Below, one piece after another: positions 1 through 64,000 of a stretch of 64,000 nt of DNA. This DNA is from Chitinophagaceae bacterium. Its GTDB lineage: Bacteria; Bacteroidota; Bacteroidia; Chitinophagales; Chitinophagaceae. The translations under genes were made by a program, and so were the position numbers. Numbering within the stretch: position 1 is the stretch's first letter; each line of letters starts with the position of its first letter. The stretch lies in contig JAGXRG010000057.1 of the NCBI GenBank assembly GCA_018335935.1, forward strand, positions 124,001-188,000, in the 5' to 3' direction. The notes beneath the pieces were generated by a model, which did no database searches, was not told the origin of the DNA, and saw only the letters and a program-made list of their open reading frames with translations.

Positions 1-1
1 T

Positions 2-112
2 AATTTTACTTTTAACAAAGCACAAAAAAGAACAGTAAATGCTGCTTTAAGTAATACATTTGGTTTTGGTGGTCATAATGCATGTGTTATTGTAAAAAAA
101 TATAATTCATAG
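2..112 (+). CDS. fabF: 3-oxoacyl-ACP synthase II, C-terminal end (partial)
   Basis: Only the last 36 codons lie in the window. They end in the KAS II signature NTFGFGGHNACVIV, which in FabF is the glycine-rich loop near the end of the thiolase fold. FabF elongates acyl-ACP in type II fatty acid synthesis in the cytoplasm. The TAG stop is followed after 15 bases by the start of rnc in the same reading frame. The fabF-rnc order is common in Bacteroidota, which supports the call. The active-site Cys and His residues are outside the window. Confidence 0.85.
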   Translation, partial: NFTFNKAQKRTVNAALSNTFGFGGHNACVIVKKYNS

Positions 113-127
113 AAATCATTTTGCACT

Positions 128-835
128 TTGCAAATACTCAGCAACTTTCTAAAACCCTCTGTAAAAGCTACATTTAAAAAGCAGATAGAGAATGTTATTG
201 CCATGAAGATTGGCAAGGCTGATTTATACGAAATTGCATTGAGTCATAGAAGTGTTAAAGACAGCAACAGTGCTAATAATGAGCGTTTAGAATTTTTAGG
301 AGATGCAGTTTTGAGCAGCATTGTAGCCGATTATTTGTTTAAACGTTACCCAATAAAAGGAGAAGGTTTTTTAACAGAAATGAGAAGCAAGATGGTGAAT
401 CGTCAGCAACTGAATGATATTGCCATTAAAATGGGTATTAAACATTTGATGCTGTATAATAAGTCTGATGTTACTTTAAAAAACTCTCAAATTTTTGGTA
501 ATACTCTCGAAGCTATTATTGGTGCCATTTATTTAGATAAAGGTTATAGAAAAACACAAGACTGGATAATTAAGCAAATTATTATGCCACATATGTATGT
601 GGAATCTTTAGAAGCCATTGATATTAATTTAAAAAATAAACTTATTGGCTGGGCAAACAAACAAAACAAACAATTAGTTTTTGATGTGGCTGATGAAAGA
701 AAAGAAGGTGCCAGAAAACTATTTACTATACATGTTTTAATAGACACAGAAATTATTGCAACAGGAATTGCTTTCAGCAAAAAAGATGCGAGTTTAATAG
801 CTACTCAAAATGCTATTGCCAAATTGGGATTGTAA
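128..835 (+). CDS. rnc: Ribonuclease III
   Basis: This 235-residue protein is the endonuclease that cuts double-stranded RNA in rRNA precursors and structured mRNAs. The signature NERLEFLGD is at residues 51-59, with catalytic acidic residues there and in NTLEAIIGAIYLD (125-137). A double-stranded RNA-binding domain fills about residues 165-235. The start is TTG at 128. No ATG, GTG or other TTG lies between it and the in-frame fabF stop, and the first internal ATG (203) would remove the N-terminal helix usual in this family. It probably forms an operon with fabF. Its end faces the converging gene at 843 with only 7 bases between. Confidence 0.95.
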   Translation: MQILSNFLKPSVKATFKKQIENVIAMKIGKADLYEIALSHRSVKDSNSANNERLEFLGDAVLSSIVADYLFKRYPIKGEGFLTEMRSKMVNRQQLNDIAIKMGIKHLMLYNKSDVTLKNSQIFGNTLEAIIGAIYLDKGYRKTQDWIIKQIIMPHMYVESLEAIDINLKNKLIGWANKQNKQLVFDVADERKEGARKLFTIHVLIDTEIIATGIAFSKKDASLIATQNAIAKLGL

Positions 836-842
836 ATTGCTA

Positions 843-1205
843 CTATCCTCTCTCATAATAAGGCACTTCATCATTACAAACATCCTCTTCTTGCAGCCAA
901 TATTTTTGGGTAACAAATTTGCCGTCCTTGGTTTTTAACAATCTTCCAAAAATAGCATTGGTAGCATTGAATGCTAAATGTGTAACGCCAAGTGTATATT
1001 TTTCCTCTTCCTCAATAATTTCAACAGGCTCTCCCTCTTTTGCAACAACAGGTTTTGCTATAACTGGAACAACAATAACTAAATAACCATTATATTCTAA
1101 TAACGATTTCAAAAACTTCATTCTTTCTTTAGAAACATTGCTTTCAACAATGGCACATTTTATTCCATCCAACTCTTCAAACAAATGATTTTTATTAATT
1201 GCCAT
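843..1205 (-). CDS. Conserved hypothetical protein downstream of nuoN
   Basis: This 120-residue soluble, acidic protein has no signal peptide or membrane segment. Residues 15-50 look like an alpha/beta unit. A Glu-rich patch follows (about 60-70), then a segment with FNATNAIFGRLLKTKDGKF that looks like a structured core. I do not recognise the family. It lies 9 bases downstream of nuoN on the same strand and so is probably the last gene of the nuo transcript. That makes a role linked to complex I possible but unproven. Confidence 0.7.
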   Translation of the reverse strand: MAINKNHLFEELDGIKCAIVESNVSKERMKFLKSLLEYNGYLVIVVPVIAKPVVAKEGEPVEIIEEEEKYTLGVTHLAFNATNAIFGRLLKTKDGKFVTQKYWLQEEDVCNDEVPYYERG

Positions 1206-1214
1206 GTTTAAAAT

Positions 1215-2630
1215 TTAACACATAAATAAATCGTAGATATACTGATAAATATTGCTATACAATCCTGTTACTAAAATACCCAAAATACAAATGATGAATG
1301 AAATTTTAGGATATATAGAAATTGTTATTTTTTCAATTGGGTTTTCATTTTCATCCATGAACATAGCTTTTACTACTTTTAAATAATAGTACAATGCAAT
1401 CACCATATTTATTGCAGCAATGGTGATTAAAATATAATTTCCTTTTCCAGCACCCGCAATCAATAGAAAGAATTTACCAAAAAATCCGGCAGTTGGTGGA
1501 ATGCCTGCTAAAGAAAATAATGCAATAGTTAATATCCAAGTTAATGCTGGATTGGTTTTATATAACCCTTTATAATCATCACCATTTTCTTTGCCTGTTA
1601 ATGCACTAATTAAACTAATTACGCCAAATGCTGCAAGGTTTGAAAATATATAAATTAAAATAAAATATACAATTGAGGTTGAACCTTCAATAGTATAACT
1701 ACTAATGCCAATTAAAATAAACCCTACTTGTGCAATGGAGGAAAATGCTAAGAAGCGTTTCATGTTTTGCTGACGAATAGCAAATAAGTTTCCTATCAAC
1801 ATGGTCATGATAGAGATAATAAATATCATATTATACCATAACACATCGAAAGATTTGAAAACTGAAAATAACACTGAAACAAAAACAAAAACAATTGCAC
1901 CTTTTGATATTACAGATAGATATGATGTAACTGCAACTGGCGAACCTTGATACACATCAGCAGTCCATAAATGAAAAGGAACTGCAGAAATTTTAAATCC
2001 AAATCCAGCAAAAATTAAAATGAATGAAAATATTTGAAGTGGACTTCCATTTAATAAAGAAGAAAGTTCTACAAAATTTAAAGTGCCTGTTGTACCATAA
2101 ATAAATGAAACGCCTAACAACAATAAACCTGATGAAAATGCTGAAGAGAAAATTAATTTCATAGCTGCTTCAGAGGAGCTTCTTTTGTTTAAATCAAAAT
2201 TGGCTAATGCTGCCATTGGAATGGTTGAAAGCTCTAATGCTAAATAAAACATTAAAAGGTTGCCACTAGATATCATATAAAACATGCCCAACAAAGAGGA
2301 CAACATCAACATATAAAATTCTTCAATGTGTTCATGTTCTTTTAACCAATGATATGATTGTAAAGAAATCAGCCACACACCAACATTCAATACATTTTTT
2401 TCGAAACTTAATAAAGAATTGGTTTGAAACATATCTGCAAAAAGCCATCCATCTTGATTAAAGAAAAACCCAATTACAATATTTGCAAAAAGCAATAAGT
2501 TCATCCATTGCAGAACAGAATCTTTTTTAATGTTAGATGAAAATACTTTGATGAAGAGTAATACAAAAAGTATTAAAAGCAGCACTAGCTCATGTTTCAT
2601 CAATATAAAAAAATCAGTCATATTCATCAT
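1215..2630 (-). CDS. nuoN: NADH-quinone oxidoreductase subunit N
   Basis: The 471-residue polytopic inner-membrane protein is one of the three antiporter-like, proton-pumping subunits of complex I. The family motif around residues 217-240 (PFHLWTADVYQGSPVAVTS) and the later KRFLAFSSIAQVGF motif, with its conserved lysine, are clear. Length and hydrophobicity match the family. Two adjacent ATG codons are possible starts (MMNM), and the exact one is uncertain. It ends the nuoL-M-N block and is followed closely by a small unknown gene. Confidence 0.96.
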   Translation of the reverse strand: MMNMTDFFILMKHELVLLLILFVLLFIKVFSSNIKKDSVLQWMNLLLFANIVIGFFFNQDGWLFADMFQTNSLLSFEKNVLNVGVWLISLQSYHWLKEHEHIEEFYMLMLSSLLGMFYMISSGNLLMFYLALELSTIPMAALANFDLNKRSSSEAAMKLIFSSAFSSGLLLLGVSFIYGTTGTLNFVELSSLLNGSPLQIFSFILIFAGFGFKISAVPFHLWTADVYQGSPVAVTSYLSVISKGAIVFVFVSVLFSVFKSFDVLWYNMIFIISIMTMLIGNLFAIRQQNMKRFLAFSSIAQVGFILIGISSYTIEGSTSIVYFILIYIFSNLAAFGVISLISALTGKENGDDYKGLYKTNPALTWILTIALFSLAGIPPTAGFFGKFFLLIAGAGKGNYILITIAAINMVIALYYYLKVVKAMFMDENENPIEKITISIYPKISFIICILGILVTGLYSNIYQYIYDLFMC

Positions 2631-2641
2631 TATAATTTCAC

Positions 2642-4138
2642 TTAACGATTTAATACAATTCTTTCAAAAATTATTTTAGCACCAGGAGTCACCAACTCAT
2701 TTAGCCAAAAAGGAGCTAACCCTATTGCTAAAATTCCAAAAGTTAATAATCCTGCAGCTAACTTTTCGTTCCAACTTGCATCAGAAAGTTGAAAATGTTG
2801 TTCGTTTTCAATTGGACCCATAATTACTTTTCCAACAGCTCGTAGAATATATACAGCAGTTACAACAATAGAAGCACAAGCAATGATGGTTGCAATTCTG
2901 TACGAAGTATCTATATTTTCCCATGAGCCCATAAAGATGGTCATCTCTGCAACAAATCCACTTAAGCCTGGTAAACCTAAAGAAGCTAGTCCTGCAAGCA
3001 CAAACACTGCAGATATAAAAGGCATCACTTTTAAAAGTCCACCAAGTTCTTTTACAGCTCTGGTATGAGTTCTTTGATAAATCATTCCAATTACTGCAAA
3101 AAATAAGGCTGTCATTAATCCATGAGAAACCATTTGCATTACTGCTCCTGCAATAGCCACTTTAGTTAACATGCCAATACCGAATAAAACAAAACCACAA
3201 TGGCTAATGGAAGAATAAGCATTAATGTATTTTAAATCTGTTTGCATCATGGTTGCAAATGCTCCATAAATGATGGCAATGGTTGATAGTAAAATGATGA
3301 TCCAAGAATAATGTTGTGCAGCATCTGGCATTAATAAAGTGGCTACTCTTAAACATCCATATCCACCCAGTTTCATAGAGATACCTGCTAAAAACATTGA
3401 TGCTGCTGTTGGTGCAGATGAATGACCATCGGGCACCCAAGTATGAAATGGAAACAATGCAGTAAAAATTCCAAATCCTACAAATAGAAACGGAAAGAAA
3501 ACTAATTGTGTGTTTAAATTAATGTTTTGTGTTGCGATGTATAATAAATCGAAGCTTGTAGCACCATTTTGTAATGGCGTATTGTAATACAATCCCATTA
3601 AACCAACAAAAACTAAAGCAGAGCTCAACATGAGCATTAGTACTAGTTTCATGGCACTAGCTTCTTTTTTACCACTACCCCAAATGCCTATTAAAAGAAA
3701 TTTTGGAATCACAGCAACTTCAAGAAAAAAGAAAAGTGTAAATAAATCTAGGGCAATAAAGAATCCATAAGCACCAACACTTAACAATATAAGCAAAGCA
3801 AAAAATTCTTTACTCATTTTTTCTATGTTCCAAGAAACCAAAACACCAGCTACCACTACAAATGCTGTAAGTAAAATCATGGATACAGAAATGCCATCTA
3901 CCCCAACATGATAATTAATATTAAAGCTTTTAAACCAAACATGACTGCTTTCAAACAACATGACTGCTTCGTTACCTGCTGATCTTTCTTGACAGAATTC
4001 ATTTAATAAAATAAAAGAAAGTAATAATTGAGCTATGGCACCTATTAAAGATATTACTCTAACCTGCTTTAACTCTTTCGTAAAAGTCAATGCTAATAAA
4101 GTAAGCAACGGTAATATGATGAATAAGTGCAAACTCAT
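2642..4138 (-). CDS. nuoM: NADH-quinone oxidoreductase subunit M
   Basis: The 498-residue antiporter-like subunit carries the NuoM signature HTWVPDGHSSAPTAASMFLA near residue 230 and the conserved DLKYINAYSSISHCGF segment with its channel lysine. About fourteen hydrophobic segments are visible, as expected. It contributes one of the putative proton half-channels in the membrane arm. It sits 17 bases downstream of nuoL and 11 bases upstream of nuoN on the same strand, so the three are surely co-transcribed. Confidence 0.97.
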   Translation of the reverse strand: MSLHLFIILPLLTLLALTFTKELKQVRVISLIGAIAQLLLSFILLNEFCQERSAGNEAVMLFESSHVWFKSFNINYHVGVDGISVSMILLTAFVVVAGVLVSWNIEKMSKEFFALLILLSVGAYGFFIALDLFTLFFFLEVAVIPKFLLIGIWGSGKKEASAMKLVLMLMLSSALVFVGLMGLYYNTPLQNGATSFDLLYIATQNINLNTQLVFFPFLFVGFGIFTALFPFHTWVPDGHSSAPTAASMFLAGISMKLGGYGCLRVATLLMPDAAQHYSWIIILLSTIAIIYGAFATMMQTDLKYINAYSSISHCGFVLFGIGMLTKVAIAGAVMQMVSHGLMTALFFAVIGMIYQRTHTRAVKELGGLLKVMPFISAVFVLAGLASLGLPGLSGFVAEMTIFMGSWENIDTSYRIATIIACASIVVTAVYILRAVGKVIMGPIENEQHFQLSDASWNEKLAAGLLTFGILAIGLAPFWLNELVTPGAKIIFERIVLNR

Positions 4139-4155
4139 GGTATAATAATTTTTAA

Positions 4156-6081
4156 TTACCAGATATACAAAAACACAATAGCCAAACTAATAATGCCTAC
4201 AAAAAAATAAATGGTATAATCCTGCACTTTGCCAGATTGTACACCTTTTATTTTTTCTGATAACAAGCCTGTAACCCTTGCAGAACCAATAACTCCTGCA
4301 TCAATCACGTTTTTATCAACCCAAGCAGAGGGTCTACCAATTAAATTAAATAAAATTTTTTTGGTGATGAAAAGATAAAGTTCATCTATATAAAATTTCT
4401 TTTTTGCAACTTTAAAAAAAGCTCCGAATTTTTTTGAATGCTTTTCGGGACATTCATTTTCAAATCTGAAATACCATGTGGCTATGATAATGCCAGCTAC
4501 AGCAAAAAGGATTGGAGTTATTGAAAATAATATATGAAAAGATGTATCAAATATTTCTCCATTGGCGGTTACAAAATTTGAAAAAGGAATGAAGCCAACC
4601 AAAACAGAACAAACGCCTAAAATAATTAATGGCAATTTCATATTCCAAGCTCCTTCTCCATGATGATTTTCTATCTGTGTTTCTTTATTCCAAAAAATAG
4701 AGAAGTACAATCTAAACATATAAAATGCAGTAATGCCAGAAGTAATTAATGCAACTGTGTAAACTAATTTATTTGATTGATAAGCTGCTAAAAGAATTTC
4801 TTCTTTAGAGAAAAATCCAGCAAAAGGTGGAATGCCAGAAATAGCTAAACAAGCTATTAAAAATGTAAAGTGTGTTATGGGCATATATTTTTTCAAACCG
4901 CCCATATCTTTCATTTCATTGCTATGAATAAAATGAATTACAGCACCTGCACCAAGAAATAATAATGATTTAAAAAAAGCATGAGTAAACAAATGAAACA
5001 TAGATGCAGTATAACCTAGACTCATTTCTTCACTTTCACCTGAAATACCTAAGGCAAACATCATGTATCCTATTTGCGACATAGTAGAATATGCCAATAC
5101 TCTTTTAATATCTGTTTGAGTACAAGCAATAATAGCTGCAAATAATGCAGACAATAATCCAACATAAGTAACAATATTTAATGCAATGACATCTAACTGA
5201 AATAAAGGAAATAATCTGGCCACTAAATACACACCAGCAACAACCATTGTTGCAGCATGAATTAAAGCTGAAACAGGTGTTGGACCTTCCATGGCATCGG
5301 GCAACCAAACATGCAATGGAAACATAGCCGATTTTCCTGCACCTCCTATGAACACTAATGTTAAAGCCCAAGTTAATAATGAAACACCCATAAATCCAGC
5401 AGAAGTTATGCTTAAATATTCTGGTGATTGAATATTAGTGAGTCGAGCAATCAATACATCAAATTCTAAAGTATTGCCTTGAAATGCAAAAATTAAAATA
5501 CCAATTAAAAATCCTAAGTCGGCAAATCGTGTTACAATAAAAGCTTTTTTTGAAGCAGCAACTGCAGATGGTTTTTGAAAATAATATCCAATTAATAAAT
5601 AAGAAGAAACACCCACCAATTCCCAAAACATATAAATCTGAAAGATATTAGTTGAGATGACTAAACCCAACATGGAGAAAGTGAATAGTTGCAAGAAGGC
5701 ATAATAAGTTGCAAATCTTTCTTCGCCTTTCATATAACCTAAGCTGAATAAGTGCACAATGAATGAAACAAAAGTTACAACCACTAACATCATTACTGAA
5801 ATAGGATCTAAAACAAATCCAATGTTGATGGCAATATTCTCTGTAAAAACCAACCATGAATAATCAAAAACTTTTATAGTATCATATCGTCCATCTGTTA
5901 GGCCAATTACAAAAAAATATTGATAAGCAGCATAAAGAGATAGTGCAGTTGAGATCAATAAAAATAACGTTGCAATATTTCCTGCTGAAGTATTAAAATG
6001 CTTTTTCCCAAATAATCCTAATACTATAAAACCCAGCAAGGGCAATAATGGAATGAGTAATATGTAAGATGAAAATGGCAT
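4156..6081 (-). CDS. nuoL: NADH-quinone oxidoreductase subunit L
   Basis: The 641-residue distal antiporter-like subunit has the MrpA/NuoL motif FPLHVWLPDAMEGPTPVSAL followed by IHAATMVVAGVYL in the middle third. Next comes DIKRVLAYSTMSQIGYM, holding a conserved lysine. The C-terminal third contains the long hydrophilic stretch expected for the lateral amphipathic helix, and a final transmembrane anchor (IYFFVGIISLAIVFLYIW). Its length is normal for NuoL. It lies 12 bases after nuoK. Several opposite-strand and out-of-frame ORFs here are shadows. Confidence 0.97.
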   Translation of the reverse strand: MPFSSYILLIPLLPLLGFIVLGLFGKKHFNTSAGNIATLFLLISTALSLYAAYQYFFVIGLTDGRYDTIKVFDYSWLVFTENIAINIGFVLDPISVMMLVVVTFVSFIVHLFSLGYMKGEERFATYYAFLQLFTFSMLGLVISTNIFQIYMFWELVGVSSYLLIGYYFQKPSAVAASKKAFIVTRFADLGFLIGILIFAFQGNTLEFDVLIARLTNIQSPEYLSITSAGFMGVSLLTWALTLVFIGGAGKSAMFPLHVWLPDAMEGPTPVSALIHAATMVVAGVYLVARLFPLFQLDVIALNIVTYVGLLSALFAAIIACTQTDIKRVLAYSTMSQIGYMMFALGISGESEEMSLGYTASMFHLFTHAFFKSLLFLGAGAVIHFIHSNEMKDMGGLKKYMPITHFTFLIACLAISGIPPFAGFFSKEEILLAAYQSNKLVYTVALITSGITAFYMFRLYFSIFWNKETQIENHHGEGAWNMKLPLIILGVCSVLVGFIPFSNFVTANGEIFDTSFHILFSITPILFAVAGIIIATWYFRFENECPEKHSKKFGAFFKVAKKKFYIDELYLFITKKILFNLIGRPSAWVDKNVIDAGVIGSARVTGLLSEKIKGVQSGKVQDYTIYFFVGIISLAIVFLYIW

Positions 6082-6093
6082 ACTTAATAATAT

Positions 6094-6411
6094 TTAATAT
6101 TTCATTTCGCTTGCATCTTCAACATCTATTGATTGATGACTTCTGTATAAATTAATGATAATTGCAATTGCAACAGCAGCTTCTGCAGCAGCAATAGCTA
6201 TGATAAAAATGCTGAAGAAAATGCCATCCATTTTTTCTGGAAACAAATACTTATTAAACGCCACAAAATTGATGTTGACACTATTCAACATGAGTTCTAC
6301 TGACATTAGTATAGTGATTAAATTTCTTCTGGTAAGCAAACCATAAACACCAATAAAAAAAAGTGCTGTACTTACAAAAAGAATATGTGTTATAGATATT
6401 TCGTTCAACAT
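6094..6411 (-). CDS. nuoK: NADH-quinone oxidoreductase subunit K
   Basis: The 105-residue, three-helix membrane subunit of complex I has the family segment SVELMLNSVNINFVAF (residues 37-52) with the membrane glutamate used in proton transfer. A second buried glutamate lies in AIAAAEAAVAIAI. Size and helix pattern match NuoK. It sits 4 bases after the nuoJ stop and 12 before nuoL. Confidence 0.97.
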   Translation of the reverse strand: MLNEISITHILFVSTALFFIGVYGLLTRRNLITILMSVELMLNSVNINFVAFNKYLFPEKMDGIFFSIFIIAIAAAEAAVAIAIIINLYRSHQSIDVEDASEMKY

Positions 6412-6415
6412 AAAA

Positions 6416-6943
6416 TCATTTCAATTTTTCTTGTTTGGTATTTTTGCTTTTCATGGCTATAACAATACTTCCTATCATAGCAGCTAATAATAAAATACTC
6501 ACCACTTCAAAAGGTAAAGCATAACCAACTGAATTGGTATCTAGCATTGCATTGCCAATTCTCTTAACACTAGTATCAAAAATATCTTTGGAATGATAAA
6601 AGCTAGTTCTATTAATTAAATTACAAACAAAAGCAATAGCAAAAACTACGGATAGTATAGAAAATATTTGTCTTTTTAAAATTGGTTTTGGCAATTCACT
6701 ACCTGATTGATCTGTAAGAAAAATTGAAAAAATAATCAATACCACAATACCTCCAACATACACTACAATTTGAACAGCTGCTAAAAAATTGACATCCATC
6801 CAAAAGAATAAAGCTGCAATACCAATTAAAGAAAATAATAAGCCTATGGCTGCACGAAATATTTTACGAGCAGTAACAGCAACAACTCCTGCTGTAAGAA
6901 TCAAAGCAGATATACAATAAAATATAATTACTGATGCACTCAT
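6416..6943 (-). CDS. nuoJ: NADH-quinone oxidoreductase subunit J
   Basis: The 175-residue membrane subunit has five hydrophobic segments and the NuoJ hallmark AAVQIVVYVGGIVVLIIF (about residues 55-72), the flexible helix of the E-channel region. Its first base overlaps the last base of nuoI, which implies translational coupling. Its hydrophilic C-terminus (KSKNTKQEKLK) is short, as usual. Confidence 0.96.
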   Translation of the reverse strand: MSASVIIFYCISALILTAGVVAVTARKIFRAAIGLLFSLIGIAALFFWMDVNFLAAVQIVVYVGGIVVLIIFSIFLTDQSGSELPKPILKRQIFSILSVVFAIAFVCNLINRTSFYHSKDIFDTSVKRIGNAMLDTNSVGYALPFEVVSILLLAAMIGSIVIAMKSKNTKQEKLK

Positions 6944-7419
6944 TATTCTATGCCCTCCCTAATTTTTGAATTGGGTTGATTTAATATTTTGGTTAAATCT
7001 CTTCTATTATAAACACTATGTTCAAAAGCATTACTCATTTTAATGGCGTCGGTTGGACAAGCTTCAATACACAAATTACACATGGTGCATAATTCTAAAT
7101 GATAAATAAATGCATCAATAGCTTTTTTCTTTTTTCCTTCAGGTGTAATATCGTGTTTGGTAATAATTTTTATAGTTCCATTCGGACAAGCCAATTCACA
7201 AGCAGTACAACCTGTACAAGCGTGTTCATTATTTTCGTCGTGTGGCATTATAACTTCTCCACGAAATCTTTCAGCTAATTGTAAAGTGTTTCTATTATCA
7301 GGATATTGTTCTGTAATAATTTCTTTGTGATGTGTAAAGTAATAACCAGTCATCTTCATTCCTTTTAACAAGGATTTGATAGCTTGAACAATTTCTGATA
7401 TATAGTTTTTAATAAACAT
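6943..7419 (-). CDS. nuoI: NADH-quinone oxidoreductase subunit I (2x 4Fe-4S)
   Basis: The 158-residue ferredoxin-like subunit carries electrons to NuoB through clusters N6a and N6b. Both binding motifs are intact: C68, C71, C74 and C78 in CTGCTACELACP, and C111, C114, C117 and C121 in CTMCNLCIEACP. The N-terminal amphipathic region (residues 1-30) fits membrane docking. Because nuoE, nuoF and nuoG are missing from this cluster, NuoI is the outermost iron-sulphur protein encoded here and is the likely entry point for electrons (inference). Confidence 0.97.
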   Translation of the reverse strand: MFIKNYISEIVQAIKSLLKGMKMTGYYFTHHKEIITEQYPDNRNTLQLAERFRGEVIMPHDENNEHACTGCTACELACPNGTIKIITKHDITPEGKKKKAIDAFIYHLELCTMCNLCIEACPTDAIKMSNAFEHSVYNRRDLTKILNQPNSKIREGIE

Positions 7420-7430
7420 ATTTCTTACAA

Positions 7431-8507
7431 TTAAAAATGCCAGCCCAATATTGCCATTAATGTTACTACTAATAAATTTACCATACTAATGGGCAATAAA
7501 TATTTCCATTCTAAATTTAATAATTGATCTATTCTTAAACGAGGGAAAGTCCACCTAAACCACATCAATCCAAAAATTAAAACAATTGTCTTTCCAAAAA
7601 ACCAAATAGATGATGGAATATAATCCATGATGTGATTAAAAGCCGCCCAAGTTCCAATATGAAAAGGCATCCATCCACCTAAAAATAATGTAACAGCTAA
7701 AGCACATCCAATAAATATATTAATGTACTCTGCTAAAAAGAATAATGCGAATTTCATTCCTGAATATTCTGTATGAAACCCTGCAGTTAATTCAGATTCT
7801 GCTTCTGCCATATCGAATGGAGCCCTATTGGTTTCTGCAGTTATAGCAATTATGAAAATTACAAATGAAATAATGATAGGAATATGGCCTTTAAAAATCC
7901 ACCAACCATTTTGCTGTGAATTGATAATATCTTGTACACTTAAACTACCTGTTAATATTACAATAGAGATAATAGATAAGCCTGCAGATAATTCATAACT
8001 TACAATTTGTGCTCCACTACGCATTGCACCCAATAAAGAATATTTATTACCACTCGACCAACCTGCCATTAATATTCCTATTACAGCAATAGATGAAACA
8101 GAAGTAATATAAAGCACTCCAATATTAATATCCCAAATTTGAATGCCTTTAGCAAATGCAATGGGTGCAAGAACAAGCATAGCCGCAATCATTACAATAA
8201 AAGGAGCTAGGTTAAATAAAAACTTATCGGCTCCATCGGGTGTTAAACTTTCTTTGAACACTAGTTTTACAGTATCAGCAACCGTTTGAAACATCCCTTT
8301 TGGTCCAACACGATTGGGTCCTAATCTTATTTGCATATAAGCAGCAACTTTGCGTTCCATTAACACCAAAGCCAAGCCCAACAATGCAAATAAAGTAATA
8401 GCAAATAATACAACAGCTGTTAATTGAATCCATAAAACAGTAGTTGCACTAAAGTGTTCACTTAGCCATTGATTAAATTGTTGTACTATATTTTCTAGAC
8501 TCAACAT
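7431..8507 (-). CDS. nuoH: NADH-quinone oxidoreductase subunit H
   Basis: The 358-residue membrane subunit joins the peripheral arm to the proton pumps and forms much of the quinone cavity. The family signature ETNRAPFDMAEAESELTAGF and the earlier AAYMQIRLGPNRVGPKG are clear. I place the start at the ATG at 8507 (MLSLENIV). A longer reading would use a TTG at 8528 and overlap nuoD by 11 bases. With the ATG, the gap to nuoD is 10 bases. nuoH follows nuoD directly, where nuoE, nuoF and nuoG would normally stand. Confidence 0.96.
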   Translation of the reverse strand: MLSLENIVQQFNQWLSEHFSATTVLWIQLTAVVLFAITLFALLGLALVLMERKVAAYMQIRLGPNRVGPKGMFQTVADTVKLVFKESLTPDGADKFLFNLAPFIVMIAAMLVLAPIAFAKGIQIWDINIGVLYITSVSSIAVIGILMAGWSSGNKYSLLGAMRSGAQIVSYELSAGLSIISIVILTGSLSVQDIINSQQNGWWIFKGHIPIIISFVIFIIAITAETNRAPFDMAEAESELTAGFHTEYSGMKFALFFLAEYINIFIGCALAVTLFLGGWMPFHIGTWAAFNHIMDYIPSSIWFFGKTIVLIFGLMWFRWTFPRLRIDQLLNLEWKYLLPISMVNLLVVTLMAILGWHF

Positions 8508-8517
8508 AATTTTTTTG

Positions 8518-9633
8518 TTATCTATCAATATCTGGAATTACTAAATCTAATGTGCCCATCATAGCAATTAAATCTCCAATTTTAGCACCACGAGCCATAT
8601 GATCTAATGCTGAAAGATTTGAAAATCCTGGTGAACGAAATTTAATTCTATATGGTGTCATTCCTCCTTCACTCACAATATACACTCCAAATTCACCACG
8701 AGCAGTTTCAGCTCTGGTATAAAATTCTCCTTTTGGTAATTTCAATACAGCTTTTGTTTTGGCTTGAAATTCTCCTTCAGGAATATTATGAATTAATTGC
8801 TCAATGATTTTAATAGATTGATCCATTTCTTTCATACGAACTGTATACCTTGCTAAAGAATCTCCAGCGGTTTCAAGAATTTCATCAAATTCTAATTGAT
8901 CATATATTTCGTATGGAAATATTTTTCTTACATCACAACTTAAGCCAGTAGCTCTTGCAACTGGTCCACTACAACCAAAAGAAATAGCATCTTCTTTACT
9001 TATTATTCCTACTCCTTTCATTCTATTAATGAAAATAGTATTGCCAGTAACCAACTCATGATACTCATGAATTTTCGATTTGTATTGTGCGATAAAATCA
9101 ATGACTCTTTTTTGAAAGTTAGGATGAATATCTACCATAACACCACCAGGCACCATATAGTTCATGGTTAATCTGGCACCACAGGTTTCTTCCATTATAT
9201 CTGTAATGGTTTCTCTTTCTCTGAACGAGTGAAAGAATGGTGTAAAAGCTCCTATATCCATTGCCATTGCTCCCCACCATAATAAATGAGATGCTAATCG
9301 AGTCAACTCATCCATGATGATTCGTATGTACTGAGCTCTTGGTGGAATTTCAACTTGCAACCCTTTTTCTACACACATAGCACATGCATGATTGTTGATG
9401 TGTGCAGATAAATAATCCATTCTACTCGTGCTATAAATAAATTGACGATAATTTAAACTCTCACACATTTTTTCTATAGAACGATGTATATAACCCAAAT
9501 GTGGTTCAACCTTTACAATGGTTTCTCCATTTAGGGTAACACGCAAATGCAACACACCATGAGTTGCAGGATGCTGTGGACCCATGTTAATGATTAAATC
9601 GCCTTGTTCTGTTTTTCCTATCTCTTGAATCAT
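8518..9633 (-). CDS. nuoD: NADH-quinone oxidoreductase subunit D
   Basis: The 371-residue subunit derives from the large subunit of NiFe hydrogenases and lines the quinone site. The N-terminal motif INMGPQHPATHGVLHLRV includes the quinone-binding histidine. The segment DYLSAHINNHACAMCVEKGL follows, with the conserved tyrosine. The C-terminus ends in MGTLDLVIPDIDR, the normal finish for NuoD. It is separate from nuoC (1-base gap), unlike the fused NuoCD seen in Bacteroides and E. coli. Confidence 0.97.
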   Translation of the reverse strand: MIQEIGKTEQGDLIINMGPQHPATHGVLHLRVTLNGETIVKVEPHLGYIHRSIEKMCESLNYRQFIYSTSRMDYLSAHINNHACAMCVEKGLQVEIPPRAQYIRIIMDELTRLASHLLWWGAMAMDIGAFTPFFHSFRERETITDIMEETCGARLTMNYMVPGGVMVDIHPNFQKRVIDFIAQYKSKIHEYHELVTGNTIFINRMKGVGIISKEDAISFGCSGPVARATGLSCDVRKIFPYEIYDQLEFDEILETAGDSLARYTVRMKEMDQSIKIIEQLIHNIPEGEFQAKTKAVLKLPKGEFYTRAETARGEFGVYIVSEGGMTPYRIKFRSPGFSNLSALDHMARGAKIGDLIAMMGTLDLVIPDIDR

Positions 9634-9634
9634 A

Positions 9635-10093
9635 TTAAAGTTTAATCATGTTAATAGGATCTTCAAAATCTTTACGCATGGGATTTTTCCCTTCCCAACC
9701 ATCAGGTAAAATCAATAACCTTAAATCTGGATGGTTTAAAAAATTAACTCCAAACATTTCATATACTTCTCGTTCATGAAATTCTGCTGTTCTATATAAA
9801 TTTGATAGGGTTTCAATTTGTGGATTTGCTATGTCTAATTTTGATTTGATGACAACACTGTGATGAAATGTAGTTGATGAAAGATGATACACCATTGTGA
9901 GATGTGATTTAAAATCGACACATGTTAAACAAAACAAATAATCGAATTTTAAATTGATATTATTTTTTAATTCATGAATAACAGAGAGTAGTTCTAATGG
10001 TTCAATAAAACCATTCAACCATTCACCACCTTCTTCTATTTGCATAGTAGGAAATAATGTGGTCAATTCTATTTTCAATTCATCATTTGTCAT
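9635..10093 (-). CDS. nuoC: NADH-quinone oxidoreductase subunit C
   Basis: The 152-residue subunit is at the base of the peripheral arm. The 30-kDa subunit signature is present as EFHEREVYEMFGVNF (about residues 103-117), followed by the conserved RLLILPDGWEGKNPMRKDF. Length is typical for an unfused NuoC. It sits 1 base before nuoD and 8 after nuoB. Confidence 0.97.
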   Translation of the reverse strand: MTNDELKIELTTLFPTMQIEEGGEWLNGFIEPLELLSVIHELKNNINLKFDYLFCLTCVDFKSHLTMVYHLSSTTFHHSVVIKSKLDIANPQIETLSNLYRTAEFHEREVYEMFGVNFLNHPDLRLLILPDGWEGKNPMRKDFEDPINMIKL

Positions 10094-10101
10094 ATCATCA
10101 A

Positions 10102-10647
10102 TTATTCTTCATTTTTTTCTCTAAGCTGAGCATGTGTTAAACCTGCTTTTATTTTTTCTTGTAATGTTATTAATGCATTTAACAGAGCTTCTGGACGTGG
10201 TGGACAACCAGCAATGTAAACATCAACAGGAATTACATGATCTGCACCTTTAACCACAGAATAAGTATTATAAAAAAATGGACCTCCGCTAATAGCACAA
10301 GCACCCATTGCAATTGCATATTTTGGGTCGGGCATTTGATCGTATAATCTTTTTAAAACAGGAGCCATTTTATTCACAATAGTTCCAGCAATAATAATTA
10401 CATCTGCTTGTCTTGCACTAGCTCGTGCTACTTCAAAACCAAAGCGTGAAAAATCGTATTTAGCAGAAGCAACACTCATCATTTCAATTCCACAACAACT
10501 GGTTGCAAAAGTTAATGGCCATAAAGAATTGGAGCGAGCCCAATTCATAATGTCATCTAATGTTGTTACAACAACATTGGCTCCATCAATGGCGTGTACT
10601 TCTCCAGGAAAAACTTCTTGTTGTGGTGTTACTGATTTTACATCCAT
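10102..10647 (-). CDS. nuoB: NADH-quinone oxidoreductase subunit B (cluster N2)
   Basis: The 181-residue subunit holds the terminal 4Fe-4S cluster N2, which reduces quinone. The four ligands are visible: the tandem C51 and C52 in [10 protein letters not shown]117 in MGACAISGG and C148 in [11 protein letters not shown]. The start (ATG at 10647) overlaps the end of nuoA by 10 bases, which suggests translational coupling. Confidence 0.98.
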
Positions 10648-10988
10648 TTCAATGCTCCTTTTTTATGTGCATATAAAAATCCCATGAATAAGATAAATAA
10701 GAAAATTACAATTTCAACAAAAGCAAACCAGCCAATCTCTTTTACTACTACAGCCCATGGAAAAAGAAAGATCAACTCTACATCAAACACCAAAAAAATG
10801 AGTGCAAATAAATAATAGCCTACATGGTATTGTGGCCAATTAGTTCCTGTGGTTGGAATGCCACACTCATAAGGCTCTCCCTTTTGTTTATTCTTTGAGC
10901 CTTTGGTTAGAATTTTAGAAACTAAAATTCCACCTGCAGAAAAAATAATGGCAGCAAAAATTAATGCTAATAATGTTAGTGGTCCCAT
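10638..10988 (-). CDS. nuoA: NADH-quinone oxidoreductase subunit A
   Basis: The 116-residue, three-helix membrane subunit opens the nuo operon. The motif [22 protein letters not shown] in the first loop and the acidic helix [13 protein letters not shown] are the family hallmarks. The ATG at 10988 is preceded on the minus strand by a perfect TAnnTTTG box at 11005-11012. The operon reads A-B-C-D-H-I-J-K-L-M-N from here. Confidence 0.97.
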
Positions 10989-11004
10989 AAGTGTTTTATC
11001 TTTT

Positions 11005-11012
11005 CAAATTTA
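11005..11012 (-). promoter_or_regulatory. Putative -7 box of the nuo operon
   Basis: On the minus strand the sequence reads TAAATTTG, a perfect match to the Bacteroidota -7 consensus TAnnTTTG, ending 16 bases upstream of the nuoA ATG. I see no good TTG -33 element at the usual distance, so the call rests on the single box and its position. Confidence 0.4.
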
Positions 11013-11084
11013 AGAAATAGAAGCACTTAATTAATTTAAAAACTGTTTTTATTTTATGATATTCATCATTTATTAAAATCTTAT

Positions 11085-11825
11085 TTAGCCATATAATTCG
11101 TAATGAATATCTTTTTTAACATAGCCTAAATCCATTAACCTTTTCTGTGCTTCATCTATCATATTCTTCCAACCACATAAATAAAAATAAGCCTCTGGTA
11201 AATGGCTATTCGATTTTTTTGAATTTAAAATCTCTAAATAAGCATCATGTACATACCCTTTCTTTCCCCAATCAGGAATTTCATTTTCTCTAGAAAAGCA
11301 AGGTAGATAATGGAAATTTGGAAGTTGACTTTGTAATTCAATAAACTCGTCTTTATACAATGCATAATCAAAAGTTCTACAACCAAAAATTAAATAAATA
11401 TTTTTAAAAGAAATTTGATGTTGCTGTATGTGATGAATCATACTTCTAAAAGGTGCAACTCCGGTACCTGTGCAGATTAAATATAAATCTTTATCAAGGG
11501 TTGAAGGCAATACAAATTTTCCAAGAGGGCCACGAAAAGTAATTTCATCACCCACTTTGGTTTCATTAAATAGAAAATTAGAACCAGCACCACCTTCAAG
11601 ATACACAATCACTAGTTCGATGATGTTGGTTTTATTAGGTGATGATGAAATGGAATAACTACGCCAACGTCTGTTTTTTTGAGTATGAATGGGTAAATCT
11701 AAAGTGATGAACTGACCAGGTTCAAAATCAAAACTAATTGTTTCAGTAGTTTCAATAAAAAAACTTCTTGTAGTTGGTGCTACCTGTTTAATCTCAATAA
11801 TTTTACCTTTTTGCCAAGCCAGCAT
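11085..11825 (-). CDS. Ferredoxin-NADP(H) reductase-like flavoprotein
   Basis: The 246-residue single-ORF oxidoreductase has an FAD-binding barrel with the RxYS motif (R55-S58 in RSYSIS) and a GGAGSNFL loop. The NAD(P)-binding domain has CTGTGVAPFRS (118-128) and CGWKNMID near the C-terminus, which ends in YELYG. No iron-sulphur ligands are fused to it. The family moves electrons between NAD(P)H and a ferredoxin or flavodoxin. I chose the ATG at 11825 over a TTG six bases upstream. It lies 96 bases upstream of nuoA on the same strand, next to a complex I cluster that lacks the NADH module, so a functional link is tempting but is inference. Confidence 0.85.
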   Translation of the reverse strand: MLAWQKGKIIEIKQVAPTTRSFFIETTETISFDFEPGQFITLDLPIHTQKNRRWRSYSISSSPNKTNIIELVIVYLEGGAGSNFLFNETKVGDEITFRGPLGKFVLPSTLDKDLYLICTGTGVAPFRSMIHHIQQHQISFKNIYLIFGCRTFDYALYKDEFIELQSQLPNFHYLPCFSRENEIPDWGKKGYVHDAYLEILNSKKSNSHLPEAYFYLCGWKNMIDEAQKRLMDLGYVKKDIHYELYG

Positions 11826-11866
11826 GAACAATTAATTATGGCATGAATATACAATCATTTTTTATT

Positions 11867-12940
11867 CTACAATTTTCTTATCGGTTCAATTATTTTTTCT
11901 GGATTAAAATGTAATTCATTGTTGAGTTGAAATGAAAAATCTTTTGCTTTTTTAATAGCTTCATTCAAATTAAAATTGTTTTGATTAAAGCTTATACATT
12001 TTTTATTTTGGCTTAAATATTTAGCTAAATACTCTTGCTCTGTTTGTCCTGGTGTAGGAATTAGAATAGATTTTTTTTGAAGACTCATAAGTTCCATTAC
12101 TGTAGTATAGCCACTTCTTGAAACAATATATTCGCTTTGATTAATGATGCTTTCAAGTGCTTGTTGAGAAAGATGATTATGCACTTGTATGTTTTCTAAA
12201 ACTAGATTTTCATGTACATGAGGCAACCCTCTTACTATAACAATTTTAAAGTTTTCTAATGCTGTAGTTTGTGCAATTATTATTTGCTCTAATAAAGTTC
12301 TTTGTGGTTCTGGACCAGAAAGTAAAATACAAACATCATAAAATTTGGTAGGTTGATGTAATTTAAATCTGCTTAAAACTCCAATATAATGTAATGGGGT
12401 TTTGGGTAAAATTTTTGGATGAGACAGGTTTCCTGCAATATTATTTTCTCCTTCAATATCAGGAATCCAACATTGTTTGTATTGATGTATAAAGCTGTAA
12501 TTTATTTTTTGAATTAGTTTTTCTAACCAAGCTAATGGTGCTTTAATTTGAAGTTGATGGGTGATGAAAATTGATGGAATTTTCTTTGTAAAAAGTCCAA
12601 AACGATTATCACTAATTACTAAGTCTATTTGCTCTTTAGCAATCAATAGTTTCAGCCATTGATGTTCAGAATAAATTCTCCATAAAATTTTTGGTGCTTG
12701 AAGTAAAATTTTCAGTCCAAAAAACCATTTGTTTTTGCTATAAGTTATTTCATATCCTTTTAAAAATATGTAACTAATGTTTTCTAATTCTTGTTCTAAA
12801 ACCTTTTGTTGATTTTTATTTACAGCTACAATTATTGTAAAGCCTTGTTGCTGCAAGGTTTTGATGATGGGAATGCATCTAGTAGCATGACCTAAACCCC
12901 AATCGAGTGGAGCAACTAATATGTTTTTACTGTTTGAAAT
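11867..12940 (-). CDS. MurG-like GT-B glycosyltransferase with non-canonical start
   Basis: The C-terminal half has the GT-B donor-site pattern SRSGYTTVMELMSLQKKSIL, then TPGQTEQEYLA, as in MurG-related transferases. From the first ATG (12856) the protein has 329 residues but lacks the first strand and glycine-rich turn. Upstream in the same frame the sequence codes for NILVAPLDWGLGHATRCIPI, the typical N-terminus of this family. Between that and the next in-frame stop there is no ATG, GTG or TTG, only ATT and ATA codons. An ATT at 12938-12940 would give MSNSKNILVAPLD. So either a rare ATT start is used, or the start codon has been lost by mutation or sequence error. Substrate is unknown. Confidence 0.75.
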   Translation of the reverse strand: MSNSKNILVAPLDWGLGHATRCIPIIKTLQQQGFTIIVAVNKNQQKVLEQELENISYIFLKGYEITYSKNKWFFGLKILLQAPKILWRIYSEHQWLKLLIAKEQIDLVISDNRFGLFTKKIPSIFITHQLQIKAPLAWLEKLIQKINYSFIHQYKQCWIPDIEGENNIAGNLSHPKILPKTPLHYIGVLSRFKLHQPTKFYDVCILLSGPEPQRTLLEQIIIAQTTALENFKIVIVRGLPHVHENLVLENIQVHNHLSQQALESIINQSEYIVSRSGYTTVMELMSLQKKSILIPTPGQTEQEYLAKYLSQNKKCISFNQNNFNLNEAIKKAKDFSFQLNNELHFNPEKIIEPIRKL

Positions 12941-12999
12941 AATTATTAAATAAGTATTAACAAATTTATATTAGAAAATGTTTATAGTTTAGTAGCCTC

Positions 13000-13122
13000 A
13001 TGTTAAAGAAAAATCTCTTCAAGGTTCTAGCTCTTTTGCTTTTTGTAAGCTTGGTAATGAGTTCTTGTGGTAAAGGTAGTTACAGCAAACAATGCATGTG
13101 CCCTGTAAGAAAAGCCACATAA
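13000..13122 (+). CDS. Small predicted lipoprotein (40 residues)
   Basis: An ATG-initiated ORF has a lysine-rich start (MLKKN), a hydrophobic stretch (FKVLALLLFVSLVM) and a lipobox-like SSC followed by GKG. That is a classic signal peptidase II pattern with cleavage before C23. The mature peptide is only 18 residues and contains two more cysteines in CMCP. It lies 25 bases upstream of creD on the same strand and is probably co-transcribed. Function is unknown. Similar tiny lipoproteins with a Cys-x-Cys-Pro tail are familiar to me from Chitinophagaceae, but I cannot name a family. Confidence 0.65.
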   Translation: MLKKNLFKVLALLLFVSLVMSSCGKGSYSKQCMCPVRKAT

Positions 13123-13147
13123 CAACTCACCCACCAAAATAATACAA

Positions 13148-14518
13148 ATGCAAACCCTAAAAAATAATATTTATTTTAAAGTAGGCACCATCATCATCAT
13201 TGCGTTGCTTTTATTAATTCCAACTTCAATGATTGAGTCTTTAATTTTTGAAAGAGAAACCACTCAAAGAGAAGCCATCAGTGAAGTAAGTTCTAAATGG
13301 GGAGAAGAGCAAACCATTTCTGGACCTTTCATTTCAATTCCTTACACCAAGTATATAAAAGAATTTTCGAAAAAAGATTCTGCAGAAAAACTGGTTGCAG
13401 TTAAAGACTTTATTCATATTTTACCTAATGAATTAAGCATTAATGGAAACATCAATCCAGAAGCACGTAACAGAGGTATTTATGAAATTGTGGTGTATAA
13501 TTCTAAAGTAAAAATTGCAGGAAAGTTTACAAAATTTAATTTATCAGAATTCGATATTCCTAAAGAAAATATTCATTTTGATAAAGCTTTTTTAACTGTA
13601 GGCATAAGTGACTTACGAGGGATTGAAGAGCAAATTAACTTGACTTGGAATGAAAAAACCTTTTCCTTTAACCCAGGTGTTACCACAACAGATATTGTAA
13701 AAAGTGGTATTAATGCTCCGGTTGTGATTAGCTCTACTGATAGCAATATGTATAGCTTTTCATTAGATGTTAATTTAAAAGGTAGTCAACTTTTATACTT
13801 TACCCCTGTTGGAAAAGTAACAGATATTAATATGAACTCTAGTTGGAAAAATCCAAGTTTTAATGGTGCTTTTTTGCCAGATACAAGAACTGTTTCAGAT
13901 AGTGGATTTAAAGCCAATTGGAATGTGTTACACTTAAACAGAAACTACCCTCAAGCCTGGATTGGTAGCAGTTATTCAATTCAAGAATCTTCGTTTGGAA
14001 TTAATTTATTATTGCCTGTAGATAATTATCAAAAATCGTATCGTTCTATCCGATATGCAATTTTATTTATTGCATTTACTTTTCTTGTGTTTTTCTTTAT
14101 AGAAATATTGAATAAGGTTTTTATTCATCCTATACAATACATTTTAGTTGGTATTGCTTTAATAGTTTTCTATTCTTTATTACTCTCTATTTCAGAGCAC
14201 TTGAAATTTAACGTTGCATTTATTCTCTCGGCAATTGCAACATTGTTATTGATTGCAGGTTATGTTAAAGCAATTTTGAAATCGACTAAACTAACCATGC
14301 TTTTAAGTGGAATATTGCTTGTTTTATATACTTTCATTTTCATTATTATTCAACTACAAGATTTTGCTTTACTCATAGGTAGTATTGGCATCTTCTTAAT
14401 TCTAGGTTTAGTAATGTATTATTCCAGAAAAATAGATTGGTATAATTTAAACTTAGACAATAAAAAAGATAATCACTTTGATAGTGATAGGCCTGAAGTA
14501 AAAAGCAAATGGGAATAA
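13148..14518 (+). CDS. creD: Inner membrane protein CreD/CET family
   Basis: The 456-residue protein has an N-terminal membrane anchor (residues about 12-27), a large periplasmic domain and several C-terminal membrane helices. The region after the anchor (about residues 27-57), with RETTQREAISEVSSKWGEEQ and SGPFISIPY, is diagnostic for CreD. In proteobacteria CreD is induced by the CreBC two-component system and affects envelope stress and beta-lactam or colicin tolerance. No sensor or regulator is adjacent here. The C-terminal tail is hydrophilic and charged. The tiny lipoprotein gene lies just upstream. Confidence 0.9.
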   Translation: MQTLKNNIYFKVGTIIIIALLLLIPTSMIESLIFERETTQREAISEVSSKWGEEQTISGPFISIPYTKYIKEFSKKDSAEKLVAVKDFIHILPNELSINGNINPEARNRGIYEIVVYNSKVKIAGKFTKFNLSEFDIPKENIHFDKAFLTVGISDLRGIEEQINLTWNEKTFSFNPGVTTTDIVKSGINAPVVISSTDSNMYSFSLDVNLKGSQLLYFTPVGKVTDINMNSSWKNPSFNGAFLPDTRTVSDSGFKANWNVLHLNRNYPQAWIGSSYSIQESSFGINLLLPVDNYQKSYRSIRYAILFIAFTFLVFFFIEILNKVFIHPIQYILVGIALIVFYSLLLSISEHLKFNVAFILSAIATLLLIAGYVKAILKSTKLTMLLSGILLVLYTFIFIIIQLQDFALLIGSIGIFLILGLVMYYSRKIDWYNLNLDNKKDNHFDSDRPEVKSKWE

Positions 14519-14525
14519 AACAACT

Positions 14526-15785
14526 TTAATTTAATTTTTCTAATGCAGCTTCTAGGAGCTGCATTACTTTTTCTATGTCGTTTAATTGAACTACTCCAAC
14601 ACTTAATCTATACCAAGCACTATCAGCATTTGCTCCAAAAGCAGAGAAGGGAACTATGGCTAATTTTGCTTCGTTTAATAAATACTCTGTTACATCTAAC
14701 TGTTTTTCTAAAAGTTTTCCTGAACTGGTAGTTTTACCAACTAAATCTATTTTAATCGTCAAATAAATTGCAGCTTGTGGCGATATAGCATCAACATTAT
14801 AGCCTTGTTCTTTCAATGCAATAATGCAATTATAAATTTTGTTTAATCGCATTTCAAGGGCTGCCTTAAACCCTATAAAATAATTATCAATATCTGCATC
14901 GTTGTATAAATATTGAGCTGTTGCTTTTTGCTCTGCCATAGGTGCCCAAGCTCCTATATGGCTTAATAAAGCCCTCATTTTGTTAATGATTTCAGTAGGT
15001 GCCATTGCCCAGCCTACACGAACTCCTGTAGCAGAAAAACATTTTGAAATACCGCTAATAAAAATGGTATAATCTCTCATTTCTGGACGAAGTGAAACAG
15101 GATTATAATGCTCTGTTGAACCATAAGTAAGGGTCCAATACATTTGATCGAACATAACATATAGCTTCTTCTCATCATCTCCTCTTCTTTTGTTTTCTGC
15201 AATAACTAAATCGCAAATAGCAGTTAAACCTTCTTTACTAAAAACTGTACCTGTTGGGTTTTGCGGTGTACACAAACAAAGCAAAGTTGCACCTTCAATA
15301 TGCGGAGCAATATCAATTGCGGTTGGCATAAAATTGTTTTCGGGAAAACAATTAATTACACAATGTTGGGCATTAGTTAAATGCGTATAATGATTATTAT
15401 TCCAACTTGGTGCTGCATAAATTACTTTATCGTTATCATCTACTATTGTTTTAAATACAGTATAAATTAGAGGTCTGCCACCTGAAGCAATTTGTATTTC
15501 ATCGACACTATACTCCAAATTCAATCGTTTTCTCAAAAAGTAGCTTACTGCTTCGCGTAATTCATAGATGCCGTTTCCTGCAGGATAGTTGGTATGATGA
15601 TCTTTATAAGCCTGAATGATTAATCGTTCTAATTCTGAAGGTATTGGAAATATTTTAGGATTAAAATCTCCAATAGTGTAATTATAAATATGTTCTCCCT
15701 TTTTTACCCTTTCGCTAATAGCATTTCCCAATCGAACTATTTCGCTGCCAACTAAAGATTCTGCTAAAGCACTAAGTTTTCTCAT
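14526..15785 (-). CDS. Class I/II PLP-dependent aminotransferase
   Basis: The 419-residue fold type I enzyme has the PLP-binding lysine K248 in SGISKCFSATGVRVGW, the asparagine of TPQNPTGT (N176) and the cofactor-holding aspartate in MFDQMYW. The overall pattern resembles aspartate/tyrosine aminotransferases of the AspC-like clade, but substrate cannot be read from the sequence. It is cytoplasmic. The next gene upstream (TlpA-like) is only 4 bases away on the same strand, so they may share a transcript. It converges with creD. Confidence 0.9.
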   Translation of the reverse strand: MRKLSALAESLVGSEIVRLGNAISERVKKGEHIYNYTIGDFNPKIFPIPSELERLIIQAYKDHHTNYPAGNGIYELREAVSYFLRKRLNLEYSVDEIQIASGGRPLIYTVFKTIVDDNDKVIYAAPSWNNNHYTHLTNAQHCVINCFPENNFMPTAIDIAPHIEGATLLCLCTPQNPTGTVFSKEGLTAICDLVIAENKRRGDDEKKLYVMFDQMYWTLTYGSTEHYNPVSLRPEMRDYTIFISGISKCFSATGVRVGWAMAPTEIINKMRALLSHIGAWAPMAEQKATAQYLYNDADIDNYFIGFKAALEMRLNKIYNCIIALKEQGYNVDAISPQAAIYLTIKIDLVGKTTSSGKLLEKQLDVTEYLLNEAKLAIVPFSAFGANADSAWYRLSVGVVQLNDIEKVMQLLEAALEKLN

Positions 15786-15789
15786 ACAT

Positions 15790-16935
15790 TTAATTTAAGT
15801 TGAAAGTTGATTTTAGATGATTAGCTAACTCATCTCCTTTAATATTTTTTGCAATAATTTTTCCTGTAGCATCAACTAAAAAATTTGATGGTGTTTCAGT
15901 TATCTGATATCTTTTGGGCAAAAAGCCATTCCATGCATTAAAGTCACAGATTTGAGTCCATGTTAACTTATCTTGCTCAATAGCTTTCTTCCAATTATCT
16001 TCATTATCATCTACACTAATAGAAATAATATCAAAACCTTTAGAATGATATTGTTTATACAAACTTACCAAGTTTGGGTTTTCTTTTCTGCAAGGAACAC
16101 ATCTACTTGACCAAAACTCTAATAACATCAATTTGCTTTTTTTATATCTCTCAGCAAATTCAATATTTGCACCATTGATATCAATGGCTGTAAAGTTTTT
16201 AATAATGCCACCAAGTTCAATATCTCCATTTTCGTGTATGATGTTTTCTATAGACTTGCCATAAAAGGATTGTTGAAGATTTTTATTGATAATGGCATAT
16301 ACTTTTTCTAAAAATTGAAAATCATTTGAGAGCTTATATTTCCACAAAGCATAAGCTGTAACAGCAATTGATTGAGGGGCTAATTTTAAATAATCAAGTA
16401 TTGCTTGTTTTTTTTGTTGCTGAAATTCCTCAGATTGCTTAAGCAGATGTTCCATTGTTTCTTGATCATTAATTTGATCTGATTGAATGGATTGAAAAAC
16501 TATTTTTTCTTGCTCTTCTATAGGATCAATGTGCTTTCTTTTGAAAGCAAAAAACTCTTGGTTGATTTTTGAACCAGTTACTGTATAGTTTTTTGTAGAT
16601 AAACTATCAATATTTAAACTAATGCTACTTTTAGGCTCAATAAAAAAAGCATATTCATTTCTAACTTCGGTTTTAGGGTGTATAATGTATAAAAATACTA
16701 ACTGTGCTAGCTCAATTTTTTCTTTAAAATTTAATTTCCCGTCAACAATATCAAAATCCATTCTTGGCAAACTGTCATTACTAAAATCTAAATATGCTTT
16801 TGTAGTAATTTTTTCTTGTAGAATAACTTCAGCTTTATACTCATCTTTTTTTAATCCAATGATATTACAAGCAAAACATAAACAAATGATGCATATTGTG
16901 CTGAACCATTTTTGTATTGAAAAACTATTTTGCAT
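15790..16935 (-). CDS. TlpA-like thiol-disulfide oxidoreductase lipoprotein
   Basis: The 381-residue protein has a signal peptide with a lipobox-like end (LCFAC, C23). The N-terminal half resembles the DUF4369 beta domain (about 35-130), a glutamine-rich helical linker follows, and the C-terminal thioredoxin domain carries the redox pair C279-x-x-C282 in SSRCVPCRKENP. Bacteroidota have many such periplasmic reductases, often used for disulfide reduction or cytochrome maturation. It sits 4 bases upstream of the aminotransferase gene on the same strand. Confidence 0.88.
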   Translation of the reverse strand: MQNSFSIQKWFSTICIICLCFACNIIGLKKDEYKAEVILQEKITTKAYLDFSNDSLPRMDFDIVDGKLNFKEKIELAQLVFLYIIHPKTEVRNEYAFFIEPKSSISLNIDSLSTKNYTVTGSKINQEFFAFKRKHIDPIEEQEKIVFQSIQSDQINDQETMEHLLKQSEEFQQQKKQAILDYLKLAPQSIAVTAYALWKYKLSNDFQFLEKVYAIINKNLQQSFYGKSIENIIHENGDIELGGIIKNFTAIDINGANIEFAERYKKSKLMLLEFWSSRCVPCRKENPNLVSLYKQYHSKGFDIISISVDDNEDNWKKAIEQDKLTWTQICDFNAWNGFLPKRYQITETPSNFLVDATGKIIAKNIKGDELANHLKSTFNLN

Positions 16936-16988
16936 ATCGACAAGATTACAATAAAAAATATTATGCTGTTATTGAACTAAATTATTTT

Positions 16989-17017
16989 TTTGCGTTTTAT
17001 TAAAACGATTACCTTTA
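16989..17017 (+). promoter_or_regulatory. Putative promoter of rpiB
   Basis: TTTG at 16989-16992 and TACCTTTA at 17010-17017 are 17 bases apart. This matches the Bacteroidota pattern TTTG-N17-23-TAnnTTTG with one mismatch. The box ends 4 bases before the rpiB ATG, so the transcript would be nearly leaderless. Confidence 0.45.
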
Positions 17018-17021
17018 GTTT

Positions 17022-17477
17022 ATGCTTACAAACTCATTTAACCCTAGTTTACCTATTGCAATTGGTGCAGACCATGCTGGCTTTGAATATAAATCTCAAA
17101 TTATTGAATGGTTAAAAAAAAGTCATTACGAGGTTATTGATTTGGGCACTCATTCTTTGGATTCAGTTGATTATCCAGACTTTGCTCATCCTGTAGCCGA
17201 AAGTGTAGAAAATAATGTTGCATCTTTTGGCATACTACTTTGTGGCAGTGCAAATGGGGTAGCAATTACAGCTAATAAACATCAAGGCATTAGAGCTGGA
17301 TTATGTTGGGATAAAGAGGTTGCCAAGCTGGTTCGTTTACATAATGATGCCAATATTATTTGCATTCCCTCTCGTTTTGTAAGTTTAGAGTTAGCAATTG
17401 ATATGATTAATGTATTTATGCAAACCAACTTCGAAGGTGGTCGTCATCAAAACAGAGTTAATAAAATTAGTTGCTAA
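17022..17477 (+). CDS. rpiB: Ribose-5-phosphate isomerase B
   Basis: The 151-residue RpiB/LacAB family enzyme interconverts ribose 5-phosphate and ribulose 5-phosphate in the pentose phosphate pathway. Key features are IGADHAGFEYK at the N-terminus (D17, H18), YPDFAHPVA, and the catalytic cysteine C74 in LLCGSANGVAI, then NKHQGIRAG and the phosphate-binding arginine near GGRHQNRV. The last 11 bases overlap the 3' end of the opposite-strand DUF3089 gene. Confidence 0.95.
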   Translation: MLTNSFNPSLPIAIGADHAGFEYKSQIIEWLKKSHYEVIDLGTHSLDSVDYPDFAHPVAESVENNVASFGILLCGSANGVAITANKHQGIRAGLCWDKEVAKLVRLHNDANIICIPSRFVSLELAIDMINVFMQTNFEGGRHQNRVNKISC

Positions 17478-18471
17478 CATTTCTGTTCTTAAAATAATTC
17501 TCAACTCTTGTTTTTGCATTTTGCCGAATACTGAGATAATAAAAATTATAATCGGCAATATGATAATTTTTTGTGGTAAGAAAAATATTTCCAAAAAACT
17601 TTGGTTTTTTACACCACAATATATTTTGTTCTACTCTAGCATCTACTATTCCCTTTTTTACTTTATTAAAATTTCGTAAAATAGTGCCAGGATTTTCTTT
17701 TCTATTTGCAAATGGTTTTTCAACATCCCAGGTAATTGGATTAGTAACTATCATGCTATCTGTTTCATTCAACACATAGTCTGGTTTATAATTTTCTTTA
17801 AACGTTCTCCAACTACAGAAACACCCAACAGCATTAGGTTTGGTGCATGGCTTAATATATTTAAACCAATTCCATTCAACAGGCATTCCAACTAAATAAG
17901 CAGCTACTAGTTGTTGTTGAAGAAGCTCATTATCAAAAAATTCTTTCAATAACCTTTTGGCATGTGTTGTGCCCTGACTATGGGCTGCAATAATAATTGG
18001 CTTTCCATGATTATGGTTCTTTAAATAATATTCAAATGCATTTTTCACATCTGCATAAGCTACTTCAAAAGCTTGAATAGCATTTAAGGAGTCTTCATTT
18101 GTTTTTGGAAAGTAATTGCTATAATGAGCTTGTTGATATCTTGGAGCATAAACAAAACCAACGGAATTAAAAATTGATGCTTGATAGAGTATGGTGCTAT
18201 TATCTGTTTTTACATTTAATTCTTCATCATCAACACTTGCATTTAAACCAAATGGTTTTGTTGATTGAGTGTAAGTTGTGGGGTGAATGAAAAAAATATC
18301 AACCAACGTGTCTTGTTGATAGCTTTTTAAAATAGATTTTGGAATCTGATCTGAAGGATCTTTTTTTAAAGGATGTGCTGCCCAATATTGTAGTATACTG
18401 TAATCGGTTTGGGCTATGCTTGCTATACAACTAGTGCTACAAAACCCTATAAAGAAAATCAATTTCAGCAT
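17467..18471 (-). CDS. DUF3089 alpha/beta-hydrolase-like secreted protein
   Basis: The 334-residue protein starts with a signal peptide (about residues 1-21). The nucleophile motif AAHSQGT (S165) follows a hydrophobic strand, as in lipase-like hydrolases, and the N-terminal part with DIFFIHPTTY and GFVYAPRYQQAHY is typical of DUF3089. It is probably a periplasmic or outer-membrane esterase/lipase; substrate unknown. It converges on and overlaps rpiB by 11 bases. Confidence 0.85.
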   Translation of the reverse strand: MLKLIFFIGFCSTSCIASIAQTDYSILQYWAAHPLKKDPSDQIPKSILKSYQQDTLVDIFFIHPTTYTQSTKPFGLNASVDDEELNVKTDNSTILYQASIFNSVGFVYAPRYQQAHYSNYFPKTNEDSLNAIQAFEVAYADVKNAFEYYLKNHNHGKPIIIAAHSQGTTHAKRLLKEFFDNELLQQQLVAAYLVGMPVEWNWFKYIKPCTKPNAVGCFCSWRTFKENYKPDYVLNETDSMIVTNPITWDVEKPFANRKENPGTILRNFNKVKKGIVDARVEQNILWCKKPKFFGNIFLTTKNYHIADYNFYYLSIRQNAKTRVENYFKNRNVSN

Positions 18472-18653
18472 TTTATTGACTATAATCAGTTTAAAGTTAC
18501 ATATAATTTAAACTATTGCAGCAAAATTCTATCTAGAGTGTTATTGTTTCAACTTGTACAAAAATGGACAAGGAGAGAATTGGTTTTTTAAAATAAATGC
18601 TGTTATTTAGACTACAAATCCAAAAAGAATTTCTTTAAACTAAAATGCTGACT

Positions 18654-18842
18654 ATGAAAAAACTTATTACTCAACTATCCAAAAACACTCAGCACAAAAA
18701 TTTCTTAGGAGCACTTTTTATCTATTTAATTTTTGCTATTGTAACTATAGTAAATGAATTACAACACAATCAGAGTTTTGCTGAAGGATTAATAAATGGA
18801 CTGACTTGGCCAATTGGTTTTATTAAATTTTTGCTTAATTAG
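18654..18842 (+). CDS. Small membrane protein, hypothetical
   Basis: A 62-residue ORF has a basic N-terminus (MKKLITQLSK), one clear hydrophobic helix (LGALFIYLIFAIVTIV) and a second mildly hydrophobic stretch ending LTWPIGFIKFLLN. A start nine bases upstream (ATG at 18645) is equally possible. I do not recognise a family. The end overlaps the converging LolA-like gene by 8 bases. Confidence 0.5.
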   Translation: MKKLITQLSKNTQHKNFLGALFIYLIFAIVTIVNELQHNQSFAEGLINGLTWPIGFIKFLLN

Positions 18843-19647
18843 CCACATACCATTTTTTATCAATTGCTTCATTTATTTCAATACTACTATTTTCTATTTC
18901 AATATCTGAAGCACCAAATTGAATAATGATTTTTGATGGAAATTTAACTCCTCCAATTTCGGTGTAAGAATGGTAAATCATGTTCATTTTTTGTTTGTCC
19001 ATTCTTCCTCCCATCATATCGCCCATAGGACCACCTCTAATACCCATTATTGAAGAAATTTGTTTTCCCGAAACTTCAATTTGCTTTAATAAATAATTGG
19101 CAGCGTCTATAAAAAATAAAGATGATTCACCATCCTTAGCAATTAGTTTTATTTTATAGCATTCAACTTTGTCGACTTTCGTTTTTCCGATTAACTCAGC
19201 AGTAAACCCTTTTTCTTTATAATTAATTAAGGCCGAAAACTCCTCAAGTAAATTTAATTTTTGTTTTATGGCTGAATATTTATCAGCATCCATTTTAGAG
19301 ATCCCTCCTTCAATTCCTGGAAAATCTCCATAGCCCTGAACAGATGGAATAGAAACATAGCCAGCAGTATCTGTTACTAAAGTATAAGAACCTTTCATAC
19401 CCATTACACCACTTATGTTTTTTCTATAGAGCTTATTATTCTCAATAATATTTGTGCTATTAACGTCTATTTGCATCCCCATCATATTCAACTTCATGGT
19501 TGAGGTATATTGTAATGTTTGTAATGCATTTAGCTTGTCAAACCCACCATTTGCAGCAATGTGGTTAGTTATAATTTCATCAACGGTTTGTGCGTTTGAA
19601 AAACTTTGCAGCAAAGCAAGTAGAATAAGGGTATATAACTTTTTCAT
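18835..19647 (-). CDS. LolA-like outer-membrane lipoprotein-sorting domain protein
   Basis: The 270-residue exported protein has a signal peptide (MKKLYTLILLALLQSFSNAQ) and the N-terminal pattern TVDEIITNHIAANGGFDKL, common to Bacteroidota proteins of the LolA/LolB-like half-barrel superfamily. Later strands YKIKLIAKDGESSLFFIDAA and YTEIGGVKFPSKI fit the same fold. A Met/Gly-rich loop (MGIRGGPMGDMMGGRM) near residue 200 is unusual. True LolA activity is doubtful; these paralogues usually have no proven role. Confidence 0.75.
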   Translation of the reverse strand: MKKLYTLILLALLQSFSNAQTVDEIITNHIAANGGFDKLNALQTLQYTSTMKLNMMGMQIDVNSTNIIENNKLYRKNISGVMGMKGSYTLVTDTAGYVSIPSVQGYGDFPGIEGGISKMDADKYSAIKQKLNLLEEFSALINYKEKGFTAELIGKTKVDKVECYKIKLIAKDGESSLFFIDAANYLLKQIEVSGKQISSIMGIRGGPMGDMMGGRMDKQKMNMIYHSYTEIGGVKFPSKIIIQFGASDIEIENSSIEINEAIDKKWYVAN

Positions 19648-19801
19648 GTTCTTAATATTGGTTCAAAAATAATAGCTTAAATGGGTGAAATATTCTAAAG
19701 CTGAGTTTTAGAACATAGTTTTTAAAATTCTTAACAGATTTTAATACAATTATTAAACTAAGGGTAATGCATTTTGTCTTTATAACCTTCAATTTATAAT
19801 A

Positions 19802-19882
19802 ATGAAAAAAATATTATTGTTTCCTTTCTTATTAATTGTTCTAATTGGATTTGTAATTTATGATGGTATTGATTCTTTATAA
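19802..19882 (+). CDS. Putative 26-residue membrane peptide
   Basis: A short ATG ORF encodes MKKILLFPFLLIVLIGFVIY followed by DGIDSL and a stop. It has a lysine start and a single hydrophobic helix. It lies alone in the gap between two minus-strand genes. The start and composition look gene-like, but at this length chance cannot be excluded, and no promoter is clear. Confidence 0.3.
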   Translation: MKKILLFPFLLIVLIGFVIYDGIDSL

Positions 19883-19883
19883 T

Positions 19884-21050
19884 TTATTGCACTTGTCTTT
19901 CTTTCCAAGAATAAGAACCGAATTTGCCCAACCATCCAGCAATGATAATATAGCCAATATGTAAAGGCTGTAAAGCCATAAAACTACTTAGTCTAATCTT
20001 CCCAAAAAATGAAAAGCATTCTTTTAGAAATCTCCATTCTACTATAATTTTTAAGGCCAAAAGCCCAACTGCATAAGTCAGAAAAGAAGCATTCATACAA
20101 GCTGCTACAGCAGAAACCAGTACATTTAAATTCATTAAATACACCACTACTAATGCTGGTAAAAGTGTTTTGTCTTTATACTGGTCCGATTTACTTGCCC
20201 ATCGAACTCTTTGATTGATAAAAGCCCTCCAGGTTGGCATGGGTGTGGTTAATGCCAAAGCATGTGGATGATATAAATAACCAATCTGATTAGGATAGTG
20301 AAGTTTTAATTTATTCATCAAAAGCATATCATCTCCACTAGCAATGTTATCAATATCTTTAAATCCACCTACAGACTCAAATGCATTTTTCTGATAAGCT
20401 AAATTTGCACCATTACACATACTATGTAAACCAGCTTGTACCACAGCAGCTGTAGTAGCTTGCAATGCCATAAAATCTATTTGCTGAAATAACGACAAAA
20501 CAGTTGGCTGTTTAGTAAAAATTACAGGGGCTGCAACAAAAACCACATTCTTATTGCAAATAAATTCATCGTATAGTTTTAACCAGTCTTTATGCAACAA
20601 ACAATCAGCATCTGTAGTGATGATCCAATCACCCTTGGCTTTACTAATAGCTATTTCTATGGCTTTCTTTTTATAGGCATTAATTTTTTTGCCTTGTAAA
20701 TTTTCTTCTAGTTTTAGTAATTTAATAAATGGATATTCTTCTTGAAAAGATGAAACTATAAACGCTGTTTTATCGGCTGAATGATCATCAATTACAATTA
20801 CTTCAAATAGTTCTCGAGGATATTGTTGTTGAATGATCGATTGTAAACAATGGGCAATATTATTTTCTTCATTTCTTGCAGGAATTATGATTGAAAATTT
20901 TGTAGATGGAAGATGAGATAATGTTGAGTGAAATTGCTGTACTTGTAAAAACCATTTTCTATAAAAGCTGAGTAATACAGCATAAGCAAAACCAACAAGA
21001 ACTACCCATACTTTTAATGAAATCAGCAGCATAACTACAAAGAAAAGCAT
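19884..21050 (-). CDS. Family 2 glycosyltransferase, membrane-anchored
   Basis: The 388-residue processive-type GT2 has an N-terminal membrane helix, the nucleotide-binding core FSIIIPARNEENNI, IDDHSADKT and the DxD-containing TTDADCLL. The acceptor motif GDDMLLMNKL and the QRVRWASKSDQY (Q/RxxRW) motif follow, then membrane helices near the C-terminus. It probably makes a cell-surface glycan or glycolipid at the inner membrane; donor and acceptor are unknown. It is divergent from the CorC-like gene at 21104. Confidence 0.88.
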   Translation of the reverse strand: MLFFVVMLLISLKVWVVLVGFAYAVLLSFYRKWFLQVQQFHSTLSHLPSTKFSIIIPARNEENNIAHCLQSIIQQQYPRELFEVIVIDDHSADKTAFIVSSFQEEYPFIKLLKLEENLQGKKINAYKKKAIEIAISKAKGDWIITTDADCLLHKDWLKLYDEFICNKNVVFVAAPVIFTKQPTVLSLFQQIDFMALQATTAAVVQAGLHSMCNGANLAYQKNAFESVGGFKDIDNIASGDDMLLMNKLKLHYPNQIGYLYHPHALALTTPMPTWRAFINQRVRWASKSDQYKDKTLLPALVVVYLMNLNVLVSAVAACMNASFLTYAVGLLALKIIVEWRFLKECFSFFGKIRLSSFMALQPLHIGYIIIAGWLGKFGSYSWKERQVQ

Positions 21051-21090
21051 TAAGCTGTTTGATTTAGCATATTTGATACCTACAATTTCT

Positions 21091-21098
21091 TATTTTTG
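21091..21098 (+). promoter_or_regulatory. Putative -7 box of the CorC/HlyC-family gene
   Basis: TATTTTTG is a perfect TAnnTTTG match that ends 5 bases before the ATG at 21104. No TTG at 17-23 bases upstream was found (the nearest is 15 bases away), so this is a partial promoter call. Confidence 0.4.
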
Positions 21099-21103
21099 TA
21101 TTC

Positions 21104-22369
21104 ATGTCAGAGTTATATACCGTAGGTTTTATTTGCATCACATTACTTTTTGTAGGTTTTTTTTCGGGCCTTGAAATTGCTTTTGTTAGTGTTAATAGAT
21201 TAAGTATTGAGTTAAAGAAAAAGCAAGGAAAAAAAAGTGGAATTATTTTAGGCAAATTCATGGAGCAGCCCGCTCAATTTATTGGAAGTTGTTTGGTGGG
21301 TGTAAATATTTTTTTAGTAGCATATGGTATGCTATTTAGTGATTTATTACATAAATCTATTTGGCATCCTTTTCATATTCAAAATCCAATTTTAAAACTA
21401 GTTGTAGATGCTGTTATTTCAACTTTTGTTGTATTAATATTTGGAGAGTTTTTGCCGAAGGCTATTTTTAAGGCAAAGAATGAGTCGCTATTAGTATTTT
21501 TCTCAAGTATTGCCAACTTCTTTTACAAACTATTTCAACCCCTCGCAGCTTTTTTTGTTGATGTTTCTGAATGGATTTTAAAGTATTTGTTCAACGTTAA
21601 TGTAAAGAATAAAACTGAAGCATTTACCCATATTGATTTGGAGTATTTTATTAACCAAAAAAACATGGAACAAAGTGAAGATAATCCTGAACATAGCAAA
21701 GAGCTGTTGAAGAATGCCATGAGTTTACCTACCATTAAAATTAGAGAATGTTTGGTACCAAGAACAGAAATTGAAGCTGTTGATATTAAAAGCAGTATTG
21801 AAGAAATTAAGCAACGCTTTATTGAAACTACACTTAGCAAATTATTGGTGTATGAAAATAGTATTGATGAGATAAAAGGTTATATACATCAATTAGATTT
21901 ATATAAAAAACCTAAAACGTTAAACGAAATTCTTTTACCCATTCCAGTAGTCCCAGAAAGTATGTGGGCTGCCGATTTAATAAATAAATTTACCAAAGAA
22001 CATAAAAGTATTGCTTGGGTAGTAGACGAGTTTGGTGGCACTGCTGGTATTATTACTATGGAAGATTTATTAGAAGAAATTTTTGGTGAAATTAAAGATG
22101 AGCATGATGTTGAAGAGTTTGTTGAAAAACAAATTAGTCAAACTGAATTTATTTTTAGTGGAAGATTAGAGCTGGATTACTTAAAAGAAAATTATAACCT
22201 CAGCTTTTTAGAAACTGCAGAAGCTGAAACATTAAGTGGGTATATCATTACTAATCACGAGCAGATTCCTCAAGCAAAAGAAAGTATTATCATCAGTAAT
22301 TATCAATTCGATATTTTAAATGTAAGTGATACTAGAATTGAAATGGTGAAGATGAAAATATTAAGATAA
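21104..22369 (+). CDS. CNNM/CorC-HlyC family CBS membrane protein
   Basis: The 421-residue protein has an N-terminal DUF21/CNNM membrane domain (about 1-150, with GFFSGLEIAFVSVNR). A CBS pair follows (about 200-325, with VPRTEIEAVD and VVDEFGGTAGIITMEDLLEEIFGEI in the second half), then a CorC_HlyC C-terminal domain (about 335-415). This architecture is linked to Mg2+/Co2+ export. GldE of gliding Bacteroidota has the same layout, but the usual gldE neighbours are absent, so I leave the symbol open. It abuts the converging aminotransferase gene with no gap. Confidence 0.9.
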   Translation: MSELYTVGFICITLLFVGFFSGLEIAFVSVNRLSIELKKKQGKKSGIILGKFMEQPAQFIGSCLVGVNIFLVAYGMLFSDLLHKSIWHPFHIQNPILKLVVDAVISTFVVLIFGEFLPKAIFKAKNESLLVFFSSIANFFYKLFQPLAAFFVDVSEWILKYLFNVNVKNKTEAFTHIDLEYFINQKNMEQSEDNPEHSKELLKNAMSLPTIKIRECLVPRTEIEAVDIKSSIEEIKQRFIETTLSKLLVYENSIDEIKGYIHQLDLYKKPKTLNEILLPIPVVPESMWAADLINKFTKEHKSIAWVVDEFGGTAGIITMEDLLEEIFGEIKDEHDVEEFVEKQISQTEFIFSGRLELDYLKENYNLSFLETAEAETLSGYIITNHEQIPQAKESIIISNYQFDILNVSDTRIEMVKMKILR

Positions 22370-23542
22370 TTAAACTTCTATTAAATTAGTTTTTGCTTTA
22401 ATATCTACTATGGCTTCATAAAGTTTATCTAAATCTTCTTGTGAATTAAAAGCTTGGATAGAATATCGCAAAAATATTTTATCATCCAATTGCATTACGG
22501 GAATTTCTATTTTATATTTTTCAAATAAAAGTCTTTGTAATTTTTGTGGCTCTGCAGTTTTCATTGGAACACTATATAACTGAACTAAAAACTCATCTGA
22601 TATTGGAGCTATAGATTTAGTGTTTAAAAGTTTACAAAACTTTGCTGAATTGGCTTGTACTAATGATCTACAGTTTTTTGAAACTTCTTTCCAATTATTT
22701 TCCTCCATAAATTCAATGGCTTTGGGAATGGTTAAAAATGCAGAATAATCTCTTGTGCCTTGTAATTGATGATAGTCTAAAAATTGAGTTTCTGATTGCA
22801 AATTTTCTTCATATCCCCAACTTACAATTAAGGGGTCGAACAAATGCTGTAACTCTTTTTTTACATATAAGAAACTACTGCCTTTTGGTGTCATCATCCA
22901 TTTATGACAAGCTCCGGTGAATATATCTGCTTGCAGTGTACTTAGGTTTACATCAATTTGACCAGGTGCATGAGCTCCATCAATAAAAGTCATTAAGCCC
23001 AATGATTTTGCTTTGGCAACAATTTCTTCAGCAGGCAATCGTAGCCCGGTTGTACTTGTAATATGACTTATAAAAACCAATTTCGTTTTCGGAGTTAAGC
23101 CTTTAAAAAAATCGTCAACAAATTGTTCTTTGGTAGTTAAAGGAAATGTTATGGGCTGGCGAATATATTTTGCTCCTACTTTTTTACAATAATAATTCCA
23201 TGTTTTATCGCAAGCTCCATATTCTAGATTAGTAGTAAGTACTTCATCCCCTTCTTTCAGGTCAATGCTCTTTGCAATGATGTTTACTGCATAAGAAGGG
23301 TTGGTAACATAAACCAAATCTTTACTATTACAATTAACATACTTTGCCAATGCTGCTCTAGATTCTTGTAAATATTGTAACCCATTTACAGTGATAAATT
23401 GTACAGGTTCTTGTTCTAGCTCTAGCTGAAAAGCTTGATATTGCTGAAACACAGGCTTAGCACAAGCACCAAAAGAACCAAAGTTTAAAAAGGTAATATC
23501 ATCTCTCAATAAGAATTGAGATTTTAGAAAATTATTATTCAT
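22370..23542 (-). CDS. Class V aminotransferase (isopenicillin N epimerase-like)
   Basis: The 390-residue fold type I PLP enzyme has the cofactor aspartate in FIDGAHAPGQ (D189) and the Schiff-base lysine K214 in FTGACHKWMMTPKG. The NFGSFGACAKPV N-terminus resembles CefD-like members and cysteine desulfurase relatives, but no active-site cysteine loop is present. The substrate is unknown. The 5' end lies next to a five-copy tandem repeat that fills the space to the mazG-like gene. Confidence 0.87.
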   Translation of the reverse strand: MNNNFLKSQFLLRDDITFLNFGSFGACAKPVFQQYQAFQLELEQEPVQFITVNGLQYLQESRAALAKYVNCNSKDLVYVTNPSYAVNIIAKSIDLKEGDEVLTTNLEYGACDKTWNYYCKKVGAKYIRQPITFPLTTKEQFVDDFFKGLTPKTKLVFISHITSTTGLRLPAEEIVAKAKSLGLMTFIDGAHAPGQIDVNLSTLQADIFTGACHKWMMTPKGSSFLYVKKELQHLFDPLIVSWGYEENLQSETQFLDYHQLQGTRDYSAFLTIPKAIEFMEENNWKEVSKNCRSLVQANSAKFCKLLNTKSIAPISDEFLVQLYSVPMKTAEPQKLQRLLFEKYKIEIPVMQLDDKIFLRYSIQAFNSQEDLDKLYEAIVDIKAKTNLIEV

Positions 23543-23551
23543 TCTATAAAG

Positions 23552-23957
23552 TGTTTTTTATTCTCACAGAATACGCTGAATGCACAGAAACTTCTGCGTT
23601 TTCTTCAATTTCTGCGAGATGTTTATTTTGTTTTCTTCACAAAGTTTTTATTCTCACAGAATACGCTAAAAATTCTGCGAATTCTGTTATTTCTGCGAGA
23701 TGTTTATTTTGTTTTCTTCACAAAGTTTTTTATTCTCACGGAATACGCTGAATGCACAGAAACTTCTGCGTTTTCTTCAATTTCTGCGAGATGTTTATTT
23801 TGTTTTCTTCACAATGGCTTTTTATTCTCACGGAATACGAAAAACGCTGAAAATTCTGCGTTTTCTGTTATTTCTGCGAGATATTTATTTTGTTTTCTTC
23901 ACAAAGTTTTTTATTCTCACGGAATACGCTGAATGCATAGAAGTTTCTGCGAGCTTC
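23552..23957. repeat. Tandem array of five roughly 82-92 bp repeats
   Basis: The landmark TTCTCAC recurs at 23561, 23651, 23733, 23825 and 23914. Each unit continues with GAATACG, a variable segment, TTTCTGCGAGATGTTTATTT and TGTTTTCTTCACAAAG. Variable segments alternate: copies 1 and 3 share one form (TGAATGCACAGAAACTTCTG, then a CGTTTTCTTCAA tract) and copies 2 and 4 another (AAAATTCTGCG, then TTCTGTTA). The higher-order period is therefore about 172-174 bp. Copy 5 is truncated. ORFs across it (23551-23993) only translate the repeat and are not credible genes. It fills the 415-base gap between two minus-strand genes. Confidence 0.9.
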
Positions 23958-24296
23958 TTATTTCAGCTTATCATTCTCAAGGTGTCTCGCTGAATCTCTA
24001 TTAGTTTTCTTTTCAATGTTTTTCTGCAAAGCCTCTGTCAAATTAACTCCAGTTTGATTCGCTAAACAAATTAATACCCAAAGTACATCAGCCATCTCAT
24101 CACCCAAGTCTTTTTCAGCTTCATTATTTTTAAATGATTGCTCGCCATATTTTCTTACCATTAATCTAGAAAGCTCTCCCACTTCTTCTACTAAAATTCC
24201 AAGATTAGTTAGTTCGTTAAAATATCTTACACCAATGGTTTTTATCCACTCATCAACTTGTTGCTGTGCTTGGTTTAATGTTATTTCTGTTGCCAT
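23958..24296 (-). CDS. MazG-like nucleotide pyrophosphohydrolase
   Basis: The 112-residue all-alpha NTP pyrophosphohydrolase is a single-domain MazG relative. It has the metal-binding motif EEVGEL (E37, E38, E41) and EKDLGDEMADVLW (about 61-73), where E67 and D70 complete the metal site. The family hydrolyses non-canonical or damaged NTPs to NMPs and pyrophosphate. It lies 9 bases downstream of the M1 peptidase gene on the same strand. Its stop codon touches the edge of the tandem array. Confidence 0.9.
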   Translation of the reverse strand: MATEITLNQAQQQVDEWIKTIGVRYFNELTNLGILVEEVGELSRLMVRKYGEQSFKNNEAEKDLGDEMADVLWVLICLANQTGVNLTEALQKNIEKKTNRDSARHLENDKLK

Positions 24297-24305
24297 AAAA
24301 ATATT

Positions 24306-27074
24306 TTACAGGGGAATATCTCTGCTAAGTTTATTAAAATGAAGATTTTGCAAGTTAATGCTGAAGCTGATAGTTTTAGCAAAAATATTTTCGCCTAAAA
24401 TTGATTTATTATAATCTCTATAAGCTTTACTAAACAAAATTGGAGCATAAATATTCACAGCATTATTGAATAATGAAAGATGAATGCCTGCATCAAACAA
24501 AAACCTTCCTGCTGTTGGATTGTCTACCCATGCTTCTGCATAAGTTCCAATATCTGCAAATAGTTTTAGTGTTGGAAAACCTGGCATATCAATATTAAAA
24601 TTTGCAGCCATTAACCAATCGTCAGACTTGCCAACTTTATTTCCCAAATAATCTGTTCTTGCTTTAAAAAATCCATCGCGTTCCATTATTTGTTGGCTTT
24701 TCCAACCTTCAAATTCTCCTCTTCCAACAAAATAATCTGAGTAAGTATAATCCTCGTAACCCTTAGGACCACTCATGTTTAAGTGATATTTATCGGTATA
24801 ATATTGTTGTAAAAATGTTTTGCTTTTAGTGTAGAAAAATTTTCCTGCAAAAAATCTAGCTTCTATGCCCCCTTTGTTTTTAGGATAATTGAAAAACTGT
24901 TTTGCTGTTAAGCCTGCTCTAACAAAATCTTCTCCTTGATCAATTGTTAGATTAATATGATAAGGATACAAAACCCTGTTATTAGATTTTGTAATATATA
25001 ATCGATTGATATACGATTTTGTAGAAGGCGTTGTTATTTTATTGCCACTAAACAATAAATTTTCTTGGTGTAAATAAAAGGTTTTAAAACCAATAACAGT
25101 TCTTTCGGTTGAACGTAAATCACTTTTGTAAATAGTATATTTTATAGATGGCACAAACCTTTTAATTCCAAGGTTAAACTTTGTTCCAGCATCTGAAATA
25201 AAGTTATCGTATGTAAATTGTTGATAGCTTGCTGCAATTTCTAACCAAGATTTTTTGGAGTAAATATTATAAGACGCTCTTCCAAAAAAATTAAGTTTAC
25301 TACTACTTGTTCCAAAACTTGGATTGATTAAAAACTGAAATTTTGGTAATGGTAATTGATAGTTATGTATTGCAGCACCTAAACGAATACCATCGTAAAA
25401 ATTATATGTTGCTGTTGGCAAGTATGAAATATGATTATACCTTACTGTTTCTTTTGAAGGAAAAAAGAAAGCAGTTTTTATTGGTCTTGAATTCTTTTCT
25501 TGTGGCTCAGAAGTGCTGTACAATTTATTGAAATGTTGATCAATATTTTTTCCAGAAACCGATTCAATTACATTTTTAAAATCTTGTGGATAAGGATGTT
25601 TAAACTTCCATGTTTCATAATAAACGTGCATCATAGAATCAAAAACATTTTTACCTAATAACGTTTCTAATTCTTTCATCCACTCTCCAGCTTTTTCATA
25701 AACAAATAAACCGTAGTACTGTTTAGGATAAGCAATAGATGCAGTATCTATTGGAATGTTTTTATGAATTTTTTTTAAGGCAATAAAAATGTTACTCAAT
25801 CCACCATTTTGGGAAATAACTGCTTTATTATCATAATAAGTATTCATACCTTCATCCATCCAAGCATGATCTCTTTCATTGCTAGCTAAAATTCCATACA
25901 GCCAAATATGACCAAGCTCATGAGATATTACAGAATTTGTATTCGTTAGATCGTTTGGAGTATTGATATAGGTAATGGTAGGATATTCCATACCATCATC
26001 CTTTTCTTGTTTTCCTACAACTACAGTTGCTGTTTTGTAAGGATATTCTCCCAACCAATTACTATAGTTTTTCAGAGTTCTTTTCATGTACATGATATTG
26101 TTGGTAGAATTTTTCTCTCTTTTTTTAGGGAAGAAAGAAAATAAATCCACCTCTTTATCATTTAATTGAAGGGTATCATACTGCACTAAAAAATTCTTGC
26201 TGGCAAACCAGGCAAAATCGTGCACATTGTCTTGATGATACTGTAACGTTTTGGTGCCAATGAGTTTAGGCTTAGTAACGATTAATGGTTTTAATTTCTT
26301 AACTGGTTTTGCCGGAAAAAAAGATTTTTTCTCCACAACCACATCTTCAATTTTATAATTAGGTTGTTGGGCTAATTTTGTTTTGCCTAATTTCTTTAAT
26401 AATTCTAATTCGCTAACAGTTTGCAATTCTCCTGTAGCTGCCACTAAATAATTTTCAGGAACAGTAATACTTACATCAAAACTTCCAAATTCACTATAAA
26501 ATTCTCCCTGATCTAAATAAGGCATTTCGTGCCAACCTTTAGCATCATATACTGCTGGTTTTGGATACCATTGAGTAAGTTGATAATCGTTTAACACATG
26601 ACCACCTCTTGAAAAATTATAGGGAAGTTTTATATGAAATGGCGTCTCTATTTTTATAGACTGCTTGGGCAGTAAAGGTTTTGGAAGAACGAGTTTAACA
26701 ATGTCGATATGAGTTGGATGTGCTTCAATTCTTGCATCAACTTCATCTACTTTAAAATCTAATTTGTTGATGTAGCCACGACTACTATCTTCAGAAAAAT
26801 AATAATCAGTTCTTCCATTTATAAGCAATTGTTCACTAAAAGCAGTTCTATCATTTTTATATGCATTGGGCCAAAGATGAAACCAAATAAATTTTAAAGT
26901 GTCTGGCGAATTGTTAGTGTATGTAATTTTTTCTAAACCATCAAGGCTGTGATCTTTATCGTTTAACGCTACAGCAATATTATAATTTACCTGTTGCTGC
27001 CAATAAGTTTGTTGTTGTGCTGATATTATTTGAACAGAAAATAAAAGACTCGCTAAAACAGAAATACGCTTCAT
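24306..27074 (-). CDS. Secreted M1-family metallopeptidase
   Basis: The 922-residue protein has a signal peptide (about 1-19). The gluzincin site is intact: GMEYP (361-365), HELGH (385-389) and the third zinc ligand E408 in WMDEGMNTYY, the M1 HExxH-x18-E pattern. The N-terminal half is the M1 beta-saddle. The C-terminal third (about 570-922) is rich in alternating beta strands with aromatic residues and looks like a beta-barrel or membrane-associated domain, so the protein may sit in the outer membrane. It probably cleaves peptides in the periplasm or at the surface. No T9SS domain was seen. Confidence 0.88.
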   Translation of the reverse strand: MKRISVLASLLFSVQIISAQQQTYWQQQVNYNIAVALNDKDHSLDGLEKITYTNNSPDTLKFIWFHLWPNAYKNDRTAFSEQLLINGRTDYYFSEDSSRGYINKLDFKVDEVDARIEAHPTHIDIVKLVLPKPLLPKQSIKIETPFHIKLPYNFSRGGHVLNDYQLTQWYPKPAVYDAKGWHEMPYLDQGEFYSEFGSFDVSITVPENYLVAATGELQTVSELELLKKLGKTKLAQQPNYKIEDVVVEKKSFFPAKPVKKLKPLIVTKPKLIGTKTLQYHQDNVHDFAWFASKNFLVQYDTLQLNDKEVDLFSFFPKKREKNSTNNIMYMKRTLKNYSNWLGEYPYKTATVVVGKQEKDDGMEYPTITYINTPNDLTNTNSVISHELGHIWLYGILASNERDHAWMDEGMNTYYDNKAVISQNGGLSNIFIALKKIHKNIPIDTASIAYPKQYYGLFVYEKAGEWMKELETLLGKNVFDSMMHVYYETWKFKHPYPQDFKNVIESVSGKNIDQHFNKLYSTSEPQEKNSRPIKTAFFFPSKETVRYNHISYLPTATYNFYDGIRLGAAIHNYQLPLPKFQFLINPSFGTSSSKLNFFGRASYNIYSKKSWLEIAASYQQFTYDNFISDAGTKFNLGIKRFVPSIKYTIYKSDLRSTERTVIGFKTFYLHQENLLFSGNKITTPSTKSYINRLYITKSNNRVLYPYHINLTIDQGEDFVRAGLTAKQFFNYPKNKGGIEARFFAGKFFYTKSKTFLQQYYTDKYHLNMSGPKGYEDYTYSDYFVGRGEFEGWKSQQIMERDGFFKARTDYLGNKVGKSDDWLMAANFNIDMPGFPTLKLFADIGTYAEAWVDNPTAGRFLFDAGIHLSLFNNAVNIYAPILFSKAYRDYNKSILGENIFAKTISFSINLQNLHFNKLSRDIPL

Positions 27075-27124
27075 TTACAATAAAAAATTATTCATCGAAA
27101 ATAAGACAAACTTTCTCCGAATAT

Positions 27125-27763
27125 TCAAGCTTCGACGGTGTTCAAGTATTTAATCCATAATTCAACTACAACATAGTGAATACAAAAAGCAATTAAGAAC
27201 GAAATTCCTAAAACATCTTTTAAAGAGAATTGCGAAGTAGCCATTAACAATGCTGCTATTATTCGTATTGTTCCAATAGACAAAGAAACAAAATATACTC
27301 TGGTTACCCATTTTTTATGAGCAATAAAGTTCTTTTGTTTTGCGTATTGATAAGCCTTAATGGTGCTATACAAAATAAATAGTCCAAATATTAATGTAGA
27401 GATTGATTCTAAAATATTGCTATACCTAAAAAACAAAGCAAGTATGATAGCTGAAATCGAAACAATAAAACTTGAGAACAAAAATATTTTTCCGACACTT
27501 TTATGTAATTTTCTAAATTTATTTCGTAGAGCAGGAATAAACTGATAAGCCCCTGTAATTAAAATAATTAATCCAAAAACAATATGCAAATAAGCTAATG
27601 GTTGATTAAATTTATAGTGAAGTTCTATAGAACCCGGTTTAAAAATATTCGGATTCGTTTTTACCAAAGTCATTTGTTGCATTTTCAAAAAAGATACAGC
27701 AATCATTGCAAGTACTAAGACTGCAGAATAAATCATTAAGAAGTTTTTTATTGCTTTTTTCAT
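27125..27763 (-). CDS. DUF2306 membrane protein
   Basis: The protein has 212 residues from the ATG at 27763 (MKKAIKN). A longer reading starts at a TTG six codons upstream and is less likely. About six hydrophobic segments alternate with a conserved basic loop (FRKLHKSVGKIF) and AHKKWVTRVYF, the family pattern. Function is unknown. It is divergent from the CBS-pair gene and 50 bases downstream of the M1 gene start on the same strand. Confidence 0.8.
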   Translation of the reverse strand: MKKAIKNFLMIYSAVLVLAMIAVSFLKMQQMTLVKTNPNIFKPGSIELHYKFNQPLAYLHIVFGLIILITGAYQFIPALRNKFRKLHKSVGKIFLFSSFIVSISAIILALFFRYSNILESISTLIFGLFILYSTIKAYQYAKQKNFIAHKKWVTRVYFVSLSIGTIRIIAALLMATSQFSLKDVLGISFLIAFCIHYVVVELWIKYLNTVEA

Positions 27764-27880
27764 TTTGAAATGATATTTCAACTTTAATTCAGTGTTTTAA
27801 ATTTATAATAATAATGTTTAATTCTTTAGGAAAGAATACTTATTATTTTGTATCTTTCCGTTACTAATTGCATAAAAATT

Positions 27881-28309
27881 ATGAAAAAAGTAAAAGATAT
27901 TTTAAATAGAAAAGGTACAAGTTTAATATATGTTCCCAAAAACACCATTGTTAGAGATGCATTAAAAACAATGGCTGAAAAAAATATTGGTTCCATTCTA
28001 ATAATGGAAGATGGACAATATTTAGGTTTAATGACAGAAAGAGATTATGCTAGAAAAGTAATTCTGCAAGGCAGATCTTCAAAAGAGTTGAATGTAGAAG
28101 AAATTATGTCTACAGAACATCCTCATGTTTCAAAAGAACATAGTATAGAGCAATGTATGCAACTGATGAGTGAAAATAATGTGAGATATTTGCCCGTTTT
28201 TGAAAATAACAAACTAGTAGGACTCATTTCTATTTTAGATGTAATTAAAGAAACTATTGTTGAACAGAAAGAAACCATTCAGCAATTAGAAAGTTATATT
28301 CATTCGTAA
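27881..28309 (+). CDS. CBS-pair protein
   Basis: The protein has 142 residues from the ATG at 27881 (MKKVKDILNRKG). It consists of one Bateman module: two CBS motifs, the first near NTIVRDALKTMAEKNIGSIL and the second near HSIEQCMQLMSENNVRYLPV, ending in GLISILDVIKETI and a short coiled tail. Such stand-alone pairs bind adenine nucleotides and act as regulators of unknown partners. A nearby upstream TATCTTTC is a weak -7 candidate. Confidence 0.88.
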   Translation: MKKVKDILNRKGTSLIYVPKNTIVRDALKTMAEKNIGSILIMEDGQYLGLMTERDYARKVILQGRSSKELNVEEIMSTEHPHVSKEHSIEQCMQLMSENNVRYLPVFENNKLVGLISILDVIKETIVEQKETIQQLESYIHS

Positions 28310-28317
28310 TATTAGCA

Positions 28318-28383
28318 GTCATTGAGAAGAACAAAGCAATCTCCTTTTTATATTAGATTTCTCAGCAAGAACTTCGAAATGAC
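28318..28383. repeat. Decayed dispersed inverted repeat
   Basis: The segment begins GTCATTGAGAAGAACAAAGC and ends CAAGAACTTCGAAATGAC. The outer arms GTCATT (28318-28323) and AATGAC (28378-28383) are perfect inverted repeats, while the interior is degraded. It resembles, from memory, the widespread dispersed repeat whose ends read GTCATTGCGAGGAACGAAGC. It lies in the 91-base gap between two converging genes and may also act as a weak terminator. Confidence 0.5.
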
Positions 28384-28400
28384 GTAAAACCTTATCTTAA

Positions 28401-31019
28401 TTACAAAGCATTTTCTCTATCCTTCAATTCTTTTATTTTATCTAAAGCACCAGCAACCACATCACACATAATAGTATATAAAGCTCCTGGTTTATGGTTG
28501 TTATAAATATGCTCTAGTGCCAAATTTTCATTAGCAATAACCTGTTGAGGAATATTTGGATTCACAGAATTAATGCCATCTTGCAATAAACCAATAATTT
28601 CTTCTGCGGTTCTTCCTCTTAAATTTTTATCGCAACGGATAATAATTTCATCAAAATTTTTGGCAGAGATGGCTCCAAGTTCTCTAATGTCTTCATCTCT
28701 TCTATCTCCTGTCCCACTGATGACGCCTACTTTATATGGATAATCTAGCTTTCCAATAAAATCGCAAAGCAATTGTAGTCCATGTGGATTGTGTGCAAAG
28801 TCGGCTAAAAAAGTAAAGTTTTTAAAGTGGAAAAAATTTAGTCTTCCTGGTGTTGTATTACTTCCTGCAATAAAAGTTTGTAATCCTGTTTTAATATCAT
28901 TAATAGTAATAGATTTATACAAATAAGTTGCCATTACACTTGGCAAAGTATTAGCAATATTGTGTGTTGCTTTTCCTTCAAAAGTTAAAGGAATATCTTT
29001 TACGTGCATCACACGAATTTTCCATGTTCCTTTTAAAATACTTACATAACCATTTTCAAAAACAGTAGCTAATCCACCTTTTTTACAATGCTCTTGAATT
29101 CGTGGATTATTTTCATCCATACTAAATAAAGCAATATTGCATTTTAAATCTTTCTTCATGGCAAAAACCAAATCATCATCTGCATTTAACACTGCATAAC
29201 CATGAGGGAAAACGGTTTCTGGAACAACGGCTTTAACTTTTGCCATTTGCTCAATGGTATTAATACCACCTAAGCCCATATGATCTGCAGCCACATTGGT
29301 TACAATAGCAACATCACAATGTTGAAATGCTAAACCATTTTTTAATATGCCACCACGAGCACATTCTAATACTGCAAAATCTACAGTTGGATCTTTTAAA
29401 ACAAATGCACTTGAAATAGGACCAGTACAATCGCCCTTCATCATCAATTGATTTTGAATATAAACGCCATCGCTAGTCGTATACCCCACTTTTTTACCAG
29501 CTGTTTTACATATGTGTGCAGTCAATCTTGTCGTTGTGGTTTTTCCATTGGTTCCTGTTACTGCAATAATGGGAATTCTTCCATTGCCTTTATCTGGAAA
29601 CAACATATCAATTACAGGTTCTGCAACATTACGTGGCAAACCCTCTGCTGGTTCAATGTGCATTCTAAAACCTGGTGCAGCATTTACTTCTAAAATAGCT
29701 CCTCCATTTTCTGTTATTGGATTTCTTAAATCTTTAGCCATGATGTCAATACCACAGATATCTAATCCTATGATTTTTGCAATACGTTCACACATGAAAA
29801 TATTAGTTGGATGCACTTCATCAGTTACATCTGTACTAGTACCTCCTGTACTTAAATTAGCAGTTGGTTTTAATAATACCAATTCATCTTTTGCTGGAAT
29901 GGTTTCTAAAGTATAACCAATATCATCTAACATTTTTTGAGTGTATTGATCTACCGTAATTTGAGTCAATACTTTTTCATGACCATAACCTCTTCTTGGA
30001 TCTTTGTTAGTTTCATCAATTAAATATTGAATAGTATTTATTCCATCACCAATTACTGATGCTGGTGTTCGTAATGCAGCACAAATAAATTTTGAATCAA
30101 TCACTAAAACTCTAAAATCGAAGCCTGTTATAAATCTTTCAACAATTACACTTCTACCATATTCTTTAGCAGCTGCAAATGCTGATAAAGCTTGCTCCCA
30201 AGTAGTGATGTTTGTGGTATTGCCTTTACCATGATTACCATCAATAGGTTTTATAACTAAGGGGTACCCATATTTATCAACTGCTTCTTGTAAACCTACT
30301 TCGGTTCTTACAACAGTACCCCTTGGAACAGGAATTTCAGCAGCTTCTAATAAATTTTTTGTTTCTTCTTTATCGCATGCAATATCAACAGCAATATTGC
30401 TTGTTGTAGAGGCAATAGTGGCTCTTATTCTTTTTTGATGCACGCCATAACCTAATTGTACTAAACTGTGCTTATTTAATCTGATGTATGGAATGCCTCT
30501 CTTTAAGGCTTCGTCAACAATACAACCTGTGCTGGGTCCTAATCTAGTATCTTCCCTTATTACTCTTAATTCTTGTATATCATTTGCCAAATCATATTCA
30601 GTTCCATCCACTAATGCTTGTGCAATTCTTACAGCTGCTTTTGCCGCATAAACACCAGCTTCTTCTTCCATATAATTAAACACAACATTATATTCTCCTT
30701 CTTTACCAGTTCCTCGTGTTCTACCAAAACCGGTTTCCATACCTGCTAAAGTTTGAATCTCGAGAGCAATATGTTCAATAACATGCCCCATCCATGTGCC
30801 TTCTTTAACTCTAAAGAAAAAACCTCCTGGCTTTGCTTCACTACATCTATGTCCATACATGCTTGGAAACATCGTTTCTAATCTTTCAGAAAAACCATTA
30901 ATACTATTGGTAGGCCTTTGTTCTAAGTCTTCTAATTGCAAACGCATTTGAATGAGCTTGGTTCTACGAACGCTCCAATAGTTTGGTCCACGAAGTATTT
31001 TAATTTCTTCTATTTTCAT
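28401..31019 (-). CDS. cphA: Cyanophycin synthetase
   Basis: The 872-residue enzyme polymerises aspartate and arginine into cyanophycin. Three parts are visible: the N-terminal CphA domain (1-160, with WMGHVIEHIALEIQ), an ATP-grasp domain (about 220-470, with KPIDGNHGKGNTT and the metal-binding LEVNAAPGFRMH), and a Mur-ligase-like domain (about 480-870) with the P-loop GTNGKTT at 489-495. Full length. Neither cyanophycinase (cphB) nor isoaspartyl dipeptidase lies adjacent. It probably has its own promoter, with lptC upstream on the same strand 99 bases away. Confidence 0.96.
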   Translation of the reverse strand: MKIEEIKILRGPNYWSVRRTKLIQMRLQLEDLEQRPTNSINGFSERLETMFPSMYGHRCSEAKPGGFFFRVKEGTWMGHVIEHIALEIQTLAGMETGFGRTRGTGKEGEYNVVFNYMEEEAGVYAAKAAVRIAQALVDGTEYDLANDIQELRVIREDTRLGPSTGCIVDEALKRGIPYIRLNKHSLVQLGYGVHQKRIRATIASTTSNIAVDIACDKEETKNLLEAAEIPVPRGTVVRTEVGLQEAVDKYGYPLVIKPIDGNHGKGNTTNITTWEQALSAFAAAKEYGRSVIVERFITGFDFRVLVIDSKFICAALRTPASVIGDGINTIQYLIDETNKDPRRGYGHEKVLTQITVDQYTQKMLDDIGYTLETIPAKDELVLLKPTANLSTGGTSTDVTDEVHPTNIFMCERIAKIIGLDICGIDIMAKDLRNPITENGGAILEVNAAPGFRMHIEPAEGLPRNVAEPVIDMLFPDKGNGRIPIIAVTGTNGKTTTTRLTAHICKTAGKKVGYTTSDGVYIQNQLMMKGDCTGPISSAFVLKDPTVDFAVLECARGGILKNGLAFQHCDVAIVTNVAADHMGLGGINTIEQMAKVKAVVPETVFPHGYAVLNADDDLVFAMKKDLKCNIALFSMDENNPRIQEHCKKGGLATVFENGYVSILKGTWKIRVMHVKDIPLTFEGKATHNIANTLPSVMATYLYKSITINDIKTGLQTFIAGSNTTPGRLNFFHFKNFTFLADFAHNPHGLQLLCDFIGKLDYPYKVGVISGTGDRRDEDIRELGAISAKNFDEIIIRCDKNLRGRTAEEIIGLLQDGINSVNPNIPQQVIANENLALEHIYNNHKPGALYTIMCDVVAGALDKIKELKDRENAL

Positions 31020-31118
31020 GTATTGATATTAAAGTAAATATGATTAGAAAATGTGCTACAGTTTTATGCTCGGAAGATAAGAGAAAAAAGTATTGCTTTT
31101 GAGAAGTTTTATTACAAA

Positions 31119-31694
31119 TTAAAAGTCGCTGCTATCTTTTAAAATAATAAAGCTATTAGCATTATTATTATAAATGCTACCTATCTTAAACAAGCTAACG
31201 TTTTTAAACGCCTGATCGCTTTGCATACCTCGAGCAAATATTTTTTGTCGAATGCTACCATTATCCTGACTAATTACAACGGGTTTATCTGTAAAAAAGC
31301 TGCCTTTGTTTTGATCCCAAATTAATTCGTTACACCATAAAGTATCTTTCTGAATATTGTACACCACAACACTATCCTTGAGCAAAACGGTGTTTTCAAA
31401 TTCTAAATACCTTCCATATTTAGCAAACAAAAAACTTTCTGGTTTTAAAGAACTATCGTAAAACTGAACATTTAATGTTTTGGTAAACTCAACTTTGGCA
31501 CTATCATATTGACTACGTAACATATAAGGTGCAGTAAGTTTGGCTTTAACCTTTCCGGCAGTACTCATATAACTTTCTATATACTTACCTTCTTCAACAC
31601 CAATTTTTTTTATGGATAATGCATTCACCACCTGCATATCATTTTCACAAGAAAATAAAAATAAAATGAAACATAAATACAGAATTTTTTTCAT
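31119..31694 (-). CDS. lptC: LptC-like LPS export lipoprotein
   Basis: The protein has 191 residues from the ATG at 31694 (MKKILYL); a TTG nine bases upstream is less likely. It has a signal peptide with lipobox FSC (C16). The rest is a run of beta strands with the LptC pattern (TAPYMLRSQYDSAKVEFT, then FENTVLLKDSVVVYN and DTLWCNELIWD). LptC links the ABC complex LptBFG to the periplasmic bridge in lipopolysaccharide transport. Most bacteria anchor it by a membrane helix; a lipoprotein form is usual in Bacteroidota. Confidence 0.85.
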   Translation of the reverse strand: MKKILYLCFILFLFSCENDMQVVNALSIKKIGVEEGKYIESYMSTAGKVKAKLTAPYMLRSQYDSAKVEFTKTLNVQFYDSSLKPESFLFAKYGRYLEFENTVLLKDSVVVYNIQKDTLWCNELIWDQNKGSFFTDKPVVISQDNGSIRQKIFARGMQSDQAFKNVSLFKIGSIYNNNANSFIILKDSSDF

Positions 31695-31748
31695 GCAAAG
31701 CAAATATCAACAATTAAAGGAATGAAATAATTTGAAATGAAGATTTAT

Positions 31749-31764
31749 GGTATAAATTTATACC
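31749..31764. promoter_or_regulatory. Perfect 16-bp palindrome between lptC and the S10 gene
   Basis: GGTATAAATTTATACC is a perfect inverted repeat in the 89-base gap between two divergent genes (lptC start 31694, S10 start 31784). It contains a TAAATTTA core like a -7 box on both strands. It could be an operator for a dimeric regulator or a pair of opposed promoter boxes; I cannot tell which. Confidence 0.45.
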
Positions 31765-31783
31765 TTCTAAAAATAGTTTCATC

Positions 31784-33298
31784 ATGAAAAAAATTGTTTT
31801 TCTTTTAATTACCATTGTTTTTTCTAATTTTTCTTTTGCTCAAACCAAAGAAGACAAACCCAACACTACATTAAATATTTTAAATGCAGACCAAACAGTT
31901 ACCACCAATCATACTGTTACTGTTAAAGGAACTAATATTCCTTATAAAGCCATTGCCGGCACTATACCTGTATGGAATGATTCTGGAAAAATAACAGCAG
32001 GAGTTTTTTTTACTTATTATGAAAGAAATGATATTCAAGATAGAACAAACAGACCTTTAATTATCTCTTTTAATGGTGGGCCTGGAACTCCAAGTGTTTG
32101 GATGGAGTTGGGTTACACAGGACCAAAAATGTTAAACATTAACGAAGAAGGTTATCCTATACAACCTTATGGAGTAAAAGAAAACCCTCATTCATTAATT
32201 GATATAGCCGATATTGTTTATGTAGATCCTGTAAACACTGGCTATTCAAGAATTGTTGGCAATGCACCTAAATCGGCTTTTTTTGGAGTGAATGCCGATA
32301 TTAAATATTTGGCAGAATGGATAAGTACTTTTGTTACACGTTATAACAGATGGCCATCTCCAAAATATTTGGTTGGAGAAAGTTATGGAACAAATCGTGT
32401 GTCTGGTTTAGCTTTAGAACTACAACAAAGTCAGTGGATGTTTTTAAATGGTGTGGTTTTAGTCTCTCCTACAATTTTAGGTATTGAAAGAAATGGACCT
32501 GTTGAGGTGGCTACAAGATTGCCCTATTATGCTGCAACAGCCTGGTATCATAAAATGTTACCGGCAGATTTACAACAAAAAGATTTAACTGATGTTTTAC
32601 CAGAAGTTGAAAACTTTACCATCAACGAATTATTGCCAGCACTTGCAAAAGGAGGCTTTTTAGAAGAAACCAGAAAAAGCGAAATGGCTAAAAGAATGGC
32701 TCGTTATTCTGGCATTAATGAAAAGGTAATTTATCAAAGAAATTTACAAATTTCTACTTCATTTTTTTGGAAAGAATTATTAAGAGATCAAGGTTTTACT
32801 GTTGGTAGATTAGATAGCAGATACTTGGGAATTGATAAGCAAGATGGTGGTGAATCGCCAGATTATAATGCTGAATTAATTTCTTGGAATCATGCATTTT
32901 CTCCTGCCATGAATTATTATTTAAGAGAGCATTTAAATTACAAAACAGATTTAAAATATTTTATGTTTGGCCCTGTTCATCCTTGGGATAGAACGAATGA
33001 TAAAACTGGCGAAAACCTACGATTAGCCATGGCTCAAAATCCATATTTACATGTAATGACTCAATCTGGTTATTATGATGGGGCCACCGATTATTTTAAT
33101 GCCAAATACAATATGTGGCAACTTGATCCTAGCGGAAAAATGAAAGATCGCTTGAGTTGGAAAGGCTATAGAAGTGGCCATATGATGTATTTAAGAAAAC
33201 CAGACCTTGAAACCAGCACTAATGATTTAAGAGATTTCATTAAAAAAACTTTGCCTAAACCTAATCAGCCAGCACAATACGAACAAAAGAAAAAATAG
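31784..33298 (+). CDS. Secreted S10 serine carboxypeptidase
   Basis: The 504-residue protein has a signal peptide ending near Q20 (SFAQ). Serine carboxypeptidase features are the oxyanion region SFNGGPGTPSVWM, the nucleophile motif GESYG (S200), and later GYYDGATDYFNAKYNM and YRSGHMMY, which hold the aspartate and histidine. The family removes C-terminal residues and works at acidic pH. It is probably periplasmic or exported. It abuts the next, converging gene with no gap. Confidence 0.9.
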   Translation: MKKIVFLLITIVFSNFSFAQTKEDKPNTTLNILNADQTVTTNHTVTVKGTNIPYKAIAGTIPVWNDSGKITAGVFFTYYERNDIQDRTNRPLIISFNGGPGTPSVWMELGYTGPKMLNINEEGYPIQPYGVKENPHSLIDIADIVYVDPVNTGYSRIVGNAPKSAFFGVNADIKYLAEWISTFVTRYNRWPSPKYLVGESYGTNRVSGLALELQQSQWMFLNGVVLVSPTILGIERNGPVEVATRLPYYAATAWYHKMLPADLQQKDLTDVLPEVENFTINELLPALAKGGFLEETRKSEMAKRMARYSGINEKVIYQRNLQISTSFFWKELLRDQGFTVGRLDSRYLGIDKQDGGESPDYNAELISWNHAFSPAMNYYLREHLNYKTDLKYFMFGPVHPWDRTNDKTGENLRLAMAQNPYLHVMTQSGYYDGATDYFNAKYNMWQLDPSGKMKDRLSWKGYRSGHMMYLRKPDLETSTNDLRDFIKKTLPKPNQPAQYEQKKK

Positions 33299-36200
33299 TT
33301 ATTGTACAACAATATTTTCATTATAAATAAATGAAGTTTTTTTATTGCTTCTAATTTGAATAGAATATACACCAGTGATTAAATTATTCAAATCAATTTG
33401 AAACGTAGATGAACCACCAGAATGCAAGATTGACCTTTGATGTACTAATTGACCAAGTTGATTAGAGACTACTAAACTATAAACATCTTCGTCTAGGTTT
33501 TCAAATTGTAAGGTTAATTTTTTATTGATTGTTGGGTTGACAATTGAGATCAGATTGTTAATTCTACTTCCTGATTTAATATTAATAATACTACTGAATT
33601 GAAATTCTTTTGTATTATAATTAATTTTAATTCTATAAAAATTATTGGAACTATTTATATTCTGATCTAGCCAATCATATTGCTTTCTGCCATTTGTTAT
33701 CATAGAATATATTTTTGAAAACTTAATACCATCAATAGATTTCTCAACATCATAGCATTCAATACTATTTTCATTTTCTTTTGACCATTCTAACAAAATT
33801 CCATTTTGTTTTTCTGAAGCTTTTAAACTTATTGATGATGTTGATAATGGTAGTATTGGTCTAAAAATAATTTTGAATCTATCTGATTGAGCTGTTGCAG
33901 CATTTGCAACAGAAAAATTAAAGGTTGATCTATTGGTTAGGTTAATAGGTAGTTCAATATTCTGAAAGTTATCTATTAAAAAAGCTTGAAGATTTGAAGT
34001 TTCTAAATTTTTAGGAATAAACTCAAATTGATATTCAAAATTTCTGAGTCCAGTTAAATTTAAATAAATCGTGTCTTTATCATCTATAAGGGGTCTTGCT
34101 TCCATTGCCATTTTAAAATTATTTCTAACAATAGAAAATGTTTCATTTGAATTGTTGAATTTTACCACATCGAATTCATCTGAAGTCTGATTTGAAAAAA
34201 TAGTATCATATAATGCTGCAACTCCATCGCTTAATTGCCAAGTTCCGTCGGGGTTTTTAAAACTTAAATTAACAGCTAGTTTTTCTAATTGTCCATTTCC
34301 TGTTCTAAAAACATTATTAATATTGGTGGTAGACTTATGGCTTTCTTGGAAATTAATTGAACTTCCTAGTCCATTTGATTTTACAAAAAACGCTTGTCCA
34401 GATTGTATGTGTCTATATGCTGTACTATTATCTGGAGAATAAGTAAAATCGTTAGATCCATTTTTTATAACACTAACATATGATCCAGTTGTGGCTAATA
34501 ATGGATCCCACATATAAAAAACACTTTGAATGTTAGAATTAGAGGTTTTAAACAAGTCTAAATCTATTGGAGATGCATATGGATTACCAATAAGGTTGTA
34601 TTGATTATTAACCGATGAAATATTAATATTTTGTTGACCCGTTTGTAGCTTTCCTGTTGCTTGTATTGTTGTTGGTGCAGCACCACTTGTAATATTTCCT
34701 GAGCCATAAGGACCTGTTACAAAAACAGCAAAAGCATTATTAACCCCAGTATTTGCACCTGCATCTACTTCACTAATATTTGTATTATTTGTGTTTGTTA
34801 AAGTACTCCATCCTGTAGCTGCATTATATTTTCTAATATTACCACTCCCCCCAGCTAAGGTTAATCCATTTCCAGCAGAAGGGTGCCATAGTTCTATACC
34901 ATTATTTGGTGTTGGGGCACCTCCATTGTTTTGCCAAGCAGATTGAATAGTTATACCCGAAGTAGCATTTTTAACAGGTGAAGTAATCAACTTCCAAGCT
35001 CTTTTAGCTGGAAAATATCTTTCAACTGTTACATCTCCGATAATACTTGCACCCGCACCAAGAGCAGCAAACTGAGCAGTATTGTTTTGGTCTGATTTTA
35101 ATTTCAATAAATTATTCGTGTTCAGGGTTCCTGAATTTATACTTAATACTTCAGAAATTATAGTTGTGAATCCCAAAGAAACTCCTGCTGCATTATTAAT
35201 AACTAACTTTTTGACAAAACTATTTTGAAAATTGCAGGTTGTCTGAGGTTGTGTTCCATTATACTCAATGGTACCATTAGAAGCTACAATGTTTCCATAA
35301 TTTGCAATTATTGCTTTGGCTTTTAATATTCCGCTTACAGTTAGTGTAACCCCTGACTCAATAGTTAAATTATTAACTACTAAAGAATCATTACTATTAA
35401 TGGTTGGCATGTTTAGTGATGACGAGCTTATAATAATATTACTTCCTAAAGGAGGCTTTACTCCACCACACCAATTGTTAGCGTTAGAAATATTATTATT
35501 TTCTGATCCATACCATGTTGCAACTGGATTTTCACTATCTAAAGAACAAGGATTTTTTGTATACCATATAGGAGCTGTTATGCTTCTTTTTCCATTAATT
35601 GTTATATCAAGATAATAATAATAAGTGCCATTATCAATTAAGTTAGTATCCCTATAGCTTAATGTTGATGAGTTTACAGAAGTCAATTGAGTGGGGTTTA
35701 CACCACTACCTGGTGTTCCATACATTAGTTTTATTAAAGGTGTTGACCCTGGGTTTGTAGGATCTGAAGCTGTTGCAAAAATTACAGGAGAACCTTTTCC
35801 ATTAATGATGCTACCCATAGGATCATTATTTATAGTAAAAGTCACCCTTGTATCTCTATCTTGTGTTGCATAAAATCGTCTGTTTTTTAAAGCATTTAAT
35901 AAATTAGACTTGGTTAATGTTGAAGCCAATAGAACTAATCTATTTTCATTTGATCTACCAAAATTTGTATAATGATTATCGTGGTCCATTAATGGGCCTA
36001 AATGATAGCCTTTGGCTAACATTTTATTGAAGTAAGATAAAAATTTCATACTTGCAGGAGGATCATTATAACTACTATTAATTGAGAATGCATTTCCACT
36101 TTCAATAGCACAACCTATTATGGCACTATCTGCAGTAATATTATATGCTATTCCTTGAAGGTTATTAAAATCGCTGTTTTCAGGATGGGCTAAAGAAACA

Positions 36201-38401
36201 AATGCATTTCTTTGTAAATTTAATGTTCTAAATAATCCAGTTGTTCCTGTTGTAGATGGAGTACCTATATAATCACTTTTGGGAACAAATACATTATAAT
36301 TATTTGCTTCCCACCCTATCAATGAATCTATTCCATAAATTAATACATGCCCTCCGCCACTAATAACACCCCATTCTTGACCATACAATGCTACAAAACT
36401 TGATGTTGTTGCAGTTGTAGATTGAGATAATCCGTTTGGCCAATTAGAAATGCTCATTCCTGCACCGGAATGATTGTGTTCAGATATCCCTAAAAAATCC
36501 ATTCCTAAAGAATTTTTTGCATAATTATAATCATCTAAAGGCGTATAATTTGTATTGTCTTTATTGCCATCAGAATAACCCGAATGGGCGTGTAGATTAC
36601 CGTAATAAAAGTTGTAAGTTGAGCTTGTTGTTGTAGCTCTATTTCCCGATAATGGATTAACCAAATTATACTTAGTTCCTCCATTACAATAAGTGTTTAT
36701 TGCAAATACAAAAAAGTAATACGTGGTAGATGCACTTAAATTACTTAAATAAAAATTATTTGCATTAGAATTAGAAACAATTATTCCATTGCCCAAGTTA
36801 GAGCCAACAGCATAATTATTATTGTTTTGTGGTTGTTGACTTAATGTTGAGTTTGAACTATAAATAACCAGATAGCTATCAGCATCAACAACATTACTAA
36901 AGCTACCCGAAATGGTGCTGTTGTCTCCATTTAACACTAAGTTATGAGGTTGATATTGAGGTGAAGAACAAGTTGTACTATAAGACGATAAAGTGCTAAC
37001 ATTACCACTTAATGGAGATGTGGTATAATATTTTGGACCATCTGAACAATTAACAGAATTTACAGAAAAAACAAAGAAGTAATATGTTGTATTTATTGTA
37101 AGTGAATTTGCAACAAATGAGCCGCTTAATGTTCTTCCGACTACTACTCCTCCCCCTAATGGGTCGCCTGCATTATATGTTGTTCCATTTACAGGGGTCG
37201 ACGATAAAGAAGCTGTTGTTCTTCGAACTATTAACCACTCATCAGTTCCTGAAGAGCTTGTAAAACTTCCCTGAATACTGTTAGTCGTTATACTGCTAAA
37301 ATTTAAATTTGTTGGTTGTGAAGTGGGAGTAATACAAGGAGAGATTCCGGTAATTGTTGTTTCAAACCCTGTAAGTGGATTTGTGGTTTGATAGAGTGGT
37401 CCACCATTACAATTTGTATTTGCAGAAAATATAAATAAATAATAAGTGGCATTTGAGCTTAAAGATGAAATAGTAAAATTTGTACTTGAAGAAGATGCTG
37501 CAACACTGGCATCGCCAATATTATCGCCAACATTATACGTTACACCATCAGCAGGTAATGAGCTTAAAGAATTATTGCTGCTGATTAAAATCAAATATTT
37601 GTCTGGTGCTGGTGAAGCTGCTATAAAGTTTCCTTGTAATTGTGTACTACCAATAGTTGTAAAGTTTAAACCAGTAGCTTGATTGGTGGGGGTTGAACAA
37701 TTTGCTAATAAAGTAGCTGTAACAGTAACATTGTCAATACTAATTTTTGGCCTAGCACCTATTGTTCCTCCTGCACCATTATATAAATAGAATCTTATAA
37801 TTGCAGATGTTGCCTGATTAAGACTACTTGGTAAGTTTACATTAGTAATGTTACCATATGTAACACTATTATTAGTTATATTGGTAACCCCCGCATCGGT
37901 TAATTCACTAAAATTACTACCGTCGGTAGAAGTATAAACTTTCAAAGAAGACTTTCTATCGCCTGTAGAATTATTTACAGAACTCCAATCAAAACTTAAA
38001 GTTCCAGCACTTAGTGTTGCAAAGTTTAGATAAAAGTCAATAGCAACCGAGCTCGTATGATCTGTAGACCCTGTTGTTAATAGCATTAGTGCACCTGAAC
38101 CTTTTTGCACCCCTCCAGAGGTTCCAGAAACAAATGCTGCAGAAGCTGTTGTTATTAATGTTGAGTTAGGAGTAGTGCCTGTGCTTGTACTAGATATTCC
38201 TTTCCAAGCAGAAGATCCTGTTCCAGCTGTAAATGTTCCATTTGCTGGAGAGGAGTTGAATGTCCAATTTGCAATATCAGAAAAGTTTTCTGTATATGTA
38301 TAACTCGGCTGAGATAACATATTTACTGGTGTTTGTGATTGAACATCAACACATAAAATAAAAAAAGCAATAGTTAAGATAAACTTGAAAGAATAAGACA
38401 T
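33299..38401 (-). CDS. Large T9SS-secreted PHP-domain protein
   Basis: This is a 1700-residue protein. A signal peptide (1-22) and a carbohydrate-binding-like beta domain (about 35-230) are followed by three fibronectin-type-like repeats, each starting with CSTP/CITP/CSSP (235-350, 356-470, 478-590) and sharing Y-x-FxFxxNxxC cores. A PHP metallohydrolase domain of the CehA/McbA type follows, with H604 and H606 in GNLHAHSGYSDG, E641 and H642 in SEHNH, GQEW, SLAHPENS and MDHDNHY (805-811). Then come further beta-rich domains and a T9SS type A sorting domain at the C-terminus, ending ENIVVQ. It is probably a surface or extracellular phosphoesterase; substrate unknown. Confidence 0.88.
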   Translation of the reverse strand: MSYSFKFILTIAFFILCVDVQSQTPVNMLSQPSYTYTENFSDIANWTFNSSPANGTFTAGTGSSAWKGISSTSTGTTPNSTLITTASAAFVSGTSGGVQKGSGALMLLTTGSTDHTSSVAIDFYLNFATLSAGTLSFDWSSVNNSTGDRKSSLKVYTSTDGSNFSELTDAGVTNITNNSVTYGNITNVNLPSSLNQATSAIIRFYLYNGAGGTIGARPKISIDNVTVTATLLANCSTPTNQATGLNFTTIGSTQLQGNFIAASPAPDKYLILISSNNSLSSLPADGVTYNVGDNIGDASVAASSSSTNFTISSLSSNATYYLFIFSANTNCNGGPLYQTTNPLTGFETTITGISPCITPTSQPTNLNFSSITTNSIQGSFTSSSGTDEWLIVRRTTASLSSTPVNGTTYNAGDPLGGGVVVGRTLSGSFVANSLTINTTYYFFVFSVNSVNCSDGPKYYTTSPLSGNVSTLSSYSTTCSSPQYQPHNLVLNGDNSTISGSFSNVVDADSYLVIYSSNSTLSQQPQNNNNYAVGSNLGNGIIVSNSNANNFYLSNLSASTTYYFFVFAINTYCNGGTKYNLVNPLSGNRATTTSSTYNFYYGNLHAHSGYSDGNKDNTNYTPLDDYNYAKNSLGMDFLGISEHNHSGAGMSISNWPNGLSQSTTATTSSFVALYGQEWGVISGGGHVLIYGIDSLIGWEANNYNVFVPKSDYIGTPSTTGTTGLFRTLNLQRNAFVSLAHPENSDFNNLQGIAYNITADSAIIGCAIESGNAFSINSSYNDPPASMKFLSYFNKMLAKGYHLGPLMDHDNHYTNFGRSNENRLVLLASTLTKSNLLNALKNRRFYATQDRDTRVTFTINNDPMGSIINGKGSPVIFATASDPTNPGSTPLIKLMYGTPGSGVNPTQLTSVNSSTLSYRDTNLIDNGTYYYYLDITINGKRSITAPIWYTKNPCSLDSENPVATWYGSENNNISNANNWCGGVKPPLGSNIIISSSSLNMPTINSNDSLVVNNLTIESGVTLTVSGILKAKAIIANYGNIVASNGTIEYNGTQPQTTCNFQNSFVKKLVINNAAGVSLGFTTIISEVLSINSGTLNTNNLLKLKSDQNNTAQFAALGAGASIIGDVTVERYFPAKRAWKLITSPVKNATSGITIQSAWQNNGGAPTPNNGIELWHPSAGNGLTLAGGSGNIRKYNAATGWSTLTNTNNTNISEVDAGANTGVNNAFAVFVTGPYGSGNITSGAAPTTIQATGKLQTGQQNINISSVNNQYNLIGNPYASPIDLDLFKTSNSNIQSVFYMWDPLLATTGSYVSVIKNGSNDFTYSPDNSTAYRHIQSGQAFFVKSNGLGSSINFQESHKSTTNINNVFRTGNGQLEKLAVNLSFKNPDGTWQLSDGVAALYDTIFSNQTSDEFDVVKFNNSNETFSIVRNNFKMAMEARPLIDDKDTIYLNLTGLRNFEYQFEFIPKNLETSNLQAFLIDNFQNIELPINLTNRSTFNFSVANAATAQSDRFKIIFRPILPLSTSSISLKASEKQNGILLEWSKENENSIECYDVEKSIDGIKFSKIYSMITNGRKQYDWLDQNINSSNNFYRIKINYNTKEFQFSSIINIKSGSRINNLISIVNPTINKKLTLQFENLDEDVYSLVVSNQLGQLVHQRSILHSGGSSTFQIDLNNLITGVYSIQIRSNKKTSFIYNENIVVQ

Positions 38402-38558
38402 AGATGTAAAACGAGTTTTTGATAAAAAAAGTGCGTAAAAAGTAGCTATTGCTCAGTTTTTTGTATTCTCAATCGTATTAAAAACAATCATCTCAAATTC
38501 ACATAGATCTTGATTAGTTTTGGTTAAAATAACATTACTTCATTTTAAATACAATATC

Positions 38559-39443
38559 ATGTTTGTTGAAGCCATTGACCAAGTAGGAAAATTTACAAGA
38601 CCCATACACACCATTATGAGAAATTATAACGACAAGCATGTATTGCCCGGTGCTGCAACTTTATTTTTTGTAAATGAATTGGGTGTTGCTATTACTTGCA
38701 AACATGTAATGGATTTAATAGGCAATAGAGCAAACATCAATTTACATTATCAAAATTTTAAAGCAGAAAAAGAAAGTATTGGTAAGAACAATTATAACAA
38801 GAGAATAAAAGATTTAGAAGCTAAATACAATTACAATTCTGAGTCTATTATTCAACTAAGTGAAATGTTTGTGGGCTGTAGTTTTGAGCCTACTCTAAAC
38901 TATCGTTGGATTAGTCATCCCAAATACGATTTAAGCATTGTGGTTTTTGAAAATTTTAAAAATCCTGCTTATCAATCGCATGCTGTATTTGCAAAAGATT
39001 CTTCAATATTAAAACAAGGAAAATTTTTATGCAGATTAGGTTTTCCTTTTCCTGAGTTTACCAACTATCAATACAACGAACAAACAGATTTTATAGAATG
39101 GACCAACACTGGACAAAAAGAATCGCCTCGATTTCCTATAGAAGGAATGCTCACCAGGCATTTAGCAGATGCAGGAAAAATTTATGGCATTGAATTAAGT
39201 ACTGCAGGTTTAAGAGGACAAAGTGGTGGGCCTCTTTTTAATTCAGAAGGATTAATTTGTGGCATGCAAAGTTCAACCAGCCATTTACATTTAGGATTCG
39301 ATATGAAAAATGTTGAACATAAAGTGGCAGGTAAAAGTATTAAAATAAACAATCAACCTTTTTTACATGTGGGTCATTGTGTGCATGTAGATATCATTAA
39401 AGAGTTTTTAACGCAACATCAAATAAAATTTTACGAAGCTTAA
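38559..39443 (+). CDS. Trypsin-like serine protease without signal peptide
   Basis: The protein has 294 residues from the ATG at 38559 (MFVEAIDQ). The upstream in-frame TTG/GTG options lack an obvious export signal. A chymotrypsin-fold triad is visible: H49 in ITCKHVMD, D124 in KYDLSIVVF and S222 in LRGQSGGPLFNSEGLICG. No signal peptide, membrane helix or PDZ domain is present, so it is probably cytoplasmic. Function is unknown. The stop overlaps the converging permease gene by 4 bases. Confidence 0.75.
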   Translation: MFVEAIDQVGKFTRPIHTIMRNYNDKHVLPGAATLFFVNELGVAITCKHVMDLIGNRANINLHYQNFKAEKESIGKNNYNKRIKDLEAKYNYNSESIIQLSEMFVGCSFEPTLNYRWISHPKYDLSIVVFENFKNPAYQSHAVFAKDSSILKQGKFLCRLGFPFPEFTNYQYNEQTDFIEWTNTGQKESPRFPIEGMLTRHLADAGKIYGIELSTAGLRGQSGGPLFNSEGLICGMQSSTSHLHLGFDMKNVEHKVAGKSIKINNQPFLHVGHCVHVDIIKEFLTQHQIKFYEA

Positions 39444-40798
39444 GTTTCTTCAATCTTTTCTACTGTTTTCTTCTTGTCCATAAAAAGAAAATAGAGAATG
39501 ATAAATCCAATTAAAACATACAATCCTGTTAAAGCAATATCAGGAGTTTGCATTGTTATACTTACACCAACAAATAAATATGCTGCTATAAAAATGATGG
39601 TGAGATAAGGATACAATTTCATTTTATAAATTCCTGTATCATCTAAATGCTTGGTTCTTTTTCTTAAAATAAAAACTGCCGATGCACTTGCTATCATTCC
39701 AAAACAATCTAGAAAAATAGAAAAGTTTAAAATGCGTTCAAAGGTTTGAGCAAAAAATAAAATAATCACACATAAAGAAGCAAACGCAGTGAGGGCAATA
39801 GTTAAAGCTTCTGTCTTTTTATTTTGCTTGGTAAATATTTTAGGCAAACTACCTTCTTCTCCCATAGCATACATCACTCTTGGGTTACTCATCATTAAAG
39901 CATTTACATAGGCCAATACACCAATAAAAAGCAAGACAGAAAACACATTGGCTCCTTGTGTTCCAAACACTTTATTGATTAATACAAATGCAATTTCGTT
40001 TTCTGTTTTAATTTCATTAAACCCAATTATGGCATAATAACTATAAGAAACTAATAAGTATAAAATGATGATGATGGCAATACCATAAAAAATTCCTTTA
40101 GGAATATTTTTAGATGGATGTTTGACTTCATTACCAAAATTGATGGTTTGTTGATATCCTCCATAAGTAAAAGAAACAGCAATTAAAGAAACGCCAAGGC
40201 TTTGTATCCAGCTCATCTGCTGAATTCCATTTTGTGCAATAGTCTTAACAGCTTCTGTTGTTTGAACTGCATAATTGGTATATGAAAACAAACAACTAAT
40301 TAATAATAACAACATGCCAATTTTAATGAGCATTAAAATATTTTGAGCCAAACTGCTCAATCTTAATCCTAATAAATTAATACCATAAAAAGTAAGTACA
40401 GCCATGCTACTAATAACAGCAGTATCAATATCTGAAAATTGATGTTGAGGAAAAAGTTTAAATAAATACCCAGTACCAATCATTGCAACTCCACCAACAC
40501 TTGCAGCATTGCTAATTAATATTACACAGTTTACAGAAAATGCAATACTAGGATGATAGGCATAACTAAACACTTTATAAAATCCACCAGTAACAGGCAT
40601 TCTGCTTCCAATTTCAGCATAAGTTAATGCTCCACAAAAAGCAATAAATCCACCAATAATCCATGCTGTAAAATAAACAGAAGGTTCAATAGCATTTTTT
40701 GCAGCTGTTGCTGCAGTTCTAAAAATTCCCATTCCAATTACCAAGCCCACAACTATCATGGTAAAAGAAAATAAATTAAGCTGTTGTTTTAGTTTCAT
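39440..40798 (-). CDS. APC-family amino acid permease
   Basis: The 452-residue, 12-helix inner-membrane transporter has the APC signature in helix 1 (VVGLVIGMGIFRTAATAA) and a G-rich segment AFCGALTYAEIGSRMPVTGG in helix 2-3. The NFGNEVKHPSKNIPKGIFYG loop also matches APC-superfamily exchangers. Substrate is probably an amino acid or polyamine. It ends 4 bases inside the converging protease gene. Confidence 0.88.
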   Translation of the reverse strand: MKLKQQLNLFSFTMIVVGLVIGMGIFRTAATAAKNAIEPSVYFTAWIIGGFIAFCGALTYAEIGSRMPVTGGFYKVFSYAYHPSIAFSVNCVILISNAASVGGVAMIGTGYLFKLFPQHQFSDIDTAVISSMAVLTFYGINLLGLRLSSLAQNILMLIKIGMLLLLISCLFSYTNYAVQTTEAVKTIAQNGIQQMSWIQSLGVSLIAVSFTYGGYQQTINFGNEVKHPSKNIPKGIFYGIAIIIILYLLVSYSYYAIIGFNEIKTENEIAFVLINKVFGTQGANVFSVLLFIGVLAYVNALMMSNPRVMYAMGEEGSLPKIFTKQNKKTEALTIALTAFASLCVIILFFAQTFERILNFSIFLDCFGMIASASAVFILRKRTKHLDDTGIYKMKLYPYLTIIFIAAYLFVGVSITMQTPDIALTGLYVLIGFIILYFLFMDKKKTVEKIEET

Positions 40799-41010
40799 AA
40801 ATTGTAATAGTAAAATAAAGGTAAAGAGATGATATATTAGTGTAGAGGTTTTGAAATCATTAATTCAAGTTTTAAACATTGCTTTTTATTTTTTAGTACA
40901 GTTTCTCGAAATTTATAATATTAACAAACCTTATTTGAAATTATATTGACTTTAATAAAATTTTTTATGGTTAAATAAAAAAAACTAAACCGCGTATTTA
41001 TAAAAATAGC

Positions 41011-41600
41011 AAATCCCTTTAGGGATGAAATATTGGTAGATAAGTGCCGTAGGCACGATATATTAAATCAAATCCTTGAAAATAAATTTTTCATCATAGT
41101 CAACCTCAAACTTTTGCAAGAAATCAACATATTCTTCTTTGAAGGTTTTAAGTTTATGATGTTGTTCTTGATTATTGATATATGCAATTACATCCTTTAA
41201 TTGTGATTTGCCATAAGAAAAAGCACCATAACCCTCCTGCCATTCAAATCTTCCTTGTGCAAATTGTTTTTGATTAATCCATTTCGAAGAGCTTGCTTTA
41301 ACATCTTGCATTAAATCAGCTATTGATTGAGTTGGTCTCATCCCAACTAAAATATGTACATGGTCTGCCATTCCATTTATAGCAATTAATTTATGTTTAT
41401 GATGCTGAATAATTCCTGTGATGTATTTGTATAATTCATCTTTCCAAGACGAATGAATTGATGCTGTTCTGAACTTAACTGCAAAAACAAATTGAATATG
41501 TATTTGTGTATAGGTGTTTGGCATATATAAAATATATCGTCCCTATGGGACTAAACTAAACGATAATTTTTTCTACCAATATTTAATCCCTAAGAGGATA
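41011..41600 (-). mobile_element. IS200/IS605-like single-gene element
   Basis: A single transposase gene is bracketed by short hairpins. The left side has ATCCCT-TT-AGGGAT (41013-41026) and GTGCC-GTA-GGCAC (41044-41056). The right side has GTCCC-TAT-GGGAC (41539-41551) and ATCC-N6-GGAT (41586-41599). TATTGGTAGA near the left end is matched by TCTACCAATA near the right, giving an imperfect overall inversion. Family members recognise subterminal hairpins and move as single strands without target duplication. The exact cleavage ends are not determined. Confidence 0.8.
41063..41524 (-). CDS. tnpA: IS200/IS605-family Y1 transposase (TnpA)
   Basis: The 153-residue HUH-type transposase has the metal-binding HVH motif at 55-57 in MADHVHILVG and the nucleophilic tyrosine Y115 in VIAYINNQEQHH. 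The intact reading frame and normal length (about 150 residues) suggest it is still active or recently was. REP-associated (RAYT) transposases are close relatives; the flanking palindromes fit either class. Confidence 0.92.
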   Translation of the reverse strand: MPNTYTQIHIQFVFAVKFRTASIHSSWKDELYKYITGIIQHHKHKLIAINGMADHVHILVGMRPTQSIADLMQDVKASSSKWINQKQFAQGRFEWQEGYGAFSYGKSQLKDVIAYINNQEQHHKLKTFKEEYVDFLQKFEVDYDEKFIFKDLI

Positions 41601-41780
41601 CAACAAACTAAAAAATAAAAATAAAGTGAAAATATGATATGTTCATGTAGAAATTTTTAAGGTTGTAATATAAATTTTGAATTTTATTTTTAGTTCCCCT
41701 CCTCGAATTTAATAATATTCAAAAGCCTAATTTGAAATAATTTTTACTTTAGTAAATTTTGTATGATTATAAAAATAGTA

Positions 41781-42002
41781 AATCCCATTAGGGATGCAAG
41801 ATTGGTAGCAATAAAATATAACAGACAAGTGCCATAGGCACGATATATTAAATCTAGTTCTTGAAAATAAATTTCTCATCATAGTAAACCTCAAACTGTA
41901 AAAACAAATTGAATGTGTAGTGTAATAATGAAAATATATCGTCCCTAAGGGACTAAACTAAATGATAATTTTACCTACCAATATTTTATCCCTAAAAGGA
42001 TA
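41781..42002 (-). mobile_element. Internally deleted (MITE-like) IS200 derivative
   Basis: This copy keeps both ends of the element: the left hairpins ATCCC-ATTA-GGGAT (41782-41795) and GTGCC-ATA-GGCAC (41829-41841), and the right hairpin GTCCC-TAA-GGGAC (41941-41953) plus the outer inverted segment. The middle of tnpA is missing: the sequence passes from CTCATCATAGTAAACCTCAA, near the gene's 3' end, straight to AAAAACAAATTGAA near its 5' end. About 370 bp are lost relative to the intact copy. It cannot code for a protein. Confidence 0.8.
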
Positions 42003-42177
42003 CAACAAACTAAAAAATAAAGTGAAAATATGAAATGTTCATATAGAAATTTTTAAGGTGGTAATATAAATTTTGAATTTTATTTTTAGTTCCCCTCCTC
42101 GAATGTAATAATATTCAAAAGCCTAATTTGAAATAATTTTTACTGTGGTAAATTTTTTATGATTATAAAAATAGCAA

Positions 42178-42305
42178 ATCCCATTAGGGATGCAAGATTG
42201 GTAGCAATAAAATATTTCAGACAAGTGCCATAGGCACGATATATTAAATCTAGTCTTTTAAAATAAACTTCTCATCATAGACAACCTCAAACTTTGTAAG
42301 AAGTC
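42178..42305 (-). mobile_element. Truncated IS200 left-end copy
   Basis: The left hairpins are present (42178-42191 and 42225-42237), followed by a remnant of the tnpA 3' end that runs a few bases further than in the neighbouring deletion derivative (CCTCAAACTTTGTAAGAAG). The right end is missing. About 150 bases separate it from recA. Confidence 0.75.
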
Positions 42306-42455
42306 GATAAGTCATGTTTTACAAAAGTAAAAACTCTAAAAGAAGTTTACAGTTGAAAATTAATAGAAACATCTCCCCTACAAAAATAATTAGCAAAATA
42401 AATACTAAAATTTTTAGTGTTTATAAATTTTTCTCCCTTAGTTTTACACTCTAAT

Positions 42456-42463
42456 TACATTTG
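42456..42463 (+). promoter_or_regulatory. Putative -7 box of recA
   Basis: TACATTTG matches TAnnTTTG exactly and ends 9 bases before the recA ATG at 42473. No clear TTG -33 element is visible. No LexA-type palindrome was recognised in this gap. Confidence 0.4.
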
Positions 42464-42472
42464 AATAATAAA

Positions 42473-43519
42473 ATGAGTAAAAAAATGAGCAGCAATACAA
42501 TCAATACCGACAAACTAAAAGCACTTAAACTTACTATTGATAAGTTAGATAAAGATTTTGGTAAAGGAAGTGTAATGATGATGAACGAAAGAGCTGAACA
42601 AGTTATGGAAGTCATCAGCACTGGTTCTATTGGATTAGATACAGCACTTGGCGTTGGTGGTGTACCTAAAGGTAGAGTAGTAGAAATTTATGGACCAGAA
42701 AGTAGTGGTAAAACAACCATTGCTATTCATATTATTGCAGAGGCACAAAAAAAGGGTGGCATCTGTGCAATTATAGATGCTGAACATGCGTTTGATAGTA
42801 GCTATGCTCGTAAGCTTGGAGTTGATGTTGATAATTTATTAATCTCTCAACCCGATTATGGCGAACAAGCTCTTGAAATTGCTGATCGTTTAATTCTTTC
42901 TGGAGCACTTGATGTTGTTGTGATAGATTCTGTTGCAGCATTGGTTCCAAAAAGTGAATTAGAAGGTGAAATGGGCGATAGCAAAATGGGTTTACAAGCT
43001 AGGTTAATGAGTCAGGCTTTAAGAAAGCTTACAGCTACCATTAATAAAACCAATACTGTTTGTATTTTTATTAATCAGTTGAGAGAGAAAATTGGTGTAA
43101 TGTTTGGTAACCCAGAAACCACAACAGGTGGTAATGCTCTTAAATTTTATGCTTCAGTTCGTTTAGACATCAGAAGAGTATCGCAAATTAAAGATGGAGA
43201 TGTTGCTATTGGTAACAGATCTAAAGTTAAAGTTGTAAAAAATAAAGTAGCCCCACCATTCAGATCTGCTGAATTTGATATTATATTTGGTGGAGGAATT
43301 AGCAAGGTTGGCGAGATTATTGATATGGGTGTAGAGCTTGGAATTGTAAATAAAAGCGGAAGTTGGTTTAGTTACGATAGCAATAAATTAGGACAAGGTA
43401 GAGATGCTGTTAAACAATTACTCTTAGATAATCCTGATTTGGCTAATGAAATAGAAGGAAAAATTAGAGCTAAACTTAACGAAATGAGAACAGGTGTTGC
43501 AGCAGCAGTAGAAAATTAG
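42473..43519 (+). CDS. recA: DNA recombination/repair protein RecA
   Basis: The protein has 348 residues from the ATG at 42473; a TTG four codons upstream is also in frame. RecA forms ATP-dependent filaments on single-stranded DNA, promotes strand exchange and triggers LexA cleavage. Walker A is GPESSGKT (74-81). The segments [32 protein letters not shown] and [15 protein letters not shown] are canonical. It is followed by a strong intrinsic terminator. Confidence 0.98.
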
Positions 43520-43560
43520 TATTTTAATTGGACTTTATATAAGGAACGGACAGGTAAGCA

Positions 43561-43588
43561 AACCATCTCTTTACAGAGATGGTTTTTT
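43561..43588 (+). terminator. Intrinsic terminator of recA
   Basis: A perfect 10-bp stem AACCATCTCT / AGAGATGGTT with loop TTAC (43561-43584) is followed by TTTTG on the plus strand. On the minus strand there is no T-run after the stem, so it serves recA rather than acs. Confidence 0.92.
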
Positions 43589-43592
43589 GTTA

Positions 43593-45548
43593 TTATAACT
43601 TTCCGTTTTTAATTTCATCTACCACATTTGGATCTAACAATGTTGTTGTATCACCCAAGTTTTCTGTTTCTCCTTCTGCAATTTTTCGTAATATTCTTCT
43701 CATAATTTTACCACTGCGTGTTTTGGGTAATCCTTTTACAAATTGAATTTTATCTGGTTTTGCAATTGGTCCAATAACTCTTGAAACTGTTTGCAAAATA
43801 TCTTTTCTAGTCAACTCTTCATCACCATGTAAATTATTATCTATCACAAATGCATAAATGCCTTGTCCTTTAATTTCATGAGGATAGCCCACCACAGCAC
43901 TTTCAACAACACCCGAATGCATATTAATAGCGTTTTCTACTTCTGCTGTTCCAATTCTATGTCCACTCACATTTAAAACATCATCAACTCTACCTGTAAT
44001 TCTATAAAAACCATTTTCGTCTTTTATAGCACCATCTCCAGTAAAATATAAATTTTCATAGGTTGCAAAATAGTTGGTTCTGCATCTTTCATGATCGCCC
44101 CAAGTGGTTCTTAAAATACCAGGCCAGGGTTTATCAATTACTAAGTTTCCTTTTGTTAAACCATCTTCGTCCTCGGGGGAGTCGTTGCCATTTTCATCAA
44201 CAAGTTTAGGTGAAATACCAGGCATTGGAAGTGTTGCCCAACCTGGTCTTGAAGGAGTAATACCAGCAAGATTAGAAATTAAACATCCTCCTGTTTCTGT
44301 TTGCCACCAAGTATCAACAATAGGACATTTTTTCTTACCAATATTTTCATCATACCAATTCCACGCTTCTTCATTAATAGGCTCTCCAACGGTTCCTAAA
44401 ACTTTTAAACTACTTAAATCTTTTCCTTGTAATGGTTCTAAACCAAAACTCATTAAACTTCTAATGGCTGTTGGTGCTGTGTATAAAATATTTACTTGAT
44501 GTTTATCTACAATATCCCAAAATCTGCCAGCATCAGGAAATGTTGGAACGCCCTCGAACATCAAAGAGGTTGCACCAGCACTTAGAGGACCATACACAAT
44601 ATAACTATGACCTGTAATCCAACCTATATCTGCAGTACAAAAATGTATTTGACCAGGTTTATATTGAAACACATTTAAAAAAGTATAGTTGGTCCATAAC
44701 ATATAGCCAGCACTTGTATGCACCACACCTTTGGGTTTTCCTGTAGAGCCAGATGTATATAATATAAACAATGGATCTTCTGCATCCATTTCTTCTGCAG
44801 GAAAATGAATTCCTCCTTGTTGCTCTAATTGAGTTTCTGCATGATCCATTTCGTCTTCCCACCAAATATCTCTTCCTTTTAGCATAGATACAGGAGTTCG
44901 TGTTCTAGTATAAACAATAACTTTTTTCACCACCTTATTTCCTATCAATGCATCATCAATAACACTTTTTAGTGGAATTACTTTATCGCCTCTATAAGCA
45001 CCATCACAAGTAACAATAAATTCTGCTTGAGCATCCTCTAATCTATCTGCAATACTTTGTGCACTAAAGCCTCCAAAAATTACAGAATGAATGGCTCCAA
45101 TTCTTGCACAACCTAAAACAGCATAAGCCAATTCTGGTACCATTCCCATATATATACAAACTCGATCTCCTTTTTTGACACCATTGTTTTTTAAAACTTG
45201 TGCAAATTGGCAAACTCTTTTGTGTAAACGATTATAGGTAACCACACGTACTCTTTCATCGGGATGATTGGGTTCCCAAATGATTGCAGCTTGTTCTCCT
45301 TTATCTGCCAAATGTCTATCGATACAATTTTCAGTAATGTTTAAAGTGGCTCCAGCAAACCATTCAATTTTAGGTTCTTTAAAATTCCAGTTTAGTACAT
45401 TTTTTCCTGCCTCGCCAGCAGGCAGGCATTTCCTTTTCCAAACAAAATGTTCTGCAATTGATGCCCAAAATGCTTCTGGTTCTTCAATGCTTTTTTTATA
45501 ATCTGCTTGATATTGTTCAATAGATTTTATTTGATATGGAACACTCAT
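43593..45548 (-). CDS. acs: Acetyl-CoA synthetase (with palindrome insertion)
   Basis: The 651-residue enzyme activates acetate to acetyl-CoA through acetyl-AMP. The adenylation motif LYTSGSTGKPKG, the WWQTETGG segment, YFTGDGA and the C-terminal catalytic lysine in RSGKIMRRILRKI are intact. Residues 41-48 (CLPAGEAG) interrupt the usual WKRKW-NVLNW region and are encoded by a GC-rich hairpin at 45406-45426, which looks inserted in frame. It is divergent from an MFS symporter gene and probably functional. Confidence 0.95.
   Translation of the reverse strand: MSVPYQIKSIEQYQADYKKSIEEPEAFWASIAEHFVWKRKCLPAGEAGKNVLNWNFKEPKIEWFAGATLNITENCIDRHLADKGEQAAIIWEPNHPDERVRVVTYNRLHKRVCQFAQVLKNNGVKKGDRVCIYMGMVPELAYAVLGCARIGAIHSVIFGGFSAQSIADRLEDAQAEFIVTCDGAYRGDKVIPLKSVIDDALIGNKVVKKVIVYTRTRTPVSMLKGRDIWWEDEMDHAETQLEQQGGIHFPAEEMDAEDPLFILYTSGSTGKPKGVVHTSAGYMLWTNYTFLNVFQYKPGQIHFCTADIGWITGHSYIVYGPLSAGATSLMFEGVPTFPDAGRFWDIVDKHQVNILYTAPTAIRSLMSFGLEPLQGKDLSSLKVLGTVGEPINEEAWNWYDENIGKKKCPIVDTWWQTETGGCLISNLAGITPSRPGWATLPMPGISPKLVDENGNDSPEDEDGLTKGNLVIDKPWPGILRTTWGDHERCRTNYFATYENLYFTGDGAIKDENGFYRITGRVDDVLNVSGHRIGTAEVENAINMHSGVVESAVVGYPHEIKGQGIYAFVIDNNLHGDEELTRKDILQTVSRVIGPIAKPDKIQFVKGLPKTRSGKIMRRILRKIAEGETENLGDTTTLLDPNVVDEIKNGKL
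45406..45428. repeat. Short GC-rich palindrome inside acs
   Basis: On the plus strand arms CCTGCCT (45406-45412) and AGGCAGG (45420-45426) flank the loop CGCCAGC, a perfect 7-bp stem. 17 of 23 bases are G or C, against a very AT-rich surrounding. The insertion is a multiple of three and adds eight residues to AcsA. Similar GC-rich palindromes recur in Bacteroidota genomes, to my memory, but I cannot name a formal family. Confidence 0.7.
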
Positions 45549-45645
45549 GAGTCAATTCATTTTTTAGGGAGATAAAGTTAAGTAATGATTTTTTTGTTGA
45601 AACGTTTTTATACTGTATGTTGGCATCTCATATCTTTTTCAAAAT

Positions 45646-47142
45646 ATGTCAACCTCAACTAAAGGAATCTGGAAAGTTATTTCTGCATCATCGTTAGGCA
45701 CTTTAATTGAATGGTACGACTTCTATATTTTTGGAAGTTTAGCAACTATTATTTCAGAGAAGTTTTTTCCATCAACAAATCCTACAACAGCATTTTTAGC
45801 AACCTTAGCAACATTTGCTGCAGGCTTTATTGTTAGGCCTTTTGGTGCATTATTTTTTGGAAGATTAGGAGATATAGTAGGAAGAAAACACACGTTTTTA
45901 TTAACCCTTGTTATTATGGGCTTGAGTACGTTTTTAATTGGCTGTATTCCTACTTATGAAAGTTTTGCATTTGCACCTTTTCTGATTTTAATACTTCGTT
46001 TATTACAAGGCTTGGCATTAGGAGGAGAATATGGAGGAGCTGCAACTTATGTGGCAGAACATGCTCCTGCAAACAAAAAAGGATTTTACACTAGTTTTAT
46101 ACAAACCACAGCCACATTGGGTTTGCTGCTATCATTGATTGTAATTATTACCTTACAAAAAGTAATGACTAAAGAAGATTATTATAGCTGGGGCTGGCGT
46201 TTGCCTTTTTTGCTCAGTATTGTTTTAGTAATTGTTTCTATTATTATTCGATTGAAGATGCAAGAAAGCCCCATGTTTAAAGAATTAAAATCTGAAGGCA
46301 AAACATCCAGTAATCCTATCAAAGAAAGTTTTGGTAAAAAACAAAATTTAAAACTAGTGTTATTGGCCTTGTTTGGTGCAACTATGGGACAAGGAGTGGT
46401 TTGGTACACTAGTCAGTTTTATGCACAAACATTTTTATTAAAAACTTGTGGCATAGAATCAGCTCAAGTAAATACCTGGCTGGGTATTTCACTTGTTATT
46501 GCAACGCCTTTCTTTATTTTCTTTGGTTGGTTAAGTGATAAAATAGGCAGAAAATCTATTATGCTAACTGGTTTGTTATTAGCTGTTTTTTGTTATAGAC
46601 CAGTTTTTAATATTTTCTTTCAAGATGCTGATATTTCCAATAAAATAGAATTGTCATCAAACATAAAAATTGAGAAAAAACTGAATAAAGATTTACCTGC
46701 CGATTCATTAATTATTAAAACAACTGTTGCAACATATACCGATGGTTCTTCAATTAATTTAAGAGAAACTTACTCTCAAGAAACAAAAAAATTAGACAAT
46801 ATCAAACTGATTGAATCAAAAAAAACACTTACACTTTCATCATCTTATCAAATTAAATTTATTAGTTTAATGTTTATTTTGGTATTATTTGTAACTATGG
46901 TATATGGCCCAATTGCAGCCTTTTTGGTAGAATTATTTCCTACAAAAATTAGATACACCAGTATGAGTTTGCCTTACCATATTGGCAATGGTGTTTTTGG
47001 AGGATTGGTTCCTTTTATTGCTACTTTAATTACTTTGAGTCCGAATAGTAATTACTTAAGTGGTTTGTGGTATCCAATTGGCGTAGCTAGTGTTTGCTTT
47101 ATTATTGGATTATTATATTTAAACAAAAAACAAGATGCTTAA
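45646..47142 (+). CDS. MFS metabolite:H+ symporter with large loop
   Basis: The 498-residue transporter of the MHS type (ProP/KgtP-like) has TLIEWYDFYIFGSLA in helix 1, the loop motif GRLGDIVGRKHT, and LGGEYGGAATYVAEHAP. Between helices about residues 326-403 is an unusual hydrophilic stretch of about 80 residues. It is divergent from acs (97-base gap), so acetate or another short-chain acid is a reasonable but unproven substrate. It overlaps the next gene by 8 bases. Confidence 0.88.
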   Translation: MSTSTKGIWKVISASSLGTLIEWYDFYIFGSLATIISEKFFPSTNPTTAFLATLATFAAGFIVRPFGALFFGRLGDIVGRKHTFLLTLVIMGLSTFLIGCIPTYESFAFAPFLILILRLLQGLALGGEYGGAATYVAEHAPANKKGFYTSFIQTTATLGLLLSLIVIITLQKVMTKEDYYSWGWRLPFLLSIVLVIVSIIIRLKMQESPMFKELKSEGKTSSNPIKESFGKKQNLKLVLLALFGATMGQGVVWYTSQFYAQTFLLKTCGIESAQVNTWLGISLVIATPFFIFFGWLSDKIGRKSIMLTGLLLAVFCYRPVFNIFFQDADISNKIELSSNIKIEKKLNKDLPADSLIIKTTVATYTDGSSINLRETYSQETKKLDNIKLIESKKTLTLSSSYQIKFISLMFILVLFVTMVYGPIAAFLVELFPTKIRYTSMSLPYHIGNGVFGGLVPFIATLITLSPNSNYLSGLWYPIGVASVCFIIGLLYLNKKQDA

Positions 47143-47365
47143 TACAATAAAAAAATATTTAGGAGTAGTATGGATTTTATCATCCATAATTTCTTTAATA
47201 GTATTAATAATTAGTGCTGTACAAAATATTGATGTAAATGGAAAATTAGATATTAATAAACCTATGCCTTGGATAATTATTATTGGTATCTTCATGCCCA
47301 TTGCAATTGGTTTAGTTTTGTTTGGCTGGTATGCCTTGCAAGAAGAATACTCAACAAAAAAATAA
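47135..47365 (+). CDS. Small membrane protein, MFS partner (DUF6814-like)
   Basis: The 76-residue protein has two hydrophobic helices (about 8-28 and 45-66) and a charged tail (LQEEYSTKK). The first 8 bases overlap the end of the MFS gene, so translation is probably coupled and the proteins may work together. It looks like the small DUF6814 proteins I recall beside such symporters in Bacteroidota, from pattern memory only. Confidence 0.75.
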   Translation: MLNTIKKYLGVVWILSSIISLIVLIISAVQNIDVNGKLDINKPMPWIIIIGIFMPIAIGLVLFGWYALQEEYSTKK

Positions 47366-47373
47366 ATATTTAA

Positions 47374-49275
47374 ATGCAGAGATGTGTGGTTAGATTTTTT
47401 TTCTCGGTTTCATTTCTTTCAATATTAATTGTTTCAAAATCGCTTGCTCAATGTACGCCCACAACAATATTTAAAGAAGATTTTGGTACAGGCTCTTCAG
47501 GGTATGGCCCTGCATTAGGTAGTAGCTACACCAGTTATAACTATAATGCAACAGGCTCTTTAGCAGATGGTGATTATAGTATTCGCAAAACAGCTGCACC
47601 ATTAAACGGACAAGCCATTTATTCAACATGGCATAATGGATTTGACCATACCGGCAACAATGGTTATATGATGGTTATTAATGCCTCTTTTAATTCTGGA
47701 AAATTTTATGAAACTCAAATCGATAATTTATGCAGCGGCTCAACCATTAAATTTTCTGCTTGGCTGGCCAACCTTTTAAAACTTGGGGTTTCTGATCCAT
47801 TAGACCCTAATGTAAAATTTGAGATTAAAAGTGCCGTTACAAATATTGTGTTAGGAACCTATACTACTGGCATTATTAATAGGTACAGCAATTTTACTTG
47901 GCAACAATATGGATTCGATATTGTGCTTCCTGTTGGAGAAACTTCAGTTATTCTTACAATTTATAATAATCAGGCTGGTGGGCTGGGTAACGATTTGGCA
48001 ATGGACGATATTGAATTTTCTATTTGTGGTGCAGAACTCTCACCTTTTGCTAGCGGCACTTATTTAAACGGAAATGCTGTTTGTGCTGGTAATAATATTT
48101 CTTTTAATGGAGGAATTACAAATCTGTTTTATAATAACCCTGTTTTGCAATGGCAAAGCTCTATTGATAGCAATAACTGGGTGAATATTGCAGCTGCAAA
48201 TCAATCTACATTTACTATCAATAATTGTAGTGTTGGTGATGGTAAATGGTATAGACTTTTAATAGCTGAGCCTGGAAATATTAATGCTGCAAATTGTAGA
48301 ACCACATCCTCTACTTTAAAACTCATTGTCTATAATCCACAACCTGTAGCATTACAATTTAAAAACAAATACTGTGTTGGCGATACTTTAAGCATAAAAA
48401 ATGGTTATACTGCCTTACAATATAATTGGAGTGGGCCCAATGGTTTTTCATCAACAGATAGTACAGTTGTTTTTAATAATGTTACTACTTCTCTACAGGG
48501 TTATTATGTTTTACAAACAACTACTAATGGGGGCTGTATTAATAAAGATTCTGCCCTCATCAATATTCAACCTAATCAACTTTCGCTAACATTATCTGAT
48601 AGTTTATTGCTATGTGATGGTGTTACGGCATTGCTTGCAACTAATAATAATTTTATTACAAAATGGTTGTGGAGCAATGGAGATACTACTCAGCAAATTA
48701 ATGTAAATACAAGTGGCTTGTATTGGGTAAAAGTTTGGGACGATGTTTGTTTTAATACAGATAGCACATTCATTAAAACCAATACAACACCAATGGTTAA
48801 TTTGGGTAACGATAAAACAATTTGCTTTAGTGAATCTCTTACCTTGAATGCTTCAAATGGTATAAATAATTATTATTTATGGAATGATGGAAGCACTGAT
48901 TCCGTTTATGTTGTTAAGAATTCGGGAACTTATAATGTTTCAGTTAGTAATGAATGTGGGACTGATACAGATGAAATTAATATAACAGTTGAAACCTGTG
49001 CCAATCAAATTTTTGTACCCACCGGATTTACACCAAATGGTGATACGAAAAATGATGTTTTAAAACCAAAAGCCTATTTTGCTATCACCGATTTTGTTTT
49101 TAGGATATATGATAGATTTGGAAGAATGGTCTTTATTTCAACAGATATCAATCAAGGTTGGAATGGAGAAATCAATAACAAAAAAGCCGATACAGGTGTT
49201 TATGTTTGGGATTTGAGCTATAAGAAAAATGGAGAGCTTAATCATCAAAAAGGAACAACAGTATTGATGAGATAA
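47374..49275 (+). CDS. Secreted protein with T9SS type B (gliding-type) C-terminal domain
   Basis: The 633-residue protein has a signal peptide (about 1-26) and a carbohydrate-binding-like N-terminal domain (about 30-220). Several Ig-like repeats follow with cysteines (CAGNNISF, CVGDTLSI, CDGVTALL, CFSESLTL). The C-terminal domain (about 545-633) has FTPNGDTKNDVLKP, IYDRFGRMVF, QGWNGEINN and TGVYVWDLSY, the type B sorting signature. It is exported to the cell surface by T9SS. The cargo function is unknown. Confidence 0.9.
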   Translation: MQRCVVRFFFSVSFLSILIVSKSLAQCTPTTIFKEDFGTGSSGYGPALGSSYTSYNYNATGSLADGDYSIRKTAAPLNGQAIYSTWHNGFDHTGNNGYMMVINASFNSGKFYETQIDNLCSGSTIKFSAWLANLLKLGVSDPLDPNVKFEIKSAVTNIVLGTYTTGIINRYSNFTWQQYGFDIVLPVGETSVILTIYNNQAGGLGNDLAMDDIEFSICGAELSPFASGTYLNGNAVCAGNNISFNGGITNLFYNNPVLQWQSSIDSNNWVNIAAANQSTFTINNCSVGDGKWYRLLIAEPGNINAANCRTTSSTLKLIVYNPQPVALQFKNKYCVGDTLSIKNGYTALQYNWSGPNGFSSTDSTVVFNNVTTSLQGYYVLQTTTNGGCINKDSALINIQPNQLSLTLSDSLLLCDGVTALLATNNNFITKWLWSNGDTTQQINVNTSGLYWVKVWDDVCFNTDSTFIKTNTTPMVNLGNDKTICFSESLTLNASNGINNYYLWNDGSTDSVYVVKNSGTYNVSVSNECGTDTDEINITVETCANQIFVPTGFTPNGDTKNDVLKPKAYFAITDFVFRIYDRFGRMVFISTDINQGWNGEINNKKADTGVYVWDLSYKKNGELNHQKGTTVLMR

Positions 49276-49327
49276 TCTTAACACAATTTACAAGTTTTGA
49301 ATATACATTAATTCGTTACTTTGTTTT

Positions 49328-50041
49328 ATGTCAATAGAAGTTGTAGGATTAACAAAATTATATGGTGAGCAAAAAGCACTCAACAATATTTCATTTTCAG
49401 TTAAGCAAGGAGAAATTGTTGGTTTTCTTGGGCCCAATGGTGCAGGAAAAAGTACCACAATGAAAATTCTTACTGGTTTTATTCAACCCAATACTGGAGT
49501 AGCAAAAATTTGTGGAATCAATACACAAATTGATAGTATAGCTACAAGAAAAAAAATTGGATATCTTCCTGAATCTAATCCTTTATACCTCGATATGTAT
49601 GTAAAGGAATATTTAAGTTTTGTAGCAGGTGTTCATGAAATTGAAAAAGCACATGATACAATAAAAAATATTATAGAGTTGGTTGGATTACAAGTTGAAC
49701 AACATAAAAAAATAGGACAACTCTCTAAAGGTTATAAACAACGCGTAGGCCTTGCTGCTGCTTTATTACATGAGCCAGAAGTTTTAATATTAGATGAGCC
49801 AACTAGTGGTTTAGACCCCAATCAGATTATTGAAATTAGAAATGTAATTAAAGAACAAGGTAAAAATAAAACAGTTCTTTTTTCATCACATATTTTACAA
49901 GAAGTACAAGCCATTTGTGATAGAGTAATAATAATTAACAAAGGCGAAATTGTTGCAGATGATTTGTTGAATAATTTACAAAGTGATGGCAAAAGCCTTG
50001 AGGATGTTTTTAGAGATTTAACAGTTGGTACAACAGTATAA
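49328..50041 (+). CDS. gldA: Gliding-associated ABC transporter ATPase GldA-like
   Basis: The 237-residue ABC ATPase has Walker A GPNGAGKST (35-43), signature LSKGYKQR, Walker B VLILDEPTSGLDP and H-loop SSHILQEV. The segment IGYLPESNPLYLDMYVKEYL is typical of the GldA subgroup. It ends at DVFRDLT, so it is shorter than the roughly 300-residue Flavobacterium GldA. gldF and gldG are not in this window. TACTTTG, a near-match to the -7 box, ends 4 bases before the ATG. Confidence 0.75.
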   Translation: MSIEVVGLTKLYGEQKALNNISFSVKQGEIVGFLGPNGAGKSTTMKILTGFIQPNTGVAKICGINTQIDSIATRKKIGYLPESNPLYLDMYVKEYLSFVAGVHEIEKAHDTIKNIIELVGLQVEQHKKIGQLSKGYKQRVGLAAALLHEPEVLILDEPTSGLDPNQIIEIRNVIKEQGKNKTVLFSSHILQEVQAICDRVIIINKGEIVADDLLNNLQSDGKSLEDVFRDLTVGTTV

Positions 50042-50044
50042 ATT

Positions 50045-51427
50045 TTATTTTCCTTTTCCTGAAAGAATAATTCTTACAGTGTGAAACATAATTTTAAAAT
50101 CTAAAAAAATAGAAGCATTTTCAATATAAATTAAATCGTACTGCATTCGCTCAATCATTTGCTCTACAGTTTCTGCATAACCAAATTGTACCATGCCCCA
50201 ACTAGTTAACCCTGGTTTTACTTTAAACAAATAATTATAGTAAGGTGTTATTGCAACAATTTTATCTATATAATATTTGCGTTCTGGTCGTGGGCCAACC
50301 AGGCTCATATCGCCAATTAAAATATTCCACAATTGAGGCAACTCATCTAATCTCCATTTTCGCATGATTTTACCCCAAGCGGTAATTCTAGGGTCATCGT
50401 CGCTGCTGAGTTGTGGGCCATTGGTTTCTGCACGATCTATCATGCTTCTAAACTTGTAAATTATAAACGGCCTTCCTTTAAACCCAATTCTTTCCTGACT
50501 ATAAAAAATTGGACCCTGTGATGAAAATTTAGTTCTTATTGCAACATAGATTAATAAAGGCATTAATAAAATAGTAGAACAAAAAGCAAATAAAACATCT
50601 ATTAATCTTTTTATATTGTGCTGCCAAAGCTGCAATGGGCTTGTATCTAAGTCAATCAATGTTGCACCAAAAACATTCGAAGTTCTTACCGATCCAGATA
50701 AAATATCTAAAACATCTGGTACTAATTTTATTTCAACATCTTTTAATGAAAGTAAATTGATGATTTCTTCTGTTGTAGTTTTTTGAGATTTATCTAATGC
50801 AATAATTACATTACTCACTTTATGTTCATCAATTACTTGAACCAGGTTGTTGATATCTCCTAATAATGGCAAATGCTTAGTAAGCCCGTTTTTATTATTT
50901 TCATAATTAATAAAACCAATTAATTTATACCCTAAATAATCAAAGTTTTTTTGTAGCTGTTTATAAGTGCTGATGGCTTGTTTATTGTTTCCAATAATGA
51001 TGGTATTAAAAATTACATTGCCTTCTATGATGTCTTTTTTGGCTTTTACTAAAATGAACCATCTAAGTAAAAAAACAAAAAACGTTTGTAATAAAATTAG
51101 ATTAAGTAAAATATAATAATGCGTGATTCCTCCAACAATTTTTCCATTCCATAAAAAAACTAAATAAATACCTAAGCAACCTATACAGGAACAAATAAAT
51201 GTGTTGGTAAATTCGTTTAAACGAGATTTTTTATAAATGGGCATTCCATATGCTCCAAAAACCAAATACAACAATAACCACGAAATGGGAACTATGGTTA
51301 AAGCTGTTTGAAGGAGAGATGAAGTATTTGCATTTTCAAAGAAAAATTTTCCAAAGACTAACCACGCTAAAACAGATGCAATATAATCTGCAATAACATA
51401 CCAAGTTATTTGAATTGGTTTCTGCAT
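50045..51427 (-). CDS. Polyprenyl-phosphate sugar-1-phosphate transferase (WcaJ/WbaP-like)
   Basis: The 460-residue protein has four to five N-terminal membrane helices, a nucleotide-binding-like middle domain (about 150-250) and a C-terminal catalytic domain with KRLIDVLFAFCSTILLMPLL, IFYSQERIGFKGRPF, KFRSM and LVGPRPER. The enzyme starts exopolysaccharide or O-antigen repeat units by moving a sugar phosphate to undecaprenyl phosphate. It lies 6 bases downstream of the Gfo/Idh/MocA gene. Confidence 0.92.
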   Translation of the reverse strand: MQKPIQITWYVIADYIASVLAWLVFGKFFFENANTSSLLQTALTIVPISWLLLYLVFGAYGMPIYKKSRLNEFTNTFICSCIGCLGIYLVFLWNGKIVGGITHYYILLNLILLQTFFVFLLRWFILVKAKKDIIEGNVIFNTIIIGNNKQAISTYKQLQKNFDYLGYKLIGFINYENNKNGLTKHLPLLGDINNLVQVIDEHKVSNVIIALDKSQKTTTEEIINLLSLKDVEIKLVPDVLDILSGSVRTSNVFGATLIDLDTSPLQLWQHNIKRLIDVLFAFCSTILLMPLLIYVAIRTKFSSQGPIFYSQERIGFKGRPFIIYKFRSMIDRAETNGPQLSSDDDPRITAWGKIMRKWRLDELPQLWNILIGDMSLVGPRPERKYYIDKIVAITPYYNYLFKVKPGLTSWGMVQFGYAETVEQMIERMQYDLIYIENASIFLDFKIMFHTVRIILSGKGK

Positions 51428-51433
51428 CGTTTT

Positions 51434-52411
51434 TTATGATAATGCTTTTACGTTACCCATTTTTGCTAAGATTTGATGTGCTACTTCCATTGCTGCGTAG
51501 CCATCTTCTTCATTCACTACAGGTTTGGTATTGTTTTTAATTGAATCAACAAAACTTTGAAGTTCTAATAAAATTGCATTGCCATCTTTTACAGTTGGGT
51601 TTGCAACTGCAATTTCTTTTTTATTGCCATCAGGGGTTTCAACGTCAAATGTAAATACGTCTTTATCATTAGGTTGTTTGATTTTTATGACTTCGGCTTT
51701 TTTATTTAAAAAATCAACACCAATGTATGAGTCTTTTTGAAACAAACGCATTTTTCTCATTTTCTTCATACTTATTCTACTGCTGGTTAAATTGGCCACG
51801 CAGCCATTATTAAACTCTATTCTAACATTTGCAATGTCTGGAGTGTCTGTTAATACAGCAACACCACTAGCACTTATAGATTTTACCGAAGATTTTACTA
51901 TGCTTAAAATAATGTCTAAATCGTGTATCATTAAGTCTAATATTACACTAACCTCTGTTCCTCTTGGATTGAATTGTGCTAAACGATGAACTTCTATAAA
52001 CATTGGGTTATGATGATGATGCTGTATAGCTAAAAAAGCAGGATTAAATCGTTCAACATGCCCAACTTGCATTTTGATACCAGCCTCTTTAACCATAGCT
52101 ACTATATCTTTAGCTTCACTCATAGAAAAAGCTAAGGGTTTTTCAACAAATACGTGTTTACCCTTTCTTATGGCTTGCATGCATAAGCTATAGTGTTCGT
52201 TTGTGGGTACAACAATATCAACAATATCACATGCATCCATTAGTTTTTCTTCGTCGCTGAATCTTTTTAATCCATAATCCGCAACAACTTGTTTTGCTGT
52301 TTCATTATGAGGATCGAAAAAACCAACAATTTTTACACCTTCTATTTCTTTCCAATTATTTAAATGAAATTTTCCAAGATGGCCTACTCCAAAAACACCC
52401 ACTTTTAACAT
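51434..52411 (-). CDS. Gfo/Idh/MocA family oxidoreductase
   Basis: The protein has 325 residues from the ATG at 52411 (MLKVGVFGVGHLGKFH); a longer TTG/GTG-type reading adds 32 unlikely residues. The Rossmann motif GVFGVGHLG and the EKP motif in VFVEKPLAFSM (active-site Lys) identify the family of NAD(P)-dependent sugar dehydrogenases. Its place just before a sugar-phosphate transferase gene suggests nucleotide-sugar synthesis for a surface polysaccharide. Confidence 0.9.
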   Translation of the reverse strand: MLKVGVFGVGHLGKFHLNNWKEIEGVKIVGFFDPHNETAKQVVADYGLKRFSDEEKLMDACDIVDIVVPTNEHYSLCMQAIRKGKHVFVEKPLAFSMSEAKDIVAMVKEAGIKMQVGHVERFNPAFLAIQHHHHNPMFIEVHRLAQFNPRGTEVSVILDLMIHDLDIILSIVKSSVKSISASGVAVLTDTPDIANVRIEFNNGCVANLTSSRISMKKMRKMRLFQKDSYIGVDFLNKKAEVIKIKQPNDKDVFTFDVETPDGNKKEIAVANPTVKDGNAILLELQSFVDSIKNNTKPVVNEEDGYAAMEVAHQILAKMGNVKALS

Positions 52412-52491
52412 AATAGAGAATTTATTACAGCAAATATAAATGTTACGAAATGCTTGCTTTAATTTTTTATAATTATACAAATACAACCCAT

Positions 52492-52518
52492 AAAAAAACC
52501 CCACCATATGGCGGGGTT
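52492..52518 (-). terminator. Intrinsic terminator of the atpD-atpC transcript
   Basis: On the minus strand a 9-bp stem AACCCCGCC / GGTGGGGTT (one G-T pair) with loop ATAT is followed by a run of seven T. It lies 21 bases past the atpC stop and upstream of the Gfo gene start (52411). Confidence 0.9.
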
Positions 52519-52538
52519 CTTAAAATTTATATTTTTTC

Positions 52539-52790
52539 TTATGCTTCTACTGCTCCTTCTAAAAGAATTGTAGTTTTATTGTTCATTACTTCTACAAAGC
52601 CCCCTTGAATTTGAAAGTTCTCTGCTTGTGTTTTTGACTTTAACACCTTTAAATTGCCTTTTCCAAGAGCACTTACCAAAGGAGCATGTTTATCTAAAAC
52701 TTCAAACAATCCACTTATTCCTGGAAGTTGTACTCCATAAACTTCGCCATCGAATAATTTTTTTTCTGGAGTAAGAATTTCTAATTTCAT
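52539..52790 (-). CDS. atpC: ATP synthase F1 subunit epsilon (short form)
   Basis: The 83-residue protein consists of the N-terminal beta-sandwich only (MKLEILTPEKKLFDGEVYGVQLPG, IQGGFVEVMNNKTTILLEGA). The C-terminal helical hairpin, which in E. coli inhibits ATP hydrolysis, is absent, as is common in Bacteroidota. It is normally just after atpD; here a four-helix-bundle gene is placed between them. Confidence 0.93.
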   Translation of the reverse strand: MKLEILTPEKKLFDGEVYGVQLPGISGLFEVLDKHAPLVSALGKGNLKVLKSKTQAENFQIQGGFVEVMNNKTTILLEGAVEA

Positions 52791-52813
52791 TATAAAGTAT
52801 TTAGTAGTTTGTA

Positions 52814-53176
52814 TTAAGTATTTAGAGTTTGTAATGATTTTTGCAACCCTGCTATCATTTTTTGAATTTCCTCTAATTGACTTAATGCTTGTTCTAATTT
52901 TATTTTTTCAAATGGATATAAGTTGTTGGCTATAATAAGCTGAGTTTCTAATTCATAACTAGAGCCTAGTGCTATACTTAGAAAATGTTTAAAATCATTC
53001 TTTGAAATTCTTCCAGCACCTTCAGCTATATTAGAAGAGATTGAAACAACACATCTTCTAATCTGACTTATTAGTCCAAATTTTTCTTCTGCTGGTAGTT
53101 CGTTTGTTAGATTATAAACCCCGGTTGCTAATTCAATCGATTTTTGCCAAACTAATAAATCTTTAAACTTATTCAT
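52814..53176 (-). CDS. Four-helix-bundle protein (S23/23S-IVS family)
   Basis: The 120-residue all-helical protein has the family pattern FKDLLVWQKSIELATGVYNL, the SISSNIAEGAGR motif (about 46-58) and FLSIALGSSYELETQL. Members are known as 23S rRNA intervening-sequence proteins or diversity-generating-element-associated avd relatives; the job of the stand-alone genes is unknown. It sits between atpD (53219) and atpC (52790) on the same strand, flanked by a 10-base inverted repeat (AGTAGTTTGT at 52803, ACAAACTACT at 53201). Confidence 0.92.
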   Translation of the reverse strand: MNKFKDLLVWQKSIELATGVYNLTNELPAEEKFGLISQIRRCVVSISSNIAEGAGRISKNDFKHFLSIALGSSYELETQLIIANNLYPFEKIKLEQALSQLEEIQKMIAGLQKSLQTLNT

Positions 53177-53218
53177 GACTCATCAAACTATTTACTAGCT
53201 ACAAACTACTTTGTACTA

Positions 53219-54760
<1,542 letters not shown>

Positions 54761-54889
54761 CTAAATAATAGAAATCTATGTGGCCTTTGATTAAAATATT
54801 AAAATAAAATTAGAATTAAAAAGGATGATGTATTTATCAAAAATGTATATTGCACTTTAATAAAATATTTTTCAATCAAAACTTACTTT

Positions 54890-56842
54890 ATGAAAAAAAT
54901 AATTTTACTTTTTTTCTGTGCTTTTTTTCTTCTAAAAAACAATGCTGTATATTCTCAGCTCGTAACAGTTAGTGCAAATCCGGGAACATCAGGTAATGCT
55001 GTAATTGGTGGTAGCACATACCATGTTCAAGAAAATATTTACACTACTACTGAAATTGGTAATGGAAATTTTGAGTCTATGGCTACTCCACTTACTAGAA
55101 TAGCTTTCAACTTAAATACATGGACGGGCACTTTTCCTTTTAGTGTTACCAACTATGAAATTTACATGAAAAACACTACAGCCTCTGTGTATTCAGCCGC
55201 AACCTCCTATAGCTTAGTTGGCTATACTCAAGTTTATAATGGCACTATTACATTTACTGGAACAGGGTGGAATTCTGTAGATTTAACTACACCGTTTGTA
55301 AGAACTGCAGGACAAAATTTGAGCATTCTTTTAATTAGAAATAATGGTGCCGCAATTACAGGTTCTAACTTTTACACTGCTAATGGTAATGAAACCGGTA
55401 GTGGTGTGTTTAGCAGTGTACGGTATAATGGTACAGCAGCACCCTCTCCTGGTGTAACAACTTTATCAACTACTAATTTTAGAACATCGGTTCAACTTTC
55501 TCGCCCTCTACCAAATGATGTAAGTGTTGCTGCCTTTGCTTTGGGAAAGGTTCCTCAAAATTTAGCTCATAATGTTACAGCTTTAGTAACCAATTTGGGC
55601 ACAACAGCAAAAACCAACTTAAATGTAACTTTAAACGTAACAGGTGCTAACACTTTTACAAATGTACAAACCATTACTAGTTTACCAAGTGGAGCTGCTA
55701 CAACTGTAACTTTTGCAGCTATGAATACTGCAAATATTGGTTCTAATACTATTACAGTTTCTGTTCCTGCTGATGATGATAATTCCAACAACACAAAAAC
55801 CTTAACTAATCAAGTTACAGCAACAACTTATAGCACCGCTTACGATACTGTAACAACTTCTGGAGTAGGTAGCAATACTGCCGCTATTGATTTGGCAGCA
55901 ATATTCAGGTGTCCTGTTGCAACATCTTTAAGTTCATTAAAAACTTATTTTAGTTCATCGGGTCAACCATATCAAATAAAAATATATAGTGTTAATGCTG
56001 ATACCCCACAAAATTTATTATATACTTCTGCAACATTAACAACAGCTGCTGGTCCTAATGTTATAGCCTTAAGCCCTGCTGTATCAATTCCTGGAGATTT
56101 TGCTGTATCTATTAATCAAACAGGAACAACCAATATGGGCTGCTCTTACGAAGCAGAAACACCACAGCGAGTTAAAACATTTTATTCAAAATCTCCCTCT
56201 GGTTCAAACACGTGGGCACCACTTGGTGCACCATTTAAAATTATGGTAGATGCTAGTTTATCTGCTGGCTTGGTTCCTGTTAACCTAACCACTTTCACAG
56301 GAGTTAAAAATGGTGCTGTAAACAAACTTTCTTGGACAACTTCAGATGAAAAAAACAATAGAGGTTTTGAATTACAAAGAAGTGCTGATGGTGATAAATT
56401 TTCTACTATTGAATTTGTAACTTCAAAAGCTAACAATGGTAATAGTGTGGGAACATTGGAATATGAGTTTATTGATGAACAACCTTTCAAAGTGGTTTCT
56501 TATTACAGACTAAAACAAATTGATTTTGACGGCAAGTCAACAATCAGCAATATTGTTGCTATCAAAGATGGCAGAATGTTGAATTTTGAAATCAGTGATA
56601 TTTATCCTAATCCAGCTAAAGAAAGAATAAATATTGTGGTTACTTCAATTGCTGAGAAAAAAGCCAACTTTATAGTTACAGACTTAATAGGTAAAGTGGT
56701 TTTACAACACAACCAACAAATTATAAATGGTCAAAACAATATTCAACTTAATGTTAACGGTTTAACTGCTGGTACATATATGTTGAAAGTGGTTTGCGAC
56801 AATGGCTGTGAAACTGAAGCTAAAAAATTCATCAAACTATAA
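54890..56842 (+). CDS. Secreted beta-domain protein with T9SS type A sorting domain
   Basis: The 650-residue protein has a signal peptide (about 1-23). An N-terminal beta domain (about 25-200) is followed by a CARDB-like Ig domain (about 205-310, NDVSVAAFALGKVPQNLAHN). Next is a beta domain and an Fn-like segment (NKLSWTTSDEKNNRGFELQRS). The C-terminal sorting domain (about 570-650) has NFEISDIYPNPAKERINI and GLTAGTYMLKVVCDNG. Function of the cargo is unknown. It ends 22 bases before a strong terminator. Confidence 0.9.
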   Translation: MKKIILLFFCAFFLLKNNAVYSQLVTVSANPGTSGNAVIGGSTYHVQENIYTTTEIGNGNFESMATPLTRIAFNLNTWTGTFPFSVTNYEIYMKNTTASVYSAATSYSLVGYTQVYNGTITFTGTGWNSVDLTTPFVRTAGQNLSILLIRNNGAAITGSNFYTANGNETGSGVFSSVRYNGTAAPSPGVTTLSTTNFRTSVQLSRPLPNDVSVAAFALGKVPQNLAHNVTALVTNLGTTAKTNLNVTLNVTGANTFTNVQTITSLPSGAATTVTFAAMNTANIGSNTITVSVPADDDNSNNTKTLTNQVTATTYSTAYDTVTTSGVGSNTAAIDLAAIFRCPVATSLSSLKTYFSSSGQPYQIKIYSVNADTPQNLLYTSATLTTAAGPNVIALSPAVSIPGDFAVSINQTGTTNMGCSYEAETPQRVKTFYSKSPSGSNTWAPLGAPFKIMVDASLSAGLVPVNLTTFTGVKNGAVNKLSWTTSDEKNNRGFELQRSADGDKFSTIEFVTSKANNGNSVGTLEYEFIDEQPFKVVSYYRLKQIDFDGKSTISNIVAIKDGRMLNFEISDIYPNPAKERINIVVTSIAEKKANFIVTDLIGKVVLQHNQQIINGQNNIQLNVNGLTAGTYMLKVVCDNGCETEAKKFIKL

Positions 56843-56863
56843 TATTTAAAATTATTATTTTTA

Positions 56864-56890
56864 AACCACCTCGAAAGGGGTGGTTTTTTT
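56864..56890 (+). terminator. Intrinsic terminator after the T9SS type A gene
   Basis: A 9-bp stem AACCACCTC / GGGGTGGTT with one T-G pair and a GAAA tetraloop is followed by seven T (56884-56890). The stem begins 22 bases after the stop at 56842. Confidence 0.92.
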
Positions 56891-56907
56891 ATGCTAAAAA
56901 ATAGAAT

Positions 56908-57513
56908 ATGAAAAAAAATAAATTGGTTGATGAATATATTGATAAAGTACAACCGTTTGCCAAACAGGTGCTTATGCATTTACGACAATTAATTCACGAA
57001 ACTTGCCCAGATGTTGAAGAAAAAATAAAATGGGGAATGCCAAGTTTTGAATATAAAGGTATGATGTGTGGTTTTGCTGCTTTTAAACAACATTGCACTT
57101 TTATGTTTTGGAAAGCACCATTAATGAAAGATTCTATTTTAATGGAAAATGCAAAAAGCGAAACCTCGATGGGGCATTTGGGAAGAATTACCTCTTTAAA
57201 AGATTTGCCATCTGATAAAAAAATTATTGGATATATAAAAGAAGCAATGAGGTTAAACGAATTGGGAATTAAAGTTGAAAAGAAAAAAATTCCATTAAAA
57301 GATATGGACGTTCCTGTTGAATTTTTAGCTGCTATCAAAAAAAATAAAAAAGCATTCGCAACCTTTGAAGCTTTTAGTAACAGTAATAAAAAAGAGTATA
57401 TTGATTGGTTTACTGAAGCTAAAACAGAAGCAACTAAACAAAAAAGACTGTTGCAAGCTATTGAATGGATGGCAGAGGGAAAACCTAGAAATTGGAAATA
57501 TATGAAGTCTTAG
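56908..57513 (+). CDS. YdeI/OmpD-associated family protein with DUF1801 core
   Basis: The 201-residue cytoplasmic protein has an N-terminal DUF1801 part (EKIKWGMPSFEYKGMMCGFAAFKQHCTFMFW) and a C-terminal YdeI helical part (EFLAAIKKNKKAFATFEAFSNSNKKEYIDWF, then AEGKPRNWKYM). The family is widespread but its role is unclear. It overlaps the converging DsbA-like gene by 4 bases. Confidence 0.85.
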   Translation: MKKNKLVDEYIDKVQPFAKQVLMHLRQLIHETCPDVEEKIKWGMPSFEYKGMMCGFAAFKQHCTFMFWKAPLMKDSILMENAKSETSMGHLGRITSLKDLPSDKKIIGYIKEAMRLNELGIKVEKKKIPLKDMDVPVEFLAAIKKNKKAFATFEAFSNSNKKEYIDWFTEAKTEATKQKRLLQAIEWMAEGKPRNWKYMKS

Positions 57514-58175
57514 TTGCTATTATTTTGTGTTCTAATTTCTTGCAAAACATTTTCTATTCTTTCAGAAATATTTTCAAAAGAAGTATATCCTTTTGCAACT
57601 AAATAAAACTTTGATTCGTTGGCCTGAATAAAAACCATAGGATAACCTGTTACTTTTAATTGTTGACACAATGCAAATTCATAGTGGGCTTTTTCTTTAA
57701 AATCGTTGCTATGTAATTTTTCATAAAATTCCTTTTCATCAATTTTATATTCAAGCAATAAATGTCTATAAGCCTCATCGTCTGTTAAATCTCTACCTTC
57801 AAAATGTAGTGCATATTTCAAGTCGCTTGCAAAAGCAATTTGTTGTTCGGGATAAATTTCTTTGAAAATACTTAAAGCAATTGCGGGTTTTTCGCTGTTA
57901 GGAAACCAGTCACTTTTATCCGGATTATTAATGTGCCACATATAATCCTCTCCAAACTTAATGCCTGTTAATTCTTCAACTCTTCTGGTAGCACTTTTAA
58001 TATAACTTGCTGTAGATGCAATAGGAACAGGCGTTTCGGGTAAAACCATTCCTCCGCTTAATACCTCAAAGTAGAGTTGCGATTTGTATTTTTTAAAACC
58101 ATTTTTCATTACATTGCCAAAGCCATAACACCAGCCACAATAAGCATCATAGCAATAAATCAGGGTAACACTCAT
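57510..58175 (-). CDS. DsbA-family thioredoxin-like protein
   Basis: The 221-residue protein has the redox motif C13-G-W-C16 near the N-terminus (YDAYCGWCYGF), a helical insertion and the cis-proline segment LKVTGYPMVFI. It lacks a signal peptide, so a cytoplasmic FrnE/2-hydroxychromene isomerase-like role is likelier than periplasmic oxidation. No operon partner is evident. Confidence 0.85.
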   Translation of the reverse strand: MSVTLIYCYDAYCGWCYGFGNVMKNGFKKYKSQLYFEVLSGGMVLPETPVPIASTASYIKSATRRVEELTGIKFGEDYMWHINNPDKSDWFPNSEKPAIALSIFKEIYPEQQIAFASDLKYALHFEGRDLTDDEAYRHLLLEYKIDEKEFYEKLHSNDFKEKAHYEFALCQQLKVTGYPMVFIQANESKFYLVAKGYTSFENISERIENVLQEIRTQNNSN

Positions 58176-58225
58176 CTCGTAAATTTAATTACAAAAGAAA
58201 TGATGATGGGTTAAAAAGAAAAATA

Positions 58226-58699
58226 TTAATTGCAAACTTTATCTGCACAGCAACTACTAGCAAAAGCTTCTGGCTTGGCTTTAAATGCAAAGCCCATGCC
58301 CAATATATAGCCCATAGCTTCTTTTAAAGCATCGTTGCTTTTAAAATGCGGGTTAGTGTTGATGTCTGCGTGAACTTCCATTTCTACATTATATTCAATA
58401 AATAAATCACAAAGCTCATAAGCAATTTCAATGCTCTTCGCTACTTCTACCAACATTCTTTCTTTGATGTGGTATTTTTGTTTTGTTTTTTCGTTATGGA
58501 TGAACATGAAGCCCCCATTGTGTTCTCGTAAAAAAACAATAACTGTTGCAAATTCTGTATCAACACCTTTAACTTGACTATCGGTACCAATACAAACTTT
58601 TAGTTTAATTCCTTTTTCTGTTTCTTGAATAATTGTTTTTGCTACAGCTTCTTTAATTGGAAGATTGATTGCCTCGCCATTAAATTTTCTCCAGTACAT
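58226..58699 (-). CDS. YkuK-like RNase H-fold protein (DUF458)
   Basis: The 157-residue protein has the DUF458 pattern CIGTDSQVKG (D40) and VEVHADINTNPHFKS with further acidic residues of an RNase H-like site. The YkuK family is poorly understood. Its C-terminal tail carries three cysteines (SSCCADKVCN), which could bind metal, but no paired ligands are clear. Confidence 0.82.
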   Translation of the reverse strand: MYWRKFNGEAINLPIKEAVAKTIIQETEKGIKLKVCIGTDSQVKGVDTEFATVIVFLREHNGGFMFIHNEKTKQKYHIKERMLVEVAKSIEIAYELCDLFIEYNVEMEVHADINTNPHFKSNDALKEAMGYILGMGFAFKAKPEAFASSCCADKVCN

Positions 58700-58766
58700 A
58701 ATAAAGTTTTTTAAAGTTATCGAATTAATATCGAAACATTAAAATACTTATTATTCACAGTACGTG

Positions 58767-58798
58767 GAAAAGCCTTGTTTTATAGGCATTAGGCTTTT
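58767..58798 (-). terminator. Weak intrinsic terminator at the mrdA stop
   Basis: On the minus strand the arms AAAAGCC and GGCTTTT surround a roughly 17-base loop, and the first arm includes the mrdA stop region. The T-run is only four bases, so efficiency is doubtful. Confidence 0.4.
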
Positions 58799-60876
58799 TC
58801 AAATTGAGGTTTGTTCTTTTTTTCGTCTGTTAACACCGCCACGTTATTTATATTTTTTACAGGCGTTTTTTTTGTGGGTGGCTTAGGGTTCTTTTGTTCG
58901 TTTTTTTTATGCTCTGCTTCTGCTTCTGAATTTTCTTTTTCCTCTCTATCCATTTCTAACAAGGCTTGTATTGAGTCTCTTTTATTTTTTTCTGCAAGTT
59001 TTTTATCAATTTCTATTTGCATTAATTTAGGAATAAGCTTGGTTTTTGTAATGCGTTCTTCCAAGTCTTTTCTTGGTTTTCCTGCAATGCTGTCTCTCAA
59101 ATATTTTTCAATCATTAAACTAGCAATAGGTGCGGCAGATTGAGAGCCAAAACCAGCATTTTCGCACATTACTGCAATGGCAATTCTTGGATTTTCTCTT
59201 GGTGCAAAAGCTCCAAAAAATGCATGATCTTTTTGTTTTTCTCCACGATAATAATTTTCAACTGTTCCAGTTTTACCACAAATTGTAATGCCGGGAACCT
59301 TAACTGCTGCTCCTGTTCCATATTCCATTACCCCTTGCATACCATCGTGAACAATGTTGAAAACGGTATCAGGTATATCGAGTGTATAATTTTTAATTTT
59401 ATAAGGATCTAATACATGATCTTTATCTCCTCCCTCAATAGAGTCAATTAAGTGTGGTGTATAATACCAACCTTTGTTTGCAATAATGGCCATTACATTT
59501 GAAAGCTGCATTAATGTTGTACCCACTTCTCCTTGTCCAATTGCGTTTGAAATAATATTACAAGAGTTCCATCTATTCCCGTGCATTTTTCTATAGTACT
59601 TTGAGGTTGGAATATTTCCAGAATTCTCTGAGGGCAAATCCACACCCAGTCTATGTCCTAGACCAAATGAATATGCATGTCTATTAAAATTTTCTAATGC
59701 ACTATCTGTATTAGAAAATCTGTTTTGATCTAATAATCTTTTATACACTGTTGCAAAAAAACTATTATCGCTATGTGCAATGGCTGTTCTAATATTGTAA
59801 GTTCCAACATCTAAACATTTGGGTCTGCCTGTGCCACAACCATAAAAAGCACCTGTACAATGTAATGAATAGTGCTCGTCTATTACACCTTCTGAAAGAC
59901 CAATAACGCCTACAACAGTTTTAAATGTTGAGCCAGGTGAGTATCTATTAAAGATTGGGCGATTCATTAATGGTTTTTTGGGATCGACAAACAATCTGCT
60001 AAAATGTTTTCTTCTGTCTGGTCCTGTTAAAAAATTAGGATCATAAGTTGGAGCACTAACCATACAAAGTATTCCTCCTGTTTGTGGATCAATTGCAATA
60101 ATACCGCCCACTTTATCGCTCATTAGTTTTTCACCAAGTTTTTGCAACTCAATATCTATGGTGCTAAAAAGGTTTTTTCCTGCTATTGCTGTAGTATCGA
60201 AAGCTCCGTTTTCATAAGATCCCATGTTTCTACTAAGCTTATCTTTTATTAACCTTTTTACGCCTCGTTGGCCCATTAGAATTTTTTCATATGTTCTCTC
60301 AAGCCCAGTCATTCCTGCATAATCTCCCATTTCGTAACCCTCATCACTATGTCTTCTTAAAAAACCAGTATCAACTTCTGCTATGTAGCCCAAAATATTT
60401 CCTGCAGCTCTGTAGGGATAAGACCTAACCGATCTTTCGCTTAAACTAAATCCAGAAAATTTATATATATTTTCAGAAAGTTTGCCATATTTTTCTGGTG
60501 TAAGCAGTGCTTCAAAAACACCTGGCTTTACTCTGCTGCCCGTTTTGTTTAATACTTTTACAATTCTTTTTTTATAATCTTCCATGCTCATGCCCATCAA
60601 TTCACAGAAAGCTAAAGTGTCCATGCCTTTTGTTTCAGATGGTGTGATAATGAGGTCGTACATAATAACATTTTCTAATAAACTTTTTTTGTTTTTATCG
60701 AAAATGATTCCTCTATTAGCGTAAATTACTTTTCTTAGATTGGCGTTATCATCTGCAGCTCTACGATACTTTGAAGATATGATTTGAAGATTAATAAGCT
60801 GTAATGCAATAACTACAAAAACCACAACAAAAATAGTTTGAACTACTCTACTGCGATTTTGATTGAATACAGGCAT
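58789..60876 (-). CDS. mrdA: Penicillin-binding protein 2 (elongasome transpeptidase)
   Basis: The 695-residue class B PBP cross-links peptidoglycan in the elongation complex with RodA. It has an N-terminal membrane helix (11-31), a dimerisation domain and a transpeptidase domain with S316-T-F-K319, S369-D-N371 and K535-T-G-T538. The tail after about residue 595 is Lys/Glu-rich and charged, which is longer than usual. mreC, mreD and rodA are not adjacent within the window. Confidence 0.94.
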   Translation of the reverse strand: MPVFNQNRSRVVQTIFVVVFVVIALQLINLQIISSKYRRAADDNANLRKVIYANRGIIFDKNKKSLLENVIMYDLIITPSETKGMDTLAFCELMGMSMEDYKKRIVKVLNKTGSRVKPGVFEALLTPEKYGKLSENIYKFSGFSLSERSVRSYPYRAAGNILGYIAEVDTGFLRRHSDEGYEMGDYAGMTGLERTYEKILMGQRGVKRLIKDKLSRNMGSYENGAFDTTAIAGKNLFSTIDIELQKLGEKLMSDKVGGIIAIDPQTGGILCMVSAPTYDPNFLTGPDRRKHFSRLFVDPKKPLMNRPIFNRYSPGSTFKTVVGVIGLSEGVIDEHYSLHCTGAFYGCGTGRPKCLDVGTYNIRTAIAHSDNSFFATVYKRLLDQNRFSNTDSALENFNRHAYSFGLGHRLGVDLPSENSGNIPTSKYYRKMHGNRWNSCNIISNAIGQGEVGTTLMQLSNVMAIIANKGWYYTPHLIDSIEGGDKDHVLDPYKIKNYTLDIPDTVFNIVHDGMQGVMEYGTGAAVKVPGITICGKTGTVENYYRGEKQKDHAFFGAFAPRENPRIAIAVMCENAGFGSQSAAPIASLMIEKYLRDSIAGKPRKDLEERITKTKLIPKLMQIEIDKKLAEKNKRDSIQALLEMDREEKENSEAEAEHKKNEQKNPKPPTKKTPVKNINNVAVLTDEKKNKPQFEKA

Positions 60877-60999
60877 AAACTATTTACGATTTAATTTATT
60901 TTGGGTTCACTAGCTGTAAACAAAAAACAAAATATTATTACAACGAAATTATATAGTTGAGGTGGATATTAATAAAGAATATTTAAGAACTCTTTTTAT

Positions 61000-61272
61000 T
61001 TAATTCTTAAATGTTGCTTTAAAATATAAAAGAATTGTACTTAGAATTAGAACAATGCTATTTGCAATAATAACAGGTAAAAGATTTTTAGCAAATCCAT
61101 AAACCAACCAAACTATAACACTTGACAAAATGATTAATAACATTCCAAGATTTAAGTCTTTAACGCTTTTGGTTCTATAAGCTTGTAGCACTTGAGGGAT
61201 AAATGTAATAGATGTTAAGAAGGCTCCGAATAATCCTAAGTAATCGGCCCAATTAAAAGTTGTAAAATCCAT
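61000..61272 (-). CDS. SemiSWEET-type PQ-loop sugar transporter
   Basis: The 90-residue protein has three helices and the PQ motif (P26, Q27 in TFIPQVLQAYRTKSVKDLNL). SemiSWEETs dimerise to move sugars down their gradient across the inner membrane. Substrate is not readable. It is 2 bases downstream of the PKD lipoprotein gene. Confidence 0.92.
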   Translation of the reverse strand: MDFTTFNWADYLGLFGAFLTSITFIPQVLQAYRTKSVKDLNLGMLLIILSSVIVWLVYGFAKNLLPVIIANSIVLILSTILLYFKATFKN

Positions 61273-61274
61273 AT

Positions 61275-62549
61275 TTATAATTTAGGAATGAATACAGAAG
61301 CTTGTGCTGTTGCCGAACATCCAGAGTTTGAAGTAACCGTCATTTTTACTGGATAATTCTTATCAACAGAGCCTCTGATATAGGTTTTATCAATGCTTGC
61401 AAATATACCATTAAACGAAGTACTGTCTCCAAAATCCCAATGCCAATTAATATTGGTATACCCACCTGCAATATTAGAAGTGTTGTTGAAATTATATATA
61501 TAACCATTTTGTGTTTGACCAATGAATTGAATATAAAATGATGGGCTTGGTGTTGCGTCTTGTCCAAAAGTTTTTACAGGTTGTCCCACTTTATAAATAT
61601 CTCTTCCATTATAAACAATAGTTAGAATTACATTATACGAATTACCATGTACATAAGATTTTGTTACAGGGTTGCCAAGAGTAAAGCCAGAGCCATCACC
61701 AAAATCCCAGGTATAAACTGCACCTTGGGGTACATTGGTTGTTGGGCCAGTGAAGGTAAACACTTCTTTGCTTGGTAAACAGGGGCTTGTTGATACTGCA
61801 GTAAATCCACCTTTAATATCAAAAGCTGCTGGAACAACAACATTAATCGTTTTGGTGTCGTTACAACCTGCATCACTTGTTACTTTTAACTTTACTACTC
61901 TTGTTTGATCGGTGTTTGTTTGAGTATAAGTTTTTGATACCTTAATTCCTGATCCTGTTGTTCCATCTCCAAAATCCCAAGTGTATTGCATAGACCCTTT
62001 TGCAATGTAACTATTGCTCTGAAACTCAAATGTAGCTTGTGTTCCAACCTGGTTTACTAAATTATATGAAAATGAAGCCACAGGAGAAACGTCCTGACCA
62101 AATGCTTTTACTGATAAACTTTGTTGCCCTACTACAGCACCATTTTTTTTAACTTTAACTAAAACTGTTTTATTACCTCCATCGGTATAAACATTTTCTA
62201 CAGGATTGGTATACCCTGCATTACCATCTCCAAAGTACCATTCAAAAGTTGCACCAGTCGGAACTCCTGAACCCGAACAAGTAAAAGTAAATTTTTCTGT
62301 ACTTGGGGCACAGGGATTTGAACTTACATAAGATATTACAATTGGGCCTGTACCGCTATTTCCACTACTTGATGAGCCTGAAGATGATCCATTTCCTCCA
62401 GTAGAGCCTGTTCCTCCAGAACCAGTAGAACCACCAGATCCTGAACCTGTTGTTGGTATTTGTGTAGATTTTCCTGAATATTTGGTACAACCAAAAAACA
62501 TGAAAATAAAAACAGTAAGAAAAAATAGGGTTTTATTAAACTGCATCAT
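61275..62549 (-). CDS. PKD-domain lipoprotein
   Basis: The 424-residue protein has a lipoprotein signal (FMFFGC, C21), then a Gly/Ser/Thr-rich linker (about 30-70). Four PKD-like domains follow, marked by WYFGDGNAG, YTWDFGDGTTG, YTWDFGDGSGF and WHWDFGDSTSF. PKD domains are beta-sandwich modules for protein or polysaccharide contacts on the surface. Function is unknown. No T9SS sorting domain is present. Confidence 0.9.
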   Translation of the reverse strand: MMQFNKTLFFLTVFIFMFFGCTKYSGKSTQIPTTGSGSGGSTGSGGTGSTGGNGSSSGSSSSGNSGTGPIVISYVSSNPCAPSTEKFTFTCSGSGVPTGATFEWYFGDGNAGYTNPVENVYTDGGNKTVLVKVKKNGAVVGQQSLSVKAFGQDVSPVASFSYNLVNQVGTQATFEFQSNSYIAKGSMQYTWDFGDGTTGSGIKVSKTYTQTNTDQTRVVKLKVTSDAGCNDTKTINVVVPAAFDIKGGFTAVSTSPCLPSKEVFTFTGPTTNVPQGAVYTWDFGDGSGFTLGNPVTKSYVHGNSYNVILTIVYNGRDIYKVGQPVKTFGQDATPSPSFYIQFIGQTQNGYIYNFNNTSNIAGGYTNINWHWDFGDSTSFNGIFASIDKTYIRGSVDKNYPVKMTVTSNSGCSATAQASVFIPKL

Positions 62550-62563
62550 AATAGTTTAGATTT

Positions 62564-62577
62564 CACAAAATATTGTG
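62564..62577. promoter_or_regulatory. Inverted repeat upstream of the PKD lipoprotein gene
   Basis: Arms CACAA and TTGTG flank AATA, 14 bases upstream of the gene start at 62549. A related AAAATATTGTTACAAAA occurs about 40 bases further upstream. It may be an operator; no promoter box is convincing. Confidence 0.25.
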
Positions 62578-62632
62578 ATCTTAACTATTTAACAACGAAT
62601 TTTTTAATAAAATATTGTTACAAAACAGTGGT

Positions 62633-64000
62633 TTAGAATAGAGATTTGCGTTTCCTTCCGGTAATACCAAGGGCTCCTAATAAACTTCTTGTAATTAAAC
62701 TTGCTGCAGTTCTGCCTGCCTGTTTTACAATTGGATTATCGAAAAAACCCACTTCCTTTGTCGTTGTTTTATTCTTTGTTTCTTCTTCTTCGTTTTCTGT
62801 GCTTTGTTCAGCAGCTATAGCTAATTTTTTAGTTAGAATTTCATAAGCACTTTCAGTATCTATTACTTCATTATATTTTTTTACTAATTTACTTTTATTA
62901 ACAAGAGTATTTATTTCTTCATCACTTAAAATATCCATTCTACTTCTAGGAGGACAAAGCATGGTGTGAACCAATGGTGTTGGAATTCCTTTTTCATTGA
63001 GTAAAGTAATGAATGCTTCGCCAATACCCATTTGAGTAAGTAATTCATCTGTTTTATAAAAATCAGATAATGGAAAATTTTCTGCAGCTGTTTTAATTGT
63101 TTTTCTATCGGCAGCTGTAAACGCTCTTAATGCATGTTGAACTTTTAAACCTAATTGTGCTAATATGCTTGCAGGAATATCTTGTGGATTTTGTGTACAA
63201 AAGAAAATTCCAATACCCTTACTACGTATAAGTTTAATAACTGTTTCTATTTGTTGTAATAAAGCTGAGCTGGCTTCATTAAATACTAAATGTGCTTCAT
63301 CAATAATTAATACAAGTTTAGGTTTATCCATATCTCCTTCTTCGGGGCAAGTAGCATATAATTCTGCTAGCAATTGCAACATAAATGTGCTGAATAGTTT
63401 AGGCTTACTCTGCATATCTGTTACTCGTAAAATATTTATTATACCCAATCCCTCATCAGAAATTCTCATTAAATCTTCAACTTCAAAACTCCTTTCTCCA
63501 AAAAATACATCTGCACCTTGTTGTTGAAGTTCTATAATTTTTCTTAGAATAGTACCTGTAGAAGATGTTGAAATTTTACCATAAGTTTTTTCTAATTCTG
63601 CTTTTCCCTCATCACTGATATATTGTAAAACTTTAATAAAATCTTTTAAGTCGAGCAATGGCATTTGATGATCATCGCAATACTTAAAAATTAATGAAAC
63701 AAATCCTTCTTGAGTATCATTTAATCCTAAAATTTTACTGAGTAAAATTGGACCAAACTCTGTAACAGTTGCTCTTAGTCTAGCTCCTTTTTCATCGCTT
63801 AAAGTGAGTAATTCTGTAGGAAATGCTTTTGGTTGAAATGCAACATTTAACAGCTTACATCTTTCATCAATTTTAGAATTGGCTATACCTTCAGCAGCTA
63901 TTCCACTAAGATCTCCTTTTATATCCATTAGCACTACAGGAACACTGTTATCACTCAGTAATTCGCTAATTACTTGCAAGGTTTTTGTTTTACCAGTACC
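62633..64000 (-). CDS. HerA-like helicase (DUF853), 5' end outside window
   Basis: The gene runs off the window. The first visible codons are the P-loop tail GTGKTKTLQV at the edge, followed by VVLMDIKGDLSG, the Walker B stretch LVLIIDEAHLVF, a TQNPQDIP segment and an arginine/lysine-rich C-terminus (GRKRKSLF). The apparent start near 63979 is an internal TTG. These ATPases are related to HerA/FtsK and are linked to DNA processing, but no partner nuclease is nearby. Confidence 0.88.
   Translation of the reverse strand, partial: GTGKTKTLQVISELLSDNSVPVVLMDIKGDLSGIAAEGIANSKIDERCKLLNVAFQPKAFPTELLTLSDEKGARLRATVTEFGPILLSKILGLNDTQEGFVSLIFKYCDDHQMPLLDLKDFIKVLQYISDEGKAELEKTYGKISTSSTGTILRKIIELQQQGADVFFGERSFEVEDLMRISDEGLGIINILRVTDMQSKPKLFSTFMLQLLAELYATCPEEGDMDKPKLVLIIDEAHLVFNEASSALLQQIETVIKLIRSKGIGIFFCTQNPQDIPASILAQLGLKVQHALRAFTAADRKTIKTAAENFPLSDFYKTDELLTQMGIGEAFITLLNEKGIPTPLVHTMLCPPRSRMDILSDEEINTLVNKSKLVKKYNEVIDTESAYEILTKKLAIAAEQSTENEEEETKNKTTTKEVGFFDNPIVKQAGRTAASLITRSLLGALGITGRKRKSLF

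What the first reader, a model, noticed from the sequence alone, without database searches (positions are those of the whole stretch)
52800..53215. Four-helix-bundle gene between atpD and atpC, bounded by an inverted repeat
atpD and atpC are almost always adjacent. Here a 23S-IVS/S23-type gene separates them, flanked by AGTAGTTTGT and its complement at 52803 and 53201, and by repeated AAGTATTTAG at the atpC side. It looks like a small cassette that landed in an essential operon without breaking it.
Basis: partly seen in the sequence, partly recalled or inferred. Interest (0 to 1): 0.55.

Follow-up and report, generated by a model that had tools for sequence, protein, structure and literature searches.

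The report
Repeat-armed S23 cassette in ATP-synthase operon
A small gene of a family known from inserts in ribosomal RNA sits between two ATP-synthase genes, flanked by mirror-image short repeats, and the same arrangement recurs around this gene family in many bacterial groups, which hints at an unrecognised kind of hairpin-ended insert and at a source for the unexplained 7-base repeats of bacterial genomes.

Summary
A 120-aa S23/IVP gene (PF05635, TIGR02436) lies between atpD and atpC in sense orientation, flanked by an 11-nt perfect inverted repeat inside two degenerate arrays of 7-nt units. Only 4 of 49 genomes compared (own plus relatives) have a gene in this gap. One congener has an empty site with a repeat remnant, and 10 further gaps hold a gene-less hairpin.

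The case is one of a class. The genome has 18 such genes. In 14 of 17 tested, the upstream array complements its own downstream array better than any other copy's, although the unit differs from copy to copy. The same 7-nt (less often 8-nt) inverted arrays flank S23 genes in Bacteroidota, Gammaproteobacteria, Cyanobacteria, CPR, Planctomycetes and Firmicutes. Relatives without S23 genes almost lack such arrays. At 9 of 14 sites tested a congener has an empty junction.

Best reading: an IVS-type cassette (S23 gene plus array hairpin) inserted in operon gaps. The protein is under purifying selection (dN/dS 0.04-0.24). RNA-hairpin processing and array binding by the S23 ring are inferred; how it moves is unknown. 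I found no paper linking S23 genes to heptamer arrays.

The parts
52814..53176 (-). S23/IVP four-helix-bundle gene, 120 aa
   Evidence: PF05635 129 bits, TIGR02436 124 bits; PDB relatives 2gsc (E 3e-19) and 2rld (E 2e-6), five chains per entry
53177..53217 (-). 5' arm: degenerate repeat arm between the atpD stop and the S23 start; exact 11-nt core at 53200-53210
   Evidence: the repeat finder I1; 11-nt match in 16 of 2000 shuffles; own arms are each other's best match among 17 own copies
52791..52833 (-). 3' arm: degenerate 7-nt array overlapping the S23 stop and reaching the atpC start; exact 11-nt core at 52803-52813
   Evidence: TRF periods 7 and 21
53219..54715 (-). atpD, upstream host gene (start chosen at the internal ATG; the mechanical ORF runs to 54760)
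   Evidence: ORF and translation
52539..52790 (-). atpC, downstream host gene
   Evidence: ATP-synt_DE_N 78.5 bits, ATP_synt_epsi

Best explanation
A cassette made of an S23/IVP gene between two mutually complementary arrays of 7-nt (in other copies 8-nt) units has inserted into the atpD-atpC gap in the direction of transcription. SHOWN by comparison: gene and arms form one unit; the arms are private to the copy and complementary within it; the unit is present or absent between congeners; it sits in co-directional gaps; the protein is under purifying selection; genomes with S23 genes also carry gene-less hairpins of the same build. INFERRED: the operon transcript folds the arms into a long hairpin with the S23 frame in its loop, as in the IVS of 23S rRNA, so the insert is tolerated, and possibly cut out by RNase III, without harming atpD or atpC translation; the S23 ring (a pentamer, to judge by its solved relatives) binds the repeated units and so marks the element's own ends for its spread or upkeep. 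Shared upkeep of the two arms (template switching or conversion through the hairpin) would explain why units change between copies while the arms stay complementary. The moving step itself is unknown.
For: 18 own copies, 0 of 14 control genomes. Copy-private complementary arms: best of 17 in 14 of 17 copies, 0 of 100000 permutations. Period 7 or 8 in 87 of 97 loci against 0-6 for periods 4-6 and 9-13; 24 of 29 gammaproteobacterial loci; 28 of 29 loci from the cyanobacterial phylum. Co-directional with both neighbours in 73 of the 74 loci with both called against 0.34 expected. Empty junctions in a congener at 9 of 14 sites. Related proteins at different sites. dN/dS 0.04-0.24 in 17 comparisons. 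Arrays follow S23 across genomes: 36 of 49 against 0 of 10. Arm duplexes are stronger than swapped arms, mean -28.3 against -18.3 kcal/mol in 96 loci. Coxiella IVS has a terminal stem cut by RNase III (passages).
Against: The window copy's own duplex is ordinary against swapped arms (41st percentile), and its whole fold has z -0.62. No near-identical copies in the genome (58% at most), and the different-site pair L275/L280 has dS 1.42, so no recent movement is seen. Some S23-rich genomes score zero in the pattern search (e.g. G032 with 16). The period is not constant (7 or 8). Co-directionality is weaker in Gammaproteobacteria (15 of 23). No enzyme of movement was found; Y1 transposases do not track S23.
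Confidence: 0.5

Rival explanations
1. The hairpin is a host regulatory device. Array hairpins in operon gaps tune relative expression of neighbouring subunits through RNA cleavage or stability, and the S23 protein is the cognate RNA-binding regulator kept for that purpose.
For: Strict operon-gap placement in Bacteroidota; re-use of gaps between partner genes such as atpD|atpC, sdhA|sdhB, odhB|lpd, carA|carB, fadB|fadA; strong purifying selection; gene-less hairpins in 10 of 49 atpD-atpC gaps.
Against: Presence/absence between congeners at 9 of 14 sites and frameshifted copies at the atp site in G002 and G037 show that the gene is dispensable there; 35 of 49 gaps have neither gene nor significant hairpin.
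Confidence: 0.2
2. The arrays come first. Short-period arrays arise by polymerase slippage and hairpin-mediated rearrangement in intergenic gaps, and S23 genes are passengers that enter gaps with arrays by ordinary recombination; S23 neither makes nor reads the arrays.
For: Many arrays without S23 genes; heptamer excess has been ascribed to polymerase slippage (passages in PMC4679880, and PMC4692102).
Against: Relatives without S23 genes almost lack arrays: 0 of 10 (or 1 of 10 counting the backward pattern) against 36-37 of 49, and 0 clusters in 653.5 kb against 33 in 1089 kb. Other cargo genes were not seen in array loops.
Confidence: 0.22
3. Plain vertical inheritance of an old operon gene with losses; the flanking repeats are incidental low-complexity sequence.
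For: S23 proteins at the same site are partly clustered on the tree (fadBA 12 changes against 17.8 shuffled); G000 and G002 share an orthologue at the atp gap.
Against: Arms of period 7/8 recur across phyla; related S23 proteins occur at different sites (86% identical L275/L280, 76% L260/L314); empty junctions in congeners.
Confidence: 0.05

Closest known systems
Intervening sequence (IVS) of 23S rRNA with S23 ORF, e.g. Coxiella burnetii (PMC4990558: abstract and found passages read)
   Same: S23 reading frame inside a unit of about 430 nt with complementary ends; sporadic distribution; mobility has been proposed for IVSs
   Different: Here in protein-coding operon gaps, not in rRNA; ends are arrays of 7/8-nt units private to each copy; the protein is under purifying selection, whereas the Coxiella frame is said to be decaying and not made
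Heptameric repeat arrays of bacteria (PMC4692102 Xanthomonas/Nostoc and PMC4679880 Beggiatoaceae TAACTGA: found passages read)
   Same: Degenerate 7-nt tandem arrays in intergenic regions with units that vary in sequence and number
   Different: Those passages do not mention S23 genes or inverted pairs around a gene; here arrays come as facing complementary pairs and co-occur with S23 genes
Avd accessory protein of diversity-generating retroelements (NF033474)
   Same: Weak family similarity (E 1.4e-4)
   Different: 22 bits against a cut-off of 80; no reverse transcriptase among the neighbouring ORFs listed
REP elements with Y1 transposases (recalled), and MITEs
   Same: Gene-less intergenic hairpins scattered in the genome
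   Different: No constant terminal sequence; Y1_Tnp counts do not follow S23 counts

Membership tests
S23/IVP protein family (PF05635, TIGR02436) | Profile score above the curated cut-off over the full length | tested here: met
   129.2 bits against 33.8 and 124.4 against 24; profile positions 1-105/106 and 1-109/109
23S rRNA intervening sequence (IVS) | Located inside a 23S rRNA gene | tested here: not met
   Lies between atpD and atpC; in 20 of the 29 gammaproteobacterial S23 loci Rfam finds no LSU rRNA
23S rRNA intervening sequence (IVS) | S23 frame inside a unit with complementary termini | tested here: met
   11-nt exact and 30-nt 73% arms; the arms pair in the MFE and centroid structures
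23S rRNA intervening sequence (IVS) | Excision from the transcript by RNase III | not testable with these tools
   Needs RNA experiments
Transposon with terminal inverted repeats (IS) | Constant terminal repeats shared by copies | tested here: not met
   The unit differs between copies; arms match their own partner, not other copies
Transposon with terminal inverted repeats (IS) | A transposase gene in the element | tested here: not met
   The only gene between the arms is S23
Transposon with terminal inverted repeats (IS) | Target-site duplication | not tested
   Occupied and empty junctions were compared only by gap
Diversity-generating retroelement (Avd) | Avd equivalog score and a reverse transcriptase nearby | tested here: not met
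   NF033474 22.1 bits against a cut-off of 80; no such ORF at 47-58 kb by eye in the ORF list
Heptameric repeat array | Tandem 7-nt periodicity beyond other periods | tested here: met
   TRF at the window; 16 period-7 clusters in 464 kb of this genome against 0-3 for periods 4-6, 8-11 and 13 (periods 12, 14 and 15 gave 15-18: codon periodicity and the double of 7)

The most novel reading that the evidence does not exclude
S23 proteins are the makers and keepers of heptamer/octamer arrays. An S23 ring reads a run of short units in one arm and, with host enzymes, drives copying of the other arm and of gene-less hairpins into new operon gaps. This would be a transposase-free class of mobile element with self-renewing, copy-private ends, of which the 23S rRNA IVS is a special case, and it would be the source of the over-represented heptamer repeats of bacteria.
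Probability: 0.22. Interest if true: 0.92.

Novelty: new variant of a known kind. Interest (0 to 1): 0.74.

Why it matters
IVS elements have been described in 23S rRNA for decades without a known function or mode of movement, and heptamer arrays were reported as over-represented in bacteria with no accepted cause (passages in PMC4990558 and PMC4692102). The data here tie the two together: S23 genes outside rRNA carry inverted 7/8-nt arrays across distant phyla, and relatives without S23 genes almost lack such arrays. Both old questions become testable with one protein, one RNA and simple knock-outs. The class also adds polymorphic hairpin inserts to core operons (ATP synthase, succinate dehydrogenase, fatty-acid oxidation).

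Tried and rejected
Constant-TIR transposon: rejected, because units differ between copies.

Y1/RAYT transposase as helper in trans: counts across 59 genomes do not follow S23 (for example none in G027 and G038, with 8 and 6 S23 genes; present in S23-free G005, G018 and G028).

A single motif (WWCTNAN) as the defining signal: weakened, because the backward pattern is also enriched in S23-bearing genomes.

One protomer per heptad in a five-fold ring: a median of 4.4 units per arm is compatible but not diagnostic, and 8-nt arrays exist.

Period as a fixed trait of protein lineages: clustered (13 changes against 20.9 shuffled) but starred branches force at least 6 changes.

Other cargo genes in array loops: in 1.74 Mb of stretches only host genes or nothing.

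Single origin against repeated insertion at atpD-atpC: the tree of 120 columns is too poorly resolved.

Full report
WHAT IS THERE. Between atpD and atpC (both on the minus strand) lies a 120-aa gene, 52814-53176, that scores 129 bits to PF05635 and 124 bits to TIGR02436, the S23/IVP family known from intervening sequences of 23S rRNA. The two reported repeats are real. They are the best-preserved parts of two facing arrays of degenerate 7-nt units: TRF reports periods 7 and 21 on the atpC side, and a 30-nt arm pair with 73% complementarity brackets the gene. The longest exact inverted match is 11 nt, reached in 16 of 2000 shuffles. RNA folding pairs the arms in both the MFE and the centroid structure, but the whole unit is no more stable than shuffles (z -0.62). 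Against swapped arms of 96 loci the window duplex is unremarkable (41st percentile). The window copy alone would therefore be a modest finding.

IT IS ONE OF MANY. The genome has 18 PF05635 matches; 0 of 14 control genomes have any. Most copies have array flanks, each with another unit: TAGTTTG, TTTGGAA, ATTATGA, CTAGTGG, GCAATAG and others (units read by eye). For 17 copies (L018 dropped) the upstream arm matches the reverse complement of its own downstream arm with mean score 18.8 against 12.0 for other copies' arms. It is the best of 17 in 14 copies, and none of 100000 permutations reaches the sum. Autocorrelation peaks at 7, 14 and 21 in both arms. So the arms are copy-private and complementary within a copy. 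16 of 18 copies are co-directional with both neighbours.

ACROSS BACTERIA. A scan of species genomes gave 80 named loci, the best matches to a profile around the window protein, which biases the sample towards its clade. Lag-7 identity of the flanks is 0.42-0.44 against about 0.29 at other lags that are not multiples of 7 (79 of 80 used). With the 17 own copies, 87 of 97 loci have a period-7 (78) or period-8-only (9) array in at least one arm; periods 4-6 and 9-13 do so in 0-6. Both neighbours are co-directional with S23 in 73 loci, both opposite in 1, and not both callable in 6. Chance expectation from this genome's gene order is 0.34. Two independent draws confirm the arrays. In 185 gammaproteobacterial genomes 39 had S23; of 29 loci 24 have period-7 arrays (20 in both arms), while periods 5, 6, 8, 9 and 10 give 0-2, and matched arms score 22.6 against 10.1 (28 loci). 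In 194 genomes of the phylum of Gloeocapsopsis 95 had S23; of 29 loci 16 have period 7, 14 have period 8 (2 shared) and 1 has neither. Thirty loci from ten genomes of other groups (some of them re-fetches of the 80) have period-7 arrays in 24, including Thiohalocapsa, Planctomycetaceae, a Ruminococcus, Kerfeldbacteria, Kaiserbacteria, Peregrinibacteria and SAR324. Co-directionality is weaker in Gammaproteobacteria (15 of 23 with both neighbours called).

GENE AND ARRAYS GO TOGETHER. In sampled stretches, nine genomes without PF05635 (653.5 kb) had no period-7 cluster; ten genomes with it (1089 kb) had 33, in six of the ten. In whole genomes, four exact WWCTNAN units occur in 36 of 49 S23-bearing and 0 of 10 S23-free relatives (Fisher 1.8e-5). 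The backward pattern, meant as a control, shows 27 of 49 against 1 of 10, so arrays in general, not one motif, follow S23. No phylogenetic correction was made. Some S23-rich genomes score zero (G032, G016, G040, G043). Gene-less inverted array pairs in 1.74 Mb lie only in S23-bearing genomes. Unit similarity tracks protein similarity weakly across different sites (Mantel r 0.155, p 0.011).

THE SITE AND ITS EMPTY FORMS. Of 49 readable atpD-atpC gaps, 4 contain an S23 gene: G000 and G022 with open frames, G002 and G037 frameshifted. A further named MAG (L276) also has S23 there. G003, same genus, has a gap of about 9-12 nt with a repeat remnant. Ten other gaps hold gene-less hairpins (z -2.5 or lower), all in S23-bearing genomes, most of them with short-period arrays of period 7-9; none of 9 S23-free genomes has one. 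Of 14 own-genome sites tested in three congeners (L015-L018 were not included), 9 have at least one empty junction and several are occupied in another congener. At one site (L009) G003 has a gene-less hairpin with an unrelated unit. Gap lengths there come from alignment ends and are approximate.

MOVEMENT. Related S23 proteins occur at different sites: 86% identity before fadB against fadB-fadA, 76% fadB-fadA against sdhA-sdhB (these gene names are my reading of the neighbours' end sequences, not database annotations). The same gaps are also re-used by many lineages: fadB-fadA 24 rows, fadA-acyl-CoA dehydrogenase 8, atp 5. The tree cannot separate repeated insertion from old insertion with loss (few columns; fadBA 12 changes against 17.8 shuffled, atp 5 changes for 5 rows). 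Synonymous divergence of the different-site pair L275/L280 is high (dS 1.42), and the closest paralogues in this genome share 58%, so spread is slow or old. dN/dS of 0.04-0.24 in 17 comparisons shows that the protein is kept for something.

MECHANISM. Shown by comparison: a gene-plus-arms unit, copy-private complementarity, operon-gap placement, presence/absence, protein constraint. Inferred: hairpin in the transcript, IVS-like RNase III cutting, array recognition by the S23 ring. Solved relatives 2gsc and 2rld have five chains per entry; that they are pentamers is recalled. Arms measure a median of 4.4 units. The Coxiella IVS has a 28-bp terminal stem and is cut by RNase III, and mobility was proposed for IVSs (passages of PMC4990558). 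Unknown: the enzyme of movement; Y1 transposases do not fit.

NOVELTY. Literature searches found no paper joining S23 genes with heptamer arrays or describing S23 cassettes in operon gaps as a class; most subscription journals and all bioRxiv preprints are outside the library. One F. columnare table lists such a gene beside guanylate kinase inside a predicted phage region (passage), and an F. psychrophilum biofilm study lists one S23 gene as down-regulated, so it is expressed there (passage). By kind this is a variant of the IVS element; whether it is a new class of mobile element depends on the mechanism.

Noticed in passing
L112:8379-8579 (own genome C69): Period-7 arrays lie inside a 332-aa open frame that looks like a menaquinone-pathway gene (name by eye), apparently in frame.
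   Followed up: no
L004 (own genome C48:22742-23053) and G002:C138:6134-6439: The S23 frame runs on through the array into the next gene, giving a 281-aa fused frame in G000; G002 has a similar long frame (open frame 307 aa) at the same site.
   Followed up: no
L181:7338-8930 (G010): Several array hairpins lie among what look like ribosomal-protein genes.
   Followed up: no
L388, L391, L393, L394, L395, L398: Gammaproteobacterial S23 genes share one kind of site just before a tRNA gene (tRNA shown by Rfam in five of them; L398 by eye).
   Followed up: no
L264, L295, L308: Arms lie the other way round (C-rich strand upstream), as if the array pair had been flipped relative to the gene (L264 by eye; L295 and L308).
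   Followed up: partly
window 23553-23951 and 41529-42293: Long tandem repeats (units of about 90/181 and 396 bases), unrelated to the finding.
   Followed up: no
L294 (contig titled Limnohabitans sp. MAG20): Carries a Flavobacterium-like fadB-S23-fadA stretch; probably a contaminating contig in that MAG.
   Followed up: no
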